A stretch of DNA of 64,000 nucleotides from an uncultured Cohaesibacter sp. GTDB taxonomy: Bacteria; Pseudomonadota; Alphaproteobacteria; Rhizobiales; Cohaesibacteraceae. A model generated the notes under the pieces. It saw only the letters and a list, made by a program, of their open reading frames with translations, had not been told where the DNA came from and made no database searches. Of the stretch, positions 1 through 64,000 are shown piece by piece. A program made the translations under genes and the position numbers. The stretch spans positions 434,001-498,000 of the forward strand of contig NZ_OY781114.1 of assembly GCF_963676485.1 (NCBI RefSeq). Direction: 5' to 3'. Position 1 is the stretch's first letter; each line of letters begins with the position of its first letter.

Positions 1-393
1 CTCACGCTCTTGGCCCCTCAGCCTCTCACCCAACCAGAGAAAATGAACAAACACCCGAAAACTCGGTTTAACCTAAGCGGCGCGTAAAGCCTGTTCCAGA
101 CCAATACGAAGCTCGCCTCTTATCCTACCAGACGGCAAAAGGCAAGCGAGTGATAAGTCCAGATTTTTGACAAAAAACACCTATTTAAAACAATAAGTTG
201 TGTTTTGATGTCATTGATATCCTACCAAGGACGCCTTGTGCGCCATGGGTAGGATCTCTATTCTGACAGGTGCGTTTTGTAAGAAGGCCATTCAAGTAAA
301 AAGTAACGAGCAAACTCTTTCTGTTTCCTCGACCTTTGAACCATCGCCCCGTTGGTTAGCTGAGGCGCCGGGCGATACTGCCGGGACTGTGCC
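1..393. other. Non-coding leader at window edge
   Basis: This stretch precedes the first gene. I see no convincing coding region, RNA gene or terminator in it. The sequence around 170-225 is AT-rich and could hold the promoter of the SRPBCC gene that starts at 394. Confidence 0.4.
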
Positions 394-873
394 ATGCTTA
401 AACCGATCGTCAAAGTGATTGAAGTGCCCTGCGACGCACGCGCCGCCTACCGGCTCTTCTCAACGGGCATGGGCAGTTGGTGGCCTCTTGATACGCGCTC
501 GATTTCAATCCACAGCACAGGTGCGCCTGCCAAAACCCTTGAAACAGACCCTGTGGCTGGAGGTGCAATCATTGAAATCGCCTCAGACGACACCCGCCAT
601 GTGTGGGGCAACTTTGCCGACTGTGATGAGCCCAACTCGCTTGCGATCAATTTCCATATGGGACAACCTCAGGATCACGCGACCTATCTCACGGTCAGCT
701 TTCTGGAAATGAATGCCCATCGCACATTGGTCAAACTGGTGCATGGCGGCTGGGACTGCTATGGAGCCCTCGCTGCCATGATGCGGGATGGCTATGATGC
801 GGGATGGAATGAAATCTTCTGTTTCCACTATGCCCGCTCATGTGAGAAATCGCGCTATTTGCGCCGCGCCTGA
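394..873 (+). CDS. SRPBCC / AHSA1-like domain protein
   Basis: A 159-residue cytosolic protein with no signal peptide or membrane segment. The N-terminal pattern (VIEVPCDARAAYRLFSTGMG followed by WWPLD) and the central strand pattern ending in HGGWDCYG are typical of the SRPBCC fold in the activator-of-Hsp90-ATPase-1-like group, which makes a hydrophobic ligand pocket. The ligand and role cannot be read from the sequence. It stands alone: an intrinsic terminator follows and the next gene is on the opposite strand. The family call is from visible motifs; any function would be guesswork. Confidence 0.75.
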   Translation: MLKPIVKVIEVPCDARAAYRLFSTGMGSWWPLDTRSISIHSTGAPAKTLETDPVAGGAIIEIASDDTRHVWGNFADCDEPNSLAINFHMGQPQDHATYLTVSFLEMNAHRTLVKLVHGGWDCYGALAAMMRDGYDAGWNEIFCFHYARSCEKSRYLRRA

Positions 874-910
874 TCGCCTCCGTTCCTAGGCTCCCTCATC
901 CCGGACAGCA

Positions 911-944
911 AAAACGCCCGATCACATTTGCGAACGGGCGTTTT
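911..944. terminator. Bidirectional intrinsic terminator
   Basis: A 10-base arm AAAACGCCCG at 911-920 pairs with CGGGCGTTTT at 935-944. The A-run on the left and T-run on the right let it work in both directions, ending the SRPBCC gene on plus and the alanine dehydrogenase gene on minus. Confidence 0.8.
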
Positions 945-1008
945 CACATCATTCCGGGCTCAGATTTGCATCAGGAAGTGCCGGCCCAGATGCAAACTTG
1001 ACAGATCT

Positions 1009-2127
1009 TCAGAGCCCCAGAATGCTTTCAGGAGAGGTATAGTCGTAACCAAGCGCCTTGGCGACGGCTTCATAGGTCACCTTGCCGTCATGCACATTGA
1101 GGCCGGTACGCAGATATGGGTCATCCGTACAAGCCTGCTTCCAGCCTTTGTTGGCCAGAGCGAGTGCAAATGGCAGGGTCGCATTGTTGAGCGCGAAGGT
1201 GGAAGTACGCGCAACACAGCCGGGCATGTTGGCAACGCAATAATGGACAACGCCATCGACTACATAGGTTGGGTCGGAGTGCGTGGTCGCCTTGGAGGTT
1301 TCAAAGCAGCCGCCCTGATCGATGGCCACATCGACAACGGCTGAACCGGACCGCATGGATTTGATCATCTCTGCGGTAACCAGTTTGGGCGTTTCGGCAC
1401 CCGGGATCAGCACGGTGCCGATCACAAGATCAGCTTTCTCGACCGCGCTGGCAATATTGCCCTTGTTGGAATAGACGGTCTTGATCGCCGTACCGAAGCG
1501 ATCAACGGCCGCACGCAGAGCATCTGTGTTGCGATCCACCATGGTGACATTTGCCCCCATGCCCAAAGCAACGCGGGCTGCATTTGTGCCGGAAACACCA
1601 GCTCCGATGATGACAACTTCAGCTGGCTCAACGCCCGGCACGCCACCGAGCAGAACGCCCATACCGCCGCCGTTATTTTCCAGAGCCTGCGCACCAACCT
1701 GCGGCGCCAGACGACCGGCCACCTCAGACATCGGAAAGAGAAGCGGCAGCGCACCACTTTTCGAGGTTACGGTTTCATAGGCAATGCAGGTTGCGCCGGA
1801 TTTAACCAGATCTTCGGTCTGGGCTGCATCTGGAGCCAGATGCAGATAGGTGAAGAGAAGTTGGCCGGAGCGCAGTTTCGCGCGTTCAACGGCAAGGGGC
1901 TCTTTCACTTTGACGACCATTTCGGCCTTTTCGAAAATTTCGTCAGCGGTCGCGATAATCTTGGCACCGGCGGCAACATAATCTTCGTCGGCGCAACCGA
2001 TACCGGCACCAGCATTGGTTTCGATCATGACATCATGGCCGGCCGCAACCAGTTCCAGCACTGAGGAAGGCACCAGACCGACGCGGCCTTCATGGTCCTT
2101 GATTTCTTTGGGACATCCGATAAGCAT
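1009..2127 (-). CDS. ald: Alanine dehydrogenase
   Basis: Catalyses NAD-dependent interconversion of L-alanine and pyruvate plus ammonium. The protein starts MLIGCPKEIKDHEGRVG as in the family, carries the substrate-side Lys in VVKVKEP and His in YLHLAPD, and a Rossmann motif GAGVSGTNAARVALGMG for NAD. About 372 residues, the usual length. An in-frame ATG lies 15 bases upstream at 2142, but a Shine-Dalgarno GGAGAA sits inside that extension, directly upstream of the ATG at 2127, so 2127 is the preferred start. It is divergent from an Lrp-type regulator at 2339, the usual arrangement in which the regulator controls ald in response to alanine. Confidence 0.95.
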   Translation of the reverse strand: MLIGCPKEIKDHEGRVGLVPSSVLELVAAGHDVMIETNAGAGIGCADEDYVAAGAKIIATADEIFEKAEMVVKVKEPLAVERAKLRSGQLLFTYLHLAPDAAQTEDLVKSGATCIAYETVTSKSGALPLLFPMSEVAGRLAPQVGAQALENNGGGMGVLLGGVPGVEPAEVVIIGAGVSGTNAARVALGMGANVTMVDRNTDALRAAVDRFGTAIKTVYSNKGNIASAVEKADLVIGTVLIPGAETPKLVTAEMIKSMRSGSAVVDVAIDQGGCFETSKATTHSDPTYVVDGVVHYCVANMPGCVARTSTFALNNATLPFALALANKGWKQACTDDPYLRTGLNVHDGKVTYEAVAKALGYDYTSPESILGL

Positions 2128-2265
2128 TATTGAGTTCTCCATGGTGATTGCTGCAGTTGCACCTTTTTCTACAATCGGGATACCGTAAACGAGACAGATT
2201 CCGTTTGCGGGCGCTTATGCAATTCGAATAACTTTTCAAGGATGACGCAAAATAAACGCAATGTG

Positions 2266-2290
2266 CGGCGAAATATGGCTATTTCCGCCG
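2266..2290. promoter_or_regulatory. Imperfect inverted repeat in ald/lrp intergenic region
   Basis: CGGCGAAATA at 2266-2275 is answered by TATTTCCGCCG at 2280-2290, a palindrome with one inserted base. It lies between the divergent ald and Lrp-type genes and could be an operator for the regulator. The assignment rests on position and symmetry only. Confidence 0.35.
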
Positions 2291-2338
2291 TAAATTTTCG
2301 CATATAATTGCGCGATATTGTCAAAAGATCGAATTTTT

Positions 2339-2806
2339 ATGAACCTTGAAAAACTTGATAAAAGAGATCGCCAGATTCTCAATCTTCTTCAGGATGATGG
2401 GCGACTAAGCAACGCGGAGTTGGCCGAACGGGTCAATCTATCGCCTTCGGCCTGCCTGCGCCGTGTCAAGCAGCTGGAAGACAGCGGGCTTGTGGCTGGC
2501 TATCACATGCATCTGGACATGAAGGCCTGCGGCATGTCCGGGGCAGCCTTCGTGTTTGTCACGCTCGATGGACAGGGTCGCGATGCGCTGGCCCGCTTCG
2601 AACGCGCCATCAAGGATATCAATGAGATTCAGGACTGCTATCTGCTGGCCGGACAATATGATTATCTATTGCGCATCATCTATCGCAATACCGCCGACCT
2701 TGAGCGCATCCACCATGATATCCTGACCAACCTGCCCGGCGTGGTCCGCGTCAATTCGACCCTGACATTGCGGGCCGTCAAGCATACGGGCAAACTGAAG
2801 GTATGA
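2339..2806 (+). CDS. Lrp/AsnC family transcriptional regulator
   Basis: A winged helix-turn-helix domain covers roughly residues 5-60 (LDKRDRQILNLLQDDGRLSN, then LSPSACLRRVKQLEDSGLV), followed by an AsnC/RAM ligand domain to the end. Length is 155 residues from the ATG at 2339; a TTG at 2318 would add seven residues and cannot be excluded. Lrp-family proteins bind amino acids and act as octamers or dimers. Its divergent partner is alanine dehydrogenase, so it is most likely the alanine-responsive regulator of ald (AldR-like); that role is inferred from context. Confidence 0.9.
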   Translation: MNLEKLDKRDRQILNLLQDDGRLSNAELAERVNLSPSACLRRVKQLEDSGLVAGYHMHLDMKACGMSGAAFVFVTLDGQGRDALARFERAIKDINEIQDCYLLAGQYDYLLRIIYRNTADLERIHHDILTNLPGVVRVNSTLTLRAVKHTGKLKV

Positions 2807-2817
2807 GCGGGCTTTGT

Positions 2818-4263
2818 TTAGCTGGCTATCGGGAAGCGAACAATGACCGTCAAGCCACCACCAGCCGTGTCTGCCAACTCCAGCGAAGCCTGATGCATCT
2901 GGGCGACCTTGCGGGCGATAGCCAATCCAAGCCCGAAGCCGGATTTGTCATCCATGGTTCTTGCCTTGTCGCCACGCTCAAACGGTTCCAGCAGATGCAG
3001 CTTGTCTTCCTGAGCAATGCCGGGACCATGGTCAATGACCTTGAGGCACGCAACATCGCCTTGTTCGCCCTCTTCCTTACTCAGAGACACTTCGCACCCA
3101 CCGGCATATTTGATGGCATTCTCAATGAGGTTATCAACCATGCGCATCAGGTCGTTGGGGCGCGCCAGAACAGTCACGTTGGTGTAGTCAGTAAACTCTA
3201 CCGCTTCTCCTGCGTCATCCCATTCGCAAACCAGACTGTCCACCAGGCTGCTTAATTCCAGCCTGACCGGATCATCATCTATTTCGCCTTTCCTGAAATA
3301 GGTCATCAGACGTTTGAGCAGCCCATCCATCATGTTGAGATCGCGCAGGAACGCGGTTCTCAGCTCTTCGGGCTCAACGGTATCGGCTCTCAGGCGCAAA
3401 CGCGTGACGGGCGTGCGCAAATCATGCCCAACAGCGGCGAGCATGCGGGTGCGGTCATCGATGAGCTGGTGAATTCGATCCTGCATCTTGTTGAGCGCCA
3501 ATGCGGCCACACGCAATTCCGTTGGACCGGCAACGTCTACCTTTTGCGGTGTGGCATTTTCCTTGGCGATATTGTTGGTTGCCTGTGCCAACCGGCGCAA
3601 GGGGCGGATCAGGAAGATGATGGCCCAAAGCAACAACAAGGACATGCAGACAACCGTGAAGATCAGGGTGCTTTCCATCTGGCGATTGGGGAGTGTTTCA
3701 GCACGAATATGGATACTGGCGCTAACAGCGCTTTGATCCGGCATGAGCGAATAGACAGTTACATAAACCATATTGCTGCCTTCTTGCAGCATGGTCCGCG
3801 CCAGCGGCACACTGACCGACTGAGGGTTTGCCAAGCGTTCAAACAGGGGATCGATTGGCCGCCCGTGCGATACAGCTCCTTCCTCCTGCTCTGGTCCGGA
3901 TGAAGCCTCTTTGGGCAAGGCTTCATGCATCTGGTCCTTAAGCGCCAGATTGCGCGAAACCCATTTGAGGTCTAGCAGCTGCGGGGCTTCCTTGGAAAGG
4001 TGCTGGTAATCGACGCCGGGATGCAAGCTGCGCAGCTCTTCCAGAAAATCTGAAAACTTTTCTTCAGGCACCTGGGTGAGCATCTCGGCGATGCCGATCT
4101 GGCGCTCGGTAAACAGCATGACGGGCGGAGCGAGCGCCGCGTCACGCGCCGCTCGCACGGAGATGTAGATGCCGGTCAAAAAAAGAGCCGTTGCCAGAAG
4201 GAGCAAAATGAGCAGCTGCCCGGCAATGGAGTTCAGAAATGTCAACCAGCGGAGTTGTTTCAT
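2818..4263 (-). CDS. Sensor histidine kinase, EnvZ-like
   Basis: A 481-residue membrane sensor. Transmembrane segments lie at about residues 12-32 and 198-219, bracketing a periplasmic domain of about 165 residues with no recognised ligand-binding fold. A HAMP linker follows, then the HisKA box with His280 in VGHDLRTPVTRLRLR, and the HATPase domain with the N box DNLIENAIKYA and G boxes DHGPGIA and GFGLGLAIA. This is a complete kinase of the class that phosphorylates OmpR-type regulators. Its start overlaps the stop of the response regulator gene by four bases, so the two are translationally coupled. The signal is unknown. Confidence 0.92.
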   Translation of the reverse strand: MKQLRWLTFLNSIAGQLLILLLLATALFLTGIYISVRAARDAALAPPVMLFTERQIGIAEMLTQVPEEKFSDFLEELRSLHPGVDYQHLSKEAPQLLDLKWVSRNLALKDQMHEALPKEASSGPEQEEGAVSHGRPIDPLFERLANPQSVSVPLARTMLQEGSNMVYVTVYSLMPDQSAVSASIHIRAETLPNRQMESTLIFTVVCMSLLLLWAIIFLIRPLRRLAQATNNIAKENATPQKVDVAGPTELRVAALALNKMQDRIHQLIDDRTRMLAAVGHDLRTPVTRLRLRADTVEPEELRTAFLRDLNMMDGLLKRLMTYFRKGEIDDDPVRLELSSLVDSLVCEWDDAGEAVEFTDYTNVTVLARPNDLMRMVDNLIENAIKYAGGCEVSLSKEEGEQGDVACLKVIDHGPGIAQEDKLHLLEPFERGDKARTMDDKSGFGLGLAIARKVAQMHQASLELADTAGGGLTVIVRFPIAS

Positions 4264-4991
4264 GCAGGTTCGCGCTGTTCCTGAACTTCGGCAATGAATT
4301 CATAGCCGCCAGAGCGGACAGTATGGATCAGCTTTTGTCCATCTATTCCACTCTCGAGCTTGCGTCGCAAACGAGAGACAAGAATATCAATGCTCCGTTC
4401 GGTCGCCCCCGTATTGGGGCCCTGTGTCAGCTCTATCAACTGCTCGCGGGTCAAGGTCAGCCCCGGGCGTTCGCAGAAGACGCGCAGAAGATCAAATTCA
4501 GCCGGTGTCAGATGGGTCTGTACACCATTGTAATCCATCAGTTCGCGCTTTCTGACATCCAGCTGCCATTTCCCTCCAAAATAAAGGATTGGCGCTTGCA
4601 TGCGGCTGTCTTTGATCGACATGCGGCTTCGACGCAGCATTGCCTTGATTCTGGCTTCAAGCTCGCGTGGATTGAAGGGCTTGGACATATAATCATCTGC
4701 CCCCAATTCCAGTCCGACAACTCTATCAATATCCTCGCCTTTCGCAGACAGGATCAAAATAGGAACCGTGGATATGGAGCGCACGCGCGCGCAAATGCTC
4801 AAACCGTCTTCCCCCGGAAGCATGACATCAAGAAGGATCAGGTCAATAAAGCTGCGCGCCATGATAGCGTCTGCTTCGCGTCCATTGGAAGCCAATGAAG
4901 CTGTCCAACCGTTACGCTGCAAAAGAGCCGCTAGCAGCGACTGAATTTCGGTGTCATCTTCGATAACAAGGATGTGCGTATTATTCTGCAT
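4260..4991 (-). CDS. OmpR-family response regulator
   Basis: A 243-residue two-domain regulator. The receiver domain has the acidic pair in VIEDDTE, the phosphoacceptor Asp55 in LLDVMLPG and the conserved Lys in YMSKPF. The C-terminal winged helix of the OmpR/PhoB type (LTPAEFDLLRVFCERPG to SRLRRKLE and VRSGGYEF) binds DNA. It is the first gene of a two-gene operon with the histidine kinase at 2818-4263, overlapping it by four bases. No target genes can be named; the large non-coding region upstream may hold its promoter. Confidence 0.93.
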   Translation of the reverse strand: MQNNTHILVIEDDTEIQSLLAALLQRNGWTASLASNGREADAIMARSFIDLILLDVMLPGEDGLSICARVRSISTVPILILSAKGEDIDRVVGLELGADDYMSKPFNPRELEARIKAMLRRSRMSIKDSRMQAPILYFGGKWQLDVRKRELMDYNGVQTHLTPAEFDLLRVFCERPGLTLTREQLIELTQGPNTGATERSIDILVSRLRRKLESGIDGQKLIHTVRSGGYEFIAEVQEQREPA

Positions 4992-6151
4992 GGCGTTTCT
5001 TCTGGTTCAAGGAGCCTACTATATGGCTACATATCGACGCAGAATCCAAGCACCCCTTATTTTTGCGCGGATTCCCGTCAGATTTTATTTCCGTTGATTT
5101 CCATATCAGGATTTGAAACGCCAAGACATTGTCAGAAATATAGAGCCCCTTCTTCATCTCATTATTTTGCAGCCATAAACGGCTGAAATAACGAAGAATA
5201 AATCCAGAAAGATTTTTTCAGTCGGGGGCTATCGAGCAGGAAGAAAATTGGGAAAAAAGAACCATCAAATATGCCATCAAAAGACTATAGCGGATGCTTT
5301 ATACTTGCACACCTCTTTACACTGGTGCGCGGCGCATAAGTCTCGACCATTTGCCTTAAGCAAGGCGATCTTTCGCATTAATGACAAATTTGAAAAGATG
5401 TTTGGACAATATACTGATGGACGTCAGAAAAAGCATCTTTCTCATAATAATCACCTCATTGTCAGAGCATACACCCTGATAACGCCCGCAAGATAAAATG
5501 GTTCCATCTGCAAAAAACTTTTTTCAGCAATAATAGTAGATATATAGGAAAGAAATTTATCGCTTCAATAGCCTTCCGAAATGGAGCCTCCTTCTTTAGC
5601 CCTTAGCCTTATCTTCCAATCACAGTCATGGAGCTGTTTCAAAAATCCTGTAACGAGCTCTGCTTAGCAGACAATTTTTCCTAAAATATGGCACGACATG
5701 CCAATATCCGATCAAATTGTGTCACCCCCTACTCAGCGGCGCCTTTTTGCGCAGTTTACCAAGTTCGCGCTATGCGCGTGCTGTCTTTTGAGCATACGAA
5801 CATTAGAGGTAACAGCTGAAGCGGGGGCCGCATAAAAGACGAGCGAATTCTCCTGATATAGTTGCTATAAACAACCAGCTCACTTAGGTAAATCTGCCAT
5901 GTATCGGCCTTGTGCAGGGTAAAGCTTTTTCATAAAGTTTTTTTGATTTATTTAATTTTGCCGAGAACGGAAAAAGAACAAAATTCAAACAGATGAATCA
6001 CTTTCAGAACACACCCTCAAGAAAAAGAACATACATCGAACAAATATAAGTAAATCCGTTTGAATTATCTGCCAATTTTGGTAAACCGAATTCACTTAAT
6101 TCTTCATTAAATATTTTCAGACAACCGCCTTTCAAAGAGACAGGATACTCC
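4992..6151. other. 1.16-kb gene-free AT-rich region
   Basis: No open reading frame here has a ribosome-binding site or recognisable protein. The DNA is visibly AT-rich compared with its neighbours, particularly 5900-6120. I found no tRNA, no clear Rho-independent terminator and no repeat family. It contains the promoter regions of the two-component operon (minus) and of the ceramidase-like gene (plus). Confidence 0.5.
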
Positions 6152-6880
6152 ATGCCAACTCAAGCGCTGATGACGTCAGTAGACATTTATTGTGAGCGTA
6201 CGGATGCCAGTTACTGGTCAGAGCCGATCAATGCCATAACGAACCTGTCTTTCATACTCGCGGCCCTATGGGGATACTGGATCTACCACAGATTGCAGAA
6301 GCAGAATGGCGATGCAAAAGGAGATATTTTGATCCTGATCGCCCTATTCCTGGCAGGTCTCATCGGCGTGGGCTCATTTTTATTTCACACCCACGCACAA
6401 GTCTGGTCTTCCTATGCTGACGTCATTCCGATCTGGACCTTCGTTGCCTATTATCTGTTTCTTGCCATTTATCGCATTGTAGGCACATCCCTTGCCCGTG
6501 CCTTTCGCATCTATGGCATCACCCTTGTTTGCATCATTTGCGTCCTGTGGGCCTTTTCGAACCTTCTGCTGGCGACCAATGCGACGGAGGCCAGTGGCGA
6601 CGGGCTGAACGGGTCCACCCAATATCTACCCGGCATCATAGCGCTCTATGGCTTTGCACTGGTGTTGCAGCTACGCAAACATGCTGCACGCGGCTGGATA
6701 CTGGCAGCAGCTTTGGTCTTTACCGTCTCGATTTTCTTCCGAACCATCGACATGAATGTTTGCAGTGGTTTTCCCCTCGGCACGCATTTTCTCTGGCATA
6801 CGCTCAACGGGCTCTTCATCGGCCTGTTGCTTCAGGCCTTGGTGCGCTTTGGCCGCAAAAAGAGCGCCCAAGTGATGTAA
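6152..6880 (+). CDS. Ceramidase-family membrane protein
   Basis: A 242-residue polytopic membrane protein with about seven hydrophobic segments. The family signature (alkaline ceramidase/CREST type) is visible: a CE..D..YWSEPINAITNLSF block at residues 14-35, a first His/Asp group in GVGSFLFHTHAQVWSSYADVIP, and a C-terminal HFLWH pair. These His and Asp residues bind zinc in the family and catalyse amide hydrolysis of sphingoid lipids. The bacterial substrate is not known from sequence. A Shine-Dalgarno AGGA lies just before the ATG. It stands alone and converges on an acetyltransferase gene. Confidence 0.8.
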   Translation: MPTQALMTSVDIYCERTDASYWSEPINAITNLSFILAALWGYWIYHRLQKQNGDAKGDILILIALFLAGLIGVGSFLFHTHAQVWSSYADVIPIWTFVAYYLFLAIYRIVGTSLARAFRIYGITLVCIICVLWAFSNLLLATNATEASGDGLNGSTQYLPGIIALYGFALVLQLRKHAARGWILAAALVFTVSIFFRTIDMNVCSGFPLGTHFLWHTLNGLFIGLLLQALVRFGRKKSAQVM

Positions 6881-6971
6881 GCAAGGCGAGAGGAGCGTTT
6901 TTACAAGTGACATGGCCGGGGGGCTGCAAGGTATCCCCTTGTGCATTTGAAGAGCGTTTGGCCCATGATAT

Positions 6972-7493
6972 TTACAAGGTATGGACCATCTGGATGCTCA
7001 GGGGCTGGAAGCCAAGGGATTCATAAAAATGCGTGGCCCCTTCGTTGAAGGCATAGACATTCAACAACATTTCGCTGGCCCCATTCTGCCTTGCCCAATC
7101 TTCCGAAGCGTTCAGCAGGGCCCGCGCCACGCCCTGCCGGCGGCTGGTTTCTGCCACGACGAGATTCTCAATCTCGAACTTCACCCGAACCGGATAGACT
7201 GGCCCCGGTGGGCAGGTTTTCAACGCCACAAGGCTCAGCCCGATCAGCGCCCCGCCCTCGCCTTCAATCGTCGGGCACTTTTCCGCAACCAACAGGGCCC
7301 GGTCTGCGCAATGGATTTGTTCAGCGATATAGGCGCTGCTGCGTGGCGCATCCTTTGGTGTTCCGGGAAAGCGGTTTGGGTCGTATCCCTGATGGTAGCC
7401 ATCGAGCTGATGCCATAGCGGGCCCATGGCATCAAAATCGTCCAGACAGGCATGCCTTATGGTGAAGGTGGGGATTTTTGATAAACGGGTCAT
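6972..7493 (-). CDS. GNAT family N-acetyltransferase
   Basis: A 173-residue GNAT enzyme that would move an acetyl group from acetyl-CoA to an amine. The acetyl-CoA loop is seen in ETSRRQGVARALLNASEDWARQ, and the C-terminal NVYAFNEGATHFYESLGF is the usual strand-helix ending. The frame stays open to 7721 but the ATG at 7493 is preceded by GGAGAC at the right spacing and begins the domain, so it is the chosen start. The substrate is unknown. Confidence 0.85.
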   Translation of the reverse strand: MTRLSKIPTFTIRHACLDDFDAMGPLWHQLDGYHQGYDPNRFPGTPKDAPRSSAYIAEQIHCADRALLVAEKCPTIEGEGGALIGLSLVALKTCPPGPVYPVRVKFEIENLVVAETSRRQGVARALLNASEDWARQNGASEMLLNVYAFNEGATHFYESLGFQPLSIQMVHTL

Positions 7494-7877
7494 GTCTTTG
7501 TCTCCAATGCCCATCATTGCCGGGCCAGCAAGCGTTTGGGCGGGCACGGAGATCAGACATCCAGAAACAAGAAGACCACCGAACCCGGTGGTCTGTCTTA
7601 AGCATGCAAAAGCCAACCACCCATCTATGAGGATGGGTACCAATAGGATACGACAGCAATGGTTGGTTTCGTCATCATGAGGCGGAAGATAGGGCCAAGG
7701 CGCACGCCCGTCAAGCAACATTTTCGCACGGAACTGTCATGCAAGCTTGATCGCGCCAAAACCAATAGCCCCGGCGCAAGAGCGTCATCGCGTCCTTGCT
7801 ATCAATAGAAAAAGGGAATTCGTGCGTTCGCCTTGGCGACGCTCACCCCTTTTAGCGATGCAGCCTTAATCGGTTGA
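7494..7877. other. Intergenic region with hairpins
   Basis: This holds no convincing gene. A 9-bp hairpin with a 4-base loop lies at 7573-7594 (AGACCACCG / CGGTGGTCT) without a clear T-tract, and a terminator for the small gene at 7878-7988 lies at 7809-7853. Confidence 0.4.
7809..7853 (-). terminator. Intrinsic terminator of the small membrane protein gene
   Basis: On the minus strand AAAAGGGG, then an inner helix GCGT-CGCC / GGCG-ACGC around a two-base loop, then CCCTTTTT. The T-run follows on the minus strand, about 25 bases after the stop of the 36-residue gene at 7878. Confidence 0.6.
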
Positions 7878-7988
7878 TCAGAGCACTGTGAGCCAGAATA
7901 GGGAATAGGCGACCAGTCCCAAACTCAGCATCACGGCATATTTGGCGACATCAATGGAAGCGCTTTTTTCAACTGCTTTTCTTGCCAT
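7878..7988 (-). CDS. 36-residue single-helix membrane protein
   Basis: A short frame of 36 codons plus stop. The product begins MARKAVEKSASIDVAKY and continues with one hydrophobic helix (about residues 18-36: VMLSLGLVAYSLFWLTVL) that runs to the C terminus. A purine-rich AGGTGGAAAA precedes the ATG and an intrinsic terminator follows the stop, so it looks like a complete single-gene transcript. I do not recognise the family. It lies divergent to the PepSY gene at 8314, which may hint at a link with respiration or iron, but that is only a guess. Confidence 0.6.
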   Translation of the reverse strand: MARKAVEKSASIDVAKYAVMLSLGLVAYSLFWLTVL

Positions 7989-8313
7989 TTTTTCCACCTG
8001 TTCCTAGGGAATTTTCTCAAGTGTAAGAAGCAAAAGTGAATCAGATATGAACGTTTGCTTTTCTTATATTTAGGAACAGCCCCGCAAAGTTCAAATGGGC
8101 CCAAAGAATAATTTTGACTATTCGTGACGTCTAATCCCCACCCTTACTCCAAAAAACACAGGTTCAGATGGCTAGTTTGTATCAGATTGTAACCAAACGG
8201 CGTCCTGAGACATTTTAAGACACTAATAGGAATTCCTGAGATTTTATCGGCGTCCAACTGGGATATGGTTGCCCAATATATAAAGCTATAAACTCTCAAG
8301 CGGAGACGCTGAC
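7989..8313. other. Divergent promoter region
   Basis: Between the 36-residue gene (minus) and the PepSY gene (plus). It is AT-rich and should carry both promoters. I could not find a clear Fur, Irr or RirA box. Confidence 0.4.
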
Positions 8314-9480
8314 ATGTCTTTCAGACGAATTATTTTCTGGGCTCACTTGGCCGTAGGTGTCGCTACGGGCCTTGTCATTTTTGCATTGGCCCTCACCGGC
8401 GTTCTATTGACCTATGAAATGCAGATCAAGGCAGCCTTCGACCCCAGCGTTGCGCCGTCAGCGAGCCAGACACAGCCGCTGTCTGCGGATGAAATCCTGC
8501 GAATTGCCAAACCGGCTTTCCCCGGCAAAACCGCTACGCTGAATTTCTACAGCGACGAAGGCAAGCCTGTGTCGGTCTCGGCAGGGCGCCATGAGAGCAA
8601 GCTGATCAACCCGTATGACGGCAGTTTCATTGAAAGCGGCTCCAACCCTACCGAAGGCTTTTTCGGCTTGATTGAGAGTATCCATCGCAATCTGGCCATG
8701 GGCTTTGATTCCATGGGAGGAGACATCGTCAAGATCAGCAATGTGGCTTTCCTGTTCATCATCCTTTCAGGCGCTTATCTTTGGCTACCACGTAAATGGA
8801 AATGGCCATTCCTGAGGCAGAAAATTTTCTTTCAGAAAATGCCAACAGCAAAAGCGCGTGATGTCAACTGGCACCATGTCTTTTCCTTCTGGGTGATCAT
8901 TCCGCTTGTCGCTGTTGTCGGCTCGGGAGCCGTATTGTCCTACCAGTGGGCAACCAATGCGGTGTTTGCCGTTGCCGGTCTGGAAGCGCCGCAAGGTCGC
9001 GGACAGGGCAAAGGCATGTGGGCGAAATCCACCGGCGGAGGCACCTCGGATTTACCTGCGGCCGAACTTGTTTCCTTCCAGTCAATCCTTGATAAGGCCA
9101 AAGGCGTTGAAAGCGGCTGGAACACCATTTCCATCATTGTGCCAAACTCAGACAAGGCCAAGACGGTGGATGTTTTGATCGATACGGGCAATGGCAAACA
9201 GGCATCAGCCCAGCAGACCATAACCTATGACAGGGAGACGGGCGCCGTTGCCTCGGTCAAGGGTCCGGACGAAATGGCCACACCCGCGCAGTCTCTGCGG
9301 CGCTATATCCGCTTCCTGCATACAGGAGAAGTCTATGGGGTGATCGGGCAAACCCTTGCGGGGATCGCGTCTCTGGCCTGCCTGTTCCTCGTCTGGACCG
9401 GCTTTGCGCTGGCCTGGCGCCGTCTCATCTCGCCTCTCTTCCGGCCCAAGGCCACGCCGACCCTGAAAGCACGCAGCTAA
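8314..9480 (+). CDS. PepSY-associated transmembrane protein
   Basis: A 388-residue inner-membrane protein. An N-terminal helix (residues 5-35, FWAHLAVGVATGLVIFALAL with its LTG motif) is followed by a PepSY-like periplasmic domain, two further helices near residues 145-160 and 190-212, a second periplasmic stretch and a final helix near 345-370 (GEVYGVIGQTLAGIASLACL). This is the layout of the PiuB/PepSY_TM family, often linked to iron or sulfite/ferric reductase-like functions. GGAG precedes the ATG at 8314. A terminator follows. The exact role is not readable from sequence. Confidence 0.85.
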   Translation: MSFRRIIFWAHLAVGVATGLVIFALALTGVLLTYEMQIKAAFDPSVAPSASQTQPLSADEILRIAKPAFPGKTATLNFYSDEGKPVSVSAGRHESKLINPYDGSFIESGSNPTEGFFGLIESIHRNLAMGFDSMGGDIVKISNVAFLFIILSGAYLWLPRKWKWPFLRQKIFFQKMPTAKARDVNWHHVFSFWVIIPLVAVVGSGAVLSYQWATNAVFAVAGLEAPQGRGQGKGMWAKSTGGGTSDLPAAELVSFQSILDKAKGVESGWNTISIIVPNSDKAKTVDVLIDTGNGKQASAQQTITYDRETGAVASVKGPDEMATPAQSLRRYIRFLHTGEVYGVIGQTLAGIASLACLFLVWTGFALAWRRLISPLFRPKATPTLKARS

Positions 9481-9514
9481 TCACAATCAACTGTACACAC
9501 AGTTGGGCAAGCGA

Positions 9515-9549
9515 AACCCGCAGGGCTATTCATAGCCTTGCGGGTTTTT
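9515..9549. terminator. Bidirectional intrinsic terminator
   Basis: AAACCCGCA-GGGCTAT pairs with ATAGCC-TTGCGGGTTTTT. It separates the convergent PepSY and ribB genes. Confidence 0.8.
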
Positions 9550-9587
9550 CATTTGTCTCGATCCGCAAGCCCTAAAGCAAAGCGCGA

Positions 9588-10691
9588 TCAGATGATATCC
9601 GTGCCGGTTATTTCCAGACCGAACCCGTCAAGGCCAACATAATGGCGCTCACGCGAGGAAAGAAGGCGAATGGAGGAAATGCCGAGATCCTTCAGGATCT
9701 GCGCACCAAGACCAATGTCGCGCCAGTCACTATCGCGGCCCTTGGCGCTAGAATGCTCTTCATTCTGGGCCAGTTCCAAGCCATCACGCGGACGCATGGA
9801 GCCGGTCGCCACACAAGGGGAGCCATCACGCAAATAAACAAGCACGCCGCGATCGGCTGCAAATTTCTCGGAGATCTTGTCCAGTGTGCCGGAGGTGCCA
9901 AAAATATCGGCCAGCACATTTTCCTGATGGATACGGACCGGAATGTCCTTGCCATCGCGGATGTCGCCGAAGATCAAAGCCACATGTTCCATGTCGTCAA
10001 ACTTGGCCTTGAAAGTCACCGCACGGGCCGGACCATGGCGGGTATCGATCGGGAAATCCTCGATCTGTTCGACCAGACGCTCGATACGCTGGCGATAGGC
10101 AATGAGATCAGCCACGGACACATGGGTGATACCATGCTCTTGGGCAAAGGAGATAATGTCCGGGCCCTTCTTGACCGTACCATCATCATTGACCAACTCG
10201 GAAATGACGCCAACCGGCGGCAGACCGGCCAGATTGCACAAATCCACAGCTGCTTCGGTGTGGCCTGAGCGCACCAACACGCCGCCTTCCTTGGCGATCA
10301 GCGGGAAAATATGACCCGGACGCACGAAATCGCTGGATACAGCATTGCCATTGGCGAGGCCATGCACCGTTATGCAGCGTTCTTCAGCGGAGATACCGGT
10401 GGTAGTGCCATGCTTATAGTCTACAGAAACCGTGAAGGCCGTAGAGAGCGGCGCATCATTGTGAGCCACCATCGGGTTAAGGTTTAGCCGACGCGCACTT
10501 TCGCCTGTCATTGGGGCGCAGACAATGCCCGAGCTATGGCGAATGATGAAGCCCATCTGCTCTGGCGTGATCTTGGTTGCAGCGACAATCAGATCGCCTT
10601 CATTTTCACGATCATCATCGTCGGTTACAACGACCATTTCGCCATTTTCAAATGCGCGAATGGCTTTGGCTACCCGTTCCATATCGGCCAT
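9588..10691 (-). CDS. ribB: 3,4-dihydroxy-2-butanone-4-phosphate synthase with degenerate GTP cyclohydrolase II domain
   Basis: The N-terminal half (residues 1-205) is a full DHBP synthase, which makes the four-carbon unit of riboflavin from ribulose 5-phosphate: DDDRENEGDLI, the acidic metal-binding region, and RPGHIFPL, HTEAAVDLC are all present. The C-terminal half has the GTP cyclohydrolase II fold, but where active enzymes have zinc-binding cysteines this one reads VRIHQENVLADIFGT and lacks them. It therefore should make DHBP only, the domain arrangement described as RibBX in other proteobacteria; a separate RibA is expected elsewhere. AGGA precedes the ATG. It lies downstream of aroC on the same strand. 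I looked for an FMN riboswitch upstream and did not find one. Confidence 0.92.
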   Translation of the reverse strand: MADMERVAKAIRAFENGEMVVVTDDDDRENEGDLIVAATKITPEQMGFIIRHSSGIVCAPMTGESARRLNLNPMVAHNDAPLSTAFTVSVDYKHGTTTGISAEERCITVHGLANGNAVSSDFVRPGHIFPLIAKEGGVLVRSGHTEAAVDLCNLAGLPPVGVISELVNDDGTVKKGPDIISFAQEHGITHVSVADLIAYRQRIERLVEQIEDFPIDTRHGPARAVTFKAKFDDMEHVALIFGDIRDGKDIPVRIHQENVLADIFGTSGTLDKISEKFAADRGVLVYLRDGSPCVATGSMRPRDGLELAQNEEHSSAKGRDSDWRDIGLGAQILKDLGISSIRLLSSRERHYVGLDGFGLEITGTDII

Positions 10692-10829
10692 GTTGTTCCT
10701 GTCCTCGTTGTTGTTATCCGTTATTCGGTGCTGGTTATATCAGTCTTCTCAGATCATTGAGACCGCACCTTTGCCGGTGCCGTCTATCGCCTAGAATTAA
10801 TATCTGTCGGCGAAAAAACAATTGGACAT

Positions 10830-11918
10830 TTAGCCCTGCTGGGCCCGATGCAGCAAAGTGTGGTCGGCCAGAACAAGCGCCATCATGGCCTCGCCGACCG
10901 GTACCGCACGGATGCCCACGCAGGGGTCGTGCCGCCCCTTGGTCATCACGTCCACTTCCTCTCCAGCGCGGTTGATGGATTTCTTTGGCGTCAGGATCGA
11001 GCTGGTTGGCTTGATGGCAAAACGCACCACGACATCCTGACCGTTGGAGATGCCGCCCAGAATCCCCCCCGCATGGTTGGAGAGGAATTCCGGTTGACCA
11101 TCCGGGCCGAGGCGCATCTCGTCGGCATTTTCTTCCCCCGACAGACAGGCTGCGTTGAAACCTTCGCCGATCTCTACGCCCTTGACCGCATTGATGGACA
11201 TCATCGCGCTGGCCAGATCCTGATCCAGCTTAGCATAGACGGGAGCGCCTAGGCCGACAGACACACCGGAAGCCACGATTTCGACAACCGCACCGATGGA
11301 AGAGCCGGACTTGCGAATACCATCCAGATAATCGGCCCAGAGGGCTGCGGCTTCCTTGTCCGGACAGAAGAAGGGATTGTTGCCCACCTCTTCCCAGTCC
11401 CAATTGTCACGATTGATCTTGTGTGGTCCCATCTGGACGAGCGCACCGCGGATCGTCACGCCGGGCACGACCTTGCGGGCAATGGCCCCAGCGGCGACGC
11501 GCATGGCGGTTTCGCGTGCTGAGGAACGGCCGCCGCCGCGATAATCGCGAATGCCATATTTCGCATCATAGGTATAGTCCGCATGGCCGGGGCGATAGCG
11601 TTCGGCGATGGTGCCATAATCCTTGGAGCGCTGATCGGTGTTGCGGATGAGCAAGCCGATGGAGGTGCCGGTGGTCACCTGCTCTCCGGTTTCGGGATGG
11701 GCAAAGACACCGGACAGAATCTCGACCTGATCGGCTTCCTGACGCTGGGTGGTATAACGCGACTGGCCCGGACGGCGGCGATCCAGATCTTTCTGGATTT
11801 CCTCGCGTGTCAAAGCGATCAGGGACGGGCAGCCGTCCACTGTGCAGCCGATGGCCGGCCCGTGGCTTTCGCCCCAGGTGGTTACACGAAAGAGATGTCC
11901 GAAACTGTTATGCGACAT
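10830..11918 (-). CDS. aroC: Chorismate synthase
   Basis: Converts 5-enolpyruvylshikimate-3-phosphate to chorismate, using reduced FMN, the last step of the shikimate pathway. Family signatures are present: [20 protein letters not shown] at the N terminus, the RPGQSRYTT and [15 protein letters not shown] blocks, [10 protein letters not shown] and [12 protein letters not shown]. About 362 residues, normal length. The ATG at 11918 (MSHNSFG) is preferred over a TTG nine bases upstream because it matches the family start and GGGAAG lies before it. Its neighbours fabI, histidine phosphatase and ribB are in the order typical of Hyphomicrobiales. Confidence 0.96.
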
Positions 11919-12168
11919 GTGCGGCAAGCTTCCCGTCTCGAGCGATCATGGCAGGGAAAGACAAGTGGCCGCAGGGATATCTGCATCAACCCTCTTGCCC
12001 GCCAGCCTTCATGATCGGGCGGTTCCATGCGCTTTTGGCAGGAACGCCATAATGAAATCCAACGGGACTTTCTTAAAGAGCGAGAGCGCAAAGGTCAAAC
12101 GCCGGACCGAATTATTTCATTCCCCGGCGTTCTCTATGCCTGCATGAAAAGAGGATATATCGGTGCGC

Positions 12169-12696
12169 CTAGCGCGCGAAGGTCGTGGACCAATAACGAT
12201 TGCCCTTGCGCATGACCTTGTCGCCGACCATGCGGCCGCAATCACGGACGGTTTTCTGGGTCCAGTCGCGTGCGCCATTGACCCCGTTATAGAGCACCAT
12301 ATTGACCCCTTGGGAATCTCTATAGAGCTCGTAAGTGGTATAGATATGGCGACTTTGATCGGGTGAGCGCATGGAGACACGCTCATAGAGATGCAACCGG
12401 TTGTTGCTTTTGTTGCTCAGGGTCTCATAGCTCCAATAGTCGCCCAGCTTCCCTTTGCTGGCCTTGCCGATCTGAAATACAACTTCCTTCTCAGGGAATC
12501 TCTGATCGATCCTTGCGACGGACCCGTCTTCTACTTTGAAATGGTAAGCACGACCGGAGGATTCATTGCCGCCTTCGCAATAAAAAGAGCTTCCCTCTAT
12601 TGATGCCACGATGTCTTGTGCCGAGGCGACGGAGCCAAGGCCCAAAAGGGATACGCCCATCAAAACACTGACTGTCAGATTCGTGATTATTCTCAT
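12169..12696 (-). CDS. Unrecognised exported protein
   Basis: A 175-residue protein with a clear signal peptide (residues 1-26, cleavage likely after VASA before QDIVA). The mature part is soluble, with cysteines near residue 39 and at the C-terminal DCGRMVGDK that could form a disulfide. I do not recognise the family. GGGGAAG lies upstream of the ATG. It sits between aroC and the histidine phosphatase gene, all on the minus strand, but with large spacers, so it is probably transcribed alone. Confidence 0.65.
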   Translation of the reverse strand: MRIITNLTVSVLMGVSLLGLGSVASAQDIVASIEGSSFYCEGGNESSGRAYHFKVEDGSVARIDQRFPEKEVVFQIGKASKGKLGDYWSYETLSNKSNNRLHLYERVSMRSPDQSRHIYTTYELYRDSQGVNMVLYNGVNGARDWTQKTVRDCGRMVGDKVMRKGNRYWSTTFAR

Positions 12697-12860
12697 CTCG
12701 CCGCTTCCCCGGATGCAAGGAGCAGCGCACTGCCCCTCAAGCTATCCAATTTCCCGTTTCACAAGATAAACTTTATCAAAAGTATCTTAAACCTTCGTCA
12801 GAATAGGGTAGCAGATTTAAGTAAAAATTACCGAAAATTTTATTCAATTTGAAGCGAGTG

Positions 12861-12894
12861 TTGTCAAAATTATCAATCTTTGTAATTTTGACAA
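12861..12894. repeat. Perfect 12-bp inverted repeat
   Basis: TTGTCAAAATTA at 12861-12872 and TAATTTTGACAA at 12883-12894, separated by ten bases. It lies between the histidine phosphatase gene (ends 12950) and the exported protein gene (starts 12696), both on minus. The arms are AT-rich and no T-tract follows, so an operator is as likely as a transcript hairpin. Confidence 0.55.
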
Positions 12895-12949
12895 TAGCCT
12901 ATTGAGGACAGTCCTGAGCCTACCCATTTTCGTCACCGGCTGCTGTATC

Positions 12950-13546
12950 TCAAATCCAGCTGGCTTGTTGGCCATCCCAATAATAGATCTTGTCCTGTGG
13001 TGTTTTCAGCATCGGCGCTTCGAGTTCGGGTACTTTTTCAAGAAAGTGACGAACGATACGCAAGACACCACCGTGGGCGATCACAACAGTTGGCTTATCC
13101 AAGCTATGGAGCCAGTCTCCGACCCGCTCGGCAAGCATCTGATAGCTTTCGCCATTAGGCATGCGGGTGGTCCATTTGTCCTTTTCCCGCTCCCAATAAA
13201 GCTCGGGTTCACGAACCTTGATCTCCTCCAGCGTCCAGCCTTCCCAGTCGCCAAAGGAAAATTCAATGATCTTGTCCTCAAAGCGAACGCTCTTTGCCCA
13301 GTCGCTATCGGTCCAGCCAGCGGCTTCCATAACGAGGGCCAGCGTCTGGCGGGTGCGCGTCATCGGGCTACAAAAAAGGTTCGTATGCGTCGGATCAGGC
13401 AGAATTTCAGCCAGAACTCGCCCATTGCGGCGTGCCTGCCCCTCTCCCTTTTTGTTCAGCGGAATATCCTTTTGGCCTTGATAGCGATATTCAGCATTCC
13501 AGTCGGTTTCACCATGGCGAATATAGTAGAGTGGCGGGATTGGCAT
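12950..13546 (-). CDS. Histidine phosphatase family protein
   Basis: A 198-residue phosphoglycerate mutase/phosphatase-type enzyme. The phosphohistidine motif RHGETDWN stands at residues 9-16, the second Arg is in MTRTRQT and the second His in VIAHGGVLR. The frame is open upstream to 13642, but GAGGAG sits right before the tandem ATGs at 13549 and 13546, and the second gives the better spacing. It follows fabI on the minus strand, behind a terminator. The substrate is unknown. Confidence 0.88.
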   Translation of the reverse strand: MPIPPLYYIRHGETDWNAEYRYQGQKDIPLNKKGEGQARRNGRVLAEILPDPTHTNLFCSPMTRTRQTLALVMEAAGWTDSDWAKSVRFEDKIIEFSFGDWEGWTLEEIKVREPELYWEREKDKWTTRMPNGESYQMLAERVGDWLHSLDKPTVVIAHGGVLRIVRHFLEKVPELEAPMLKTPQDKIYYWDGQQASWI

Positions 13547-13735
13547 CATTTCTCCTCGGCGCCGCAAATGTGGCAGGTTCGGTGCGTGCAAAGCAGACAG
13601 GCTGCGGATCGTCACTGCATCGTTGGGCAAACTGTCTGACATCGTTAGCCGCCCCTTCCGAGGGCAAGCGCCGCGTCATGACATCTCACGATCCGATGGA
13701 TACCAGTCGGCTTGACTTGATGAGCTCTTTAGGCC

Positions 13736-13779
13736 AAAAAAAACACCCGTGGTCAACCAACAAATTTGGAAGACCACGG
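13736..13779 (-). terminator. Intrinsic terminator after fabI
   Basis: Arms CCGTGGTC at 13747-13754 and GACCACGG at 13772-13779, with an eight-base A-run on the plus strand left of the hairpin, which reads as a T-tract on minus. It ends the fabI transcript. Confidence 0.8.
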
Positions 13780-13849
13780 ATGCAAAATGCGGCAGCTTAG
13801 GTATCACCCGATCAGGCTAGCCTTTTTGAGGCGCCGGGCAATGTGCTGA

Positions 13850-14659
13850 TCAAACAGAAATATCAGGCGCGTCGACAGCCTTCATACCAACGGCATGATA
13901 GCCGGCATCAACATGATGCACTTCGCCTGTCACGCCACGCGAGAAGTCGGACAGCAGGTAGACTGCGGAATCGCCCACTTCATCAGTGGTGACCACACGA
14001 CGCAGCGGCGAGTTATATTCGTTCCACTTCAGGATATAGCGGAAATCGCCAATCCCGGAGGCAGCCAGCGTCTTGATGGGACCGGCGGAAATAGCATTGA
14101 CCCGAATCTTGTCCTTGCCCAGATCTTCGGCCAGATATTTGACGGAGGTTTCCAGAGCGGACTTGGCAACACCCATGACGTTATAGTGCGGCATAACCTT
14201 CTCTGCACCATAATAGGTCAGGGTCAGCATGGAGCCACCATTTGTCATCAGCTTCTCGGCACGTTGGGCGATCGCTGTGAAGGAATAGGCCGAAATAAAC
14301 ATGGACTGGGTGAAATTCTCAGCCGTTGTATCGATATAGCGCCCGGTCAGTTCGTCCTTGTCGGAATAAGCAATGCAGTGCACGACAAAGTCGATGCTTC
14401 CCCATTCCTCAGCCAAGGCCGAAAAGGCAGCATCGATTGTGTCGCTTTCGGTCACATCGCAGTGCCCTACCACAAAAGCGCCCAACTGTTCAGCGAGCGG
14501 CTCAACGCGCTTTTTCATGGCATCGCCCTGATAGGTCAAGGCCAGCTCGGCTCCGGCATCACTACATGCTTTTGCAATGCCCCATGCAATGGACCGGTTG
14601 TTGGCAACACCCATGATCAGGCCGCGTTTGCCTTTCAACAATTGTGGTTTGTCAGACAT
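13850..14659 (-). CDS. fabI: Enoyl-[acyl-carrier-protein] reductase (NADH)
   Basis: Reduces the enoyl-ACP double bond in the last step of each fatty acid elongation round. A 269-residue short-chain dehydrogenase of the divergent type: GVANNRSIAWGIAKA for NADH, Tyr159 and Lys166 in HYNVMGVAKSALE as the catalytic pair, and the ISAGPIKTLAASGIGDF block of FabI. AGAGGG precedes the ATG. The next gene on the strand is the histidine phosphatase, after a terminator. Susceptibility to triclosan-type inhibitors is typical of the family but cannot be judged here. Confidence 0.95.
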   Translation of the reverse strand: MSDKPQLLKGKRGLIMGVANNRSIAWGIAKACSDAGAELALTYQGDAMKKRVEPLAEQLGAFVVGHCDVTESDTIDAAFSALAEEWGSIDFVVHCIAYSDKDELTGRYIDTTAENFTQSMFISAYSFTAIAQRAEKLMTNGGSMLTLTYYGAEKVMPHYNVMGVAKSALETSVKYLAEDLGKDKIRVNAISAGPIKTLAASGIGDFRYILKWNEYNSPLRRVVTTDEVGDSAVYLLSDFSRGVTGEVHHVDAGYHAVGMKAVDAPDISV

Positions 14660-15171
14660 AGAAACCCTCTTGATTCTGTCATCGCGAACGATTCGCGTAG
14701 TGTCTGCGCTCTAACGCAATAATCTGTCAGAGGCTTATAGGCGGGATGATTGCTGCGGGCAATCCGCTAAGGTCCGGGTTTCCAACAGGCTGTCAAACAT
14801 CCCAATAGAAAATAGCAGGTCCCACGACCGGCAAATTTGTGCCAATCAAGTCCCTGCTCCAAGGCCCCAAGCAATCCATCTCGAGATTTGTGGAGCCTTT
14901 ATCCACCATGTTGCGATTAAATTGCAATGCTTAAATGGATGTGCCTTTGCCGCAGGCTGCTCAATAATTGTTACAGATTCTTAACCACCAAAGATTGGCG
15001 CAGACTTGTAACAGAACCAGCAGAGCTTCGGCACACCCTCACCTTGAGCCAACGAGGAAGTCGATACCCGGCGAGCGCACCCAAATCAGCTCACACAAAA
15101 AGAGGAGAGGCGCCGACCAATATCGGCATCTCCCGCTTTCTAGTGATCTTTCATTGCGTCACGCGTCCCGC
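14660..15171. other. Non-coding region
   Basis: The interval between fabI and the TetR gene, both on minus. Short frames here have no ribosome-binding site or recognisable product. I see no RNA gene or repeat. It should contain the fabI promoter. Confidence 0.4.
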
Positions 15172-15870
15172 TCAGGCAATCGCTGAAATGGGCATGGCTT
15201 CGCGCGGTTGGTCCGGCAGGAAATGGTATCCGACCAGAACACCCTTTAACGCGATGTCAAGGCGCTGTCGCAAATCGAAATTGCGACGACTATTCAACCA
15301 GATCTGCCCCATTCCAAAAAGGATGGACAGAATGATGTTACTCACATCATTCGGGGCCAGATGATCATCGACCTGTCCCTTGTCCTTTGCGGCGGCAAAC
15401 AGTCTCTCCAGAGTATAGCTCAATTGCGATATGGCGCATTTGTGCGAACGGCCGTCCTGCTCTTCTGCTGGCATATCGGCCTCGGCCGCGATGCTGCGCT
15501 GACAGATCAGGGTCAGCCATACCCCGGGCGAGCGCTCAAAGCTCCCCCCCATTTGGGCAACGACATCCTGAATCAGATTCGCCGGATCGCTCCACATCTC
15601 GGAGCGAGAGATCAACACCTTAAGCTCATCGATCACCCGAAGATTTGCTTCTTCGAGAATGGCGCGATGCAGCTGCTGCTTTGACCTGAAATGCCGGAAA
15701 ATCGCTGGCTGTGAAATGCCTACCTTGTAGGCAAGCTCTGTAGTTGACAGCGACAAGTGTCCTGACACAGCGATACAATCGAACGCTGCGTTCACGATCT
15801 CAAGCTGTCTTCGAGCACTGTTCATGCGTTGAACAGGTCTCTTTCTTGAAGATGAACCCATATTAGGCAT
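15172..15870 (-). CDS. TetR/AcrR family transcriptional regulator
   Basis: A 232-residue regulator. The N-terminal helix-turn-helix is clear (LSTTELAYKVGISQPAIFRH followed by FRSKQQLHRAIL, about residues 40-72); the rest is an all-helical ligand domain without a recognised specificity. AAGGGG lies about eight bases before the ATG at 15870. The gene is divergent from an FAD-dependent dehydrogenase at 16377, with some 500 bases between, so it may regulate that gene; this is inferred only from position. Confidence 0.88.
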   Translation of the reverse strand: MPNMGSSSRKRPVQRMNSARRQLEIVNAAFDCIAVSGHLSLSTTELAYKVGISQPAIFRHFRSKQQLHRAILEEANLRVIDELKVLISRSEMWSDPANLIQDVVAQMGGSFERSPGVWLTLICQRSIAAEADMPAEEQDGRSHKCAISQLSYTLERLFAAAKDKGQVDDHLAPNDVSNIILSILFGMGQIWLNSRRNFDLRQRLDIALKGVLVGYHFLPDQPREAMPISAIA

Positions 15871-16376
15871 CCAGCTGTCCCCTTGCTGTGATGCAGATAA
15901 ATAGCAATAATGAATATAATATATCTATTTACAGTGCAAATGCTATGAATAATACCCAAAACAGCGATATTATTTCGCGATATTGTGAATTCTGCTCGTG
16001 AACTCATGCCTTTCTGTGCGTAACTTAGCAAATCATAAGCCGGCAACTTTCAAGGCTTCCATAGCATAAAAAGCAAGTTCGAGTCGTCATTTACCACATC
16101 AAAGAAAAGCTCTGGTCCATCATGAGGCAGTCTTTAAAGGCGAAAACAGATTTTCCCAGAGATGCCCTTTAAGTTTGATTTTACCGGTATTTTTACCGAC
16201 TGTTTCTAGCGCCCACTCTATCTCATCCAAGCTCTCAAGCACTTTTGGATGACTTCTTTTCACAACAGGCGTCTTCTGCTAGGGTCTTGACCAAAAGCCC
16301 ACCTCTCGGTCCAGAATGCCGGATATCCGGCCTCGACCTTGCCTATCAAGTGACGTTACGAGTGAATAAATCAATC
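15871..16376. other. Divergent intergenic region, AT-rich
   Basis: Between the TetR gene and the FAD-dependent dehydrogenase. It contains AT-rich DNA at 15895-15990 and a direct repeat GCGATATT at about 15964 and 15978, a possible operator. The frame of the downstream gene is open back to 16245, but that part has no family resemblance. Confidence 0.4.
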
Positions 16377-17852
16377 ATGCATCCAGTGCCTGTGGAACCT
16401 GCCAAGCTTGACAGCGAAATCCTCGAACAATTCAAAACGCTCATCGGCGATCAGAATTGCCTAACCACTCCTGTTGATACCGAGCCCTATTGTCGCGAGT
16501 GGCGAGACAAGTTCTTTGGCAAGACTGCCCTTGTGCTCAAGCCCGGCTCGACCCAAGAGGTGAGCGCAGTGATGACGCTTGCCTATGAGCAGAATCTTGC
16601 GATTGTACCTCAAGGTGGCAATACCGGGTTGGTCGGCGCGCAGACGCCTGACGACAGCGGCAACCAGATCATCCTGTCGACAGAACGACTCAACCGCATT
16701 CGAACCCTGGATGCTGACAGCAATGTCGCTATCGTGGAAGCTGGCGTCGTTCTGGAACAATTGCAAACAGCGGCGGAAGAGGCCAATCGCCTGTTTCCGC
16801 TGGCGCTTGGGGCGCAAGGCTCCTGCCAGATCGGCGGCAATCTAGCCACCAACGCTGGCGGCACCAGCGTCTTGTCTTATGGCAACACGCGCGATATGGT
16901 ACTGGGCATTGAAGTCGTGCTGCCAGATGGGCGGATCATGAACAGCCTGCGCACCCTGCGCAAGGACAATACCGGTTATGATCTCAAGCATCTCTTCATT
17001 GGGGCAGAGGGTACGCTGGGCATTATCACCGCCGCTTCGTTGAAGCTTTATCCACGCCCGAAAGATCAGCAAGTGGCCGTTTTTGCCACAGAGACGCCGG
17101 AGAAGGCCTTCTCGCTGTTTGCTCTGGCACGGGACCATGCCGGTTCAATGCTCACCGGCTTTGAGCTGATGCCACGCATGGGGATGGAATTCACCATTAA
17201 GCATGCGCCCAACACACGCGACGTCATGGACGCAGCATATCCTTGGTATTGCCTTCTGGAAATCTCCATTGGTTCCCCAGCGGTCAACGGACGGGCGCTG
17301 ATCGAAGCCATATTCGAGGAAGCCTTTGAAGCTGGATTTGTTGAGGATGCCGTGTTGGCCGAGACTACACAACAGGCGGCAGACTTCTGGCGTTTGCGTC
17401 ACGGCATGAGCGAGGTACAAAAGCACGAGGGCGGCTCAATCAAGCATGACATCTCGGTGCCCGTCAGTTCCATTCCGGCCTTTCTGGCGCGCGCACTTCC
17501 TGCCTGCGAAGCAGCCATTCCAGGCTGCCGCCCCGTGCCCTTCGGCCATATGGGCGATGGCAACCTGCACTTCAACATATCCCAACCACTCGGCGCGGAT
17601 CGTGAGGCTTTTCTGGCGCGCTGGGAAGAGATAAACGCCATGGTCCATGCCATCGTGATCGATATGGGCGGCTCCATTTCCGCCGAGCATGGCATTGGCA
17701 CCTTGAAGCGGGATGAATTGCCCGCAGTGAAGGATCCGGTTGAAATGGACATCATGCGACGGATCAAAGAACTGTTTGACCCCAAGGGTTTGATGAACCC
17801 TGACAAGCTGCTCAAATCCGCCATCTCCACGAAGGAAGACCAAGACGCATGA
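16377..17852 (+). CDS. FAD-binding 2-hydroxyacid dehydrogenase (D-lactate / D-2-hydroxyglutarate type)
   Basis: About 491 residues. The FAD_binding_4 domain carries PQGGNTGLVGAQTPD and GGNLATNAGG for FAD; the C-terminal FAD-oxidase domain carries the metal-binding HMGDGNLHFN and the family ending SAEHGIGTLKRDELP. Enzymes of this group oxidise D-2-hydroxyglutarate, D-lactate or related hydroxyacids and pass electrons to an acceptor. The substrate cannot be decided by eye. The ATG at 16377 begins the homologous part; upstream in-frame codons to 16245 are possible but unlikely. Its stop overlaps the start of an acetyltransferase gene by four bases. Confidence 0.88.
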   Translation: MHPVPVEPAKLDSEILEQFKTLIGDQNCLTTPVDTEPYCREWRDKFFGKTALVLKPGSTQEVSAVMTLAYEQNLAIVPQGGNTGLVGAQTPDDSGNQIILSTERLNRIRTLDADSNVAIVEAGVVLEQLQTAAEEANRLFPLALGAQGSCQIGGNLATNAGGTSVLSYGNTRDMVLGIEVVLPDGRIMNSLRTLRKDNTGYDLKHLFIGAEGTLGIITAASLKLYPRPKDQQVAVFATETPEKAFSLFALARDHAGSMLTGFELMPRMGMEFTIKHAPNTRDVMDAAYPWYCLLEISIGSPAVNGRALIEAIFEEAFEAGFVEDAVLAETTQQAADFWRLRHGMSEVQKHEGGSIKHDISVPVSSIPAFLARALPACEAAIPGCRPVPFGHMGDGNLHFNISQPLGADREAFLARWEEINAMVHAIVIDMGGSISAEHGIGTLKRDELPAVKDPVEMDIMRRIKELFDPKGLMNPDKLLKSAISTKEDQDA

Positions 17853-18295
17853 AAAAGCTCATTGTTTCAGATATTGCAGAAGATGAAATCGAAACCGTTG
17901 TCACGCTGTGGCGTGAATGCGGCCTGACACGGCCCTGGAACAATCCCTATAGCGACATCGCCTTTGCTCGCTCAAACGACAATTCCGCTGTGCTGGTTGC
18001 CCGAGAGGAAGAAGGCGGTCCTATTGTTGCATCAACCATGGTTGGCCATGATGGCCATCGTGGCTGGACTTATTATCTGTCCGTTTCACCAGAATATCAA
18101 AGCGCAGGTCTTGGCAAGGCGATGATGAAGGCTGTGGAAGAATGGCATCTGGCGCAGGGCATATGGAAATCCCAGCTGATGGTGCGCACCGGCAATGAGA
18201 AAGTCATCAGCTTTTACGAGTCACTTGGCTACAACACCAGCGCCACACAGCTTCTGGAACGCTGGATTGATCCTTCCAAACGCGGTGACGCCTAA
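17849..18295 (+). CDS. GNAT acetyltransferase, YpeA-like
   Basis: A 148-residue GNAT protein with the acetyl-CoA loop in SVSPEYQSAGLGKAMMKAVEEW and the end pattern RTGNEKVISFYESLGY. The opening block (ETVVTLWRECGLTRPWNNPYSDI) resembles the small YpeA group. It starts four bases inside the upstream FAD-dehydrogenase gene (ATGA overlap), so the two are translationally coupled. The acceptor substrate is unknown. Confidence 0.85.
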   Translation: MKKLIVSDIAEDEIETVVTLWRECGLTRPWNNPYSDIAFARSNDNSAVLVAREEEGGPIVASTMVGHDGHRGWTYYLSVSPEYQSAGLGKAMMKAVEEWHLAQGIWKSQLMVRTGNEKVISFYESLGYNTSATQLLERWIDPSKRGDA

Positions 18296-18376
18296 GGCTC
18301 AGACTTTCGCAGATTGTGTCACGAGGCTTTGCGAACCGTTTTCGCAACATGTTCGATGCATCTAGTACCGGTCCCT

Positions 18377-18634
18377 TTATCTTTTGGGACCAAAGATGAG
18401 CAGAATGATCCAGACAGGAATGATCACGACCATTCCAACCAGAATGTTGGGTACTAGCCAGATCACGAGCCAGTTGACCGTCAGCTCCACAGCGTCGGTC
18501 AACCGGTCGATATAAACCGCCATGCCCGGAAACAGGTCTCGGGTGGTTATGCCCAAAAAGCCGAGCACAGATCCGGTGATCAGAGAGGCAAGCAGAGCCT
18601 TGGCCAATCCGGATAGCAATCTGGCAATGCGCAT
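18377..18634 (-). CDS. Small two-helix membrane protein, DUF6460-like
   Basis: An 85-residue protein with hydrophobic segments at about residues 12-32 and 53-82 and a C-terminal GPKR. The pattern (LLASLITGSVLGFLGITTRDLF, then a long hydrophobic end) resembles the DUF6460 family of Hyphomicrobiales; I recall this family rather than having searched for it. A strong AGGAGGAG precedes the ATG. Function unknown. It converges with the acetyltransferase gene upstream. Confidence 0.7.
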   Translation of the reverse strand: MRIARLLSGLAKALLASLITGSVLGFLGITTRDLFPGMAVYIDRLTDAVELTVNWLVIWLVPNILVGMVVIIPVWIILLIFGPKR

Positions 18635-18805
18635 GGGGCTCTCCTCCTGTCTCGATTAATCCCGTAGCCGCAACACTTAAGTTTCAGAATCAGCAAGTGG
18701 TGCAACTATGAGCCAAGAGTAAGGCAACAAGGTTAATATCTGTTAACTCACCTCATCCCTTCACTTCCCCCGCGTCGCCAGACAAGCGATGCTGGGTGAG
18801 GCTCC

Positions 18806-20797
18806 TCAAGGTTTGATGACCGGGCTTTTGATCGACAGTCCTGTTTGCGGAGCAGACATCAGCAGAGGCAAAGCCACGCCGTCGATGGGGCCGGCGTCGC
18901 TTTGAGACGCCCCGGTCTCTTGCTCCGAGGGGCTGATTTCCGAAGGAACGCCCGGAGCCAGAATCTGGTCATCAGAGGGCACAACAGCATCCTGCACCTT
19001 GCGCAGGGAAATGCGTGGCTCATCAAAGGACCCGCTCAACAGAAACGGAATTTCCTTCTCTGGACGTTCTGTAGAATGGCTCGCCGGATCTGAACTCTTG
19101 TAGATTGCCAAGGTGCCGGGGAAATTCAAAGCTTCGGTCGCGAAGTCATATTGCGCAACCCCCAGCAAGGCGCGTTTGCCCGACGTCAGGCGCAAACCCT
19201 CAACATCAAGCTTTTGATTGGCCAACTGACCACGCACCGAGAGCACGTCAAAATGAGAATTGCCTGCATGGAGCGTCTCGCTATCGAGATCTTGCTCCTG
19301 TTGCAGAGCCGCCTCAAAGACATCCATGTCGAAATGCTGCAATTCTCCATCTGTCAGGACCACTGACAGGGAGCCATGCGCATCGGCCAGAGCATCGCTG
19401 ACATGCGCACCCTCGGCCTGTAGATCGATTTCCAACAGCGCTGTGCCATTCAGGAATTCGTTGCCAAGCATTTCCCTTGTGACACCGCCAGCGGAGACGC
19501 CATTGGCCTTGGCGCGCAAACTGCTAATCATGATGGATGGATCTTCTGCACTCTGTCGCATGTCGAATGTAGCTTCCAGCCTTCCGCCATAGGCATAGGC
19601 TTCGCCAATGGAGAAAGAAACCTGATTGTCCCGTGTCATCAGGGAGGCTGCCGCCTGCCCGAGATTAACAGGCCCCAGCTTGAGATCCGACGCCGAGATG
19701 CGAATATCAAAATCGACTTTCGCCGCCTTGCTTTTTGTCAGATCATAATCCAGCAGGTCTTGCAAACTAGCAGGCACCCGAACGAACTGGCCCAGATCCA
19801 GATCATCACTGGCCAATGTGCCCTGCACCATTGGGCGCTCCTGACGAAAATCCAGCTGCAAAACCCCGTTTATGTGATTGTCATCAAGCTTCAGATCAAG
19901 ATCGGAGAAAGCAATGGACGCGCCAATCAGATTGGCTCGGGCTGAAAGGGAAGCAGCCCCCAAATCGCGATCCGAAGGCAATGCACGCCCCAGCCATTGA
20001 GCAAGTTTACCGAGCGCGGGCGTATCAAAGGAGAAATCCCCTTCAAACTGAAAACTCGACATGGTCGCAGCCGACCCATCAAACGTGGCGGAAAACATGG
20101 GTGAGGACAACTTGACTGAAAGTGGCGACAGGCCACCAGCAAACAGCTCCATCGGCTTGCCGGATTTTGCACGCAGCTCAACCTTTTCGCCGCGCCATGA
20201 AGCGCTGCCGCTAATAGAAGCGACATCTTCTGTGCTTGGCCAGTCAAACGTCATGTTGACGTCGGAGAAGCGCTCTTCTTCGCCTGTTTTCCGGTCCAGA
20301 TAGTGGGCGACGCCACCGGAAATTCGAAAATTACCCAGGGTCACATCGGAAAGGGTCAAACGGCCACTACTGCCGTCCGTCTTGAACAGGGACCCCTTGC
20401 GCAAGTCCCAGGAAAAGGCACCATCCACATCCTTCGTCAGCTCGAGTTTCGGCTCGATGAGGTTAAAACGGCGCACTTCGAAGTCACCCAGCAGCAGCGG
20501 CAGCCAATACATTTCGGCGCGCAGGGTTTGTGTGGATACCAAAGGAGGCTCATCACCACCAAGACCGGATGCAATTTCCACGTCCTTGAGCTTGACTGTC
20601 AGGTATGGAAAGACCGTGACAACCGGCTCTCCCCGCACGGTTACCGGCAGGCCCATCCACTTAGAAATTTGCTCGGAAATCTGCTTCTTGACCACTCTTG
20701 TGTTGATCAAATAGGGCGTTGCCATAACCAGCCCGACGATCAAAACAAGAAAGGCCAACAAACTCCACAGGATACGGATCCGTATGGTCTTTGTCAT
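18806..20797 (-). CDS. AsmA family protein
   Basis: A 663-residue protein with one N-terminal membrane helix (residues 8-30) and a large periplasmic part. The opening (LINTRVVKKQISEQISKWMG followed by VTVRGEP) and the C-terminal block around EFLNGTALLEIDLQAEG and LADAHGSLSVVLTDGEL are those of AsmA proteins. The family forms long beta-groove structures and is linked to phospholipid transport and outer-membrane assembly. The last 60 residues look disordered (Pro, Ser, Glu-rich). The start has a weak ribosome-binding site. It is apparently a single gene. Confidence 0.88.
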   Translation of the reverse strand: MTKTIRIRILWSLLAFLVLIVGLVMATPYLINTRVVKKQISEQISKWMGLPVTVRGEPVVTVFPYLTVKLKDVEIASGLGGDEPPLVSTQTLRAEMYWLPLLLGDFEVRRFNLIEPKLELTKDVDGAFSWDLRKGSLFKTDGSSGRLTLSDVTLGNFRISGGVAHYLDRKTGEEERFSDVNMTFDWPSTEDVASISGSASWRGEKVELRAKSGKPMELFAGGLSPLSVKLSSPMFSATFDGSAATMSSFQFEGDFSFDTPALGKLAQWLGRALPSDRDLGAASLSARANLIGASIAFSDLDLKLDDNHINGVLQLDFRQERPMVQGTLASDDLDLGQFVRVPASLQDLLDYDLTKSKAAKVDFDIRISASDLKLGPVNLGQAAASLMTRDNQVSFSIGEAYAYGGRLEATFDMRQSAEDPSIMISSLRAKANGVSAGGVTREMLGNEFLNGTALLEIDLQAEGAHVSDALADAHGSLSVVLTDGELQHFDMDVFEAALQQEQDLDSETLHAGNSHFDVLSVRGQLANQKLDVEGLRLTSGKRALLGVAQYDFATEALNFPGTLAIYKSSDPASHSTERPEKEIPFLLSGSFDEPRISLRKVQDAVVPSDDQILAPGVPSEISPSEQETGASQSDAGPIDGVALPLLMSAPQTGLSIKSPVIKP

Positions 20798-21600
20798 TTA
20801 TAACCCGTTCTTTCAAAGGGATCACATATCTGAAGCACACATGACCAATTGCCTCAAAGCAGGTCACTGTGCCCGGCAAGCCGCTTGTGTTTGCGTGCGC
20901 CAACTCCAGATGGATCCTCACTACACCTGACATGCAACGCGGACACCATCTGGCGTCGTTGCCAGAGATTGGCCCGAAGCCCCTTGTCAAAAATACTTGG
21001 GGCTTCATCAAGTGCGTGGCGTGACTTAAATCACTGCGATACTCATCAATTCCAAAAAGCACCATAAAGTGCCCATAATTCGTGCACATACTATCCAGTA
21101 TGCAGTAGATTGTACAAATTAAAATGCAGACTAGCTCTGGTTAACAACAGGGAAAGAAAAATGCTGAATGAATTCATACATGCCGGTTATGGCTCCGAGC
21201 GCTTCGCATTTCCCTTAAACAGAGGCTTTCTTTGCTGCGGTTGATCAAAAGAACCTGCTCCGCATATTTTTCAAGATTGCTTTCGAAGAAAGCGATCACC
21301 AAGCGCGTAGTTGCTTCGTTTTTCTCTGTCGATCTTACTGTTGGCCAGATATCCAGATAAGGCCTTCAAATTTTGAAATTGAAACACGATCGTCTTCCGC
21401 AAGAGAAATTTGTATATCTTTCACACAAAACCTAATTGGCTTAGTCTTTCCCTAATACACTTTCCCAATTCTCTTGCTTACGCACAGCCTGTGAGAGAAA
21501 AATATAATAACAACATACTGTAATTGTGAATTTTTCTAAATATTCACTTATATCGATTAACTCTAAATTTCTAATTCAATTAAATTTAAGAAAAAAATAC

Positions 21601-21630
21601 TTCAAGTTTAATTGAGTAAGGCAGTATATA
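21601..21630 (+). promoter_or_regulatory. Candidate sigma70-type promoter for small RNA
   Basis: TTCAAG at 21601-21606 and TATATA at 21625-21630 are 18 bases apart. A transcript would start near 21637 and end at the terminator at 21732-21757. Confidence 0.4.
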
Positions 21631-21636
21631 GGGATC

Positions 21637-21757
21637 GACAGCTTCGGCGCGCATCCAAAGTCCGAGCGCCTTTTGGACTGAGGATGAGCCCGAAAAAGCG
21701 AACAAGGATAAGTTCGCAGATTCCGCCAACTATCCCGGCTATGCCGGGATTTTTTTA
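21637..21757 (+). ncRNA. Candidate small RNA with intrinsic terminator
   Basis: About 120 bases with no gene to serve on the plus strand on either side. It begins after a promoter-like pair, contains a GGCGC/GCGCC helix at 21646-21670, a hairpin GCGAAC/GTTCGC at 21698-21717 with loop AAGGATAA, and ends in a perfect eight-base-pair hairpin followed by seven Ts. The neighbours AsmA and the permease are both on minus, so the terminator must serve an independent plus-strand transcript. GGAU recurs at 21632, 21682, 21706 and 21747. I cannot match it to a named family. Confidence 0.5.
21732..21757 (+). terminator. Intrinsic terminator of the candidate small RNA
   Basis: ATCCCGGC (21732-21739), loop TAT, GCCGGGAT, then TTTTTTT. 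No T-run exists on the other side, so it acts on plus only. Confidence 0.8.
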
Positions 21758-21791
21758 TTCAGCGACGGTGATTTTTAGGCTTGAGCACAGC

Positions 21792-23519
21792 TTAGCCATG
21801 CATCGAGCGGCTTGATGTACGAGAGAGCAGAATAACAGGCACCAGCCCAACCGCTACAATCGTCAACGCTGCCAAAGCCCCCTTTTCGAAAGCCTCCAGC
21901 GACGCCTGCCCATATACCAGCGTGGCAAGCGTATCAAAATTGAAGGGACGTAACAGGATGGTTGCGGGCAGTTCCTTCATGACATCGACGAACACCAGCA
22001 AGGCACCGGATATCAACGAGGGGCGGATGAGGGGTAGATCAATCTCTACCAGCGTGCGCCAGGAAGAACGCCCCAAGGTTCGCGATGCAGCTTCCAGATT
22101 GGGCGATATGCGTTGCAGGCCCGTTTCCCCCGCCCCGTAAGACATGGCCATGAAGCGCACACAATAGGCATAGAGCATCGCAGCCCCGGAGCTGATCAGG
22201 ATGAGCCCCGTTGCCAGCCCGAACCAATCCCGCATGCTTGCAGCGATGAAATTGTCCAGCTGGGCGACCGGGATCAGAATACCAACCGCCAAAACGGTTC
22301 CGGGCACAGCATAACCGATAGCCGACAAACGCGTAACCGCACTGACAAAGGCACTCTTCTGTGTACGCGCAAAATAGGCCAGCGCCGTGCCGAGCAAAGC
22401 CGTCAGCACGGCAGCAACGCTCGCCAGAAAGAGCGAATTGCCCATGGCCGCCAGAAAATCGGCGTTGAGATTGTCGCGCCAATGAAAGAAGACCGAGCGC
22501 AAAAGAATGGAGGCAGGCAATAGAAAGCCCAAAATGATCGGCAAAGCGCAAGTCGTAAAGGCCAGCCATGCCCGCCAGCCTTCGAGGTGAAAACTGGGCA
22601 GAGCCTGATACCGCCGTGTCGTTGTCGAAAAACGCTGCTCACGTCGCCCGCGTCGCTCCAGCCACAAGAGCAACAGAACCACCAGCAACATAACGGTGGA
22701 GATTTGCGCAGCGCCCGCCAGACTGGCCCTGTTGAGCCATGTATCATAAACGCTGAAAGTCAGCGTCTTGACGCCGAAAAATTCCACCGCGCCGATATCG
22801 TTGAGGCATTCCATCAGGGCCAGCGTCACACCAACCACGATCGCCGGGCGGGCCAGTGGCAGAGCCACGGCAAAAAACAGGCGCAACGGTCCTGCCCCCA
22901 GCGTACGCGAGACATCCAGCGCGCAGGCCGATTGCATCAGAAAGGTGGCGCGCGTTGTCAGGAACACATATGGATAAAGCACAAAACTCATGACCAGAAT
23001 GCTGCCGGGCAGAGAGCGCACTTCGGGAAACCAATAGTCACGGGCACTCTCAAAGCCGAAGAGCCAGCGGATCAGGCTTTGAGCGGGGCCGGAATAGTCA
23101 AACAGATCCACCGCTGCATAGGCAACGATGTAGGTAGGGATGGCCAGCGGCATCAAGAGCGCCCATTGAAACAGCGCCCTTCCGGGGAAGCGGCACATAG
23201 TCACCAGCCAGGCAGTTGAAACACCGATCAGCATTGTGAGCCCGCCCACCCCGAGCATCAGCCACAGCGTTGTCATCACCGAACGCGGCAGAACGGTTGA
23301 TAACAGATGCGGCCAAACGTCACCGGCATCCCCAAAAGCAATCACGACAAGAGACAGGATTGGCGCAATCACCATGAGCAGGATAAGAACCAGCAGCATG
23401 AGAGCAAGCCACGACGCCCCCCCGGCGCGAGGCGAAGCCCAACCAGAAAGCCATCGCGTCAACAGCGATATCAGGCCTTTGGCAGTGATGGCGGACGCTG
23501 CGTCAGCTGGTTTGGTCAT
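21792..23519 (-). CDS. Iron(III)-type ABC transporter permease (fused two-domain)
   Basis: A 575-residue inner-membrane protein with about twelve hydrophobic segments, made of two binding-protein-dependent permease domains. Both EAA-type loops are visible: CALDVSRTLGAGPLRLFFAVALPLARPAIV in the first half and NLEAASRTLGRSSWRTLVEIDLPL in the second. This is the FbpB/AfuB arrangement of ferric-iron uptake systems. AGGA lies before the ATG. The matching binding protein is probably the gene at 25563-26597, but a plus-strand MFS gene lies between, and no ATPase gene is in the window, so the system is split. Confidence 0.9.
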   Translation of the reverse strand: MTKPADAASAITAKGLISLLTRWLSGWASPRAGGASWLALMLLVLILLMVIAPILSLVVIAFGDAGDVWPHLLSTVLPRSVMTTLWLMLGVGGLTMLIGVSTAWLVTMCRFPGRALFQWALLMPLAIPTYIVAYAAVDLFDYSGPAQSLIRWLFGFESARDYWFPEVRSLPGSILVMSFVLYPYVFLTTRATFLMQSACALDVSRTLGAGPLRLFFAVALPLARPAIVVGVTLALMECLNDIGAVEFFGVKTLTFSVYDTWLNRASLAGAAQISTVMLLVVLLLLWLERRGRREQRFSTTTRRYQALPSFHLEGWRAWLAFTTCALPIILGFLLPASILLRSVFFHWRDNLNADFLAAMGNSLFLASVAAVLTALLGTALAYFARTQKSAFVSAVTRLSAIGYAVPGTVLAVGILIPVAQLDNFIAASMRDWFGLATGLILISSGAAMLYAYCVRFMAMSYGAGETGLQRISPNLEAASRTLGRSSWRTLVEIDLPLIRPSLISGALLVFVDVMKELPATILLRPFNFDTLATLVYGQASLEAFEKGALAALTIVAVGLVPVILLSRTSSRSMHG

Positions 23520-23812
23520 TCATCCTCCCAAATCCCTTGGGGATATTCCGTATTCTTGAATGTTATATCCATATTTTAGTTTCCCCCCATTTTCAAGCGC
23601 CTCCCAAGTTCCTTGAAGATTTCCAGGGGCCAGGTCCGTTGCATATGAGCCATACCCGCACCCAAATCATCCAATCGCCTCTTGCGATTGAGTGCAAATC
23701 GGCTATTTTAGTTGGGTCTGGAGTTTAATTCCCACGACCTCCCGTTCAGCTTCTATCGTGTCAAGCTGCGGGGCTTTCCAACTTCCCTGAAATAGTCTCT
23801 CATGGTCCGCTT
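23520..23812. other. Divergent promoter region
   Basis: Between the permease gene (minus) and the MFS gene (plus). I see no gene, RNA or clear iron-regulated operator here. Confidence 0.35.
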
Positions 23813-25030
23813 TTGGGCCATGTGATCCTGCTAGTGTCCATTGTCATGCCCAATCAATATCTCGTGCTCATTCTGGTGTTCGTCGGCTCCTTTTCCAATG
23901 CGGCAACCGTGCCCTTTATGGGCTTGTTCATTATCGAAGATTTGCAGAAGTCTCCCATGATGATCAGCCTCTATTCACTGGTGGCCACTGTGCTTGCGGT
24001 CGCGGCAAACCGCTTTGTCGGCAAAAAGATCGATCAGGGCTGGGATATCCGCAAGCTGCTGCTGGCCTCCATTCTCTGCTATCTGGCAGCCATGAGTTCG
24101 CTGGTGGTGGTTACGAGCTATTGGACCCTGGTAACAATCTTCGCAGCCTGTCTCGCCATTGCCAACTCGGCCATTGGAACGATCCTGAGCTTTGCCCGCT
24201 TCTATTCCGAGCAATCCCATCTGGATTTCGCCAAGTTCAATTCCCGTGTGCGTGCCGTGGTGTCGTTGGCTTGGATGATTGCACCTGCGCTCTGCTTCGC
24301 TCTGGCCGGTGTCTACGGCCACATGATTGTGTTTGAATTGGCCGTCGCCATTGGCTGCGTCTGGCTTTTTGTGTGGAGCATCACGCTCAAGCAACCGTTT
24401 CGCCGCACCTATCCGGCCGATGCGGTTTCCACGGCTGCCAGCGCGGAAGCGACAAGCCATTTCAACTTCCCGCTCTGGGCAGCCACGGTCGCATGCTTTT
24501 TCATTGCGCTTGGCAATTCGCTGGCCCTGTCTTCAGCTCCGCTCTTCATGATCAAGGAAGTGCATTTGCCAGACTATGCGCCGGGCCTGTCGATCACGGT
24601 GAAATGCTTTTTTGAAGTTGTGGTCATTCTGGGCACGCCAGGCTTGTTGAAAAAGATGGGCGTGCGCAATGCCATGATCCTGGCAAGCCTGCTGGCTGTT
24701 ATCTGCTACAGCTATCTCTCTACGATCAGCTCGCTCACTGAAATGTCCATTGCAGCTGCCATTGAAGGCACCTATTTCGGTATTTTCGCAGCAGTCAGCA
24801 TCACCTTCATGCAGTCCTTTGCACGTGGCTTCATTGGCAATGCGATGGCGCTTTACACCAACTCCATGTTTCTTTCGGGGCTGGTTGGCGGCTCGCTGAT
24901 GGGGATCATTGCCAGCTATTCAGACTATCGCACCGCAGTGCTATCCGCCTCGCTCGCAGCCGTTGCCGGCATCATCACGCTGGTTGCCACGCGCCGCACC
25001 GATGCCGAAGCCGAAGAGTTACCCGCCTGA
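23813..25030 (+). CDS. MFS transporter, sugar-efflux-like
   Basis: About 405 residues with some twelve hydrophobic segments in two halves, and a cytosolic middle loop around residues 205-225. The general pattern resembles the SET-type sugar efflux branch of the major facilitator superfamily, but the substrate cannot be told by eye. The frame opens with TTG at 23813; an ATG at 23846 (MPNQYLVLIL) is the more conventional start and neither has a strong ribosome-binding site. It interrupts the iron ABC genes on the opposite strand. Confidence 0.8.
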   Translation: MGHVILLVSIVMPNQYLVLILVFVGSFSNAATVPFMGLFIIEDLQKSPMMISLYSLVATVLAVAANRFVGKKIDQGWDIRKLLLASILCYLAAMSSLVVVTSYWTLVTIFAACLAIANSAIGTILSFARFYSEQSHLDFAKFNSRVRAVVSLAWMIAPALCFALAGVYGHMIVFELAVAIGCVWLFVWSITLKQPFRRTYPADAVSTAASAEATSHFNFPLWAATVACFFIALGNSLALSSAPLFMIKEVHLPDYAPGLSITVKCFFEVVVILGTPGLLKKMGVRNAMILASLLAVICYSYLSTISSLTEMSIAAAIEGTYFGIFAAVSITFMQSFARGFIGNAMALYTNSMFLSGLVGGSLMGIIASYSDYRTAVLSASLAAVAGIITLVATRRTDAEAEELPA

Positions 25031-25090
25031 TCCCAGATCAAGGGAACCGGCAAGGGCGCGATTGCATCGCATCGAGGCGAAAGCTTTCCA

Positions 25091-25130
25091 AAAACAAGAG
25101 TGCCACGACGGAAGAAACCGTCGTGGCACT
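25091..25130 (-). terminator. Strong intrinsic terminator, minus strand
   Basis: A perfect 13-bp hairpin: arms at 25099-25111 and 25118-25130 around a six-base loop. Read on minus, the right arm is followed by CTTGTTTTT, a T-tract; on plus the following bases are TGCCATA. It therefore ends a minus-strand transcript coming from the hairpin locus or from the binding protein gene further upstream. Confidence 0.8.
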
Positions 25131-25450
25131 TGCCATAAAGCGTCAATCGACCTGGATGGAGAATGCGGAAAGGGACCAGCTTTCCACATAAGTTTAGCCG
25201 ATTGCTTTTATGTACCGTCCCACATTCTTGTCTTTCCGGGATAAACCCGGTAAGCATAAGATTGTTCAATTGATGACGCGTCATAACAAAGGGACCAGCT
25301 TTGTTATAATGCCACCTATGCAGGACCGCTAGGGGATACGCTCTTTGCAGACAAGAATGCGAGAGGACCAGTATCGCATTCATCATCTACCAAGCGCTTT
25401 ATTGGCGAAGGCTCACTCCAAGGACAAAGCTGCAGGACCAGTACAGCTCA
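25091..25450 (-). ncRNA. Structured RNA locus with five hairpins sharing a CUGGUCC loop
   Basis: On the minus strand, hairpins at 25448-25428, 25381-25355, 25333-25315, 25307-25283 and 25188-25164 have unrelated stems but the same loop: CUGGUCC in four, GGUCCU in the third. Stems run 5 to 9 base pairs. Two C-A mismatches on plus (25433/25443 and 25166/25186) become G-U pairs on minus, and the only T-tract of the closing terminator is on minus. An extra CCGGG hairpin lies at 25236-25250, and 25223-25233 is a perfect complement of 25349-25359. It may be a free small RNA or the 3' untranslated region of the iron-binding protein gene, whose stop at 25563 has no terminator of its own. I cannot match it to a known class. 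Confidence 0.7.
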
Positions 25451-25562
25451 CCTTGTTTTGCTGAGAAATCAGGCTCGCTCCCCTTCTACCAATTCGGGAA
25501 ATTCAGTTCTCCTTGAAAATGTCTGTTCTATTGAAACGGCTACCTGTCTTGCTGGCAAACGC

Positions 25563-26597
25563 CTAGTTTGCCCCTGCATCGAAATCGACGATATCGACCA
25601 GTTCAGACGCCTTTTTGCGTGCATCGGCAATCTTGGACAGTTCAATCGAATCCGGGGTAAAGCTGCCCCAACTCTTGACCTGCTCTGATGGTTCCACGCC
25701 TTCCTTGACCGGATATTCGAAGTTGCCCTTTGCATATATCTGCTGGGCTTCATCCGAAGACAGAAATTCCATCAGCTTGACGGCGCTTTCACGGTTGGGC
25801 GCGTGCTGGGTTAGCAACATGCCCGAAATATTGACATGGGTGCCGCGACCATCGCTGTTTGGAAAGAGAATGCGGACCGACTTTGCCCATTCCTTCTGCT
25901 CAGGCTCTTTGTCATTGGTCTGCATCTTGCCCATATAATAGGTGTTGCCAAGCGCGATATCGCACTCACCGGCATAGACCGCCTTAACCTGAGCCCGATC
26001 ATTACCCGTCGGGCGGCGGGCCAGATTGGCCTTGACGCCTTCGAGCCATGTCTTGGTTTCCTCGACACCGTGATGCACGATCATCGAGGCGATCAAACCG
26101 ATGGTGTAGTCATGCTGGCCGGAGCGGGTGCAGATACGGCCCTTCCATTTCGGGTCAGCCAGCTCTTCATAGGTGATGCTGTCCTGCTTGACGCGCTCTT
26201 TAGAGGCATAGACAACGCGGGCTCGCGATGTCAGACCGAACCATTGATTGTCCCCATCGCGGAAATGGGCCGGAATGTTGGCCTTCAGGGTGTCCGAGAT
26301 CACGGGCTGCGCTATCCCCTGTTGGGTTGCAGCCTGAAGGCGTCCAACATCTGTGCTCAGCAGCAGATCGGCAGGAGAATGTTCCCCTTCTGCCTTAATG
26401 CGCGTCTCAAGACCCTTTTTGGCAAAGATCAGATTTGTGCGGATGCCGGTTTCCTTGGTGAAAGCCTCAAGCAGAGGCTCGATCAGAAATGGCTGCCGGT
26501 AGGAGTAGATATTGACTTCTTCTGCAGCAAAGCTCACGCTCGCAGACGATACCATGAGTGCGGCGACGCACACCGTCGCACGGAAGGACTGTTTCAT
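25563..26597 (-). CDS. Iron(III) ABC transporter substrate-binding protein
   Basis: A 344-residue periplasmic binding protein of the FutA/IdiA/AfuA group. The signal peptide covers residues 1-21 (cleavage after SFA, before AEEVNIYSYRQ). The iron-ligand region is visible: YSYRQPFLIEPLLEAFTKETG near the N terminus and the paired tyrosines in LGNTYYMGKM. It delivers ferric iron to a permease such as that at 21792-23519. GGAGATAGAA precedes the ATG at 26597; the upstream ATG at 26621 lacks this. No terminator lies just after its stop, so its transcript may run through the hairpin locus to 25091. Confidence 0.92.
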   Translation of the reverse strand: MKQSFRATVCVAALMVSSASVSFAAEEVNIYSYRQPFLIEPLLEAFTKETGIRTNLIFAKKGLETRIKAEGEHSPADLLLSTDVGRLQAATQQGIAQPVISDTLKANIPAHFRDGDNQWFGLTSRARVVYASKERVKQDSITYEELADPKWKGRICTRSGQHDYTIGLIASMIVHHGVEETKTWLEGVKANLARRPTGNDRAQVKAVYAGECDIALGNTYYMGKMQTNDKEPEQKEWAKSVRILFPNSDGRGTHVNISGMLLTQHAPNRESAVKLMEFLSSDEAQQIYAKGNFEYPVKEGVEPSEQVKSWGSFTPDSIELSKIADARKKASELVDIVDFDAGAN

Positions 26598-26728
26598 TTC
26601 TATCTCCAATGTTGGGTTCAAGGCCCAGCTCGGTGTTGATGGGTTAGAAACTGGTGCGAATTGTTCGCAAAGTCAATCGAAAAGACATAACAAAACAGTG
26701 AGTTATGGAATTTCCGAGCGCAAATTCA

Positions 26729-26745
26729 TTTAGAATATTTCAAAG
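26729..26745. promoter_or_regulatory. Irr-box-like sequence
   Basis: TTTAGAATATTTCAAAG resembles the iron control element recognised by Irr in Hyphomicrobiales (a TTTAGAA half-site facing TTCTAAA), but the second half is imperfect. It lies about 130 bases upstream of the iron-binding protein gene. The match is from memory and by eye. Confidence 0.3.
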
Positions 26746-26762
26746 TTAGACCGATAAGTCAC

Positions 26763-26846
26763 TTTAATTGTTGTGTTTCATTCTCATATTTTAAACCTCC
26801 CAACCCAGCCATTTTAATTGTTGAAAATTTAGCTCATGTTTTAAAC
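26763..26846. repeat. Two 34-base direct repeats, 50-base period
   Basis: Copies at 26763-26796 and 26813-26846. Each has TTTAATTGTTG, nine variable bases, and CTCAT(A/G)TTTTAAAC. They lie in the divergent region between the iron-binding protein and HD genes and look like a duplicated binding site. Confidence 0.6.
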
Positions 26847-26995
26847 TGACGCTCCTGTTTGCACCTTCCAACACTGCGCGTATCGGCATGCGCGCTCTGC
26901 ATCCAATGCATGGACTTGTGGAAAGCTGGCACGATTTTCCATACCATTGTCAGCCGCTTTGCGGTAAAGCTGCCCGCGACAGTTTGGAGATACCC

Positions 26996-27604
26996 ATGCC
27001 CGTAAAATCCGATGCCCCGCGTGCCTGGCAACGCATGCTCTCTGGCAGGCGCCTTGACCTGCTCGATCCTTCCCCGCTCGATATTGAAATCGAGGATATC
27101 GCCCATGGCCTTGCCCGTGTTGCACGTTGGAACGGGCAGACCATCGGCGATCATCCGTTCTCTGTTGCCCAGCATAGCCTGATCGTGGAAATGATCATGC
27201 GGCAGAAATTCCCTTCGCTCCCGCTTGAAGCGCTGATGATGGGCCTGCTGCATGACGGCGCAGAATATGTGGTTGGCGACATGATTTCACCGTTCAAATC
27301 CGCCATCGGCGCTGATTACAAGCGCATAGAAGAGCGGCTGGAAGCGGCAATTCACATCCGCTTTGGTCTTGCACCGCACCCGACGGCAACCTTGAAAAAG
27401 CAGATTAAGCAAGCCGATCGCATTTCGGCCTATTTCGAGGCAATCCATCTGGCCGGTTTCGGCAAAGAAGAAGCAGAACAATTGTTTGGTGCGCCCAATG
27501 GGCTCAACGAAGCTGAATTGCCCATCACTCCCTGGAGCACGGGTAAGGCGCAAGACGCCTTTCTTGAACGGTTTGAGGCATTGCGCAAGGCACTGGAAAA
27601 CTAA
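26996..27604 (+). CDS. HD-domain hydrolase, YfbR-like
   Basis: A 202-residue HD-superfamily phosphohydrolase. The metal-binding residues are visible: His in FSVAQHSLIVE, the HD pair in LLHDGAEYVVGDMISPFK, and a later Asp in KQADRISAYFEA. YfbR-type enzymes are 5'-deoxynucleotidases; this match is by pattern only. TTGGAG lies before the ATG at 26996, so this start is preferred over an in-frame ATG at 26888. Confidence 0.85.
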   Translation: MPVKSDAPRAWQRMLSGRRLDLLDPSPLDIEIEDIAHGLARVARWNGQTIGDHPFSVAQHSLIVEMIMRQKFPSLPLEALMMGLLHDGAEYVVGDMISPFKSAIGADYKRIEERLEAAIHIRFGLAPHPTATLKKQIKQADRISAYFEAIHLAGFGKEEAEQLFGAPNGLNEAELPITPWSTGKAQDAFLERFEALRKALEN

Positions 27605-27856
27605 AAGGGCCTGCGCGCCGATCCATCTGCATCGCCACACATGATTGAGACGAATGATCTGCGACCAAATGGTGAGCGCCCGATGAGCGCAAGAAAGAAC
27701 AAAAGCTGCTAGTCTCATCTGACCCCCTTGAGGGTGATTTGTAAGCACAAAGAAGCACAGTCTGCGCCAACCGCGCAAAGACACACCGGTCATGGATTGG
27801 AATACCAGCAAAATCTCCAGTCCCTCGATTGGCAAAATAAAGGAACGGTCAGTTCG

Positions 27857-28366
27857 ATGCTCTATGTTTGCTCTCTATCCAAGCTTGATCAGGTGGTTGA
27901 CGCTGTCAAAGCCTCCCACCTTGTAAGCGTGGTCAATCCTGAGATGGAGGTTGTCCGACCAAGGCGTATTCCCGAGGAGAATCATCTGTTTCTCGGCATG
28001 AATGATATCGCGGCGACCATTCCCGGTTTTACCCTGAGCTCGGAACAGCAGGTCCAGAAAATGATCCGTTTCTTCCGCAGCTGGGACCGCAGCGCGCCCA
28101 TGGTGGTGCATTGTTGGGCAGGCGTCAGCCGCTCGACTGCTTCGGCCTATATTGCGGCTTGCGCCTTGCGGCCAGAGCTTGATGAAATGCAGCTGGCGCA
28201 AGATCTGCGCAAAGCCTCACCTCCGGCCACGCCAAACCGGCGACTGGTGGAGCTGGCCGATCATTTACTCGGGCGCGACGGGCGCATGAGCGAAGCCATC
28301 AAAGCCATTGGCCGTGGTGCCGATTGCTTTGAGGGTAACGTTTTTGCGATGCCTCATATCCTCTAA
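27857..28366 (+). CDS. Tyrosine-phosphatase family protein
   Basis: A 169-residue protein with the cysteine-phosphatase loop HCWAGVSRSTA (CX5R with a following Ser/Thr), a general-acid-bearing region around NDIAATIPG, and C-terminal RKASPPATPNRRL as in the Rhizobiales group. It probably hydrolyses phosphotyrosine or a small phosphate ester; the target is unknown. AGGAACG lies upstream of the ATG at 27857. It stands between the HD hydrolase and the NrtR-like gene, all on plus. Confidence 0.85.
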   Translation: MLYVCSLSKLDQVVDAVKASHLVSVVNPEMEVVRPRRIPEENHLFLGMNDIAATIPGFTLSSEQQVQKMIRFFRSWDRSAPMVVHCWAGVSRSTASAYIAACALRPELDEMQLAQDLRKASPPATPNRRLVELADHLLGRDGRMSEAIKAIGRGADCFEGNVFAMPHIL

Positions 28367-28477
28367 TCAGAATCTGTTTTCATTCAACTCTTTATGCTGT
28401 AGTCATAGGGCAATGCCCGACTGCGGCGCCCGGCTGGCCGGACGCCCTAAAGGCGGCCCTGATAGCGAGAGGATATA

Positions 28478-29593
28478 GTGGATCAGGAAACCGACAACGC
28501 CTCAATGGTCTCTATTTCGGTCGGCCTTAACGCCGCCATCATTGCCGTGCGTGAACTGACCCCGATGGTTCTGGAGGTGCATCTGCCTCAGCCCCTCCAC
28601 CAAAATCCCGGCGCGCGTCTTGGCGATCCACACAGTCACAGCTCTATTCCCTCCTCTTCGGGCTCATCCGATGATACAGGCTTGCGATATGAGTCACCAA
28701 CCTCCCTGCCCTTCGGGCCGTTTGACCCGACCCGCCACAGAACGCTTGAAGCTGGCCTTCGCGGCTGGGTTCACAGACAAACAGGCCTGCGCCTGGGCTA
28801 TGTGGAACAGCTTTACACCTTCGGCGACAGGGGGCGCCGGATGGAAGCTCATGAAAGTGACCTGCATGAGGTATCCATCGGCTATCTGGCGCTTACACAG
28901 TTGGCAGAGGCCACCAGCGATGGACCGGATGGCCAATTGGAGCAATTGGGTGGGCGCTGGCGCAGTTGGTATAGCCATTTTCCGTGGGAAGACTGGCGCG
29001 ATGATCGACCGCCTCTGCTTGATGCCCAATTGATACCGGCCTTGCGCAAATGGGCAGCTGTTGCCCCTGACGATAGCAACAAACCGCTAAGCCCTATGCA
29101 ACGCCTGCGCCTCTCCTTCGGGATTGATGGCGCTTTGTGGGATGAGGAGCGCGTTCTGGAGCGCTATGAATTGCTCTATGAAGCAGGCCTTGTGCCTGAG
29201 CATTATCGCGACCGGGGCATTGCCCCCTCCCCTGATGCCCTGCTCTTTGGCCAGCCGATGCAAATGGATCATCGGCGTATTCTCGCCACCGCCATCTCGC
29301 GTTTGCGCAGCAAGCTGAAATATCGCCCCGTCATCTTCGAGCTTTTGCAAGATAGCTTCACGCTGACACAATTGCAGGAAACCGTGGAGGCCATTTCAGG
29401 TCGTCACTTGCATAAGCAGAATTTCCGCCGGTTGGTGGAACAGGGTCAACTGGTCGAGCCGACAGGTGCTACCTCTACGCGCACGGGTGGCAGGCCAGCC
29501 AAGCTCTATCGCTTCCGCCGCTCGGTTCTGGTCGAGCGACCTGCCCCGGGCCTCAGGGTTGGTGGCAGCAGCAAGATGGATGCGAGTTCATGA
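28478..29593 (+). CDS. NrtR-like transcriptional regulator (degenerate Nudix plus winged helix)
   Basis: A 371-residue protein. The N-terminal part has the Nudix layout, but its Nudix box (TLEAGLRGWVHRQTGL) has lost the catalytic glutamates, as in NrtR regulators that use the domain to sense ADP-ribose. The C-terminal third (from about SRLRSKLKYRPVIFELL through FTLTQLQETVEAISG to FRRLVEQGQLV) is the NrtR winged helix. NrtR proteins repress NAD synthesis and salvage genes. The GTG at 28478 has AGAGGA at good spacing. Its stop overlaps the RNase HII start by four bases. Confidence 0.8.
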   Translation: MDQETDNASMVSISVGLNAAIIAVRELTPMVLEVHLPQPLHQNPGARLGDPHSHSSIPSSSGSSDDTGLRYESPTSLPFGPFDPTRHRTLEAGLRGWVHRQTGLRLGYVEQLYTFGDRGRRMEAHESDLHEVSIGYLALTQLAEATSDGPDGQLEQLGGRWRSWYSHFPWEDWRDDRPPLLDAQLIPALRKWAAVAPDDSNKPLSPMQRLRLSFGIDGALWDEERVLERYELLYEAGLVPEHYRDRGIAPSPDALLFGQPMQMDHRRILATAISRLRSKLKYRPVIFELLQDSFTLTQLQETVEAISGRHLHKQNFRRLVEQGQLVEPTGATSTRTGGRPAKLYRFRRSVLVERPAPGLRVGGSSKMDASS

Positions 29594-30309
29594 AAAAGGT
29601 CATCAAGCAAGACCATAACAAGGCAAAAGCCGCACGCTTATCCCGCTCTTCGGGAAAAGGCAAGCAAAGCGCACTGTTTGACATCACAGCAAACGGGCCG
29701 GACTTTGCCCTCGAAGAAGCTGCAATAGCGCGGTATGGCGGCCTTGTGGCTGGTGTTGATGAGGTCGGGCGCGGCCCACTGGCCGGCCCTGTGGTCACAG
29801 CAGCCGTGGTGCTTGATCCTGCGGCCATCCCTCAGGGGCTTAACGATTCCAAGAAGCTATCCGAGACGAAGCGAGAATCCCTGTTCGAGGCAATTTGCTC
29901 CAGCGCACATGTTAGTATTGCCTCGGCCTCACCGCAGCAGATCGATGCACTCAATATTCGCGGTGCGACGCTCTGGGCCATGGCGCGGGCCCTGCGCGGC
30001 TTGGCCATTCCTCCAGCTTTTGCCCTGTTTGATGGGCGAGATGTGGCCCCGGCCTCGCCGTGCCCCGGTATGCATGTGATCAAGGGGGACAGCCGCTCAC
30101 TCTCCATTGCGGCGGCTTCCATCGTGGCCAAGGTGACGCGGGACCATCTGATGATGCGCATGGGCCGTGCCTTCCCCGGCTATGGCCTTGAAACCCATAT
30201 GGGCTACGGCACCAAGGCCCATATAGAGGCACTGGACCGACTCGGCGTCACGATCCACCATAGACGCAGCTTCCGCCCCATCTATGAACGACTAAGCCGC
30301 GAGGGGTAA
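29590..30309 (+). CDS. rnhB: Ribonuclease HII
   Basis: Cuts RNA in RNA-DNA hybrids and removes single ribonucleotides from DNA. A 239-residue protein with the metal-binding DEVGRGPLAGPVV motif, the NDSKKLSETKR block and GDSRSLSIAAASIVAKVTRD, all conserved. A basic extension of about 45 residues precedes the family start. The ATG lies within the last codons of the NrtR-like gene, indicating translational coupling. Confidence 0.95.
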   Translation: MKKVIKQDHNKAKAARLSRSSGKGKQSALFDITANGPDFALEEAAIARYGGLVAGVDEVGRGPLAGPVVTAAVVLDPAAIPQGLNDSKKLSETKRESLFEAICSSAHVSIASASPQQIDALNIRGATLWAMARALRGLAIPPAFALFDGRDVAPASPCPGMHVIKGDSRSLSIAAASIVAKVTRDHLMMRMGRAFPGYGLETHMGYGTKAHIEALDRLGVTIHHRRSFRPIYERLSREG

Positions 30310-30320
30310 CTGGCTTTGGC

Positions 30321-32306
30321 CTACCAGCCACCGCCGCCACCACCGCCACCGCCACCGCCGGAAAATCCACCACCAGAGGAGCCAGACGAGGAAGATGCTG
30401 GCGGGGTCATGGCACTGGAAAGATCTGTGCCGATGGCGTCGGTCATCTGCGCCAGCGCTGCGGTCGGGAGCGCCGGATTGAAGGCCCCGACATACCAGAT
30501 CGGATGATAGGCGCGCGATGGCGGCAACTGGGAAAAGACCTTGTCCTCAAAGGTCTTGGACCATTTCCGCTCCACCCCAAGCGCAATGGCATAGGGCAGC
30601 AGATCTTCATAGAGCCGGGGTGTCAGCTCTGGCATATCAGCCGCATTGGCTTCATCGACCTGCTCGGCCACGGTGACCGTCATGAACAGCTTCAGCCCTT
30701 CGATCTTATCCATCACCTGACGGCCAAGCAGCGTGGGGGCCTTCATCCATTGATAGAACCCCAGTGACAGCAGCCACATGAAAAGCATCAGAAGCACCGG
30801 CGCGATTGCCAAGTCATTCAACAGGCCCGGAATGACACTCTCCTGCCCGACAGCAAGCACAAAAAGGCCACCTCCACCAAGAGCGGCCAGAATGACGACT
30901 TTCAAACCATTCTCGAGTTTGTCCGGTAGGAGCGCGGAGGCCCCCAAGAAGATGAATGTGAGAATGACACCCGGAAACACCATCGCAATCAAATCGAAGA
31001 TCGGGAGTGCAAATGGCGGTGCCCAAAAAATTTTCAAGAGAAAATAGAGGGCTGTAGAGACGACCATAATCAGCAGGCCGATAAATGAGCGCCCCAGATT
31101 TTCATGGTAGTAGGTCTCGTCGGCTTCCTTATCCACGGCATTTGTGAAAGCGGACATGATCTTGCTCATCTGCGCATATTTCATGTCTGCCAGCTTGATC
31201 GAGCTGCGCCCGTCAAACAGCGCCTTGAACAGGGCCTTTTCGCCCGCGGGCAGGCTTTTGACTGCGGACACATGACGTTTCTTGCCAGCCACCGTTATGC
31301 CCGGCGCATCCTTGCGGATGAGTTCCAGATCCTTGTCGGTATTCCTGATTTCTAGGAGCCCCTTGATCGCCATGGAGATCAAAGCGGCGATGAAGGCCTT
31401 TTCTTGGCCCTCCTCAAAAACGCCCATGCCCTCAATATAGCTGGCGATGGCTGGCGAAATTTTATCCGGTGCCCGATAAAGCGGAATGATCGCACCGGCA
31501 TCAGGGTCGCGTCCCACTTTCACCCAGGAATAGATGAGCCAAAGGAAGGTTACCAAAGCGCCAAACAGAACCACATAAAGCGGGCTGTTATCCAGAAAGG
31601 CTCCTATTGCCTTTTCGCTCTGGCTCGGTTCTGCGACGACACCCTTTGGCCAGGCGACAGCGACTGCCATGCCTTCGCCCGGAGCGAATTGGTGTGTGGC
31701 CTCGAAACTGATAGACCGATCTGATTGGTCCGTAACCTTGTAGCTGTTGCCCGCCTCGCCATAACGTCCCGTATAGGCGGAATATTGCAGTATCTTGGCC
31801 CCTTCAGGCAAATGCACCGTCACACGCGCCCTGTCGATAGGAAAGGCCCATTCTGTACCAATGGCGTTCCAGTAGATCTCGTCAGAATTGTCAAAGAAAC
31901 CGATCGAGTCTTCGATGCTGTAGGAGATTTCATATTTATGCAGCCCGCGCTGCAAGAGGGCATCGGCATCCCCGATGCGCAGGCGGAAATAACGCCCCTC
32001 ATGGCTGGTTTGATAGGGCTCATTCTGCCCATCGCGACGCACAGCGCTGACTTGAGGGTTGATATTCACATAGCGCCCGTCCTTGCGCCTGTAAGTCTCT
32101 GGGATATCGCGCAGCAAGCCCCGCTTGATCTGCATACCCTCAACAAACACCTCGATGGATTCGGTAATATCAACCGATCGGTCCGCGTTGACGCTGATGG
32201 TCACGTGATAATCAGTTATCTGCTCACGCGCCTGAGCCTCTACCCCGGAGTCTGCCAGCATCAGGAAAGTAATAAAAAGCAAATGAAGAAAAAATCTCAA
32301 TGGCAT
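30321..32306 (-). CDS. DUF2207 membrane protein with glycine-rich tail
   Basis: A 661-residue protein. A signal peptide (residues 1-24) is followed by a periplasmic DUF2207 domain (ITDYHVTISVNADRSVDITE), a helix near residue 240, a cytosolic region, four helices between about 400 and 520, and a C-terminal tail of Ser then some fifteen Gly ending in Trp. The ATG at 32306 begins the signal peptide; the frame upstream to 32390 is unlike it. It lies downstream of lemA on the same strand, a pairing seen widely in bacteria. Function unknown. The Gly tail is coded by a CCGCCA-type repeat. Confidence 0.9.
   Translation of the reverse strand: MPLRFFLHLLFITFLMLADSGVEAQAREQITDYHVTISVNADRSVDITESIEVFVEGMQIKRGLLRDIPETYRRKDGRYVNINPQVSAVRRDGQNEPYQTSHEGRYFRLRIGDADALLQRGLHKYEISYSIEDSIGFFDNSDEIYWNAIGTEWAFPIDRARVTVHLPEGAKILQYSAYTGRYGEAGNSYKVTDQSDRSISFEATHQFAPGEGMAVAVAWPKGVVAEPSQSEKAIGAFLDNSPLYVVLFGALVTFLWLIYSWVKVGRDPDAGAIIPLYRAPDKISPAIASYIEGMGVFEEGQEKAFIAALISMAIKGLLEIRNTDKDLELIRKDAPGITVAGKKRHVSAVKSLPAGEKALFKALFDGRSSIKLADMKYAQMSKIMSAFTNAVDKEADETYYHENLGRSFIGLLIMVVSTALYFLLKIFWAPPFALPIFDLIAMVFPGVILTFIFLGASALLPDKLENGLKVVILAALGGGGLFVLAVGQESVIPGLLNDLAIAPVLLMLFMWLLSLGFYQWMKAPTLLGRQVMDKIEGLKLFMTVTVAEQVDEANAADMPELTPRLYEDLLPYAIALGVERKWSKTFEDKVFSQLPPSRAYHPIWYVGAFNPALPTAALAQMTDAIGTDLSSAMTPPASSSSGSSGGGFSGGGGGGGGGGGW
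30333..30362. repeat. Trinucleotide repeat coding a poly-glycine tail
   Basis: Runs of CCGCCA and CCACCG codons at the 3' end of the DUF2207 gene. Such tracts can change length by slippage. Confidence 0.6.
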
Positions 32307-32349
32307 ATCTGGATACCTTCCTTGCAGCCCCAACGTCGCAGACAGACGA

Positions 32350-32377
32350 CAAAACGCACTTGGCAATCCAAGTGCGT
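32350..32377 (-). terminator. Hairpin with short T-run between lemA and DUF2207
   Basis: A perfect ten-base-pair stem (ACGCACTTGG / CCAAGTGCGT) around CAAT at 32354-32377. On minus it is followed by TTTTG, so it may attenuate readthrough from lemA into the DUF2207 gene. Confidence 0.55.
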
Positions 32378-32434
32378 CAGGGTGTATCAACAGGCGACCG
32401 CGGCCCTTTCCGGGCTCAGTGACCTAATAAAGAA

Positions 32435-33001
32435 TCAGAATTTCACCTGAGGCGTGGCGCGCTCTTCTTCATTCTCAACCTCGAAATAGTCTTTCTTGGC
32501 ATAGGAGAAGAAGCCCGCAACGATGTTGGACGGGAACTGGTCGATCATTGTGTTGAGGTTCCGAACCGTGCCGTTGTAATAGCGGCGAGCAAGCTGAATC
32601 TCATCCTCCACGCCGGAAAGTTCCTGCTGCAAATTGAGGAAACCCTCATTTGCTTTCAGATCCGGATAATTCTCAGCCACGGCCATCAGATTGACCAACG
32701 CCTTGGAAAGGTTGCCCTCTGCCAAAGACCGCTCCATCGCGCCGCCCTTGGAGGCATTGGCTGCGCGGGCGCGCATCTCGGTGACCTTTTCCAGCGTTTC
32801 GCGCTCATGGCCCATATAGCCCTTCACGGTTTCCACAAGATTGGGAATAAGATTGGCGCGGCGCTTCAATTGCACGTCGATACCCGACCAGCCTTCATTG
32901 ACCATCTGTCTGGTTTTGACCAGCTTGTTGTAAATGGAAATAACATAAAGGCCCAAAAGAACCACGATCCCCAATAGGACCCAACTGATAGCCATGATCA
33001 T
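32435..33001 (-). CDS. lemA: LemA family protein
   Basis: A 188-residue protein with one N-terminal membrane helix (residues 4-22) and a long helical body. Conserved family blocks are present: NEGWSGIDVQLKRRANLIPN with LVETVKGY, then YPDLKANEGFLNLQQELSG and ARRYYNGTVRNLNTMIDQFPSN. The molecular role is not known. AGGAGAC lies right before the ATG at 33001. It is the first gene of a pair with the DUF2207 gene, with an attenuator-like hairpin in between. Confidence 0.93.
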   Translation of the reverse strand: MIMAISWVLLGIVVLLGLYVISIYNKLVKTRQMVNEGWSGIDVQLKRRANLIPNLVETVKGYMGHERETLEKVTEMRARAANASKGGAMERSLAEGNLSKALVNLMAVAENYPDLKANEGFLNLQQELSGVEDEIQLARRYYNGTVRNLNTMIDQFPSNIVAGFFSYAKKDYFEVENEEERATPQVKF

Positions 33002-33226
33002 GTCTCCTGTGAATTAGCCAGCCTTGCAGCAAACAGGCCTTTATGCGGAGAGTAACCCAGATGGCGCAAAGTGCAAGCATGAGTTGGAATGGAACACAGC
33101 AATTCCCTTGCCTCTCACTCTTTCGGCCAAGTCTTGCCCGAGCTTGATGCAAGAATCGTCCGGATGCTTTAGGATGGTTCCAAAGTTCATATAGTCGCAA
33201 TTAAAACAGTTAAGGGGCTAGATGCC

Positions 33227-34315
33227 ATGACCAGCAAGAACAGACATTCGTTCTCTCTCTTGCACGGGGGCCTTATACTGCTACGCGATGGCGTGAACAC
33301 AGCATTTCTGCTCGGCCTCACCTTCCTCCTCGCCCTTGTCGTTTGTTCCATGCCGTCTCTGGCCCGAACTGTTCCCGGGGAAAAACCCATGTTGCTTAGC
33401 GAACATCCTTTGTCCGGAAGCCTTTGGCGCATGGATACCGCAAAACGCGCAACGCCAGAGGCCCTATATGACGCCATCAGCGACGCAGATTATCTTCTGC
33501 TTGGCGAGACGCATGACAATCCACGCCATCATGCCCTGCAGGCACAGATAATAGATGAAGTCGGAGCCCAGGGCCGCGAGGCGAAAGTTGTGTTCGAGAT
33601 GCTTGAGCCCTCCCAACAGCCCCTCGTGAATGCCGTCGCGCGATATATAAATCACCATGGCGGGTCAGATATGGTCAATTTGCCCAAACGCCTTGCGGCT
33701 CTGAGAGACGACTTGCATTGGAAAGACCGCGGCTGGCCCGACTGGGCTCTCTATCAGCCGTTATTTGCCAGTGCCATCACCCATGCCATGCCGATTTTCG
33801 CCGGCAACCCCGAAAGAGCCGATGTGAGAGCTTTGGGACAATCAGGAAAATTGCCAGCTCATCTTCAGGAAGACCTGCAATGGGACCACACCTATAACAA
33901 GGCTCAGAGCGAGAGCCTGACAGATGAATTGGTCTCCGCCCATTGCGGCATGATCAGCCGGGATGCCGTTGGCCCCATGATGAAGATGCAACGCTTCAAG
34001 GATGCGCATATGGCCCGGGCAATGCGAAGCGGCCATCAGGATGGCTCCCTTGCCATCCTGATGGCAGGCAAGGGGCACACTCGCAAGGATCGCGGTGTTC
34101 CGATATTTCTGGAAGCCAGTGCCAAGGTGGTTTCGATTGGCTTTGTCGAAGTGGTCCGAGGCGCAAAGAAGCCTTCGGCTTATGACGCTTTCGATCCCGC
34201 CCTTTATGACTGGATCTGGTTTACGCCTCGGGTCGATGAAATAGACCCTTGTGACAAATTCAAAACCCAGCTGAATAAAATGCATAAAGGCAATAAAACT
34301 CAAAAAGACAAGTAA
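33227..34315 (+). CDS. ChaN-like haem-binding family protein
   Basis: A 362-residue protein with an N-terminal membrane segment (residues 25-46) and a ChaN-type domain (Cofac_haem_bdg): YLLLGETHDNPRHHALQ, VVFEMLEPSQQ, and the closing GKGHTRKDRGVPIFLE. ChaN proteins bind haem and are thought to act in iron uptake. A purine-rich AAGGGG is nine bases from the ATG at 33227. It stands alone; no iron box was found in front of it. Confidence 0.85.
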   Translation: MTSKNRHSFSLLHGGLILLRDGVNTAFLLGLTFLLALVVCSMPSLARTVPGEKPMLLSEHPLSGSLWRMDTAKRATPEALYDAISDADYLLLGETHDNPRHHALQAQIIDEVGAQGREAKVVFEMLEPSQQPLVNAVARYINHHGGSDMVNLPKRLAALRDDLHWKDRGWPDWALYQPLFASAITHAMPIFAGNPERADVRALGQSGKLPAHLQEDLQWDHTYNKAQSESLTDELVSAHCGMISRDAVGPMMKMQRFKDAHMARAMRSGHQDGSLAILMAGKGHTRKDRGVPIFLEASAKVVSIGFVEVVRGAKKPSAYDAFDPALYDWIWFTPRVDEIDPCDKFKTQLNKMHKGNKTQKDK

Positions 34316-34558
34316 GTACCATTGCCAATCACGGAAAATGCGGGATGAGTAGTCAGGGCTTCAATCAGCCCGATCTTGAAAAACGCCCTATTCCGGTGAG
34401 ACTTTGTTAAGGCTGTTACTTTGAAACACCTAGAAATAATTGAAACTTTATTATACCGACATGCCAATTAATCAGGCATTCAGACATCCTTGTCATTTTA
34501 TGCAAATAGAAATCAAAAGGCTCCTCACCTTTGAAAGACTGTCCAGGAAACATAAGCC

Positions 34559-35605
34559 ATGCGGCGCATTTTATTCGTTCTCGTCTTTTTTCTGATCCTG
34601 CCATTGCAAACGCATGCGCAATCGAGCGCGAGCTGGACCGTGCAGAAGATTACCGGTGTTGCCTATATCGCGCAGAAGGGCCAGAAAGCCATCAAGGTGC
34701 GCAAAGGGTCCGTACTCCATCCCGGGCAGACGCTCTCGACCGAGAACCGCACGCGCCTGTTGCTGGTTCGGGGCAAGGAACGCATTCAGGTCGGTTCCGG
34801 CGCTATCATGGCGATACCACCGGCAAAATATATCCAGCCCGGAAAAACCCTCATCCTGCAACAGAGTGGCCGTCTGCAACTGACCGTCAATAAAAAGGAC
34901 GTAAAGCATTTCGCCGTGAAGACGCCTTATCTGACAGCAGTGGTCAAGGGTACAGTCTTTACCGTTGAAGTCGCACGGAACCGTTCCGAGGTTTCGGTCA
35001 ACAGGGGCCGTGTGGAAGTTTCTGATGGCGCAACTGGCAACACGACAGAAATCACTCGCGGCCAAAAAGCTGCCGTTGCCAGAGCGGCAACTGGCAAGAC
35101 TGAAATGACTGTTCAGGCCAAGGGCAAGAAGCCGACCATCCGACAAATCAAGGCAAAGGTCACAAAGCCGAACTTTTATGCCACCGTTCAGGTGAAGGGC
35201 AAAATCATGGCCCTGAAACCAGGAAGCAAAGCGGCTACCACATCCGTGAAGGACGTCCGATCGGAAGTAACCGCTGCGGCCTCTCCTGCCTCCCGTTTCG
35301 GCAATAGAAACAAAGCTGGCAAAAGCAACAATACGTCCAGTAACAATGGGTCTAGCAACAACGGCAAGAGCAATACCAGCAGCAACTCATCCAGCAACAA
35401 CGGCAAGAGCAGTGCCAGCAGCAACGCGTCCAGCAACAACGGCAAGAGCAATGCCAGCAGCAACGGCAAGAGCAATGCTAGCAGCAACGCGTCCAGCAAC
35501 AACGGCAAGAGCAGTGCCAGCAGCAACGCATCCAGCAACAACGGCAAGAGCAATGCCAGCAGCAATGCGTCCAGCAACAACGGCAAGTCGTCTAAAAATA
35601 AATGA
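34559..35605 (+). CDS. FecR-domain protein with Asn/Ser repeat tail
   Basis: A 348-residue exported protein. A signal peptide (residues 1-20, cleaved after HAQ) is followed by a FecR domain to about residue 155 (GVAYIAQKGQKAIKVRKGSV, TPYLTAVVKGTVFTVEV, VNRGRVEVSD), a basic linker, and a tail of about 95 residues built of a 13-residue unit NGKSxASSNASSN. FecR domains sense or transmit periplasmic signals, but no FecI-type sigma factor or TonB receptor gene is adjacent. AGGAAA lies before the ATG. A terminator follows. Confidence 0.85.
   Translation: MRRILFVLVFFLILPLQTHAQSSASWTVQKITGVAYIAQKGQKAIKVRKGSVLHPGQTLSTENRTRLLLVRGKERIQVGSGAIMAIPPAKYIQPGKTLILQQSGRLQLTVNKKDVKHFAVKTPYLTAVVKGTVFTVEVARNRSEVSVNRGRVEVSDGATGNTTEITRGQKAAVARAATGKTEMTVQAKGKKPTIRQIKAKVTKPNFYATVQVKGKIMALKPGSKAATTSVKDVRSEVTAAASPASRFGNRNKAGKSNNTSSNNGSSNNGKSNTSSNSSSNNGKSSASSNASSNNGKSNASSNGKSNASSNASSNNGKSSASSNASSNNGKSNASSNASSNNGKSSKNK
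35317..35590 (+). repeat. 39-base tandem repeat within FecR-like gene
   Basis: Several copies of a 13-codon unit (Asn-Gly-Lys-Ser-x-Ala-Ser-Ser-Asn-Ala-Ser-Ser-Asn), one of them shortened. Copies are nearly identical at DNA level, so number could vary by slippage or recombination. Confidence 0.8.
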
Positions 35606-35629
35606 TGCACCAACGCTGATGGAACATAA

Positions 35630-35663
35630 AAAACTGGCCTCAAGCGATTGAGGCCGTTTTTTT
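35630..35663 (+). terminator. Intrinsic terminator after FecR-like gene
   Basis: GGCCTCA (35636-35642) and TGAGGCC (35649-35655) followed by GTTTTTTT. An A-run on the left lets it also act on the minus strand, for glyQ. Confidence 0.85.
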
Positions 35664-35687
35664 AGGTCTGCTTAATGCACAGAGCGC

Positions 35688-36635
35688 TTAGCCTTTATAA
35701 CCAAGACCACCGGCCTTGGTTTTGAGGAAGGCTTCACCGCACGACTTTGCCAATTCGCGCACGCGCAGAATATAGCTCTGGCGTTCAGTCACCGAGACGA
35801 CGCCCCGCGCGTCGAGCAGGTTGAAGACGTGGGATGCCTTGATGCACTGGTCATAAGCCGGGAAAACACAATAATGCAGGCCAGCTTCGCTACCGGCTTT
35901 TTCGCCCTGCGCCAGAAGAGACCGGCATTCGGCTTCAGCATCAGAAAAGTGACGGAACAGCATTTCGGTGTTGGCATATTCGAAATTATGGCGGGAATAT
36001 TCTTGCTCGGTCTGCAGGAAGACATCGCCATAGGTGATGCGTTCTTCGCCATCGCGGCCATTGAAGTTGAGGTCGTAAACATTGTCCACGCCCTGCACAT
36101 ACATGGCCAGACGCTCCAGACCATAGGTCAGCTCACCGGCAACAGGGGCACATTCAATACCGGCCACTTGCTGGAAATAAGTGAACTGTGACACTTCCAT
36201 GCCATCACACCAGCATTCCCAACCAAGGCCCCATGAGCCGGTCGTCGGGTTTTCCCAGTCATCTTCCACGAAGCGGACGTCATGAATGGAGCTATCGATG
36301 CCAATCACCTTGAGCGACCCAAGATAGAGATCCTGCAGTTCTTGTGGGCTTGGCTTCAAAAGCACCTGAAACTGGTAATAATGCTGCAGACGGTTTGGGT
36401 TCTCGCCATAGCGTCCATCGGTCGGTCGGCGGGAGGGCTGCACATAAGCAACGTTCCAAGGGCGAGGCCCAAGGGCACGTAGAGTGGTTGACGGATGGAG
36501 CGTACCGGCACCGACTTCCATGTCATAGGGCTGAAGAACTGCGCAGCCGTAATCGGCCCAATATTTCTGCAGCGCCAGAACCATGCCCTGAAAAGAACGT
36601 TCTGGCTGCATGTGAGGGGCAAGAATGTCGGTCAT
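35688..36635 (-). CDS. glyQ: Glycyl-tRNA synthetase alpha subunit
   Basis: Catalytic subunit of the bacterial heterotetrameric glycyl-tRNA synthetase. A 315-residue protein with the family opening [20 protein letters not shown], the [19 protein letters not shown] block, and [20 protein letters not shown]. The beta subunit gene glyS, usually nearby in the order, is not in the window; downstream lies the FecR-like gene on the opposite strand. AGGA lies just before the ATG. Confidence 0.96.
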
Positions 36636-37390
36636 CTTCCTAAAGTGTCTCTTTTAAAGTGGAAAAATTCAGTACTCGGTGTCCCGAAGGCTCGAGCGGA
36701 CCCTAATGCAATCGGGATCATAAGAAAAGCGCGATTTTGCACTGTGATTATCTTCTCATGCCTGCCGGGTAGCGCCAATTGCTTTAGTCTATGCATAATT
36801 TGCTCTGGACCAGCGAAAATATATTCGATATGATCTCATTTAGGCAACAGTTACCCACCCTTCGATGTCAATATGAACGCAAAATGAATGACGCACTCAG
36901 CCTCCATTCAGGTTCGATGCATTATAAGGCCGCCAACGTGATCAGGAGATGCGGCGTTTCCTGATACGATAAAAAAATATCCCTAATATCCTTGAACTTC
37001 TTGGTCCGGTTGTCCTTTGAGATGATCGACCAGCGATCCGCCTTTGGCTCCGCACTGGCATGCAACGGCTTTCCTTGTCCCCAATAAGAGAGCTGACGCA
37101 AACTGGTTTCGCGGTGAAATTGCCCTTCCAAGCGTCCCCCAAACGCGCAATGTTCCGAAGGTGGATCGCATCTGCTCTTTTGCCTGTTCCCTGTCTGCGC
37201 CTTGCCTGCGCCCTGCGCTTCTCTCCACAGCATCTATCCGATTGCCTTCCCCTGCTTCGCCCGGCGTTTTTGGCAGGGCAGCAATGACAATGGCCGTTTT
37301 CGAATATTTCTTCTGGCATCCCGTGCACCTTTTCTTTAGATGCACAATAAACAACTGCTAAACGCCCATTTCCACGGATGCCAAACGGCC
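36636..37390. other. Non-coding region of 755 bases
   Basis: Several overlapping frames on both strands are open between 36922 and 37397, but none has a ribosome-binding site or a recognisable product. I see no RNA gene. It holds the promoters of glyQ (minus) and the YitT gene (plus). Confidence 0.4.
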
Positions 37391-38035
37391 ATGACAACCA
37401 ACGCCCCTCTTAACGAACAAAACACGTCTACCAAAAAGCCCAATGATAAGCACAGCCTCTTTGATGATGTGCAAGGACTGACCTTCGGGGTTTTTGCCTG
37501 TTCGCTTGGTATGGTGTTTCTTACCCATCTTGGTTTTCTGACCGGACAAACCGCGGGGCTGGCGCTGCTGATTTCCTACCTGACCGACTATGATTTCGGA
37601 ACGGTCTTCTTTCTGGTCAATATTCCCTTCTACTGGTTTACCTACCATCGCATGGGCACGCGCTTTACCATCAAGTCGATCATTTGCGTGGTCGGCATGT
37701 CTGCAATGATGAAGTTCGTTTCCCCGGCCATCAGCTTCGAGCATCTTGATCCGCTTGTTGGCATTCTCGCCTTTGGCGCCATGGTGGGGGCTGGCCTTCT
37801 CGCCATTATCCGCCATGAAGGCAGTCTGGGTGGCGTCGGAGCGATGGCGGTCACCATTCAGGAATTCACCGGCTTTCGGGCAGGCTATGTGCAGCAATTG
37901 CTGGATCTGGCCATCTTCGCCACTGCGCTGTTCTTCTTTCCATGGCGAATTATCGCCTGGTCGGTGCTCGGCTCCATCGTGCTCAATTCCATCATTGCCA
38001 TCAATCACCGGCGGGATCGCTATATCGGGCGCTAG
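37391..38035 (+). CDS. YitT family membrane protein
   Basis: A 214-residue protein with about five to six hydrophobic segments and the family's GLTFGVFACSLGMVFLTHLG and TGQTAGLALLISYLT blocks. YitT proteins are predicted transporters with no established substrate. The ATG at 37391 (MTTNAPLNEQN) gives a short cytosolic leader before the first helix; an upstream ATG at 37340 is less likely. Confidence 0.85.
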   Translation: MTTNAPLNEQNTSTKKPNDKHSLFDDVQGLTFGVFACSLGMVFLTHLGFLTGQTAGLALLISYLTDYDFGTVFFLVNIPFYWFTYHRMGTRFTIKSIICVVGMSAMMKFVSPAISFEHLDPLVGILAFGAMVGAGLLAIIRHEGSLGGVGAMAVTIQEFTGFRAGYVQQLLDLAIFATALFFFPWRIIAWSVLGSIVLNSIIAINHRRDRYIGR

Positions 38036-38160
38036 GGGATAGGTTGTCGGGTACTACATTCTTCAGGAATGCTATTCCACCTTGACAAAACAAGGTGCCA
38101 AGCCATTCAATCGGCCCACGCTTAATGCATCATTCGACTAGACCGACAGGAAAGATACCC

Positions 38161-38730
38161 ATGGCCTATTCCCACTCTCCCCATTCCGACGAACCGCGCT
38201 CTTTCATCCCGATGAAAATTGCCATCCTGACCGTGTCTGATACGCGCACGCTGGCAGACGACAAATCTGGCCAAACCCTCGTCGACCGGCTACAGGCCGC
38301 CGGGCATAGTCTGGCAGATCGGGCCATCGTGAAAGATGATGTCGAGGCCATTCAGGCTCAAGCCAAGAAGTGGATTGCCGACGAGGGGGTAGATGTCATC
38401 ATTTCGACGGGCGGAACCGGCTTTACCGGCCGCGACGTGACGCCAGAAGCCATGGCCCCGCTCTTTGACAAACAGATGGACGGCTTTTCATGGCTATTCC
38501 ACAAAATCTCGTTTGAAACCATCGGCACATCGACCATCCAGTCGCGGGCAACGGCGGGCCTAGCGGGCACGACCTTCATTTTCAGCATTCCCGGCTCTAG
38601 TGGCGCCTGCAAGGATGCGTGGGATGGGATTTTGGTCCACCAGCTCGACTATCGCCATCAGCCATGCAATTTCGTGGAAATCATGCCGCGCCTTGATGAG
38701 CATCTCAAGCGGGCAAAGCTGCGCCCATAA
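38161..38730 (+). CDS. moaB: Molybdenum cofactor biosynthesis protein B
   Basis: A 189-residue MoaB/Mog-type protein that adenylylates molybdopterin or binds it in molybdenum cofactor assembly. The motifs [36 protein letters not shown] and [17 protein letters not shown] are present. AGGAAAG lies before the ATG at 38161. It is a single gene; no other molybdenum cofactor gene is in the window. Confidence 0.93.
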
Positions 38731-38752
38731 AAAAGGCCCCGAAAGGGGCCCA
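38728..38752 (-). terminator. Intrinsic terminator, minus strand, overlapping moaB stop
   Basis: GGCCCC GAAA GGGGCC at 38735-38750 with an A-run on the plus left side, which reads as a T-tract on minus. It serves the minus-strand gene at 38802-39146. Confidence 0.75.
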
Positions 38753-38801
38753 TTCCTGCTCAAGCTTTCCGCCACCTGCAGCTGGCGATGCGGGGTTTCC
38801 G

Positions 38802-39146
38802 TCAGGCAACCTCGCGCAAGGCGGCGCCCATACGACGGATCGCGTCGAAATCGCTGGGCGGCGTATTCACCTGCGGGAAGGCTTCCATACAGATAGCAGT
38901 CATGGCCACATAGAAACTGTCGACCTGTTCGTTCTGCTCCAGATTGCGCAATGTCTGCAAGGCATCGGCGATATTCTGACAATCGGAATAGCAGGGTGTG
39001 CCGGATTGTGTGCACCAGGCCAGCTTCACATAGGCCCCGAAGCGTGGCCCGGAAAGATCGCCGTAATCAATTTGCTTTTTGGCAAAAGCAGCGATGTCAT
39101 CAACCAGTGAATCCAGTACAAGCAAGTCTGTCGACATTTTAGTCAT
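38802..39146 (-). CDS. Unrecognised 114-residue protein
   Basis: A small acidic, helical, cytosolic protein with no signal peptide. Four cysteines stand near the middle (WCTQSGTPCYSDCQN and AICMEA), which could bind a metal or form disulfides. I do not recognise the family. GAG lies upstream of the ATG and a terminator follows the stop, which supports a real single-gene transcript. Confidence 0.65.
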   Translation of the reverse strand: MTKMSTDLLVLDSLVDDIAAFAKKQIDYGDLSGPRFGAYVKLAWCTQSGTPCYSDCQNIADALQTLRNLEQNEQVDSFYVAMTAICMEAFPQVNTPPSDFDAIRRMGAALREVA

Positions 39147-39357
39147 TTCTCGTCCCCCATGCCTTCCAGACTAAGAAGAGATGCTTAACAAAGCATTGAA
39201 AGGATACTCTGCATTGTATTTTTGTTAAGCATGGACCAAAAATCGGAGGCGAGATTGCACATTTTTGCTTTCCAGCAGATAAAAAAGGGCCGCCAGCGGC
39301 CATAAGCCCGTAGCGACCTCATGCAGAATGCAATGGCAAAGCTGATATAGGAGTTGC

Positions 39358-40197
39358 TTACGCAGAGAGGGAGAAATCGGCATAGTCAGGCAGTTCGACC
39401 CGCAAAGGCACGCCGCCTGCCGTTAGCGCCAGCCCGTCCTTGAGGGCATCGGCCACCCGATCCAGTCGTAGAATGGCCAAGGCGCGTTTGTCCAGCACCG
39501 CACCGACCGCGCCGACCGGCTTTTCACCGGCAAGGATTTTGGTGCCGCTAGTGGGGATCGGCAGATCCGCTTCGAGGCGCACGAGGCGTTTGCGAGCCGT
39601 GCCACGATGTTGCATGCGCGAGACCACTTCTTGCCCTACATAGCAGCCCTTGCCAAAATCAAGCCCGCCCAACACATCCATATTGATGTCGTGCGGGAAG
39701 GCATCTTCGAGCGAGAAATCCAGACCGGCCTGCGGCACAATCGCCGCAATGTGGCGGGCAAGATAGGCATTCTCCAATTCCGGTGAGGTTTGCCAGTGAG
39801 CCCCCTCGCCGTAAAGCCGCCAGCCAAGCTGATCGGACCGGATGTCGCGCAGGGCCAGCGCATTAGTGTCAGCATCGGGCACAAAAGCAACGCCAACGCG
39901 CTCGCTGCTTTCCTCGATCACCACATCAGACCGCATGCGATAGAGTGTCATCTTCTTGATGAAGGCACCGAGCTGCTCCCTATCCAGATCAAATCGGAAC
40001 AGCCCGGCTTGGTGCGAAAGAAGAAAGTCGATAGCGATCTTTCCCTGCGGCGTCAGTAAGGCGCCATGACGCACTTCTCCCGGTTTCAGATCGTCCAGAT
40101 CAATCGTGATGAGCCGTTGCAGCAGCTTTTCAGCCTCGGAGCCAGAAAGCTGGACCACAACACGATTGGCGAGATGAAGGATCTGATCCTGAGACAT
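39358..40197 (-). CDS. ygfZ: Folate-binding YgfZ / IBA57 family protein
   Basis: A 279-residue tetrahydrofolate-binding protein related to the glycine cleavage T protein and needed for maturation of some iron-sulfur enzymes. The signature KGCYVGQEVVSRMQHRG with its conserved Cys is present, as is VQLSGSEAEKLLQRLITIDL at the N terminus. AGGA precedes the ATG. The following gene on the strand upstream is on the same strand (HAD phosphatase at 40311), about 110 bases apart, so they may be co-transcribed. Confidence 0.93.
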   Translation of the reverse strand: MSQDQILHLANRVVVQLSGSEAEKLLQRLITIDLDDLKPGEVRHGALLTPQGKIAIDFLLSHQAGLFRFDLDREQLGAFIKKMTLYRMRSDVVIEESSERVGVAFVPDADTNALALRDIRSDQLGWRLYGEGAHWQTSPELENAYLARHIAAIVPQAGLDFSLEDAFPHDINMDVLGGLDFGKGCYVGQEVVSRMQHRGTARKRLVRLEADLPIPTSGTKILAGEKPVGAVGAVLDKRALAILRLDRVADALKDGLALTAGGVPLRVELPDYADFSLSA

Positions 40198-40310
40198 GAC
40201 ATGTTCCTTTTCCTGACGGAGGATAGCGGCGCGTGCGCCGCACCATTATAAAGGGATATAGGAAACACCGGCGCTCAATCCAACCGCCCCCAGCAAAGAG
40301 GATAAGCCGC

Positions 40311-41168
40311 CTACCAGGCAAGGCGGGTCATGAAGCCAACGGTTTCCACATCCTCATGGGTGAGGCGTAGGCTGACACGCTCGTCATCGGGCGCCTCCAT
40401 GGGGCCGAAATCCTGCGCATGAATGCCCGCTGTGATGAACAGGGAATCGATCTTCTGGTAATGGCCACCGCGCATATCTGTCGGCATGGCGTCCCCGATG
40501 ATCAGGATGTCGGATTTGGCAATCGGAGCGCCATTGATTTCGGCGAATTTAGCCAGAGATGCCTCATAGATCGGGGCTTCGGGTTTGCCCGCCATGATGA
40601 TCTCGCCGCCATAGGCTTCATAACGATCGGCCAACGCACCGGCGCAATAGACCAGTTTACCGCCTTGATCGGCAATCCTGTCAGGATTGGCGCAGACAAA
40701 GGGCAGATGCCGTTTTGCAAGGCGATGCAGCAGCGCGTCGTAATTGTCTGGTGTCTCGGTCAGGTTGTCCAGAAGACTGGTGCAGCAGATCATCTCCGCC
40801 TCGTCTTCCCCGACCAGCTCCAGACCAAGGCCTTCAAACAGCGGCAGATTGCGCTCATGACCCAAATGGAACACCCGCTTCTTATCCGTTTTTGTAAGCT
40901 CGGCCCTTGTCACATCACCCGAGGTGACGACTGCATCATAGCAATCACGCGGCACGCCTAGGCTATCAAGCTGCGCGCAGATCTGGGCCGATGGACGCGG
41001 CGCGTTGGTGATCAGGATGACCTTGCCAAAGTCCTTTCGGAAGGTGGTGAGCGCTTCGACCGTACAGTCGTTGACGGTTTGCCCGTTGTGCAGAACACCC
41101 CAGATGTCGGACAATAGTCCCTTGTAATTCGGCGCAATGGCTGAAAGGCCAGCGATGCGGGAAGACAT
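40311..41168 (-). CDS. HAD-type hydrolase, TIGR01459-like (NagD class)
   Basis: A 285-residue HAD phosphatase of the IIA class. The first motif is LLSDIWGVLHNG, where a Trp stands at the place often held by Asp; the second is LITNAPRPS; the third includes AGKPEAPIYEASL; the last is ILIIGDAMPTDMRGG. This layout, with W in motif I, is known from the alphaproteobacterial TIGR01459 group. The substrate is unknown. The ATG at 41168 begins the family match. Confidence 0.88.
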   Translation of the reverse strand: MSSRIAGLSAIAPNYKGLLSDIWGVLHNGQTVNDCTVEALTTFRKDFGKVILITNAPRPSAQICAQLDSLGVPRDCYDAVVTSGDVTRAELTKTDKKRVFHLGHERNLPLFEGLGLELVGEDEAEMICCTSLLDNLTETPDNYDALLHRLAKRHLPFVCANPDRIADQGGKLVYCAGALADRYEAYGGEIIMAGKPEAPIYEASLAKFAEINGAPIAKSDILIIGDAMPTDMRGGHYQKIDSLFITAGIHAQDFGPMEAPDDERVSLRLTHEDVETVGFMTRLAW

Positions 41169-41320
41169 GGCAATCCCTTTGTGTCGAGAATAGGTTTCAG
41201 GTTCTTCCACTTGTCTCTTGTTAAAAATACAAGGTCAAGAGGCAGACAGGGTCCTCTATCGCAAACATGTGTGCAAAAATGCCGCGCCTGACTGACCCTG
41301 CACCCTCTGAGCCGGATTGA

Positions 41321-43417
41321 TCAGGACACTTCGATAAACTGGCCGCGATCAGTCCCTGTTTTCAAACCGAACTCATCCGCAGCAGGCAACCGACCAGACT
41401 GGCCAACACTACGCTGCGGCTGCATGCGATCCCGAGAGGCGGCACGTACGGCGGGAGCTGCGCCACCACCGGCCTGTCCGGAGGCCTCGCCCGGATTGAT
41501 AAGCCCTGCAGCTTCGGCCAGAACGGCGCGGAAATGATCGCGTGTTTCGCTATTGTTGGTGTCTTCTGAGGCCATGGCGCGCAGAGCTTCTGCTACGCGG
41601 GGATTTTCCCCCAGAGTGCGCTCCGCCCCGTTATTCCTTGCTTGCGGCTCGCTTGAGGGGGAAGCCGGTCGGGATGGACGCTCTGGTGCCCGTTGCGGCG
41701 CCATTCCGGATGGCATAGGCGGTGGTGTGGCCGCTCGGGCCGAAGGAGACGCAGGTGCCTGAAGCCGGGATTGTTCGGGAAACTGGGACAGGCGATCAAC
41801 AGGCGAAGCTCGATTTGCAGCAGGTTCTCCGGCCCCGCCGGACATACGCGAGAACTGCGATGGGCGCATTGGCGTGCGCGATAGGGCCGCAGCCTGTTGC
41901 TGTTGGGACACCGTGCCTGCCTGCTCGTTGCCGCGCGCGCCGACCGGGTTCCCCTTGAGGGCCTTGGCTGGTGCGAAATGATCGCCCTGAGCAAGATGGA
42001 CATTATAGTCGATCAGACTGACCAGATCGCTTTCGCTTTCCACATGGGTGACAATCAGGTCCATCCCCTTGCGTGACAACAGGCGGGAGAAATCGGCGGG
42101 ATGAATATCCAGCCCGCGACCAGCGTCCCGGTGGGTCAGGATCGGCGCAGCGATCTTGGCGAACTTGACGCCCTTTTGCGCGAATTCATCAAAGCCAGCG
42201 GCCAGATTGGTAACACGATCCACCGAGAAGCGGAAGCCCATGGAGCTGAGCAACTTGAGGGTCTCTTCCTCCATCAGACCGAATTTACGCAAGTCCGCCT
42301 GCGAGAATTCAAGGATCACATAAGGCGCCAGATCCCGGTTCTGATCGAACAGATCCCGCATCAGGGCGAAAAAGTCGCTATCGGCGAGGCTCTCCAGAGC
42401 AAGATTGCAGAAAAGCTCGACCGGATGGCCTCGATCTGACAGACGGCGCAACAGGCGAAACGCCTCGTTGACAGCCAGTCGGTCCAGCATGGGCAAGAAG
42501 CCGTTTTGACGACAGACGGGCAGGAAAATGTCCGGCGTGATCGCCTCATCCTCGTCTGTCTTGAGCCGTGTCAAAGCCTCGTAGAATTGGGGCTTGCGCA
42601 TGGGCAAGGCAACAATCGGCTGCATATAGAGCTCGATACGACCAAGCGCCAGGGCGCGGCGCACCTTGGCTTCGTCTTCCGGGGAAACCGGCTGTTCCTT
42701 TTTTTCTGTAAATGGTCCTGCGACGGCATCATTTACGGATCTAGTAGGAGAAGCTACAGGAGCAAGCTGCTCTTGCTCATAAGAGCGGAACTGAGGCTCC
42801 TGTTCTACCGGTTCCGGCTCCGCCGGCTCCTGATAAGACCTTTCAGGCGCGGCATAGGCGGGCGCGACTGGCTGGGCTTCGGGACGGGCTGGCGCTTGCA
42901 CCGGCTTGTCATATTTCGCTGCCAGAGAGCGCGCGTTGGCGCGCAAATGTTCCTCCAATTCCTTTACGGAACTTGTTGCAGCCATCAGCTTTGCATTGAC
43001 CTCGGCCACATGTCCTTCGCCCTGCTGCACGCGCTCATCAAGATCGGCGCAGCTTTCGGCCAATTGTTTGACCAGCGTGCCAATGACATCCAGTTCCGCC
43101 AGAATGGGTTCCACTTCCTTTTCAAGGCGGCCAGACACGGTGCTGTCCAGTTCGCGCGCCATCTCGCGCACATCCTGCACTTCCTTTGTAAGAGCAAGCT
43201 TGAGGCGGGTGAGGTCGTCCATCTGCTCATCAAGCATCATGCGATCACGCACGCGGGAAATCTGGTAATGCACCAATAGAAGAGCAAGCAACATGCCGAA
43301 GGAAAAGGGCGAAGCTTCAGTAATCGACAGACCGAACTTGAAATGCAACATGACGCCGACAGACAAGGAGATGGCGACCATACAAATGGCGATAAAAACG
43401 GCCCCTAGCCTTTGCAT
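41321..43417 (-). CDS. TipF-like EAL-domain protein with disordered tail
   Basis: A 698-residue protein. Two N-terminal membrane helices (about residues 6-25 and 36-52) are followed by a coiled coil (60-165), a Pro/Glu-rich linker (170-245), an EAL domain (250-490), and a 200-residue Pro/Ala/Gln/Arg-rich tail. In the EAL domain Glu280, Asn338, Glu370, Lys421, Glu460 and Gln477 are kept, but the DDFGTGYS loop reads SVDRVTNLAAGFD. This is the arrangement of TipF, a c-di-GMP-binding flagellar positioning factor of Caulobacter; catalytic activity is doubtful. GGAG precedes the ATG. No flagellar gene is in the window. Confidence 0.75.
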   Translation of the reverse strand: MQRLGAVFIAICMVAISLSVGVMLHFKFGLSITEASPFSFGMLLALLLVHYQISRVRDRMMLDEQMDDLTRLKLALTKEVQDVREMARELDSTVSGRLEKEVEPILAELDVIGTLVKQLAESCADLDERVQQGEGHVAEVNAKLMAATSSVKELEEHLRANARSLAAKYDKPVQAPARPEAQPVAPAYAAPERSYQEPAEPEPVEQEPQFRSYEQEQLAPVASPTRSVNDAVAGPFTEKKEQPVSPEDEAKVRRALALGRIELYMQPIVALPMRKPQFYEALTRLKTDEDEAITPDIFLPVCRQNGFLPMLDRLAVNEAFRLLRRLSDRGHPVELFCNLALESLADSDFFALMRDLFDQNRDLAPYVILEFSQADLRKFGLMEEETLKLLSSMGFRFSVDRVTNLAAGFDEFAQKGVKFAKIAAPILTHRDAGRGLDIHPADFSRLLSRKGMDLIVTHVESESDLVSLIDYNVHLAQGDHFAPAKALKGNPVGARGNEQAGTVSQQQQAAALSRTPMRPSQFSRMSGGAGEPAANRASPVDRLSQFPEQSRLQAPASPSARAATPPPMPSGMAPQRAPERPSRPASPSSEPQARNNGAERTLGENPRVAEALRAMASEDTNNSETRDHFRAVLAEAAGLINPGEASGQAGGGAAPAVRAASRDRMQPQRSVGQSGRLPAADEFGLKTGTDRGQFIEVS

Positions 43418-43851
43418 GTTTTCATCTCCGTTACAGGCATTCGTTGCGCCCGCTGCTCTACTGGTTACATATTCAGCTTCGCGGGGACGACCTGATCGCC
43501 TTACTCGCTGTCGCTACTCATCAGGCTTTGAGCCCATATTCTATAGATTCCAGCAGGCTTTCCGCCGCTGTAATAGCCCTGTTTACGCGCTTGAAGCGAC
43601 GAATCAAACAGTTAACTATTCGTTAGCGTAGTATGCCGGAGGGGCAGAGAAAAGTGTTTCACTGAAGGGTGTGGGCTATTTGCAGATGCGCGCACACTTT
43701 TTCGCCTCTTGCCCACCCTTTGGAAGGGTCCCCGCGTCGATGCTTTTGGCCGGGCGGACAGTGCTAACCGCACAAGAGCAAAAAACGGTGCATTTGCGTG
43801 AGACGCAAAAAGAAGGCCGCATAGATGTCAGCGAAGAGCGCCAAACCCTTT

Positions 43852-43907
43852 TAAAAAAATAAGCTGCCCCGATCAGACCGCCAGTAGGCGATTGAAGCGG
43901 GGCAGCT
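43852..43907 (-). terminator. Intrinsic terminator of candidate small RNA
   Basis: AGCTGCCCC (43862-43870) pairs with GGGGCAGCT (43899-43907), with an inner CGCC/GGCG helix. The A-run at 43852-43861 reads as a T-tract on minus. Confidence 0.75.
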
Positions 43908-43970
43908 GGAGGCGCAGTGAAGGGAAGCCACATTCACCGCGCAGCAGGAACGATGCGGCGTGTCCCTGCT
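43852..43970 (-). ncRNA. Candidate small RNA, three hairpins
   Basis: On minus, three hairpins follow each other: AGCAGG/CCTGCT (43970-43943), GCGGTGAA/TTCACTGC (43940-43914) and the terminator at 43907-43862. In the second, an A-C mismatch on plus (43916/43938) becomes a G-U pair on minus, in agreement with the terminator's direction. It lies just after another terminator, so it needs its own promoter, which I could only see weakly near 43990-43970. No frame of interest lies inside. I cannot name a family. Confidence 0.5.
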
Positions 43971-43980
43971 ATAGTCCTTT

Positions 43981-44001
43981 GAAAAACCGGCAAAACCGGT
44001 T
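43981..44001 (-). terminator. Intrinsic terminator after the radical SAM gene
   Basis: AACCGG (43985-43990) and CCGGTT (43996-44001) around CAAAA; on minus the stem is followed by TTTTC. It lies about 205 bases past the stop at 44206. Confidence 0.65.
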
Positions 44002-44205
44002 CATTAACCTAATTGAGTTAGCTCCTAAAGTGATTCCGTGAAGAGTACAAATGATCTCTTGGTCTCAAGATAAGACATATTTGATTTACTCACACTTATC
44101 TAAAATTTACACACTTAATTGTGAGTTAAAGACGCGTTCGGGCAAATATAAGCATCTCGAATACCGAGTATTTCCATGCACAGGCGGCTTTCAGCGCTCC
44201 TTCGT

Positions 44206-45369
44206 TCAGAATAGAGATAGTTGGGCTTCTCTTCTCTTGGGGCCAACAAAATGTTTCAAGGATAGGCGCGTGCGTCTGGTGTTATAGCCAAGCTTTCTGC
44301 ACACGACATCGACGCGTTTATGAAGAAGCTCTGCAAAAGGCCCGGTGCCTTTCATACGCAGCCCCATTCGACTGTCATAATCCTTGCCGCCACGCATGGA
44401 TCGCAAGATATTCATCACATGACGGTAGCGATCCGGATAGTGATGCAACAGCCAATCCTGAAATAACGGGCTAACCTCATTGGGCAGACGCAGCAGGATG
44501 GTGCCCGCTTCCCGCGCTCCGGCTTCATAGGCTGCAGTCAGAATGGCCTCCACCTCGCTGTCGTTGAGTGCCGGAATGACCGGCGCCACCATGACTGAGG
44601 TCGGAATGCCTGCCTCAGCCAATCTGGCGATGGTTTCAAGACGTCTCTTCGGGCTCGCCGCGCGCGGTTCCATGGCGCGAGACAAGCGGTTATCAAGGGT
44701 CGTCACAGATAAAGCCACCTTGACCAGATTGCGTTCGTTCAGCGCTTTGAGCTTGTCCAGATCGCGCAGGATAAGCGCAGACTTGGTAACGATCGCAACC
44801 GGATGCCCCGTTTCTTCGAGGACATCAAGAATATCAGGCATCAGGCGATAGTCCCGTTCCACTGGCTGATAGGGATCGGTATTGGTGCCAATGGCAATTG
44901 GTCGGGGGCGATATCCCGGCGCTGAGAGTTCCCGCTTTAGCTGGTCGGCAGCATCGGGCTTGACGAAGAGTTTGCTCTCGAAATCCAGCCCCGGAGACAG
45001 CCCCAAATAGGCGTGCGTTGGCCGCGCAAAGCAATAGATGCAGCCATGTTCGCATCCGCGATAGGGATTGATGGACCGGTCAAAGGGGATATCCGGGGAA
45101 TCGTTGCGCGTTATGATGGTGCGGGATTTCTCTTCCTGCACCTCGGTACGCAGGGGCGGCAGCGGCTCCTCTCCATCTGGCAGAGACCAGCCATCATCCA
45201 CCGGTTCTGTCTGATACGGCTCGAACCGACCCGCCTTGTTGGAGCGGGTTCCCCTGCCGCGAATACGCTTCCCCTTATGCAGGTCTGGGTCGACCTGAAA
45301 ACCTACAAACGGATCTGCGTCCTCCATCCCTTGATTGCGAGCGCGTGCTTTGGCTGGGGCCATGCTCAT
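44206..45369 (-). CDS. PA0069-like radical SAM protein
   Basis: A 387-residue radical SAM enzyme of the spore-photoproduct-lyase-related PA0069 group. The [4Fe-4S] cluster motif is in NPYRGCEHGCIYCFARPTHA (CxxxCxxC), with SAM-binding IGTNTDPYQPVE after it. The reaction is unknown. It is preceded by a basic Gly-rich N-terminal region (RIRGRGTRSNKAGRFEPY). A terminator lies 205 bases after the stop. Confidence 0.88.
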   Translation of the reverse strand: MSMAPAKARARNQGMEDADPFVGFQVDPDLHKGKRIRGRGTRSNKAGRFEPYQTEPVDDGWSLPDGEEPLPPLRTEVQEEKSRTIITRNDSPDIPFDRSINPYRGCEHGCIYCFARPTHAYLGLSPGLDFESKLFVKPDAADQLKRELSAPGYRPRPIAIGTNTDPYQPVERDYRLMPDILDVLEETGHPVAIVTKSALILRDLDKLKALNERNLVKVALSVTTLDNRLSRAMEPRAASPKRRLETIARLAEAGIPTSVMVAPVIPALNDSEVEAILTAAYEAGAREAGTILLRLPNEVSPLFQDWLLHHYPDRYRHVMNILRSMRGGKDYDSRMGLRMKGTGPFAELLHKRVDVVCRKLGYNTRRTRLSLKHFVGPKRREAQLSLF

Positions 45370-45751
45370 CAGTCTCCATCGCTTCTCGTGTGCGCTTGCT
45401 GGCGCCCGTCGATTCTGTTAGCGTTTTGTTCTGGAAATATGATGCGACAGAAGAAAGAACATATCAAGAACAATTTTACTATTCTCCCATAGCCAGCACA
45501 ATGCAAAAACGACAATGAGGGCGAAAGCCCCTCCTACGCAAGCCGCTGAATTCAACGATGGCATGTCCAGTCCCTTTAATGCCGGGCATTCGCAAACTGC
45601 TGTGGGTAGAGGCGGGACGACTTTGTCCCCGTAATAAAAGGACTTGTTCACGAGTTGTTATTAAGGTGGGCGCGAACTATGTTTGATTCGACGCCCGGTT
45701 TGAGCCAAATGCCAAAAGGGCAAAGTCAATTGCCAGATGGGAGTTCGCACC
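45370..45751. other. Intergenic region, maybe with a small gene
   Basis: Between the radical SAM gene (minus) and the ClpP-like gene (plus). It contains a possible 48-residue membrane protein frame on minus (45418-45564) and the ClpP-like promoter; otherwise nothing evident. Confidence 0.35.
45418..45564 (-). CDS. Possible 48-residue membrane protein
   Basis: A short frame beginning MPSLNSAACVGGAFALIVVF with one hydrophobic helix (about residues 8-27) and a basic end SRTKR. The ribosome-binding site is weak and I know no relative, so it may be chance. The frame is open further upstream to 45651. Confidence 0.25.
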   Translation of the reverse strand: MPSLNSAACVGGAFALIVVFALCWLWENSKIVLDMFFLLSHHISRTKR

Positions 45752-46333
45752 ATGAGCGAAGAAAATGAAAAAAAGTCGGAAGACTCTATGGGCAAGGATG
45801 CGGCCGAGGCCCTGTTCAAATCCCGATCCGTCTTCATTTACGGAGAGGTGACGCAGGAAATGGCCCAGAAGGTGAGCGCCCAGTTGCTCGCCATGGCAGC
45901 CACCAGCGACGAAGATATCAAGGTCTTTATCAATTCTCCAGGTGGCCATGTCGAGTCTGGCGACTGCATGCATGACATCATCAAATTCATCAAGCCGAAG
46001 GTCTGGATTATCGGAACCGGCTGGGTCGCCTCCGCTGGTGCCCTTGTTTATATCTCCGCTCCGGTCGAGCGTCGCGTTTGCCTGCCAAACACCCGCTTCC
46101 TGTTGCACCAACCATCCGGCGGTGCACGCGGCATGGCCTCTGACATCGAAATTCAGGCCCGCGAAATCATCAAGATGAATGAGCGCCTCAACAAACTCTT
46201 CTCGGAAGCCACCGGCCAGACGATTGAAAAAATAGCAGCCGATACCGACCGCGATTACTGGCTCTCTGCCGAAGAAGCCAAAGCCTATGGCCTCGTTTCC
46301 AAAATCATCACCTCACACACCGAAGTCGGCTGA
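45752..46333 (+). CDS. ClpP-like serine protease
   Basis: A 193-residue member of the ClpP fold. The catalytic triad is visible: Ser in [13 protein letters not shown], His in [13 protein letters not shown] and Asp in [20 protein letters not shown]. It differs from the main ClpP (which has the ASMGA motif and a longer handle), so it is a second, ClpP-related subunit; no ClpX or ClpA gene is near. GGGAG precedes the ATG at 45752 ([11 protein letters not shown]); an in-frame codon at 45737 is less likely. Confidence 0.88.
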
Positions 46334-46406
46334 TGGGAGGGACTTGCATCCTGTGCCGATCCGGCATGCGAAGCAATGATTGACCAAATTGCTTTTCTGG
46401 CAGGTC

Positions 46407-46661
46407 TCAGGCCTGCCAGAAATATTTTGAGGCTTCCTTTTCCGCCGCCTGCCGGCTCATCCCAAAATCTTCAAGCACCGCATCGGTAAAGCCGACCGTG
46501 CCAAGATCGCGCCGCATCTGCCGGCGTTCATTGTGGCGACCAAGCCAAAGAGTTAGAGTCTGTTTCAGGCTTCGGGGCCGCTTTGGCCCATGGCGTGTGA
46601 TCAAGGCCAGCGCCTGATGATGATCCATGCGCTTAAAATCGCCCTCAAGGCTCGTCTTCAT
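46407..46661 (-). CDS. DUF1127-like small protein
   Basis: An 84-residue protein whose C-terminal half (RRQMRRDLGTVGFTDAVLED then FGMSRQAAEKEASKYFW) fits the Arg-rich DUF1127 domain of alphaproteobacteria, linked in some species to RNA turnover and phosphate or stress physiology. GGAGAG lies upstream of the ATG at 46661; the frame extends further to 46796, but that part is AT-rich and unlike a protein. It is divergent from a LysR gene. Confidence 0.8.
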   Translation of the reverse strand: MKTSLEGDFKRMDHHQALALITRHGPKRPRSLKQTLTLWLGRHNERRQMRRDLGTVGFTDAVLEDFGMSRQAAEKEASKYFWQA

Positions 46662-46825
46662 GGCCTTCTCTCCTTCATTGTTTTTCTTGTCTTTTGCGAA
46701 TGGATTCGTTTCGACCGCAACTGGTGCAATTATTGCGTCTTTTTCTTTGTAATAAAATTGAAAAATACGCACCTTATATGTGAGGGAAAGTGACATGATC
46801 TTTTAAAGCGGAATTTGGACAATCC

Positions 46826-47755
46826 ATGGCGCAGTTGCCTCCCCTCGCCTCTTTGTTGGCCTTTGAAGCGCTTTATCATAGTGGTTCGGTGACGGGTGCT
46901 GCGCTCAGGCTTGGCCGGACCCACAGCGCGGTGAGCAAGCAACTGCACCTGTTGCAGGATCATGCCGGAACCCCGCTTTTCGAAAAATACGGCTCGGGCA
47001 TCAAGCTAACGGCTCAGGGCCAAAAATTTGCCACGGTCGTTGCCGATAGCCTGTCTGACATTCGCAAAGGCTATGGCAGTTTGCGCGATGAGCGGGAGCA
47101 TCAGAAAGTCGCCATCAAGGTGAGCTCGACTTTTGCCCGCGTCTGGGCCATTCCCGTTGTGGCACGCTTCAACCGGCATCATCCCGATATCGAAATCCAG
47201 ATCACCCTGACCATCCCGCTCAATTCCCACTCATTCGACGGCTCGGTGGATCTGGTGCTTTCCTGGGATCGTCTGGTGAGCCCGCAGGAGGCGCATCCGA
47301 ACGGAACCACACTGGGAGACGTCCATATCGGGCCCGTGCTATCGCCAACCTACGCATATCATCTTGAAGACGGGCATTTGGCCTTTAAAACCCGCATTGA
47401 CCGGCGTGGATCGGAAAGCGGCTGGGCACGGTGGTCGAAGCTCACAGGCATTACGCTGTCTTGCGAAAACCATCAAACCTTCGAGTTATCCGGCCTCGCC
47501 TATGAAGCTGCAGAGCGAGGCATGGGGGTCGCTTTGGCGCCCCAATTTCTCATCGAGAAAGAGCTAAAGAGCGGCATGCTCGTGGCGCCTTCCGGCTTTT
47601 ATTGTTTCAAGGAAGGCCTCATCGTGCGCCCTTCATCCGAGCGGCCACACCCCAGCCAGAGTGCGCAGATCTTTCTTGATTGGCTCTCCAGATATGGGCG
47701 TCTGGGCGACGATGGCTATCTTGCGGCCGATGTGCTCGATCCGCTTTGGGGCTAG
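46826..47755 (+). CDS. LysR family transcriptional regulator
   Basis: A 309-residue regulator. The winged helix covers residues 1-60 (LASLLAFEALYHSGSVTGAA, TRSAVSKQL-type region HSAVSKQLHLLQDHAGTPLF), followed by a two-lobed effector domain. The C-terminal part (EAAERGMGVALAPQFLIEKEL) is like GcvA-type LysR proteins. Its neighbours are the DUF1127 gene (divergent) and an AEC transporter (convergent); the target is unknown. Confidence 0.9.
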   Translation: MAQLPPLASLLAFEALYHSGSVTGAALRLGRTHSAVSKQLHLLQDHAGTPLFEKYGSGIKLTAQGQKFATVVADSLSDIRKGYGSLRDEREHQKVAIKVSSTFARVWAIPVVARFNRHHPDIEIQITLTIPLNSHSFDGSVDLVLSWDRLVSPQEAHPNGTTLGDVHIGPVLSPTYAYHLEDGHLAFKTRIDRRGSESGWARWSKLTGITLSCENHQTFELSGLAYEAAERGMGVALAPQFLIEKELKSGMLVAPSGFYCFKEGLIVRPSSERPHPSQSAQIFLDWLSRYGRLGDDGYLAADVLDPLWG

Positions 47756-47790
47756 CCTCCCCTTTGGAAGGCCCTTTCAGAAGCAGGCCA

Positions 47791-48729
47791 TCAAATGGTG
47801 GGGTGGAAGCTGAGATAAATGGCAAACAGCGCCAAACTGACCACGGTGGATACTGCCAGTGCATTGACCACATAGGCCTTCTCGCTTTCCGATGCTTTCT
47901 GCATGAAAAGCGGAATGATGAAGGGAGGCGGCAGGATCAGCAAAGTGAAGAAGGCCATCTGGAAAGGAGCGCCTAGGCCAAGTAGATCATCCAGCACAAA
48001 GGCATTGAGCAACAGCGCCAGCGGCACCAGAATGCCGTAGCGCAGGGCAACCATCTTCAAAACATCCCCAAGTCCCTCTCGATGAATGCGGATACCATAG
48101 CCCACCACCAGCAGAATAAGCGGAATGGTCATACCGGCCAGCAGCTTCATGGTGCCATAGAGGCTTGAGAAAACCGGCGTCGTCTTGATGAAGTCCGACA
48201 GGCCAAGACCATTGCACAACAGACCGGCGACCAGTGCGATGACCACAGGCGAGGTTGCGAACATCTTCAGGATCGTTGCCGGATCGCTCTGCCCATCGCG
48301 GCGGATCATCAACATGGGCGCGAAGATGAACCAGATGAACAGCTCATGAGCCAGATCGACCACGGCGATATAGCCCACCGCCTGCAATCCATACGCGCCA
48401 CCGAATAGGCTAACTCCCAGCATGCCATATTCAAAGCCGGTCATCAGGAACGGAAAATAGGGATGATTTGGCGCCAGTTTCGGCCCGACGAGCCGCCCCA
48501 GCGCATAGAGCCCGCCGCAGATGGCGGCCGTTACCACGAAGACACCCAGATAAGAGGCCTTCATTGCCATATCCAGAAAGATCGTGAACAGCACGCTGGG
48601 CAAAACCAGATTGACCACAAGCTTGGTCAGGCCTTCCATGATCTGCGGTGACAGGACATTGAACAGGCGCAGAGACATGCCCGCCAGAATGAGAAACAGA
48701 ATTGGCAGAATTTGATCAAGAACCGACAT
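47791..48729 (-). CDS. AEC family transporter
   Basis: A 312-residue membrane protein with about ten hydrophobic segments in two repeats, of the auxin-efflux-carrier / malonate-transporter type. The opening LDQILPILFLILAGMSLRLF and the central break around KTTPVFSSLYGTMKLLAGMT with IPLILLVVGYGI are as in the family. The substrate is probably an organic acid, but this is not readable. It converges with the LysR gene. Confidence 0.85.
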   Translation of the reverse strand: MSVLDQILPILFLILAGMSLRLFNVLSPQIMEGLTKLVVNLVLPSVLFTIFLDMAMKASYLGVFVVTAAICGGLYALGRLVGPKLAPNHPYFPFLMTGFEYGMLGVSLFGGAYGLQAVGYIAVVDLAHELFIWFIFAPMLMIRRDGQSDPATILKMFATSPVVIALVAGLLCNGLGLSDFIKTTPVFSSLYGTMKLLAGMTIPLILLVVGYGIRIHREGLGDVLKMVALRYGILVPLALLLNAFVLDDLLGLGAPFQMAFFTLLILPPPFIIPLFMQKASESEKAYVVNALAVSTVVSLALFAIYLSFHPTI

Positions 48730-49119
48730 GGTGACGCCCCTCCCCCACTAGGCAACGCTCCCCCGCAAGACATGCGCAAGCCTGTCAATGCTAGTGGTCG
48801 GCCTGTCTTTTTGGCAAGGGGCTATGGCTCCTTATCGGCAAGCAAAGGGCGCGGGCAGTTGTTATCGGTAGATAAAAAACCGGTTTCTCCATGTCAGAGC
48901 GCGATACCGCCCACACAAACTGTGCATGCATCATGGAGAAGTCGCAAAAAATCCACATAGCCCAAGCAAAAAAAAGGGAGCAAGCCGATATCAGTGCGCT
49001 CGCTCCCTTTTCTGTGTTTCATGTTTCACGCCAGCGAGGATAAGCAACAACGTATCCCATTGGTGAGAATCCCAGATGATGCCTTCATGCAGTGGAGCGC
49101 CCGAAACGCGCCCACAGCG
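48730..49119. other. Intergenic region with terminator
   Basis: Between the AEC transporter gene and the small gene at 49120, both on minus. The terminator at 48967-49012 is the only clear element; the AEC promoter must also be here. Confidence 0.4.
48967..49012. terminator. Bidirectional intrinsic terminator
   Basis: AAAGGGAGC (48973-48981) pairs with GCTCCCTTT (49002-49010); on minus it is followed by eight Ts. It ends the sppA operon. Confidence 0.8.
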
Positions 49120-49383
49120 CTATCGCTTTTCGCGAAAATCACCGGTTTCGGGGTCCTGCTCCAGATCGATGATATCTGCCTCGCGTTTAGCCCTTTCGCT
49201 TTCTTCCTTCAGGGCTTCTGCCTGACGGCGCATAAGCTCCGCCTTATGACGTCGGTTCAATTCGGTGCCCTGAGCGCGAATTTTCGTCAACAGCTTTGAA
49301 AAGATCCAGAGGCCGGCCAGCGCGGCCAGCATTACCATTAATTTCGCGATCAACTGCCCTGTTCCTTTCAGCGCGGCTTTCAA
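49120..49383 (-). CDS. Small membrane-anchored coiled-coil protein downstream of sppA
   Basis: An 87-residue protein with one N-terminal helix (residues 11-31) followed by a charged coiled-coil (LNRRHKAELMRRQAEALKEE) and an acidic end. It starts about 25 bases after the SppA stop on the same strand, so the two form an operon, ended by the terminator at 48967. I recall unnamed small genes at this place in Hyphomicrobiales. Function unknown; it could modulate the peptidase. Confidence 0.7.
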   Translation of the reverse strand: MKAALKGTGQLIAKLMVMLAALAGLWIFSKLLTKIRAQGTELNRRHKAELMRRQAEALKEESERAKREADIIDLEQDPETGDFREKR

Positions 49384-49407
49384 GGATCGTCAGACCCCTT
49401 GACGTGT

Positions 49408-50337
49408 TTACAATCCGATGCGGGACCATAATGCGCGTTCTTCAAGGCTTGCAAGGATTTTGTCTGCCGACAGGCCCGCAGCGATACGGTCAACGGGATC
49501 GACCACAGAGGCACCATGACTTGCGCCCATGGAAAGGGAGCTGGAATGGAACAGGCTGAAAAAGCCGGAAGACTGAGAAATCAGCTTCAGCTTGGTGTCC
49601 TCGCCAAAACGGCGCTTGATATAGCTGTTCATATCGCCCAGTTCATCAACAAGCCCATATTCCAGAGCCTTGTTGCCGGTCCAGAAAGCCCCGGTGAAGA
49701 GCTTGTCTTCTGATTCGGTCAGCTTGTCACCACGGCGACCGCGCACCAGGCCCTTGAAGCTTTCAAACAGATCCTGCAACAATTCATCCAGATGAGCCAG
49801 ATGCTCGGGATTTTCCGGCTTGAAGGGATCAAGCATCGCCTTCTGCGTGCCAGCTGTATAAATGCGGCGCTCGATACCAAGCTTCTCGATGGCATCAACA
49901 AAACCGAAGCCACCGGAGACCACACCAATCGAGCCGATGATGGAGCTTGGGTCGGCAACAATGACATCGCCCGCAACGGCAATCATATAACCACCGGATG
50001 CGGCGGCATCTTCACAAAAGACGATGACGTCCTTTTCCTTTTCAATGGCCAACTGCCGGATGCGCTCATGAATGAGGCGGCTTTGCACAGGCGACCCACC
50101 CGGGCTGTTGATGGAAATCACCACAGCGGGGGCTTCTTTCATGTCGAAGGCCTTTTGCAGTGGCCCTGCGATGGAAGCCATATTCAGATGGGACCGCATC
50201 GGTCCGCCCTGATTGACCATGATGGGGCCAACCATGCGCACAACTGGGATGACTACCGGCTCTTTTGTCCATTTTTCAGGGAGAATCCTGTTGGGAATAA
50301 CTTTCCTGACATATTTCATAATTTTCACGGCAAACAT
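49408..50337 (-). CDS. sppA: S49 family signal peptide peptidase-like protease
   Basis: A 309-residue ClpP-fold serine protease of the S49 family. The catalytic Ser is in AAASGGYMIAVAGD, with SINSPGGSPVQSRLIHERI before it and YTAGTQKAMLDPFKPE after it. It probably cleaves leftover signal peptides at the inner membrane, though it has no clear helix of its own. Two start codons are possible (50337 or 50319). It is followed by the membrane-anchored coiled-coil protein at 49120, which could tie it to the membrane. Confidence 0.9.
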   Translation of the reverse strand: MFAVKIMKYVRKVIPNRILPEKWTKEPVVIPVVRMVGPIMVNQGGPMRSHLNMASIAGPLQKAFDMKEAPAVVISINSPGGSPVQSRLIHERIRQLAIEKEKDVIVFCEDAAASGGYMIAVAGDVIVADPSSIIGSIGVVSGGFGFVDAIEKLGIERRIYTAGTQKAMLDPFKPENPEHLAHLDELLQDLFESFKGLVRGRRGDKLTESEDKLFTGAFWTGNKALEYGLVDELGDMNSYIKRRFGEDTKLKLISQSSGFFSLFHSSSLSMGASHGASVVDPVDRIAAGLSADKILASLEERALWSRIGL

Positions 50338-50617
50338 CCTCAGGTTACTTGTGGTCGAGGCACATCAAATCTTTTAATAGCTTTTACTTAGGCTGCAGCT
50401 GGTGGTATTTCCAGTCCTGCTCTGATGTTTCTTGTCATAAAGGCCCAGCCATTGAGGTTTGGTTTCGAAATCCGCACATTGCATGCCGATTTCCAGTTTT
50501 TCCAACAGTTTACTGTGCTTTTTTCTTTCTTTTGCCTCGCTTGGGACTTTAGAGTGAAGTCAGATAGACCCACCATCAAAACACCTTCGCAATCAACAAA
50601 CGTGGAAAATTGAAGAT

Positions 50618-51823
50618 ATGAGCACACAGCTGACCAATGCAGAAATCGACCATCTGGTTGCTTTCCGGCAGGCGCTGCATCGCCGTCCGGATTTGTCGGG
50701 CGAAGAGAGGGAAACAGCGCAACAGGTCATCAAGCAATTGCAGAGGCTGTCACCGGACAGCATCGTGACGGGGCTCGGCCCGTGGACCGAACCGGACGGC
50801 AACATACTTGGCGGCACAGGCATCGCAGCGACCTTCGAGTCTGGCAAAGATGGCCCGACACTCCTGTTTCGCTGCGAGCTGGATGGATTGCCCATTCAGG
50901 AGCAATCCGATCTAGCCTACCATTCCGAGCTGGAAACCAAGGCCCATTTGTGTGGTCATGACGGCCATATGGCGATTCTTCTGGCGCTTGCCATGCGCCT
51001 TTCGCGGCAACGTCCCGCATCCGGGCGGGTTGTGCTTGTGTTCCAGCCAGCCGAGGAAACCGGCAAAGGCGCGTCAGCCCTATTGCGCGATCCCGCCTTT
51101 GCGGCCAGCGTGCCCAAACCGGACATGGCCTTTGCGCTGCATAATCTGCCCGGCCTTGCTCTTGGTACGGTGGGGCTCAAATCGGGTGCCATGTGCTGCG
51201 CGTCGCGCGGCATCCGCATTCTGCTTGAAGGCAAGACCTCCCATGCCTCCCAGCCGCAGGACGGCATCTCGCCGGTTAGGGCGATGATGAAGATAGCTGA
51301 AGGCCTGAATGCCCTGACCAACGGGCTTGACGCCGGTCAGGCATTGGACGAGAGCTACAGGCTGGTTACCATCACCCATATGAGCGTTGGCGAACCCTGC
51401 TTCGGTGTAGCCCCCGGGAAAGGGGCATTATGGGCCACGCTACGCACCGTTAGTGACGACGTGATGGGGCATCTGGTTGCCTCCGCCGAGCAATTGGCAA
51501 CCTTAGCCGCACAAGAGGCCGGTCTTACCCTTCAGATCGAACAGGACGACATATTCGCGGCCTGCACCAATGCGTCCGAGACAACAGACATGGTAGCCAA
51601 AGCGCTTAAAGCAGAGGGCATCCCAACACAAGCACAGAGCGAGCCCATGCGCTGGTCTGAGGATTTCGGCCAGTTCGGCCGCCATTGCCCCTCCACCCTG
51701 TTCGTGCTCGGATCGGGTAAAGAGCAACCCCAGTTGCACAATCCGGATTTCGACTTTCCCGACAGCCTGACGCCAGTGGGCGCCCGCATCTTCGAGCGTA
51801 TCATCCGCGATCGGTTGGGCTAA
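50618..51823 (+). CDS. M20D family amidohydrolase
   Basis: A 401-residue metal-dependent amidohydrolase of the hippurate/IAA-amino acid hydrolase type. The opening LVAFRQALHRRPDLSGEE, the metal site CELDGLP...HLCGHDGHMAILL and FQPAEETGKGASALL and the inserted dimerisation domain with GKTSHASQPQDGISPV are present. It removes acyl groups from amino acids or similar amides; the substrate is not known. An acetyltransferase gene begins one base before its stop is complete (TAATG), so the two are coupled. Confidence 0.9.
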   Translation: MSTQLTNAEIDHLVAFRQALHRRPDLSGEERETAQQVIKQLQRLSPDSIVTGLGPWTEPDGNILGGTGIAATFESGKDGPTLLFRCELDGLPIQEQSDLAYHSELETKAHLCGHDGHMAILLALAMRLSRQRPASGRVVLVFQPAEETGKGASALLRDPAFAASVPKPDMAFALHNLPGLALGTVGLKSGAMCCASRGIRILLEGKTSHASQPQDGISPVRAMMKIAEGLNALTNGLDAGQALDESYRLVTITHMSVGEPCFGVAPGKGALWATLRTVSDDVMGHLVASAEQLATLAAQEAGLTLQIEQDDIFAACTNASETTDMVAKALKAEGIPTQAQSEPMRWSEDFGQFGRHCPSTLFVLGSGKEQPQLHNPDFDFPDSLTPVGARIFERIIRDRLG

Positions 51824-52383
51824 TGGGGATACGTGCGGCAAAACAGGAGGATGCAGCTGCCCTGGCAGCCTTGTGCATCGAGGTCTGGCTTCATACCTAT
51901 TGCCGCCCCGGCATTCCTCCGGTTTTTGCATCTTATGCGCTGGAGACTTTCACCCCGGCCAATATGGCCGCGCTGATTTCCGACCCGGATCAGCATTTGA
52001 TGGTTGATGGGGTGGACTATGCCGGACAGGAGGGGCTGCGCGGCTATTTGCGCTGGTGCTGCCCTTCAAAGCGGCCTCTTCAAGCTTGCCCGCCAGCGGA
52101 AATTGACACCCTCTACGTGCGCACGCGACATAAAGGGCAAGGCATCGGCTCAGCGCTGCTAAAAGCCAGCTACGTCGATATGCACAAGGCAGGCCATGAC
52201 GCAGCCTATCTCGCTGTCAATGCGGAAAATGAGGAGGCGGTGACATACTATCTTGGCAAGGGCTTTGAGATGCTCGGTGAAAGCTGGTTTGAAATTGAAG
52301 ACGGGCGTTATCGCAATTTCGTCATGCAGAAAGCGTTTGGCACAATGCGCTTGCCTGAACTCTCGGACGAGAGATCAGAATAG
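51823..52383 (+). CDS. GNAT family N-acetyltransferase
   Basis: A 186-residue GNAT protein. The acetyl-CoA loop reads VRTRHKGQGIGSALLKASYVDMHKAG, and the end YLAVNAENEEAVTYYLGKGF is typical. It begins in the TAATG overlap with the amidohydrolase gene, so co-expression of an acylase and an acylase-opposing acetyltransferase is possible but not shown. Its last nine bases overlap the LprI-like gene on the opposite strand. Confidence 0.85.
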   Translation: MGIRAAKQEDAAALAALCIEVWLHTYCRPGIPPVFASYALETFTPANMAALISDPDQHLMVDGVDYAGQEGLRGYLRWCCPSKRPLQACPPAEIDTLYVRTRHKGQGIGSALLKASYVDMHKAGHDAAYLAVNAENEEAVTYYLGKGFEMLGESWFEIEDGRYRNFVMQKAFGTMRLPELSDERSE

Positions 52384-52794
52384 CGGCTGTCCCGTGCCGG
52401 GATCCGTGCGCAACTCGTCGCTGCGGCGCGAGGCCTTTTCGCTGAGGCATGAAATATGGGCCAGTCCCGCCATGGAGCCTCCACGAAAGGTGTCGGCAAT
52501 CCGCGCGCATTCGGCGTCCCGATAGGAGATCCACGCCCGCTGGGCATCACGCAGCAACAGATTGGCTTTCTTATCCTGCATGGAGCGCAAATGCTGATAG
52601 ACCGCATTGAGCTCATCATCGGCTCTTTGATAGTCAAGCTGAGCGCATTGGCTCATATCGGCGGTGGTCATAGCATTTTCGCAATCAAGCGCGCGCGCCG
52701 ATGCTGTCATGACCACACTGCCTGCAAGTGCCAGAATAAGCTGGACCGGAAAAAGCCGGGTCAGTTGGAGCCGAAAACCTCTGTGATTGGTCAT
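52375..52794 (-). CDS. LprI-like exported protein (DUF1311)
   Basis: A 139-residue protein with a signal peptide (residues 1-35, cleavage probably after ARA, before LDCENA). The mature part has the LprI pattern: CENAMTTADMSQCAQ, DYQRADDELNAVYQHL, and RDAQRAWISYRDAEC, with paired cysteines. LprI of Mycobacterium inhibits lysozyme; whether this holds here is unknown. AGGAATAGGC precedes the ATG. Confidence 0.88.
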   Translation of the reverse strand: MTNHRGFRLQLTRLFPVQLILALAGSVVMTASARALDCENAMTTADMSQCAQLDYQRADDELNAVYQHLRSMQDKKANLLLRDAQRAWISYRDAECARIADTFRGGSMAGLAHISCLSEKASRRSDELRTDPGTGQPLF

Positions 52795-52892
52795 TGCCTA
52801 TTCCTTTTCCGGACTGCCTTTGTCTGCCTGATTTCTTCATACCATACCTACGGACAAACACATATAAAAGAAAAACGAAGCCTCTGGGACGA

Positions 52893-53732
52893 TCAGCTCA
52901 GATCAATCGCGGCCCCATGCCGGTGCACCGCCTCAATCTGAGCGCCGGGCGTATCCAAGCCCGCATCATGCAGAGCGATGGCAGGCAATAGGCGGAAGGG
53001 CGCGCGGGATTGCTTTTTTCCCTGCACAACCACCCGATGGGCGGCTTCACCTTGACGCGCAGAGAAAGGCTGCACAGAGATGCCACCGAAGCGCCCCTCC
53101 ATCAATCTAAGCAGTGTTGGCAGCTCATCGGCCCGTTGGACGACGGTGAACGTCCCCTTGCTCTTAAGGATGGAAACAGCGGTGCGAAACCATGGTTCCA
53201 TTCCCTCCTCCGTTAACATATGCGCAGTAGCCCGCGCCTCGTTGGGAGACGTCTGAAATCTATCGGGCCGGTAATATGGCGGGTTGGCAATCACATGATC
53301 TGCAAGATTTTCGACAAGGCCAGCCTCTTTGCGCGGCTCCCCCCGCAAGGCGACATCACAACAGATGACTGAGGCCTGAGCGAGATATGGCTGAGAGCGG
53401 GCCATATTGGCCGCAGCGATGGCGGCGATTTCGGGATCGATCTCGACGGCAAGCAATCGCACCCCTCCCACCCGCGCCGCAACGCAAAGACCGGCAGCTC
53501 CAACGCCAGAGCCCAGATCAACGACCAGATCGCCCGGCTTGGCCGGGGTGCATGCAGCCAGCAAGACCGCATCGGTACCCGAGCGATGATGTCCCTTCTT
53601 GGGCTGCAATAGCGAAATGCGCCCACCCAGAAAATCATCTGCGCTCAGAACGATATCCGCCGGTAGGCCTTGGGCAGACACGGTCGGCACGTCGGTGAAC
53701 AATGGAGCTGGCGCGGTTCTATTGGGAGGCAT
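52893..53732 (-). CDS. trmN6: tRNA1(Val) adenine(37)-N6 methyltransferase-like
   Basis: A 279-residue class I SAM-dependent methyltransferase. The SAM site is in VVDLGSGVGAAGLCVAARVG and the catalytic NPPY box in HVIANPPYYRPDRFQ, as in TrmN6/YfiC enzymes that methylate A37 of tRNA1(Val). The DFLGGRISLLQPKKGHHRSG region, with GTDAVLLAA, is the family N-terminal signature. It is followed downstream by LprI and preceded by DUF2007 on the same strand, as in other Hyphomicrobiales. Confidence 0.9.
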   Translation of the reverse strand: MPPNRTAPAPLFTDVPTVSAQGLPADIVLSADDFLGGRISLLQPKKGHHRSGTDAVLLAACTPAKPGDLVVDLGSGVGAAGLCVAARVGGVRLLAVEIDPEIAAIAAANMARSQPYLAQASVICCDVALRGEPRKEAGLVENLADHVIANPPYYRPDRFQTSPNEARATAHMLTEEGMEPWFRTAVSILKSKGTFTVVQRADELPTLLRLMEGRFGGISVQPFSARQGEAAHRVVVQGKKQSRAPFRLLPAIALHDAGLDTPGAQIEAVHRHGAAIDLS

Positions 53733-53779
53733 GGCCTTGGCTTTCTGATATGTCCTGGAGCAAGCATTTTTATTTCAAC

Positions 53780-54016
53780 TTATTCGACGAGCGACCAGTC
53801 GGCTTCTTTCTCCAGATCCGCATCGCGCAAAAGCTGGCGTGCCCGCTCGAGGCAATCCGCATCCACCAGAACGCGCCGCGCGATGGAATTGAGGGTGTTG
53901 CCATAAAGCGTACTCATATTGTGATCAAGGGACTGATAGGGAATGCCAGCGTCCTTTAGCAAGGCTTCCACGAAGGAAAGGGTCACCGGATTGTTTGTCT
54001 TGATGAGTTCTTCCAC
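53780..54016 (-). CDS. DUF2007 domain protein
   Basis: A 78-residue protein. The pattern VTLSFVEALLKDAGIPYQSLDHNMS and RRVLVDADCLERARQLLRDADLE fits the DUF2007 (putative signal-transducing, PII-like) family. Start is the GTG at 54016, with AGGA in front at good spacing. It is upstream of trmN6 on the same strand (48 bases apart) and divergent from the polyprenyl synthetase gene, the usual order. Confidence 0.88.
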   Translation of the reverse strand: MEELIKTNNPVTLSFVEALLKDAGIPYQSLDHNMSTLYGNTLNSIARRVLVDADCLERARQLLRDADLEKEADWSLVE

Positions 54017-54313
54017 GCCAGTATCCTTGTGCTGGGGCCATTGAAATCCGCGTTGCAGATGCGGCGAACCATAAATTGAAATGCGTGGGGTGAAAAGAGG
54101 CTTGTGATCTGGCAGAGGGCCATTGGATGTTGTCTACCAGCCCGATGACCTTGCGTTCCTGTCCATTGGTCCTAGCTGGAGAAGAAAAATGCAGACAAAG
54201 GAATAATTTTTAACGGGTTTCAGTAACATTTCTGTGCCAGCCCCTTGTCGTTATCGGGTGACCCGCCTATTCTCGCGATCGACAAGAAAAGACCACAAAA
54301 TTGGAGCCGCCGC

Positions 54314-55342
54314 GTGAGCGTTGTCCCACCTCTTAATGAGGCCAATAAATCCCAAGCCAGCATTCAGCCCCTTATCGACCTGGTCAAACCGGATATGGGC
54401 CGCGTGAATGATCTGATTCTCGAAAAAGCTGGTTCGGATGTCGAGATGATTCCGGAAGTGGCCAAGCATCTGATCGATTCAGGCGGCAAGCGCCTGCGGC
54501 CGATGCTGACCCTTGCCGCCGCCAATATGTGCGGCTATGACGACGCCAAAACCGCCGGTCATGTGAAGCTGGCCATGGCCGTTGAATTCATGCATACGGC
54601 AACCCTTTTGCATGATGATGTGGTGGACGAGAGCGACATGCGCCGGGGCAAGCTCGCCGCCCGCATGCTCTGGGGCAATCAGGCCAGCGTGCTGGTGGGC
54701 GATTTCCTGCTCGGTCAGGCCTTCCGCGTGATGGTGGATGTCGGCTCGATCAGGGCGCTTGATGTGCTCTCTACGGCAGCTTGCGTTATCGCCGAGGGCG
54801 AGGTTCTGCAGCTTTCTGTCGCTCAGAATATGAAGACCTCGGTTGAGGATTACATGCAGGTCATCCGCTCCAAAACGGCAGCGCTGTTTGCTGCGGCCTG
54901 TGAAGTCGGCCCGATCATCGCGGCAAGCGATGAAGCCAAAATCACGGCACTGCGCGAATATGGCATGGAACTGGGCAACGCCTTCCAGCTGATTGACGAT
55001 GCGCTTGATTATGGTGGATCAGCGGCAGCGCTTGGCAAGAATGTCGGGGACGATTTCCGCGAAGGCAAAATCACCCTGCCGGTGATCATGGCCTATGAAC
55101 GCGGCTCCGATGACGACAAGGCTTTCTGGAAGCGGGTGATGGAAGAGCGCAAGGATGTCACTGACGGCGCGCTTGAATTTGCCATGGGGCTCCTGAAGAA
55201 AACCAACGCGCTTGAAGACACGCTGCAGCAGGCCCGCACCCACGGTGCCACAGCGATTGCGGCTCTGGATGCATTCGAGAATAGCGCTTATAAATCTGCG
55301 CTCATCGACGCGGTGGAATTCTGTATCGCGCGCGGGCATTGA
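54314..55342 (+). CDS. Polyprenyl synthetase
   Basis: A 342-residue trans-isoprenyl diphosphate synthase making the side chain of ubiquinone (probably octa- or decaprenyl). The first Asp-rich motif is LLHDDVVDESDMRRG and the second is LIDDALDYGG; SGGKRLRPMLTLAAA and the KTAALFAAACEVGP block are family features. The start is set at the GTG 54314 because GGAG lies before it and it begins the conserved part; an ATG further up at 54245 is possible. Chain length cannot be read by eye. Confidence 0.9.
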   Translation: MSVVPPLNEANKSQASIQPLIDLVKPDMGRVNDLILEKAGSDVEMIPEVAKHLIDSGGKRLRPMLTLAAANMCGYDDAKTAGHVKLAMAVEFMHTATLLHDDVVDESDMRRGKLAARMLWGNQASVLVGDFLLGQAFRVMVDVGSIRALDVLSTAACVIAEGEVLQLSVAQNMKTSVEDYMQVIRSKTAALFAAACEVGPIIAASDEAKITALREYGMELGNAFQLIDDALDYGGSAAALGKNVGDDFREGKITLPVIMAYERGSDDDKAFWKRVMEERKDVTDGALEFAMGLLKKTNALEDTLQQARTHGATAIAALDAFENSAYKSALIDAVEFCIARGH

Positions 55343-55877
55343 TCTTCGGTGTGAGGTGAGAGTCATTCACACAGCTTGGTTAGCAAAACCGATGGAAAGG
55401 CGCTTGATTGCTGCGCCTTCCAGACAGTTTGATCAAAGGCCCTGCCCGTTGGGTATCCCTCCGGCAGCGTGGCCTGATGCGGGAGCAACAAAGCGCCGAT
55501 CATATTCGAGAGCGGCTGCGAGAGTGTCATTCTGGTCTGTTGGCCAATTAAAAACAGTATTCTTTTTCAAAAGGTCAAATTTCTGCCACCCGAGTGAGAC
55601 AGTCTGAGTATTGATTTTTAACATTCTTTATTATGTACAGGGCCAAAGAGTGGGGCTTGCGACAGGGCCTCAAAAAAGCCATGCTACATTCCTAATTCGC
55701 TATGAGCCGCATGAATAACGGGTCACGGCCATGACTGAGCGGACAGCATGGGCAATTGCTTTTCTCGATTGCCTTGGTCCCTCTCTGCTTGCAAGCCGCA
55801 AGAGAGCGCATTGCTCACCGTCTTCATGGCTCTACAGTTACAATCGCTTCGGATTGCGCAACAACAAGGCTGACTAA
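55343..55877. other. Non-coding region
   Basis: The interval between the polyprenyl synthetase gene and the TPR gene. A minus-strand frame at 55433-55624 has no ribosome-binding site and no relative I know. I see no terminator or RNA gene. Confidence 0.4.
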
Positions 55878-57791
55878 ATGCACTTTCGATTTTCCCTCAA
55901 GATGTTTCGAAAACACCTCCTGACCGGCGTCGTAGGATTTGCCTTGTTGTTAGGACCCGCCTCTCTGGCCGGTGCAACGACCGAAGCGCCGGAAAGTGCC
56001 CCTGAAACCATTCCGGAAGCCTTGGCCGATGTGCCCACAACGCTTACGGGCACCTATCTTTCGGCCCGTTTGGCGCAGGATGAGCAGGATCTTGAACTGG
56101 CAGCCCATTTCTATGCGCAGGCGCTTGAGAAAGACCCAGAAAATTTGCTGCTGATAGAGCGCAACTTTGCCCTGATGCTGGCAACGGGTCATCATGATGC
56201 AGCCTTTGCCCTTGCCGACAAGATGGCCGCCATGAGCAACCATCCCGCCACCAAGGATGATGAGGATGCGCAAGAGGAAACCATTTCCGCTGACACCAGC
56301 GACCTGAACGCACGCATTTCCCCCATGATTCATCTGGCGCTTGGCGTAAAGGCCTTGAAGGGCCGGAACTATTCCAGCGCGTCGATCCAGTTCCAGAATG
56401 GCGTGAAAATCATGCAGGACAATCCTGTGCAACTGATTGCGCGCTCGCCCCTGCGACGGAACCTCAATGACCCGCGCCTCTTGAGCGCATCCGCGCAATA
56501 TGGCCCCTTTGCCCTCATCTCCCAGACCGTTCTGGAAGCATGGGCAACCATAGGCCAAGACCGGAAGAATCTCGCCAAAGCGCTCGATATGCTCAAGGCC
56601 GATGACGATAGCGAGGTCAACCAGTTCTTCTTCTCGCTTCATGCCGGCCTCGTGGCTTCTTATGCCAAGGACTATGTCAAGGCGGCATCATTGCTGCAGC
56701 AAAGTCTGGACGCAGACCCGAATTCTCTGGCAACGGCAACGGCCCTTGTCAACAACCTGCTCAAAGCAGGCAATGAGAAACGGGCCGGTCAGGTGATTGA
56801 AGAATTCGCTGCCAGCGCTGCTGACATTGAAGAAAAGCAATGGCTGATGACCACTTTTTCGGCCATGAAGCCGATCGCCAGTACCATTCGCACCCCTCAA
56901 GACGGAGCAGCGGAATATTTCTCCACCCTTGGCAATGCCCTGACCGAAGAAGGGGCCGTTGAGGGCGGCGCGCTCTATTTGCAATTTGCTGACTATCTGC
57001 GCCCGAATAATGATATGACCAGCTTCTCACTGGCGCGCCTGCTTGAGCGCGTCAACAAGAATGAGCTGGCTCTTTCCCGCTATGATACGATCAAGATCAG
57101 CAGCCCGGTCTATCGCAAGGCACAACGGCGTGCGGCCTTTGTTCTGGCGCGGCTGGATCGCCCAGATGAAGCCATTGATCGGCTCAAGACCCTATTGGAA
57201 GGGGACTATTCCGATCTGGAGACCGTTTCGGTGCTCTCGCGGATCTATCAGTCCGAAAAACGCTTTCAGGATTCCGTTGATATTCTGACCCGCGGACTGG
57301 ATAGCATCAAGGTCAAACGCGACATTCACTGGTCGCTCTACTTCCTGCGTGGCTCTGCCTATGATCAGCTCAAAGACTGGAAAGAGACCGAAAAGGATAT
57401 GTTGGCGGCTCTCAAGCTGTTCCCCAATCAGCCAACGGTGCTGAACTATCTGGGCTATAGCTGGGTGGATCGCGGGCTCCATCTGGACAAAGCCATCGAG
57501 ATGATCCGTCAGGCTGTTGCCCTGCGTCCATTCGATGGCTTCTTTGTGGATTCCCTTGGCTGGGCGCATTACCGCATGAAGCAATATGAAGAGGCGGTCA
57601 ACTTCCTTGAAAGGGCAGTGGAACTGCGTCCTGAAGATCCAACCATCACGGATCATCTGGGCGATGCCTATTGGCGTGCCGGTCGCAAGAATGAGGCGAC
57701 CTTCCAGTGGCAGCGCGTCAAGACCATGCAACCCGATGACAAGCTGCTTAAATCGGTTGAAGACAAGATCGCCAACGGTCTTGCTGACTGA
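55878..57791 (+). CDS. Exported TPR-repeat protein
   Basis: A 637-residue protein. A signal peptide (residues 1-32, ending about LAGA) is followed by tetratricopeptide repeats along the whole chain, with the clearest in the last 170 residues (VLNYLGYSWVDRGLHLDKAI, VDSLGWAHYRMKQYEEAVNF, DHLGDAYWRAGRKNEATFQW). It should be a periplasmic or outer-membrane scaffold. Its position between polyprenyl synthetase and ispE is typical of the order. A terminator follows the stop. Confidence 0.88.
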   Translation: MHFRFSLKMFRKHLLTGVVGFALLLGPASLAGATTEAPESAPETIPEALADVPTTLTGTYLSARLAQDEQDLELAAHFYAQALEKDPENLLLIERNFALMLATGHHDAAFALADKMAAMSNHPATKDDEDAQEETISADTSDLNARISPMIHLALGVKALKGRNYSSASIQFQNGVKIMQDNPVQLIARSPLRRNLNDPRLLSASAQYGPFALISQTVLEAWATIGQDRKNLAKALDMLKADDDSEVNQFFFSLHAGLVASYAKDYVKAASLLQQSLDADPNSLATATALVNNLLKAGNEKRAGQVIEEFAASAADIEEKQWLMTTFSAMKPIASTIRTPQDGAAEYFSTLGNALTEEGAVEGGALYLQFADYLRPNNDMTSFSLARLLERVNKNELALSRYDTIKISSPVYRKAQRRAAFVLARLDRPDEAIDRLKTLLEGDYSDLETVSVLSRIYQSEKRFQDSVDILTRGLDSIKVKRDIHWSLYFLRGSAYDQLKDWKETEKDMLAALKLFPNQPTVLNYLGYSWVDRGLHLDKAIEMIRQAVALRPFDGFFVDSLGWAHYRMKQYEEAVNFLERAVELRPEDPTITDHLGDAYWRAGRKNEATFQWQRVKTMQPDDKLLKSVEDKIANGLAD

Positions 57792-58300
57792 CCCCTTTTT
57801 GAAAGCTGAAATGCCAGAACGCTGCGCCGGATTTTCCGCGCAGCGTTTTTCTTTGCGCATACCTTCCCAATGATCGGGCTGTTTGCGAGACGGAGATAAG
57901 GGGCCGAAGTCCGCTCCCGGTCGCAAGCCGGGATTATGCTTGTGTCTAATACGTATTTGGCCTGCCTTCTGCAAACGATCTGGACAAGCTCCAGTGATGT
58001 CCATATGCTTGTGTTTTGAAGGGAAAATTCATCTGGCGCAAAGGCTTGTTCGTCTCTGCCTGAGTGGGATCAAGTTATTTGCCTATCAGAATAGCGACAG
58101 CAAGGTGAGAATCACCTTATGGTTGCGCCGGGTGAGCAGATCAAGCCAGATGCTTGGAAAAACGCACGTTGCCGGACAAGCTCACACAGCATGACTGCGC
58201 CGGCCGACCGCGCCTTCAGGCAGGGTAGAGATCTTCCCCAGACACAACAACAAAGTAAGAGATCGCGCACCTTCAAACCGCTTTAGGCAGACTGCTTGTA
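57792..58300. other. Terminator and ispE promoter region
   Basis: After the terminator at 57818, about 450 bases up to ispE carry no gene I can support. A plus-strand frame at 57883-58194 has no ribosome-binding site. Confidence 0.4.
57818..57850 (+). terminator. Intrinsic terminator after TPR gene
   Basis: AACGCTGCGC (57818-57827) pairs with GCGCAGCGTT (57838-57847), followed by Ts. Confidence 0.85.
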
Positions 58301-59185
58301 ATGACGAAAACGGCAACAGACCAATCCATTCTCACCTTGACCGCTCCGGCGAAGATCAATCTTGCGCTGCATATCACGGGACAGAGGGAAGATGGATATC
58401 ACTTGCTGGAGTCACTGGTGGTTTTTGGCGGCGCGGAAGACCGTATCCAGTTCAAGCCTTCACGGCATCTTCATCTCTCGGTGAAGGGCCCCTTTGCCGA
58501 AGGATTGCGTCAGGAACCGGATAATCTGATGGTTCGCGCAGCTCGTCTGTTGGCAGACGAGCTCAAATGCGCACCGGAAGCAGAGATGACGCTGCAAAAA
58601 TCCCTCCCAATTTCAGCTGGAATCGGCGGGGGTTCTTCTGATGCTGCGGCTACGCTGCTGGGTCTTTTGCGTCTCTGGCAGCGGACTCTCAATGACGACA
58701 AGCTGCGCATGATCGCTCTCAAGTTGGGCGCTGACGTGCCCATGTGCCTTGAAGGCTCCTGCCTCATAGCGGGCGGTGTTGGCGATGAGCTCAGCGCGGG
58801 GCCCCGTTTGCCCAAGAATTTGGGCATGGTGTTGATCAACCCAAGGGTTCCCATTTCCACGCCAAGCATTTTCAAGAGCCTCAAACGCAAGGACAACAAG
58901 CCAATGGGGCCGGTGCCCTCGGCCTTTCTCTCGGCGGTGGCGCTTGCAGACTGGCTTGATGATCAGCGTAACGATCTGGAGATGGCAGCCATTGAGCAAG
59001 CCCCGGTTATCGAGACCGTGTTGCAAGCACTGGAAGACGATGGTGATTGCCTGTTTGCGCGTATGTCTGGCTCGGGTGCGACCTGCTTTGGCCTGTTCGC
59101 AAGCGTGAAGCATGCCGAATATGCAGCGCGCCGCCTCGCCTTTTCCCATCCCAATTGGTGGGTCAGCCATGGTGGTGTGCAATAA
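58301..59185 (+). CDS. ispE: 4-diphosphocytidyl-2-C-methyl-D-erythritol kinase
   Basis: Phosphorylates CDP-methylerythritol in the non-mevalonate isoprenoid pathway, feeding precursors to the polyprenyl synthetase nearby. A 294-residue GHMP kinase: APAKINLALHITGQREDGYH at the N terminus, the ATP motif LPISAGIGGGSSDAAATL, and the C-terminal MSGSGATCFGLF. All key parts are present. Confidence 0.95.
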   Translation: MTKTATDQSILTLTAPAKINLALHITGQREDGYHLLESLVVFGGAEDRIQFKPSRHLHLSVKGPFAEGLRQEPDNLMVRAARLLADELKCAPEAEMTLQKSLPISAGIGGGSSDAAATLLGLLRLWQRTLNDDKLRMIALKLGADVPMCLEGSCLIAGGVGDELSAGPRLPKNLGMVLINPRVPISTPSIFKSLKRKDNKPMGPVPSAFLSAVALADWLDDQRNDLEMAAIEQAPVIETVLQALEDDGDCLFARMSGSGATCFGLFASVKHAEYAARRLAFSHPNWWVSHGGVQ

Positions 59186-59282
59186 AGAGCCAAACCTTGG
59201 AAGACGCAAGACACGGGCAGATAAGGCTATAAAGGCCTCGCCCCCCCTTGCCTCATACCCTTTGTCTTTACCCACTTGCCAT

Positions 59283-60647
59283 CTAGTCGCTTTTGTCGGC
59301 TTTGCGAATCAACCGCTCCTTGAGCCGGTGCATGGAAAGCCAGATGAAGGCCACGACAGGCACTACGAGCGCTGCGGCCATCATGGTCTTATCCATATGA
59401 ATGACCTTGGCAAAGGGTGCCAACAGGTAGGTCAGCAGGCTGACGGCATAATAGGAAATCGCGACCACGGACAGTCCTTCGACGGTCTCCTGCAAGCGAG
59501 CCTGTTGTGCGGCGCGTTGATCCATCTGGGCCAACAATTGCCGATTCTGGTCGGTCGTGGTCACCTGCACGCGGGTACCCAAAAGCTCTGAGGCGTGAGC
59601 GGCGCGGAAGGTCATATCATCGAGCTGGTACTGCGCCGAGCGACAGGTGCGCATGCTAGGCATATAGCGCCGCTTCATGAACTCGGAGAAAAGCTGCCGA
59701 TCAAGAATGCGCTTCTCGCGCAAAAGCTCGATGCGCTGCATGACCAGTTCTTCATAGGCGCGACCGGCATTGAAGCGCGAGGAACTGCTGGTGGAAAGGA
59801 GCGATAGGTCCGCAGAAATGGCCAGCAATTCATCCAGCACCACCTTGTCGCTTTCCTTCTCATCGCCAATCCGGCCGACAGTCTCGCTGAGTTGTATGTT
59901 GAGATCCTTGATATTGCTCAGCACGTTGCGGGCCGCTGGCAAGGTCAGCATTGACATGGCACGGTAGGTCTCCACCTCCAGAAAGCGCTGGATGACGCGC
60001 CCCAGACGACTGGTGCTGACTTCAATGCATGACAGAACCACCAACCGGACCTGTCCTCTGTGATCCAGATCGAAATCCGCGGCAATGGCCGCATCGCCAT
60101 CGCTGACATATGCTGCGGCAAAGCTTGAAGCTGAGCCGAACCAGCTATGAGCCACACCGGAGATCTGCTCTTCAAGGACGGCCCGATTCTGCACTTGCTC
60201 GATGCGGGCCGAGACGGACGAGACGATCCGGCCGGGGAAGGCTTCCAGCCATTCGATGGTGAAATAATCGTGCAGATCCGTGGCAAAGCTGTCCCGCCCC
60301 AGATGCTCAGGCAGAGGTGCGTAGGTATAGAGGGTATAGGTGGCGAATTCGGAGTGGTTCTCCCATTTGAGAATCATGCCACCCTTTTTCTGATCCATTT
60401 GGGCGATGTGATAGACCGCATCCTCCTTTGGATGCTCCACACCGAATTGATCCAGAAAAGCAATCAGCTGCTGGCGGGCCAGCGAGGGGGTATGGATGCC
60501 ATCCTCTTCCGGCTTCAGCGCAATGAAGGCCAACCGGCTGGGCGCGCCCAGTTTAAGGAAGGGACGCGCATGCATTTCGGCAATCATCGGCGCGCGCTGG
60601 CTATGGTTGAGTCGCGCCTTGGCCAGTCTGGTCTGTGTGTCAGCCAC
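59283..60647 (-). CDS. DUF3422 family membrane protein
   Basis: A 454-residue protein. The cytosolic part begins with the family block ARLNHSQRAPMIAEMHARPF; two membrane helices lie near the C terminus (about residues 398-415 and 424-442), like CorA-type or RMND-type helical proteins. Function unknown. The start is a GTG at 60647 with AAGGA upstream. It converges with ispE. Confidence 0.88.
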   Translation of the reverse strand: MADTQTRLAKARLNHSQRAPMIAEMHARPFLKLGAPSRLAFIALKPEEDGIHTPSLARQQLIAFLDQFGVEHPKEDAVYHIAQMDQKKGGMILKWENHSEFATYTLYTYAPLPEHLGRDSFATDLHDYFTIEWLEAFPGRIVSSVSARIEQVQNRAVLEEQISGVAHSWFGSASSFAAAYVSDGDAAIAADFDLDHRGQVRLVVLSCIEVSTSRLGRVIQRFLEVETYRAMSMLTLPAARNVLSNIKDLNIQLSETVGRIGDEKESDKVVLDELLAISADLSLLSTSSSSRFNAGRAYEELVMQRIELLREKRILDRQLFSEFMKRRYMPSMRTCRSAQYQLDDMTFRAAHASELLGTRVQVTTTDQNRQLLAQMDQRAAQQARLQETVEGLSVVAISYYAVSLLTYLLAPFAKVIHMDKTMMAAALVVPVVAFIWLSMHRLKERLIRKADKSD

Positions 60648-60827
60648 GGGTTTGGTCCTTTATCCCTGATGTCTGCTCCCTACCTTCCAGTAAGCCGATC
60701 ACGCTTGATCTGGTCAAGCCAGAATACCGATCACCGCGAACAAGTCTCAGGGCAGAGAGGTCATGGCACACAGTCAGGGCAGGACGCAAGCGGGGATCCA
60801 ACAACGAGCGGCACCAGCAAGTCTGGC

Positions 60828-61490
60828 TTATTTTTGCTCAAGCACCAGTTTGACCAACGGCAAAACGATGAAAACCGCCAGACACTGACAGAGTGCAAAG
60901 ATAAGACCATCTCCCAGTCGGAGCCCTGAATAGGTATCAGAGAAGGCCCGTCCGATGGAGACAGCCGGATTGGCAAAGCAGGTGGACGAGGTAAACCAGA
61001 TCGCCGCCGTGACGTAAAGAGAAATAGCAAGGGGGATCGAATCAGGATTGGTGCGCAAGCAGACAAGGATTGTCAGCAACAATCCACTGGTGGCAACCAG
61101 TTCGCCCACCCATTGCTCGGGCCCAAACCGCTGATACTGGGCCATGGAGATCAGGGGCTCGCAGAACATGAAATTGGCCAGCATCGTTCCCGCCACAGCT
61201 CCCAGAAGCTGCATGGCAACGAACTTAAGCGCCTTACTCGCAGGGAATTCCTTGCGCAAGACATAAGTCAGGGTTACGGCGGGATTGAAGTGGGCGCCCG
61301 AGATGGGGGCAAACATGGTGATGAGAACAAACAGGATCGAAGCCGGTGGCACCGTATTGCCAAAGAGCGCGACGCCTGCATTGTCTGGAGAGAGGTTGCC
61401 GGTCATGATGCCGGACCCGATGATGGTACAAAGAAGTATTCCCGTGCCCAAGAATTCAGCCAAAAGCTGAGCCCTCAGTGTATAAGTCAT
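60828..61490 (-). CDS. aqpS: Aquaglyceroporin of an arsenic operon
   Basis: A 220-residue channel with six helices and the two Asn-Pro-Ala motifs (HFNPAVTLTY and FANPAVSIGR). In Sinorhizobium AqpS lets arsenite, made by ArsC from arsenate, leave down its gradient. Here it is the last gene of arsR-arsC-aqpS and its ATG overlaps the ArsC stop (TAATG). In place of the second-motif Arg it has NPAVSIGR. The arsenic role is inferred from the operon. Confidence 0.9.
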   Translation of the reverse strand: MTYTLRAQLLAEFLGTGILLCTIIGSGIMTGNLSPDNAGVALFGNTVPPASILFVLITMFAPISGAHFNPAVTLTYVLRKEFPASKALKFVAMQLLGAVAGTMLANFMFCEPLISMAQYQRFGPEQWVGELVATSGLLLTILVCLRTNPDSIPLAISLYVTAAIWFTSSTCFANPAVSIGRAFSDTYSGLRLGDGLIFALCQCLAVFIVLPLVKLVLEQK

Positions 61491-61996
61491 TAAGTGTGAT
61501 CTCCGGTTGTCCCCGAAAGATTGCCAATCTCCTTCATGGCCTGCCGCAAGGTCTCCGTATCCATGCTTTCAATGGGTAGAGCGACAAAGCGGCCAATGCG
61601 ATCGGACAGTTGTGCATAGGCGGACAGAAAGGCCAGCTGCATATCCTTGTCGTCCCCCACCTCGGCTGCGGGATCGGCGATGCCCCAATGCGCGGTTGCG
61701 GGTTTGCCGGGCCACACAGGGCATGGTTCGCCTGCAGCGCTGTCGCAAACCGTGATGATATGGTCCATCTGGGGGCTGCCCTTATGGCTATATTCACTCC
61801 AGTTTTTCGAACGCAGACGGCAAATCTGGTAACCGAACTGTTCAAGCAGCTGAATAGCCCAAAGATTGGGCTGGCCGGCAAGTTGAGTGCCAGCAGAAAA
61901 GGCCTTGAAGCGCCCCTGCCCCATGCGCCCCAGAATGGCTTCAGCCATGAGCGAACGGGACGAGTTGCCGTTACATAGAAATAGGACATTCTGCAT
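61490..61996 (-). CDS. arsC: Arsenate reductase, low-molecular-weight phosphatase type
   Basis: A 168-residue protein with the phosphatase loop FLCNGNSSRS (Cys8, Arg14) and a second Cys in VCDSAAGEPCPVW. It reduces arsenate to arsenite with thioredoxin or a similar donor. The ATG at 61996 begins the family match; the frame is open further up to 62068. It is followed directly by aqpS and preceded by arsR on the same strand. Confidence 0.9.
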   Translation of the reverse strand: MQNVLFLCNGNSSRSLMAEAILGRMGQGRFKAFSAGTQLAGQPNLWAIQLLEQFGYQICRLRSKNWSEYSHKGSPQMDHIITVCDSAAGEPCPVWPGKPATAHWGIADPAAEVGDDKDMQLAFLSAYAQLSDRIGRFVALPIESMDTETLRQAMKEIGNLSGTTGDHT

Positions 61997-62103
61997 TTGG
62001 GGGAATCCTTCACAGGGGACGGTGTCGTCCCTTGATATATTAGGAATATAGGCTGGCAAACACCACACTTTTTTGGCGATTGCATGCGATCTGGTGGATT
62101 AGA

Positions 62104-62451
62104 TCACGCTTCTTTTATCGCCAGCTCTTCTTCCCCTGCAGGCAGGGCCTGCGGACACTCATCCTGCAGAAAGGCCATAAGGTCGGTCAGGCAATCCTGC
62201 AAACCATAATATATCATGTTCCGCCCCCGACGCTGGGAGCGGATCAAACCGGCCCGTTGCAGAATGGACAGGTGGGTGGAAAGGGTGTTGTGCGGCACAT
62301 CCAGACTTTTCGCAATGGCACCAGCGCCCATTCCTTCAGGCCCGGCCTGAGAGAGAAGGCGGAAGACTTCCAGCCGCGTTTCCTGCGCCAAAGCGGACAG
62401 AATGATTTGCGCCCGTGATTGCGCATTCCAGATGTCGGACACCTTATGCAT
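62104..62451 (-). CDS. arsR: ArsR family metalloregulator
   Basis: A 115-residue winged-helix repressor (LAQETRLEVFRLLSQAGPEG, IAKSLDVPHNTLSTHLSILQ, RAGLIRSQRRGRNMIYYGL). Unlike the E. coli protein it has no CVC pair in the DNA-binding helix; Cys87 and Cys94-region (DCLTDLMAFLQDECPQ) at the end could hold arsenite. It is the first gene of the arsenic operon, so it should repress itself, arsC and aqpS until arsenite is present. Confidence 0.9.
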   Translation of the reverse strand: MHKVSDIWNAQSRAQIILSALAQETRLEVFRLLSQAGPEGMGAGAIAKSLDVPHNTLSTHLSILQRAGLIRSQRRGRNMIYYGLQDCLTDLMAFLQDECPQALPAGEEELAIKEA

Positions 62452-62716
62452 TGCAAACCTGCCTGAAGACCAAAGCTTGAAAATGACGCGATAGACAATC
62501 GTGGCCCTTTAACGAGGAGGGCCGAATATCAGTCGAAATCTATCGACGGCTCGTGACACTCCCATGACAGCCCAAACAAAAAGGGCCACGCCACACCGCT
62601 ATTTTGACCCTCTCGAGCAACAGCAGGCAGAAAAATAGAGCAAGAACCCAGTTTCACCTTGATCTGAGCGTTGGGAAAGGTACTAAGGACTCGTAACGCA
62701 GAAGGAATGGAAGAAA

Positions 62717-64000
62717 ATGGTTCTGGCATCTCATTGGGTTTATAGTTTCGGCGGCGATGAAGCAGACGGGAATGCGCGGCTGCGCAACCTGCTGGGCAGC
62801 AAAGGCGCGAACCTGGCTGAAATGACCAATATGGGCCTGCCAGTGCCTCCCGGCTTCACCATAACCACCGAACTCTGCAACAGCTATTTTGCCATGGGGC
62901 ATGTTTATCCGGCCAGTCTGAAGAGCGAAGTGGACGCGGCCATCGAGCGCGTTTGTGCACTAACGGGCCGTCGCCTTGGCGATCCGGATAAGCCTCTTTT
63001 GCTCTCTATCCGCTCGGGCGCACGCATCTCGATTCCCGGCATGATGGAAGCCGTGCTCAATCTCGGCCTTAATGACGAAACGGTAGTGGCACTGGCGCGA
63101 GAAACCGGCAACGAGCGCTTTGCCTATGACAATTACCGCCGCTTCATCCAGAAATATAGCGACGTGGTGCTGGGCATCGACCAGATCTCCTTTGAGGAAA
63201 TCATCGAGGATTACAAGGATGAGCGCGAGATCCTGTTTGACGCGGATCTTGGCGCCGATGACTGGAAGACCATCATCGAGCAGTTCAAGGCCATGGTGCA
63301 GGATGAGCTGGATGAGCCCTTCCCGCAGGATATCCAGAAGCAATTATGGGGGGCGATCAGCTCCGTCTTTTCATCATGGATGAATGCCCGCGCCATCACT
63401 TATCGTCATTTACACGATATTCCGGAAGACTGGGGCACTTCGGCCAATGTTCAGGCGATGGTGTTCGGCAATCTTGATGAATCCTCCGCTGTCGGGGTTG
63501 CTTTCACGCGCAGCCAGGAGACCGGCGAGAAGACCCTTGAAGGCAGCTTCTTGCCTCAGGCCCATGGCGAAGATATGGACTCCAGCTCCACCAAGCCTCT
63601 TACCCTGGCCCGATCGGAAGGGTCCGACCTGAAGAGCATGGAAGAGTTGATGCCCGAAATTTTCGAGGAATTTCTCTCACTCTGCAAACGACTCGAAACC
63701 CACTATATGGACATGATGAAGCTTGGCTTCACCATCGAGAAGGGCAAATTGTGGATGCTGCAGGCCCGTGCAGCCACGCGTACACCCAAGGCCGCCCTTC
63801 GGGTAGCTGTAGATCTGGCTAAGGAAGGGTTGATTTCGGAATCCGAGGCGGTTGCCCGCGTTGATCCGCGCTCGCTGGACCAGTTGCTGCATCCGACCAT
63901 TTCCGACAGCGAAAAGCGCGTTGTCTTTGCCAAAGGCATGGCGGCATCGCCGGGAGCGGCATCCGGTCATCTGGTTTTCCGCACGCAGGATGCCGAAGAA
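62717..64000 (+). CDS. Pyruvate, phosphate dikinase-like protein (runs off window)
   Basis: At least 428 residues, open to the window end. The N-terminal ATP-grasp part follows PPDK: VYSFGGDEADGNARLRNLLG then SKGANLAEMTNMGLPVPPGF, LSIRSGARISIPGMMEAVLN with LGLND, and GVAFTRSQETGEK. Differences stand out: the QGEDVVAG block reads HGEDMDSSST, and where Clostridium PPDK has Asp321 and Glu323 (in MQDMEFTIE) this has MMKLGFTIE. By eye this removes two ATP-site acids, so it may not be a normal PPDK. The His-swivel domain is outside the window. Confidence 0.75.
   Translation, partial: MVLASHWVYSFGGDEADGNARLRNLLGSKGANLAEMTNMGLPVPPGFTITTELCNSYFAMGHVYPASLKSEVDAAIERVCALTGRRLGDPDKPLLLSIRSGARISIPGMMEAVLNLGLNDETVVALARETGNERFAYDNYRRFIQKYSDVVLGIDQISFEEIIEDYKDEREILFDADLGADDWKTIIEQFKAMVQDELDEPFPQDIQKQLWGAISSVFSSWMNARAITYRHLHDIPEDWGTSANVQAMVFGNLDESSAVGVAFTRSQETGEKTLEGSFLPQAHGEDMDSSSTKPLTLARSEGSDLKSMEELMPEIFEEFLSLCKRLETHYMDMMKLGFTIEKGKLWMLQARAATRTPKAALRVAVDLAKEGLISESEAVARVDPRSLDQLLHPTISDSEKRVVFAKGMAASPGAASGHLVFRTQDAEE

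Follow-up and report, generated by a model that had tools for sequence, protein, structure and literature searches.

A conserved four-armed RNA with identical YUGGUCCY loops downstream of the iron-binding protein gene fbpA in Cohaesibacter

Does a seven-base loop that recurs on several stems behind an iron-uptake gene belong to an RNA, and to what kind of RNA? We analysed a 64,000-nucleotide stretch of an uncultured Cohaesibacter sp. (contig NZ_OY781114.1; hereafter the window), in which an earlier note had described minus-strand hairpins closing the loop CUGGUCC. Four such loops were found as described, at 25441-25435, 25371-25365, 25298-25292 and 25179-25173, each closed by a stem. By itself, the heptamer CTGGTCC is not enriched in the 64-kb window (9 copies against 6.7 expected, a count that 22 of 100 shuffles equal or exceed). 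When only 7-mers closed by a hairpin were counted, the real 478-nt region held four copies of one of them. Among 2000 shuffles of this region, 1946 had no repeated hairpin-closed 7-mer, 54 had one that occurred twice and none had one more than twice. With the same measure, 3 of 1060 slices taken from anywhere in the window reached four and 6 reached three. The unusual feature is the clustering of the heptamer in hairpin loops, not its frequency.

The RNA to which these hairpins would belong occupies 25090-25494 on the minus strand, with presumed ends at a conserved AAUUGG and at the U-tract of a terminator; it is supported by a 13-locus alignment and by matches to a model of its core in 18/18 genomes of the genus. 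From AAUUGG to the U-tract, its estimated size ranges from about 310 nt in the shortest array to 405 nt in the window. It is predicted to consist of four domains, the limits of which were set by eye, each carrying one of the loops listed above (H1 to H4 in that order). Domain A (25401-25494, minus), drawn from helix 2 and from the folds of the arrays L096, L011 and L007, is a closing stem AUUGG..CCAAU with an extension and bears arm H1 (25427-25449, minus), whose 8-bp stem (helix 4) has 7/8 pairs changed on both sides. Domain B (25338-25397, minus; helices 5-7) is a GCGC-closed arm bearing H2 (25355-25381, minus), in which an 8-bp stem presents the heptamer within an 11-nt loop, UACUGGUCCUC. 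In domain C (25215-25329, minus; helices 8-11), a long-range stem GGUCCUGCAU..AUGUGGGAC surrounds H3 (25281-25309, minus; stem 11 bp) and a side hairpin, and domain D (25134-25212, minus; helices 12-13) is a stem bearing H4 (25163-25189, minus; stem 10 bp). The RNA closes with an intrinsic terminator (25090-25130, minus; hairpin 25130-25099), formed by GUGCCACGACGG..CCGUCGUGGCAC and the U-tract that had been noticed on this strand; 6/13 pairs of its hairpin (helix 14) are changed on both sides. A fifth hairpin, at 25333-25315, had been counted with the others and does not belong to the array: its GGUCC forms the 5' side of the long-range stem of domain C and is not conserved (AGUCC in L010 and L011, AAUCC in L096 and L097).

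We assessed this structure by folding and by covariation. Compared with its shuffles, the 478-nt region is more stably folded on both strands (z -4.70 on minus, -4.37 on plus), so that folding energy does not decide the strand. Diverged arrays share the domain plan of the window in their predicted folds (L096, L011 and L007), and the array of L096 is only 48% identical to that of the window. Alignment of 13 of the 18 arrays gave a consensus of 112 pairs in 14 helices, with 87.2% of cells paired. Changes on both sides were found in 57 of the 112 pairs, against 18-25 in slid controls, and none of 500 shuffles reached any of five measures; the 13 sequences of this test had also served to derive the consensus, and kinship among them inflates the double-change counts. 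For the H2-H3 core alone, 14/27 pairs were doubly changed, which 1 of 500 shuffles reached. These compensatory changes beyond chance identify the locus, on comparative grounds, as a structured non-coding RNA. A protein-coding repeat was not apparent: when each strand of each array was taken separately, its longest ATG frame measured 16 to 106 aa, and in L001 no frame is open across the repeats in a stretch from H1 to H3 with 150 nt on each side. Between groups of genomes, the predicted stems change and the loop is constant. The statement that the stems differ completely is inexact: H3 and H4 share AAAG/CUUU beside the loop in 8/18 genomes, the window among them. Next to the loop, at least 5 contiguous bp are present in 61/72 arms; the 11/72 with fewer than 5 include H2 of L096 and of L120.

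The minus strand is the probable sense strand, because the terminator U-tract lies on it, fbpA lies upstream in the same direction, and G-U cells outnumber A-C cells in the consensus pairs of the aligned arrays (149 vs 45), the C-A mismatches of the plus strand becoming G-U on minus as the note had remarked. The gene fbpA (25563-26597, minus; the frame is open back to 26621 and the start at 26597 was chosen) encodes the periplasmic iron-binding protein of an ABC importer: its product matches Pfam solute-binding families and has 1q35 (iron binding protein FbpA) as its best solved relative (E 5.3e-110), and an NCBIfam search of it gave nothing above the cut-offs. The position behind an iron-binding protein gene, seen first in the window, recurs in 18/18 genomes (the window and 17 loci), with fbpA always upstream on the same strand. 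In the 16 of 18 loci that were measured, the fbpA stop and the conserved AAUUGG are separated by 22-114 nt of poorly conserved spacer. No sigma-70-like promoter match was found on minus in 25050-25800, and the RNA ends in a same-strand intrinsic terminator whose hairpin is conserved with covariation in 13 loci. In L123 and L121, which belong to a divergent group, GC-rich hairpins with no clear U-tract are seen by eye between the fbpA stop and the RNA; these might be sites of processing or of partial termination.

Downstream, the next importer gene on the same strand is an fbpB-like double permease (21792-23519, minus), named by its position and by Pfam BPD_transp_1. An opposite-strand MFS gene (23813-25030, plus), itself outside the RNA, separates the latter from fbpB in the window and in 10/18 genomes overall, so that the importer genes are split in these genomes. 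In 7/18 genomes, the RNA lies between fbpA and the fbpB-like gene with no MFS match between them, and in 1/18 the fbpB-like gene follows 2.7 kb after H1, the stretch before it falling outside the MFS tally. The arrangement in the seven genomes, between substrate-binding and permease genes, speaks for a cis element of the fbp operon that stabilises the 3' end of fbpA mRNA and lowers fbpB, possibly bound by an iron-sensing protein. By position, the closest analogue would be the iron-responsive element (IRE) between the iron-importer genes feuA and feuB of Bacillus subtilis, likewise a structured element, which aconitase binds in vitro according to the excerpt of PMC7430163. In that excerpt, the feuA-feuB element is a single IRE with an AGU loop, the only one among the B. 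subtilis IRE sites to have AGU; the Cohaesibacter RNA has four YUGGUCCY arms and no AGU in its loop. Four identical loops would also be superfluous for a stabiliser or terminator, and the RNA is kept where the MFS gene (10 genomes) or another stretch (1) parts it from fbpB. We consider a cis-acting element unlikely.

The distribution of the RNA was examined by several searches. A DNA search gave matches in 11/61 genomes, all of the window's genus, and the array was confirmed in the records of two named species, Cohaesibacter marisflavi (L054) and C. haloalkalitolerans (L088). The motif pattern alone found 13/18 Cohaesibacter genomes (reversed control, 0). A covariance-model search of related genomes, as the note had proposed, recovered all 18/18 with a model (R1) built from the H2-H3 core (weakest E 1.6e-4); the five genomes missed by the pattern carry complete arrays in which some loops are UUGGUCC. 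Outside the genus, the core model left no match standing among 397 genomes sampled from the order, after removal of one false match with no motif in another genus (G308, E 0.0027), and gave none in a sample of 385 genomes of the class; both searches were run with stricter filters, which lose weak matches. A putative second copy in the window's own genome (G000:C1:1789042, E 0.053) has no motif, and a second weak match in G012 (E 0.46) falls within that genome's own array. An order-wide pattern search matched 18/18 Cohaesibacter genomes and 4 others, with a reversed control matching in 4 genomes; judged from their matches, the 4 others are coding or tandem repeats. Among named genomes, 9 of the 80 listed matches (84 in total) passed a lenient hairpin filter, and in each of the 7 non-Cohaesibacter stretches among these at least one frame is open across the repeats. 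Viral contigs gave at least 120 matching stretches; among the matches listed, 13/120 passed the filter and 13/13 of these have an open frame. The filter is crude, since only 12/18 Cohaesibacter arrays pass it at three loops. Another contig, of Halomonas nitroreducens (L034), carries CTGGTCC at a near-constant spacing of 61 bases, resembling a tandem or CRISPR-like array.

Within the genus, four loop-bearing arms are present in each of the 18 genomes, and UGGUCC is held by 72/72 loops. The first loop position is C in 63/72 (CUGGUCC) and U in 9/72 (UUGGUCC), and the heptamer is directly followed by U 45 times and by C 27 times among the 72, giving YUGGUCCY. Across the 18 arrays, H1 and H2 are spaced by 67-80 and H2 and H3 by 71-76; the H3-H4 spacing is 56-58 in L121-L124, in which domain C is shortened with all four arms kept, and 111-120 in the remaining genomes. 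Neither of the two findings that would have spoken against the array was made: the loops are conserved in related genomes and compensatory changes are present. Comparison of the loci thus shows a predicted structured RNA gene or 3'UTR of about 310-405 nt behind fbpA, with four YUGGUCCY arms and an intrinsic terminator, in 18/18 Cohaesibacter genomes searched, and suggests a regulatory role for it.

An fbpA relative was present in 13 of 14 searched genomes outside the genus, and none of the 13 has an array after the fbpA stop (a single TTGGTCC stands in L333). In 9/13, the fbpB match starts 59-248 nt past the fbpA stop, the match leaving out part of the N-terminus; the gap is 470 in G018, of the same family, and 660 in G020, and L322 and L334 show no fbpB match downstream of fbpA, the sequence of L322 ending early. 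We infer an origin of the RNA at the base of the genus Cohaesibacter, in the interval between fbpA and fbpB. At the fbpA-fbpB junction of a sister genus (L323, G018), an inverted repeat CTATGGGAAA...TTTCCCATAG with no loop motif is visible by eye.

The RNA does not match a family in Rfam. Rfam 15 gave 0 families at the gathering threshold over the whole window; when 3 loci were searched leniently against Rfam, 7 matches below threshold appeared, of which the one over the array pairs its terminator with ctRNA_pGA1 (36.3 of 45 bits). A literature search on the loop heptamer returned no bacterial RNA by title among the matches listed, and in the limited collection searched we found no description of the Cohaesibacter RNA and nothing joining Cohaesibacter with small RNA. 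Two tRNA-related explanations were rejected. Pairing of UGGUCC with a tRNA 3' end through GGACCA yielded 2 genome pattern matches, neither tRNA-like by eye, and 2 in the reversed control; mimicry of the tRNA-Thr anticodon loop, which we take YU-GGU-CC to resemble, is misfitted by the wider H2 loops.

What do the loops bind? We tentatively prefer, at somewhat under an even chance, a four-armed RNA derived from the 3'UTR whose YUNR-type loops pair with RNAs bearing GGACCA. The RNA would be made as the 3' end of fbpA mRNA and then released by processing, the terminator would stop most transcripts from continuing towards the permease gene, and the product would act in trans. Each YUNR (here YUGG) loop would expose GGUCC to RNAs with GGACC(A/G)(G), so that one molecule would offer four equivalent seeds; the alternation of C and U at the first loop position fits both pairing with G and the YUNR form. 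The YUNR rule reportedly originates in a 1999 paper. In the excerpt of PMC6562991, YUNR is a possible U-turn scaffold through which RNAs could make rapid contact. The RNA has four loops in 18/18 genomes, accessible in the predicted structure, which would serve as redundant recognition sites, and the calculated duplex of the loop with GGACCAG is worth -11.3 kcal/mol. Since the RNA would rise with the iron-uptake operon, its likeliest role would be iron-sparing or a balancing of uptake. Against the pairing reading, a length of about 400 nt with four domains is large for an sRNA of this kind, and fewer than 5 contiguous bp adjoin the loop in the 11/72 arms mentioned above.

Known RNAs offer partial parallels to a pairing RNA. 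The LhrC family of Listeria likewise has several redundant mRNA recognition sites in one RNA; as far as the excerpt of PMC4132741 goes, these are three CU-rich UCCC sites, which lie in loops and in single-stranded stretches, in five homologues, whereas the Cohaesibacter RNA has four loops of a different motif, one locus found per genome and candidate targets only. FsrA, the iron-sparing sRNA of B. subtilis, resembles it in a proposed link to iron limitation and a C-containing pairing motif (excerpts of PMC7430163 and PMC4132741) and differs in being 84 nt long and Fur-controlled, the iron link of the Cohaesibacter RNA being a proposed one. UTR-derived sRNAs of Rhodobacter sphaeroides are also alphaproteobacterial and come from mRNA 3' ends (excerpt of PMC8625941); for Cohaesibacter such an origin is proposed from position, the processing step being presumed.

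We searched for targets of pairing near the starts of 1301 ORFs, about a third of the genome, a sample too small to reveal a small regulon. Between -25 and 0, GGACCAG occurred 3 times (permutation mean 2.80; 58/210 permutations higher), GGACCA 10 times (mean 8.49; 23/90 higher) and GGACCGG once (mean 2.18; 55/105 higher), none of the three being enriched; between -40 and +10, GGACCAG occurred 3 times, below its mean of 4.49. AGGACCA was somewhat frequent at -25 to 0 (6 vs a mean of 2.59; 15/210 higher), and a smaller sample had given 2 GGACCAG vs 1.04. Near 380 ORF starts, 8 GGACC(A/G)G sites were found, and 3 of them, with GGACCAG close before the start, were traced in orthologues. Before the gene for a TtrB-like 4Fe-4S subunit, GGACCA stands at -9 from the start codon in 9/9 orthologues found in 18 genomes, and GGACCAG in 7/9. 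The sequence before the ATG reads GAAAGGACCAGCC (L129:16420-16445; G000:C1:356420-356445), and upstream of GGACCA it diverges among orthologues. The site overlaps the likely Shine-Dalgarno sequence, which alone could explain its conservation; this mRNA start is a lead, not a target. For DctM, GGACCAG is present in 7/8 close orthologues and by eye is the end of the preceding coding frame. For MutY it is at that place in 4/18; L293 has GGACCAG just past an ATG and three genomes have a second GGACC farther upstream. The array flanks share no GGACC(A/G)G site across the 18 genomes, the recurrent ones being confined to subsets.

Nearly as likely as the pairing reading, and still doubtful, is an array of the CsrB/RsmZ kind, in which a putative RNA-binding protein would recognise the YUGGUCCY hairpin loops and the arms would titrate it or tether it on the fbp transcript. 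Loop bases that stay fixed while the stems covary, and four arms in 18/18 genomes, speak for such an array. The plan is similar in RsmZ, for which the excerpt of PMC4005645 describes four stem-loops and a terminator; like the Cohaesibacter RNA, these protein-sequestering RNAs have several stem-loops with a shared motif. RsmZ, at 127 nt in that excerpt, is about a third as long as the Cohaesibacter RNA, which has four motifs per genome (18 genomes) and lies behind fbpA. GGA, the core of CsrA/RsmE sites, occurs in 0/72 loops; the motif is a different one, as the note had remarked. Single YUGGUCC hairpins, which might mark the target mRNAs of such a protein, are not enriched near the starts or ends of the 1301 ORFs: 3 were found near starts and 3 near ends, two of each being arms of the RNA itself, and among 90 permuted motifs 6 and 16, respectively, gave more; the test covered about a third of the genome and was too small to reveal a small regulon. 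The original proposal of a repeated site for a protein or a base-pairing partner accordingly stands in part: 72/72 loops, the covariation and the position behind fbpA fit it, the tests for a regulon in about a third of the genome gave no clear enrichment, and the fifth hairpin lies outside the array.

The loop is also nearly self-complementary (GGUCC-GGUCC around a U-U mismatch), and identical loops would let any arm pair with any other, so that the arms might kiss within or between molecules. The calculated loop-loop duplex is only -3.1 kcal/mol, against -11.3 for the true complement, and kissing alone should permit compensating loop changes, of which there were 0 in 72 loops. We regard self-assembly as very improbable.

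The pairing reading and the protein array can be joined in a broader proposal, to which we give an even chance: a genus-specific class of four-valent regulatory RNA, not described before, that arose at the base of the genus within an operon for iron uptake and is made with the mRNA of the iron-binding protein. Its four identical YUGGUCCY loops would capture one partner, either a new protein that binds the loop or a set of RNAs bearing GGACC, and expression of iron uptake would thereby set the free amount of that partner. The RNA is a multi-site RNA of a known sort, but its motif and setting are new. Few RNAs repeat one loop on varying stems, and those known best belong to global regulators (CsrA/RsmE); the Cohaesibacter array has a different motif, in four copies per genome (18 examined), and a fixed place behind the gene for an importer's iron-binding protein. 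Finding its partner could reveal, in Alphaproteobacteria, either an RNA-binding protein or a pairing regulon that is new. The RNA also offers a case for how such RNAs arise: it was found in a single genus, and in 9/13 relatives fbpA and an fbpB-like gene are close neighbours with no such RNA.

One further observation concerns the foot of domain A. AATTGG is present before H1 in 18/18 genomes, and AAUUGG (25494-25489 in the window) and its partner CCAAU (25405-25401) are strongly conserved in sequence beyond what their pairing requires, which suggests an additional role for this part of the RNA.
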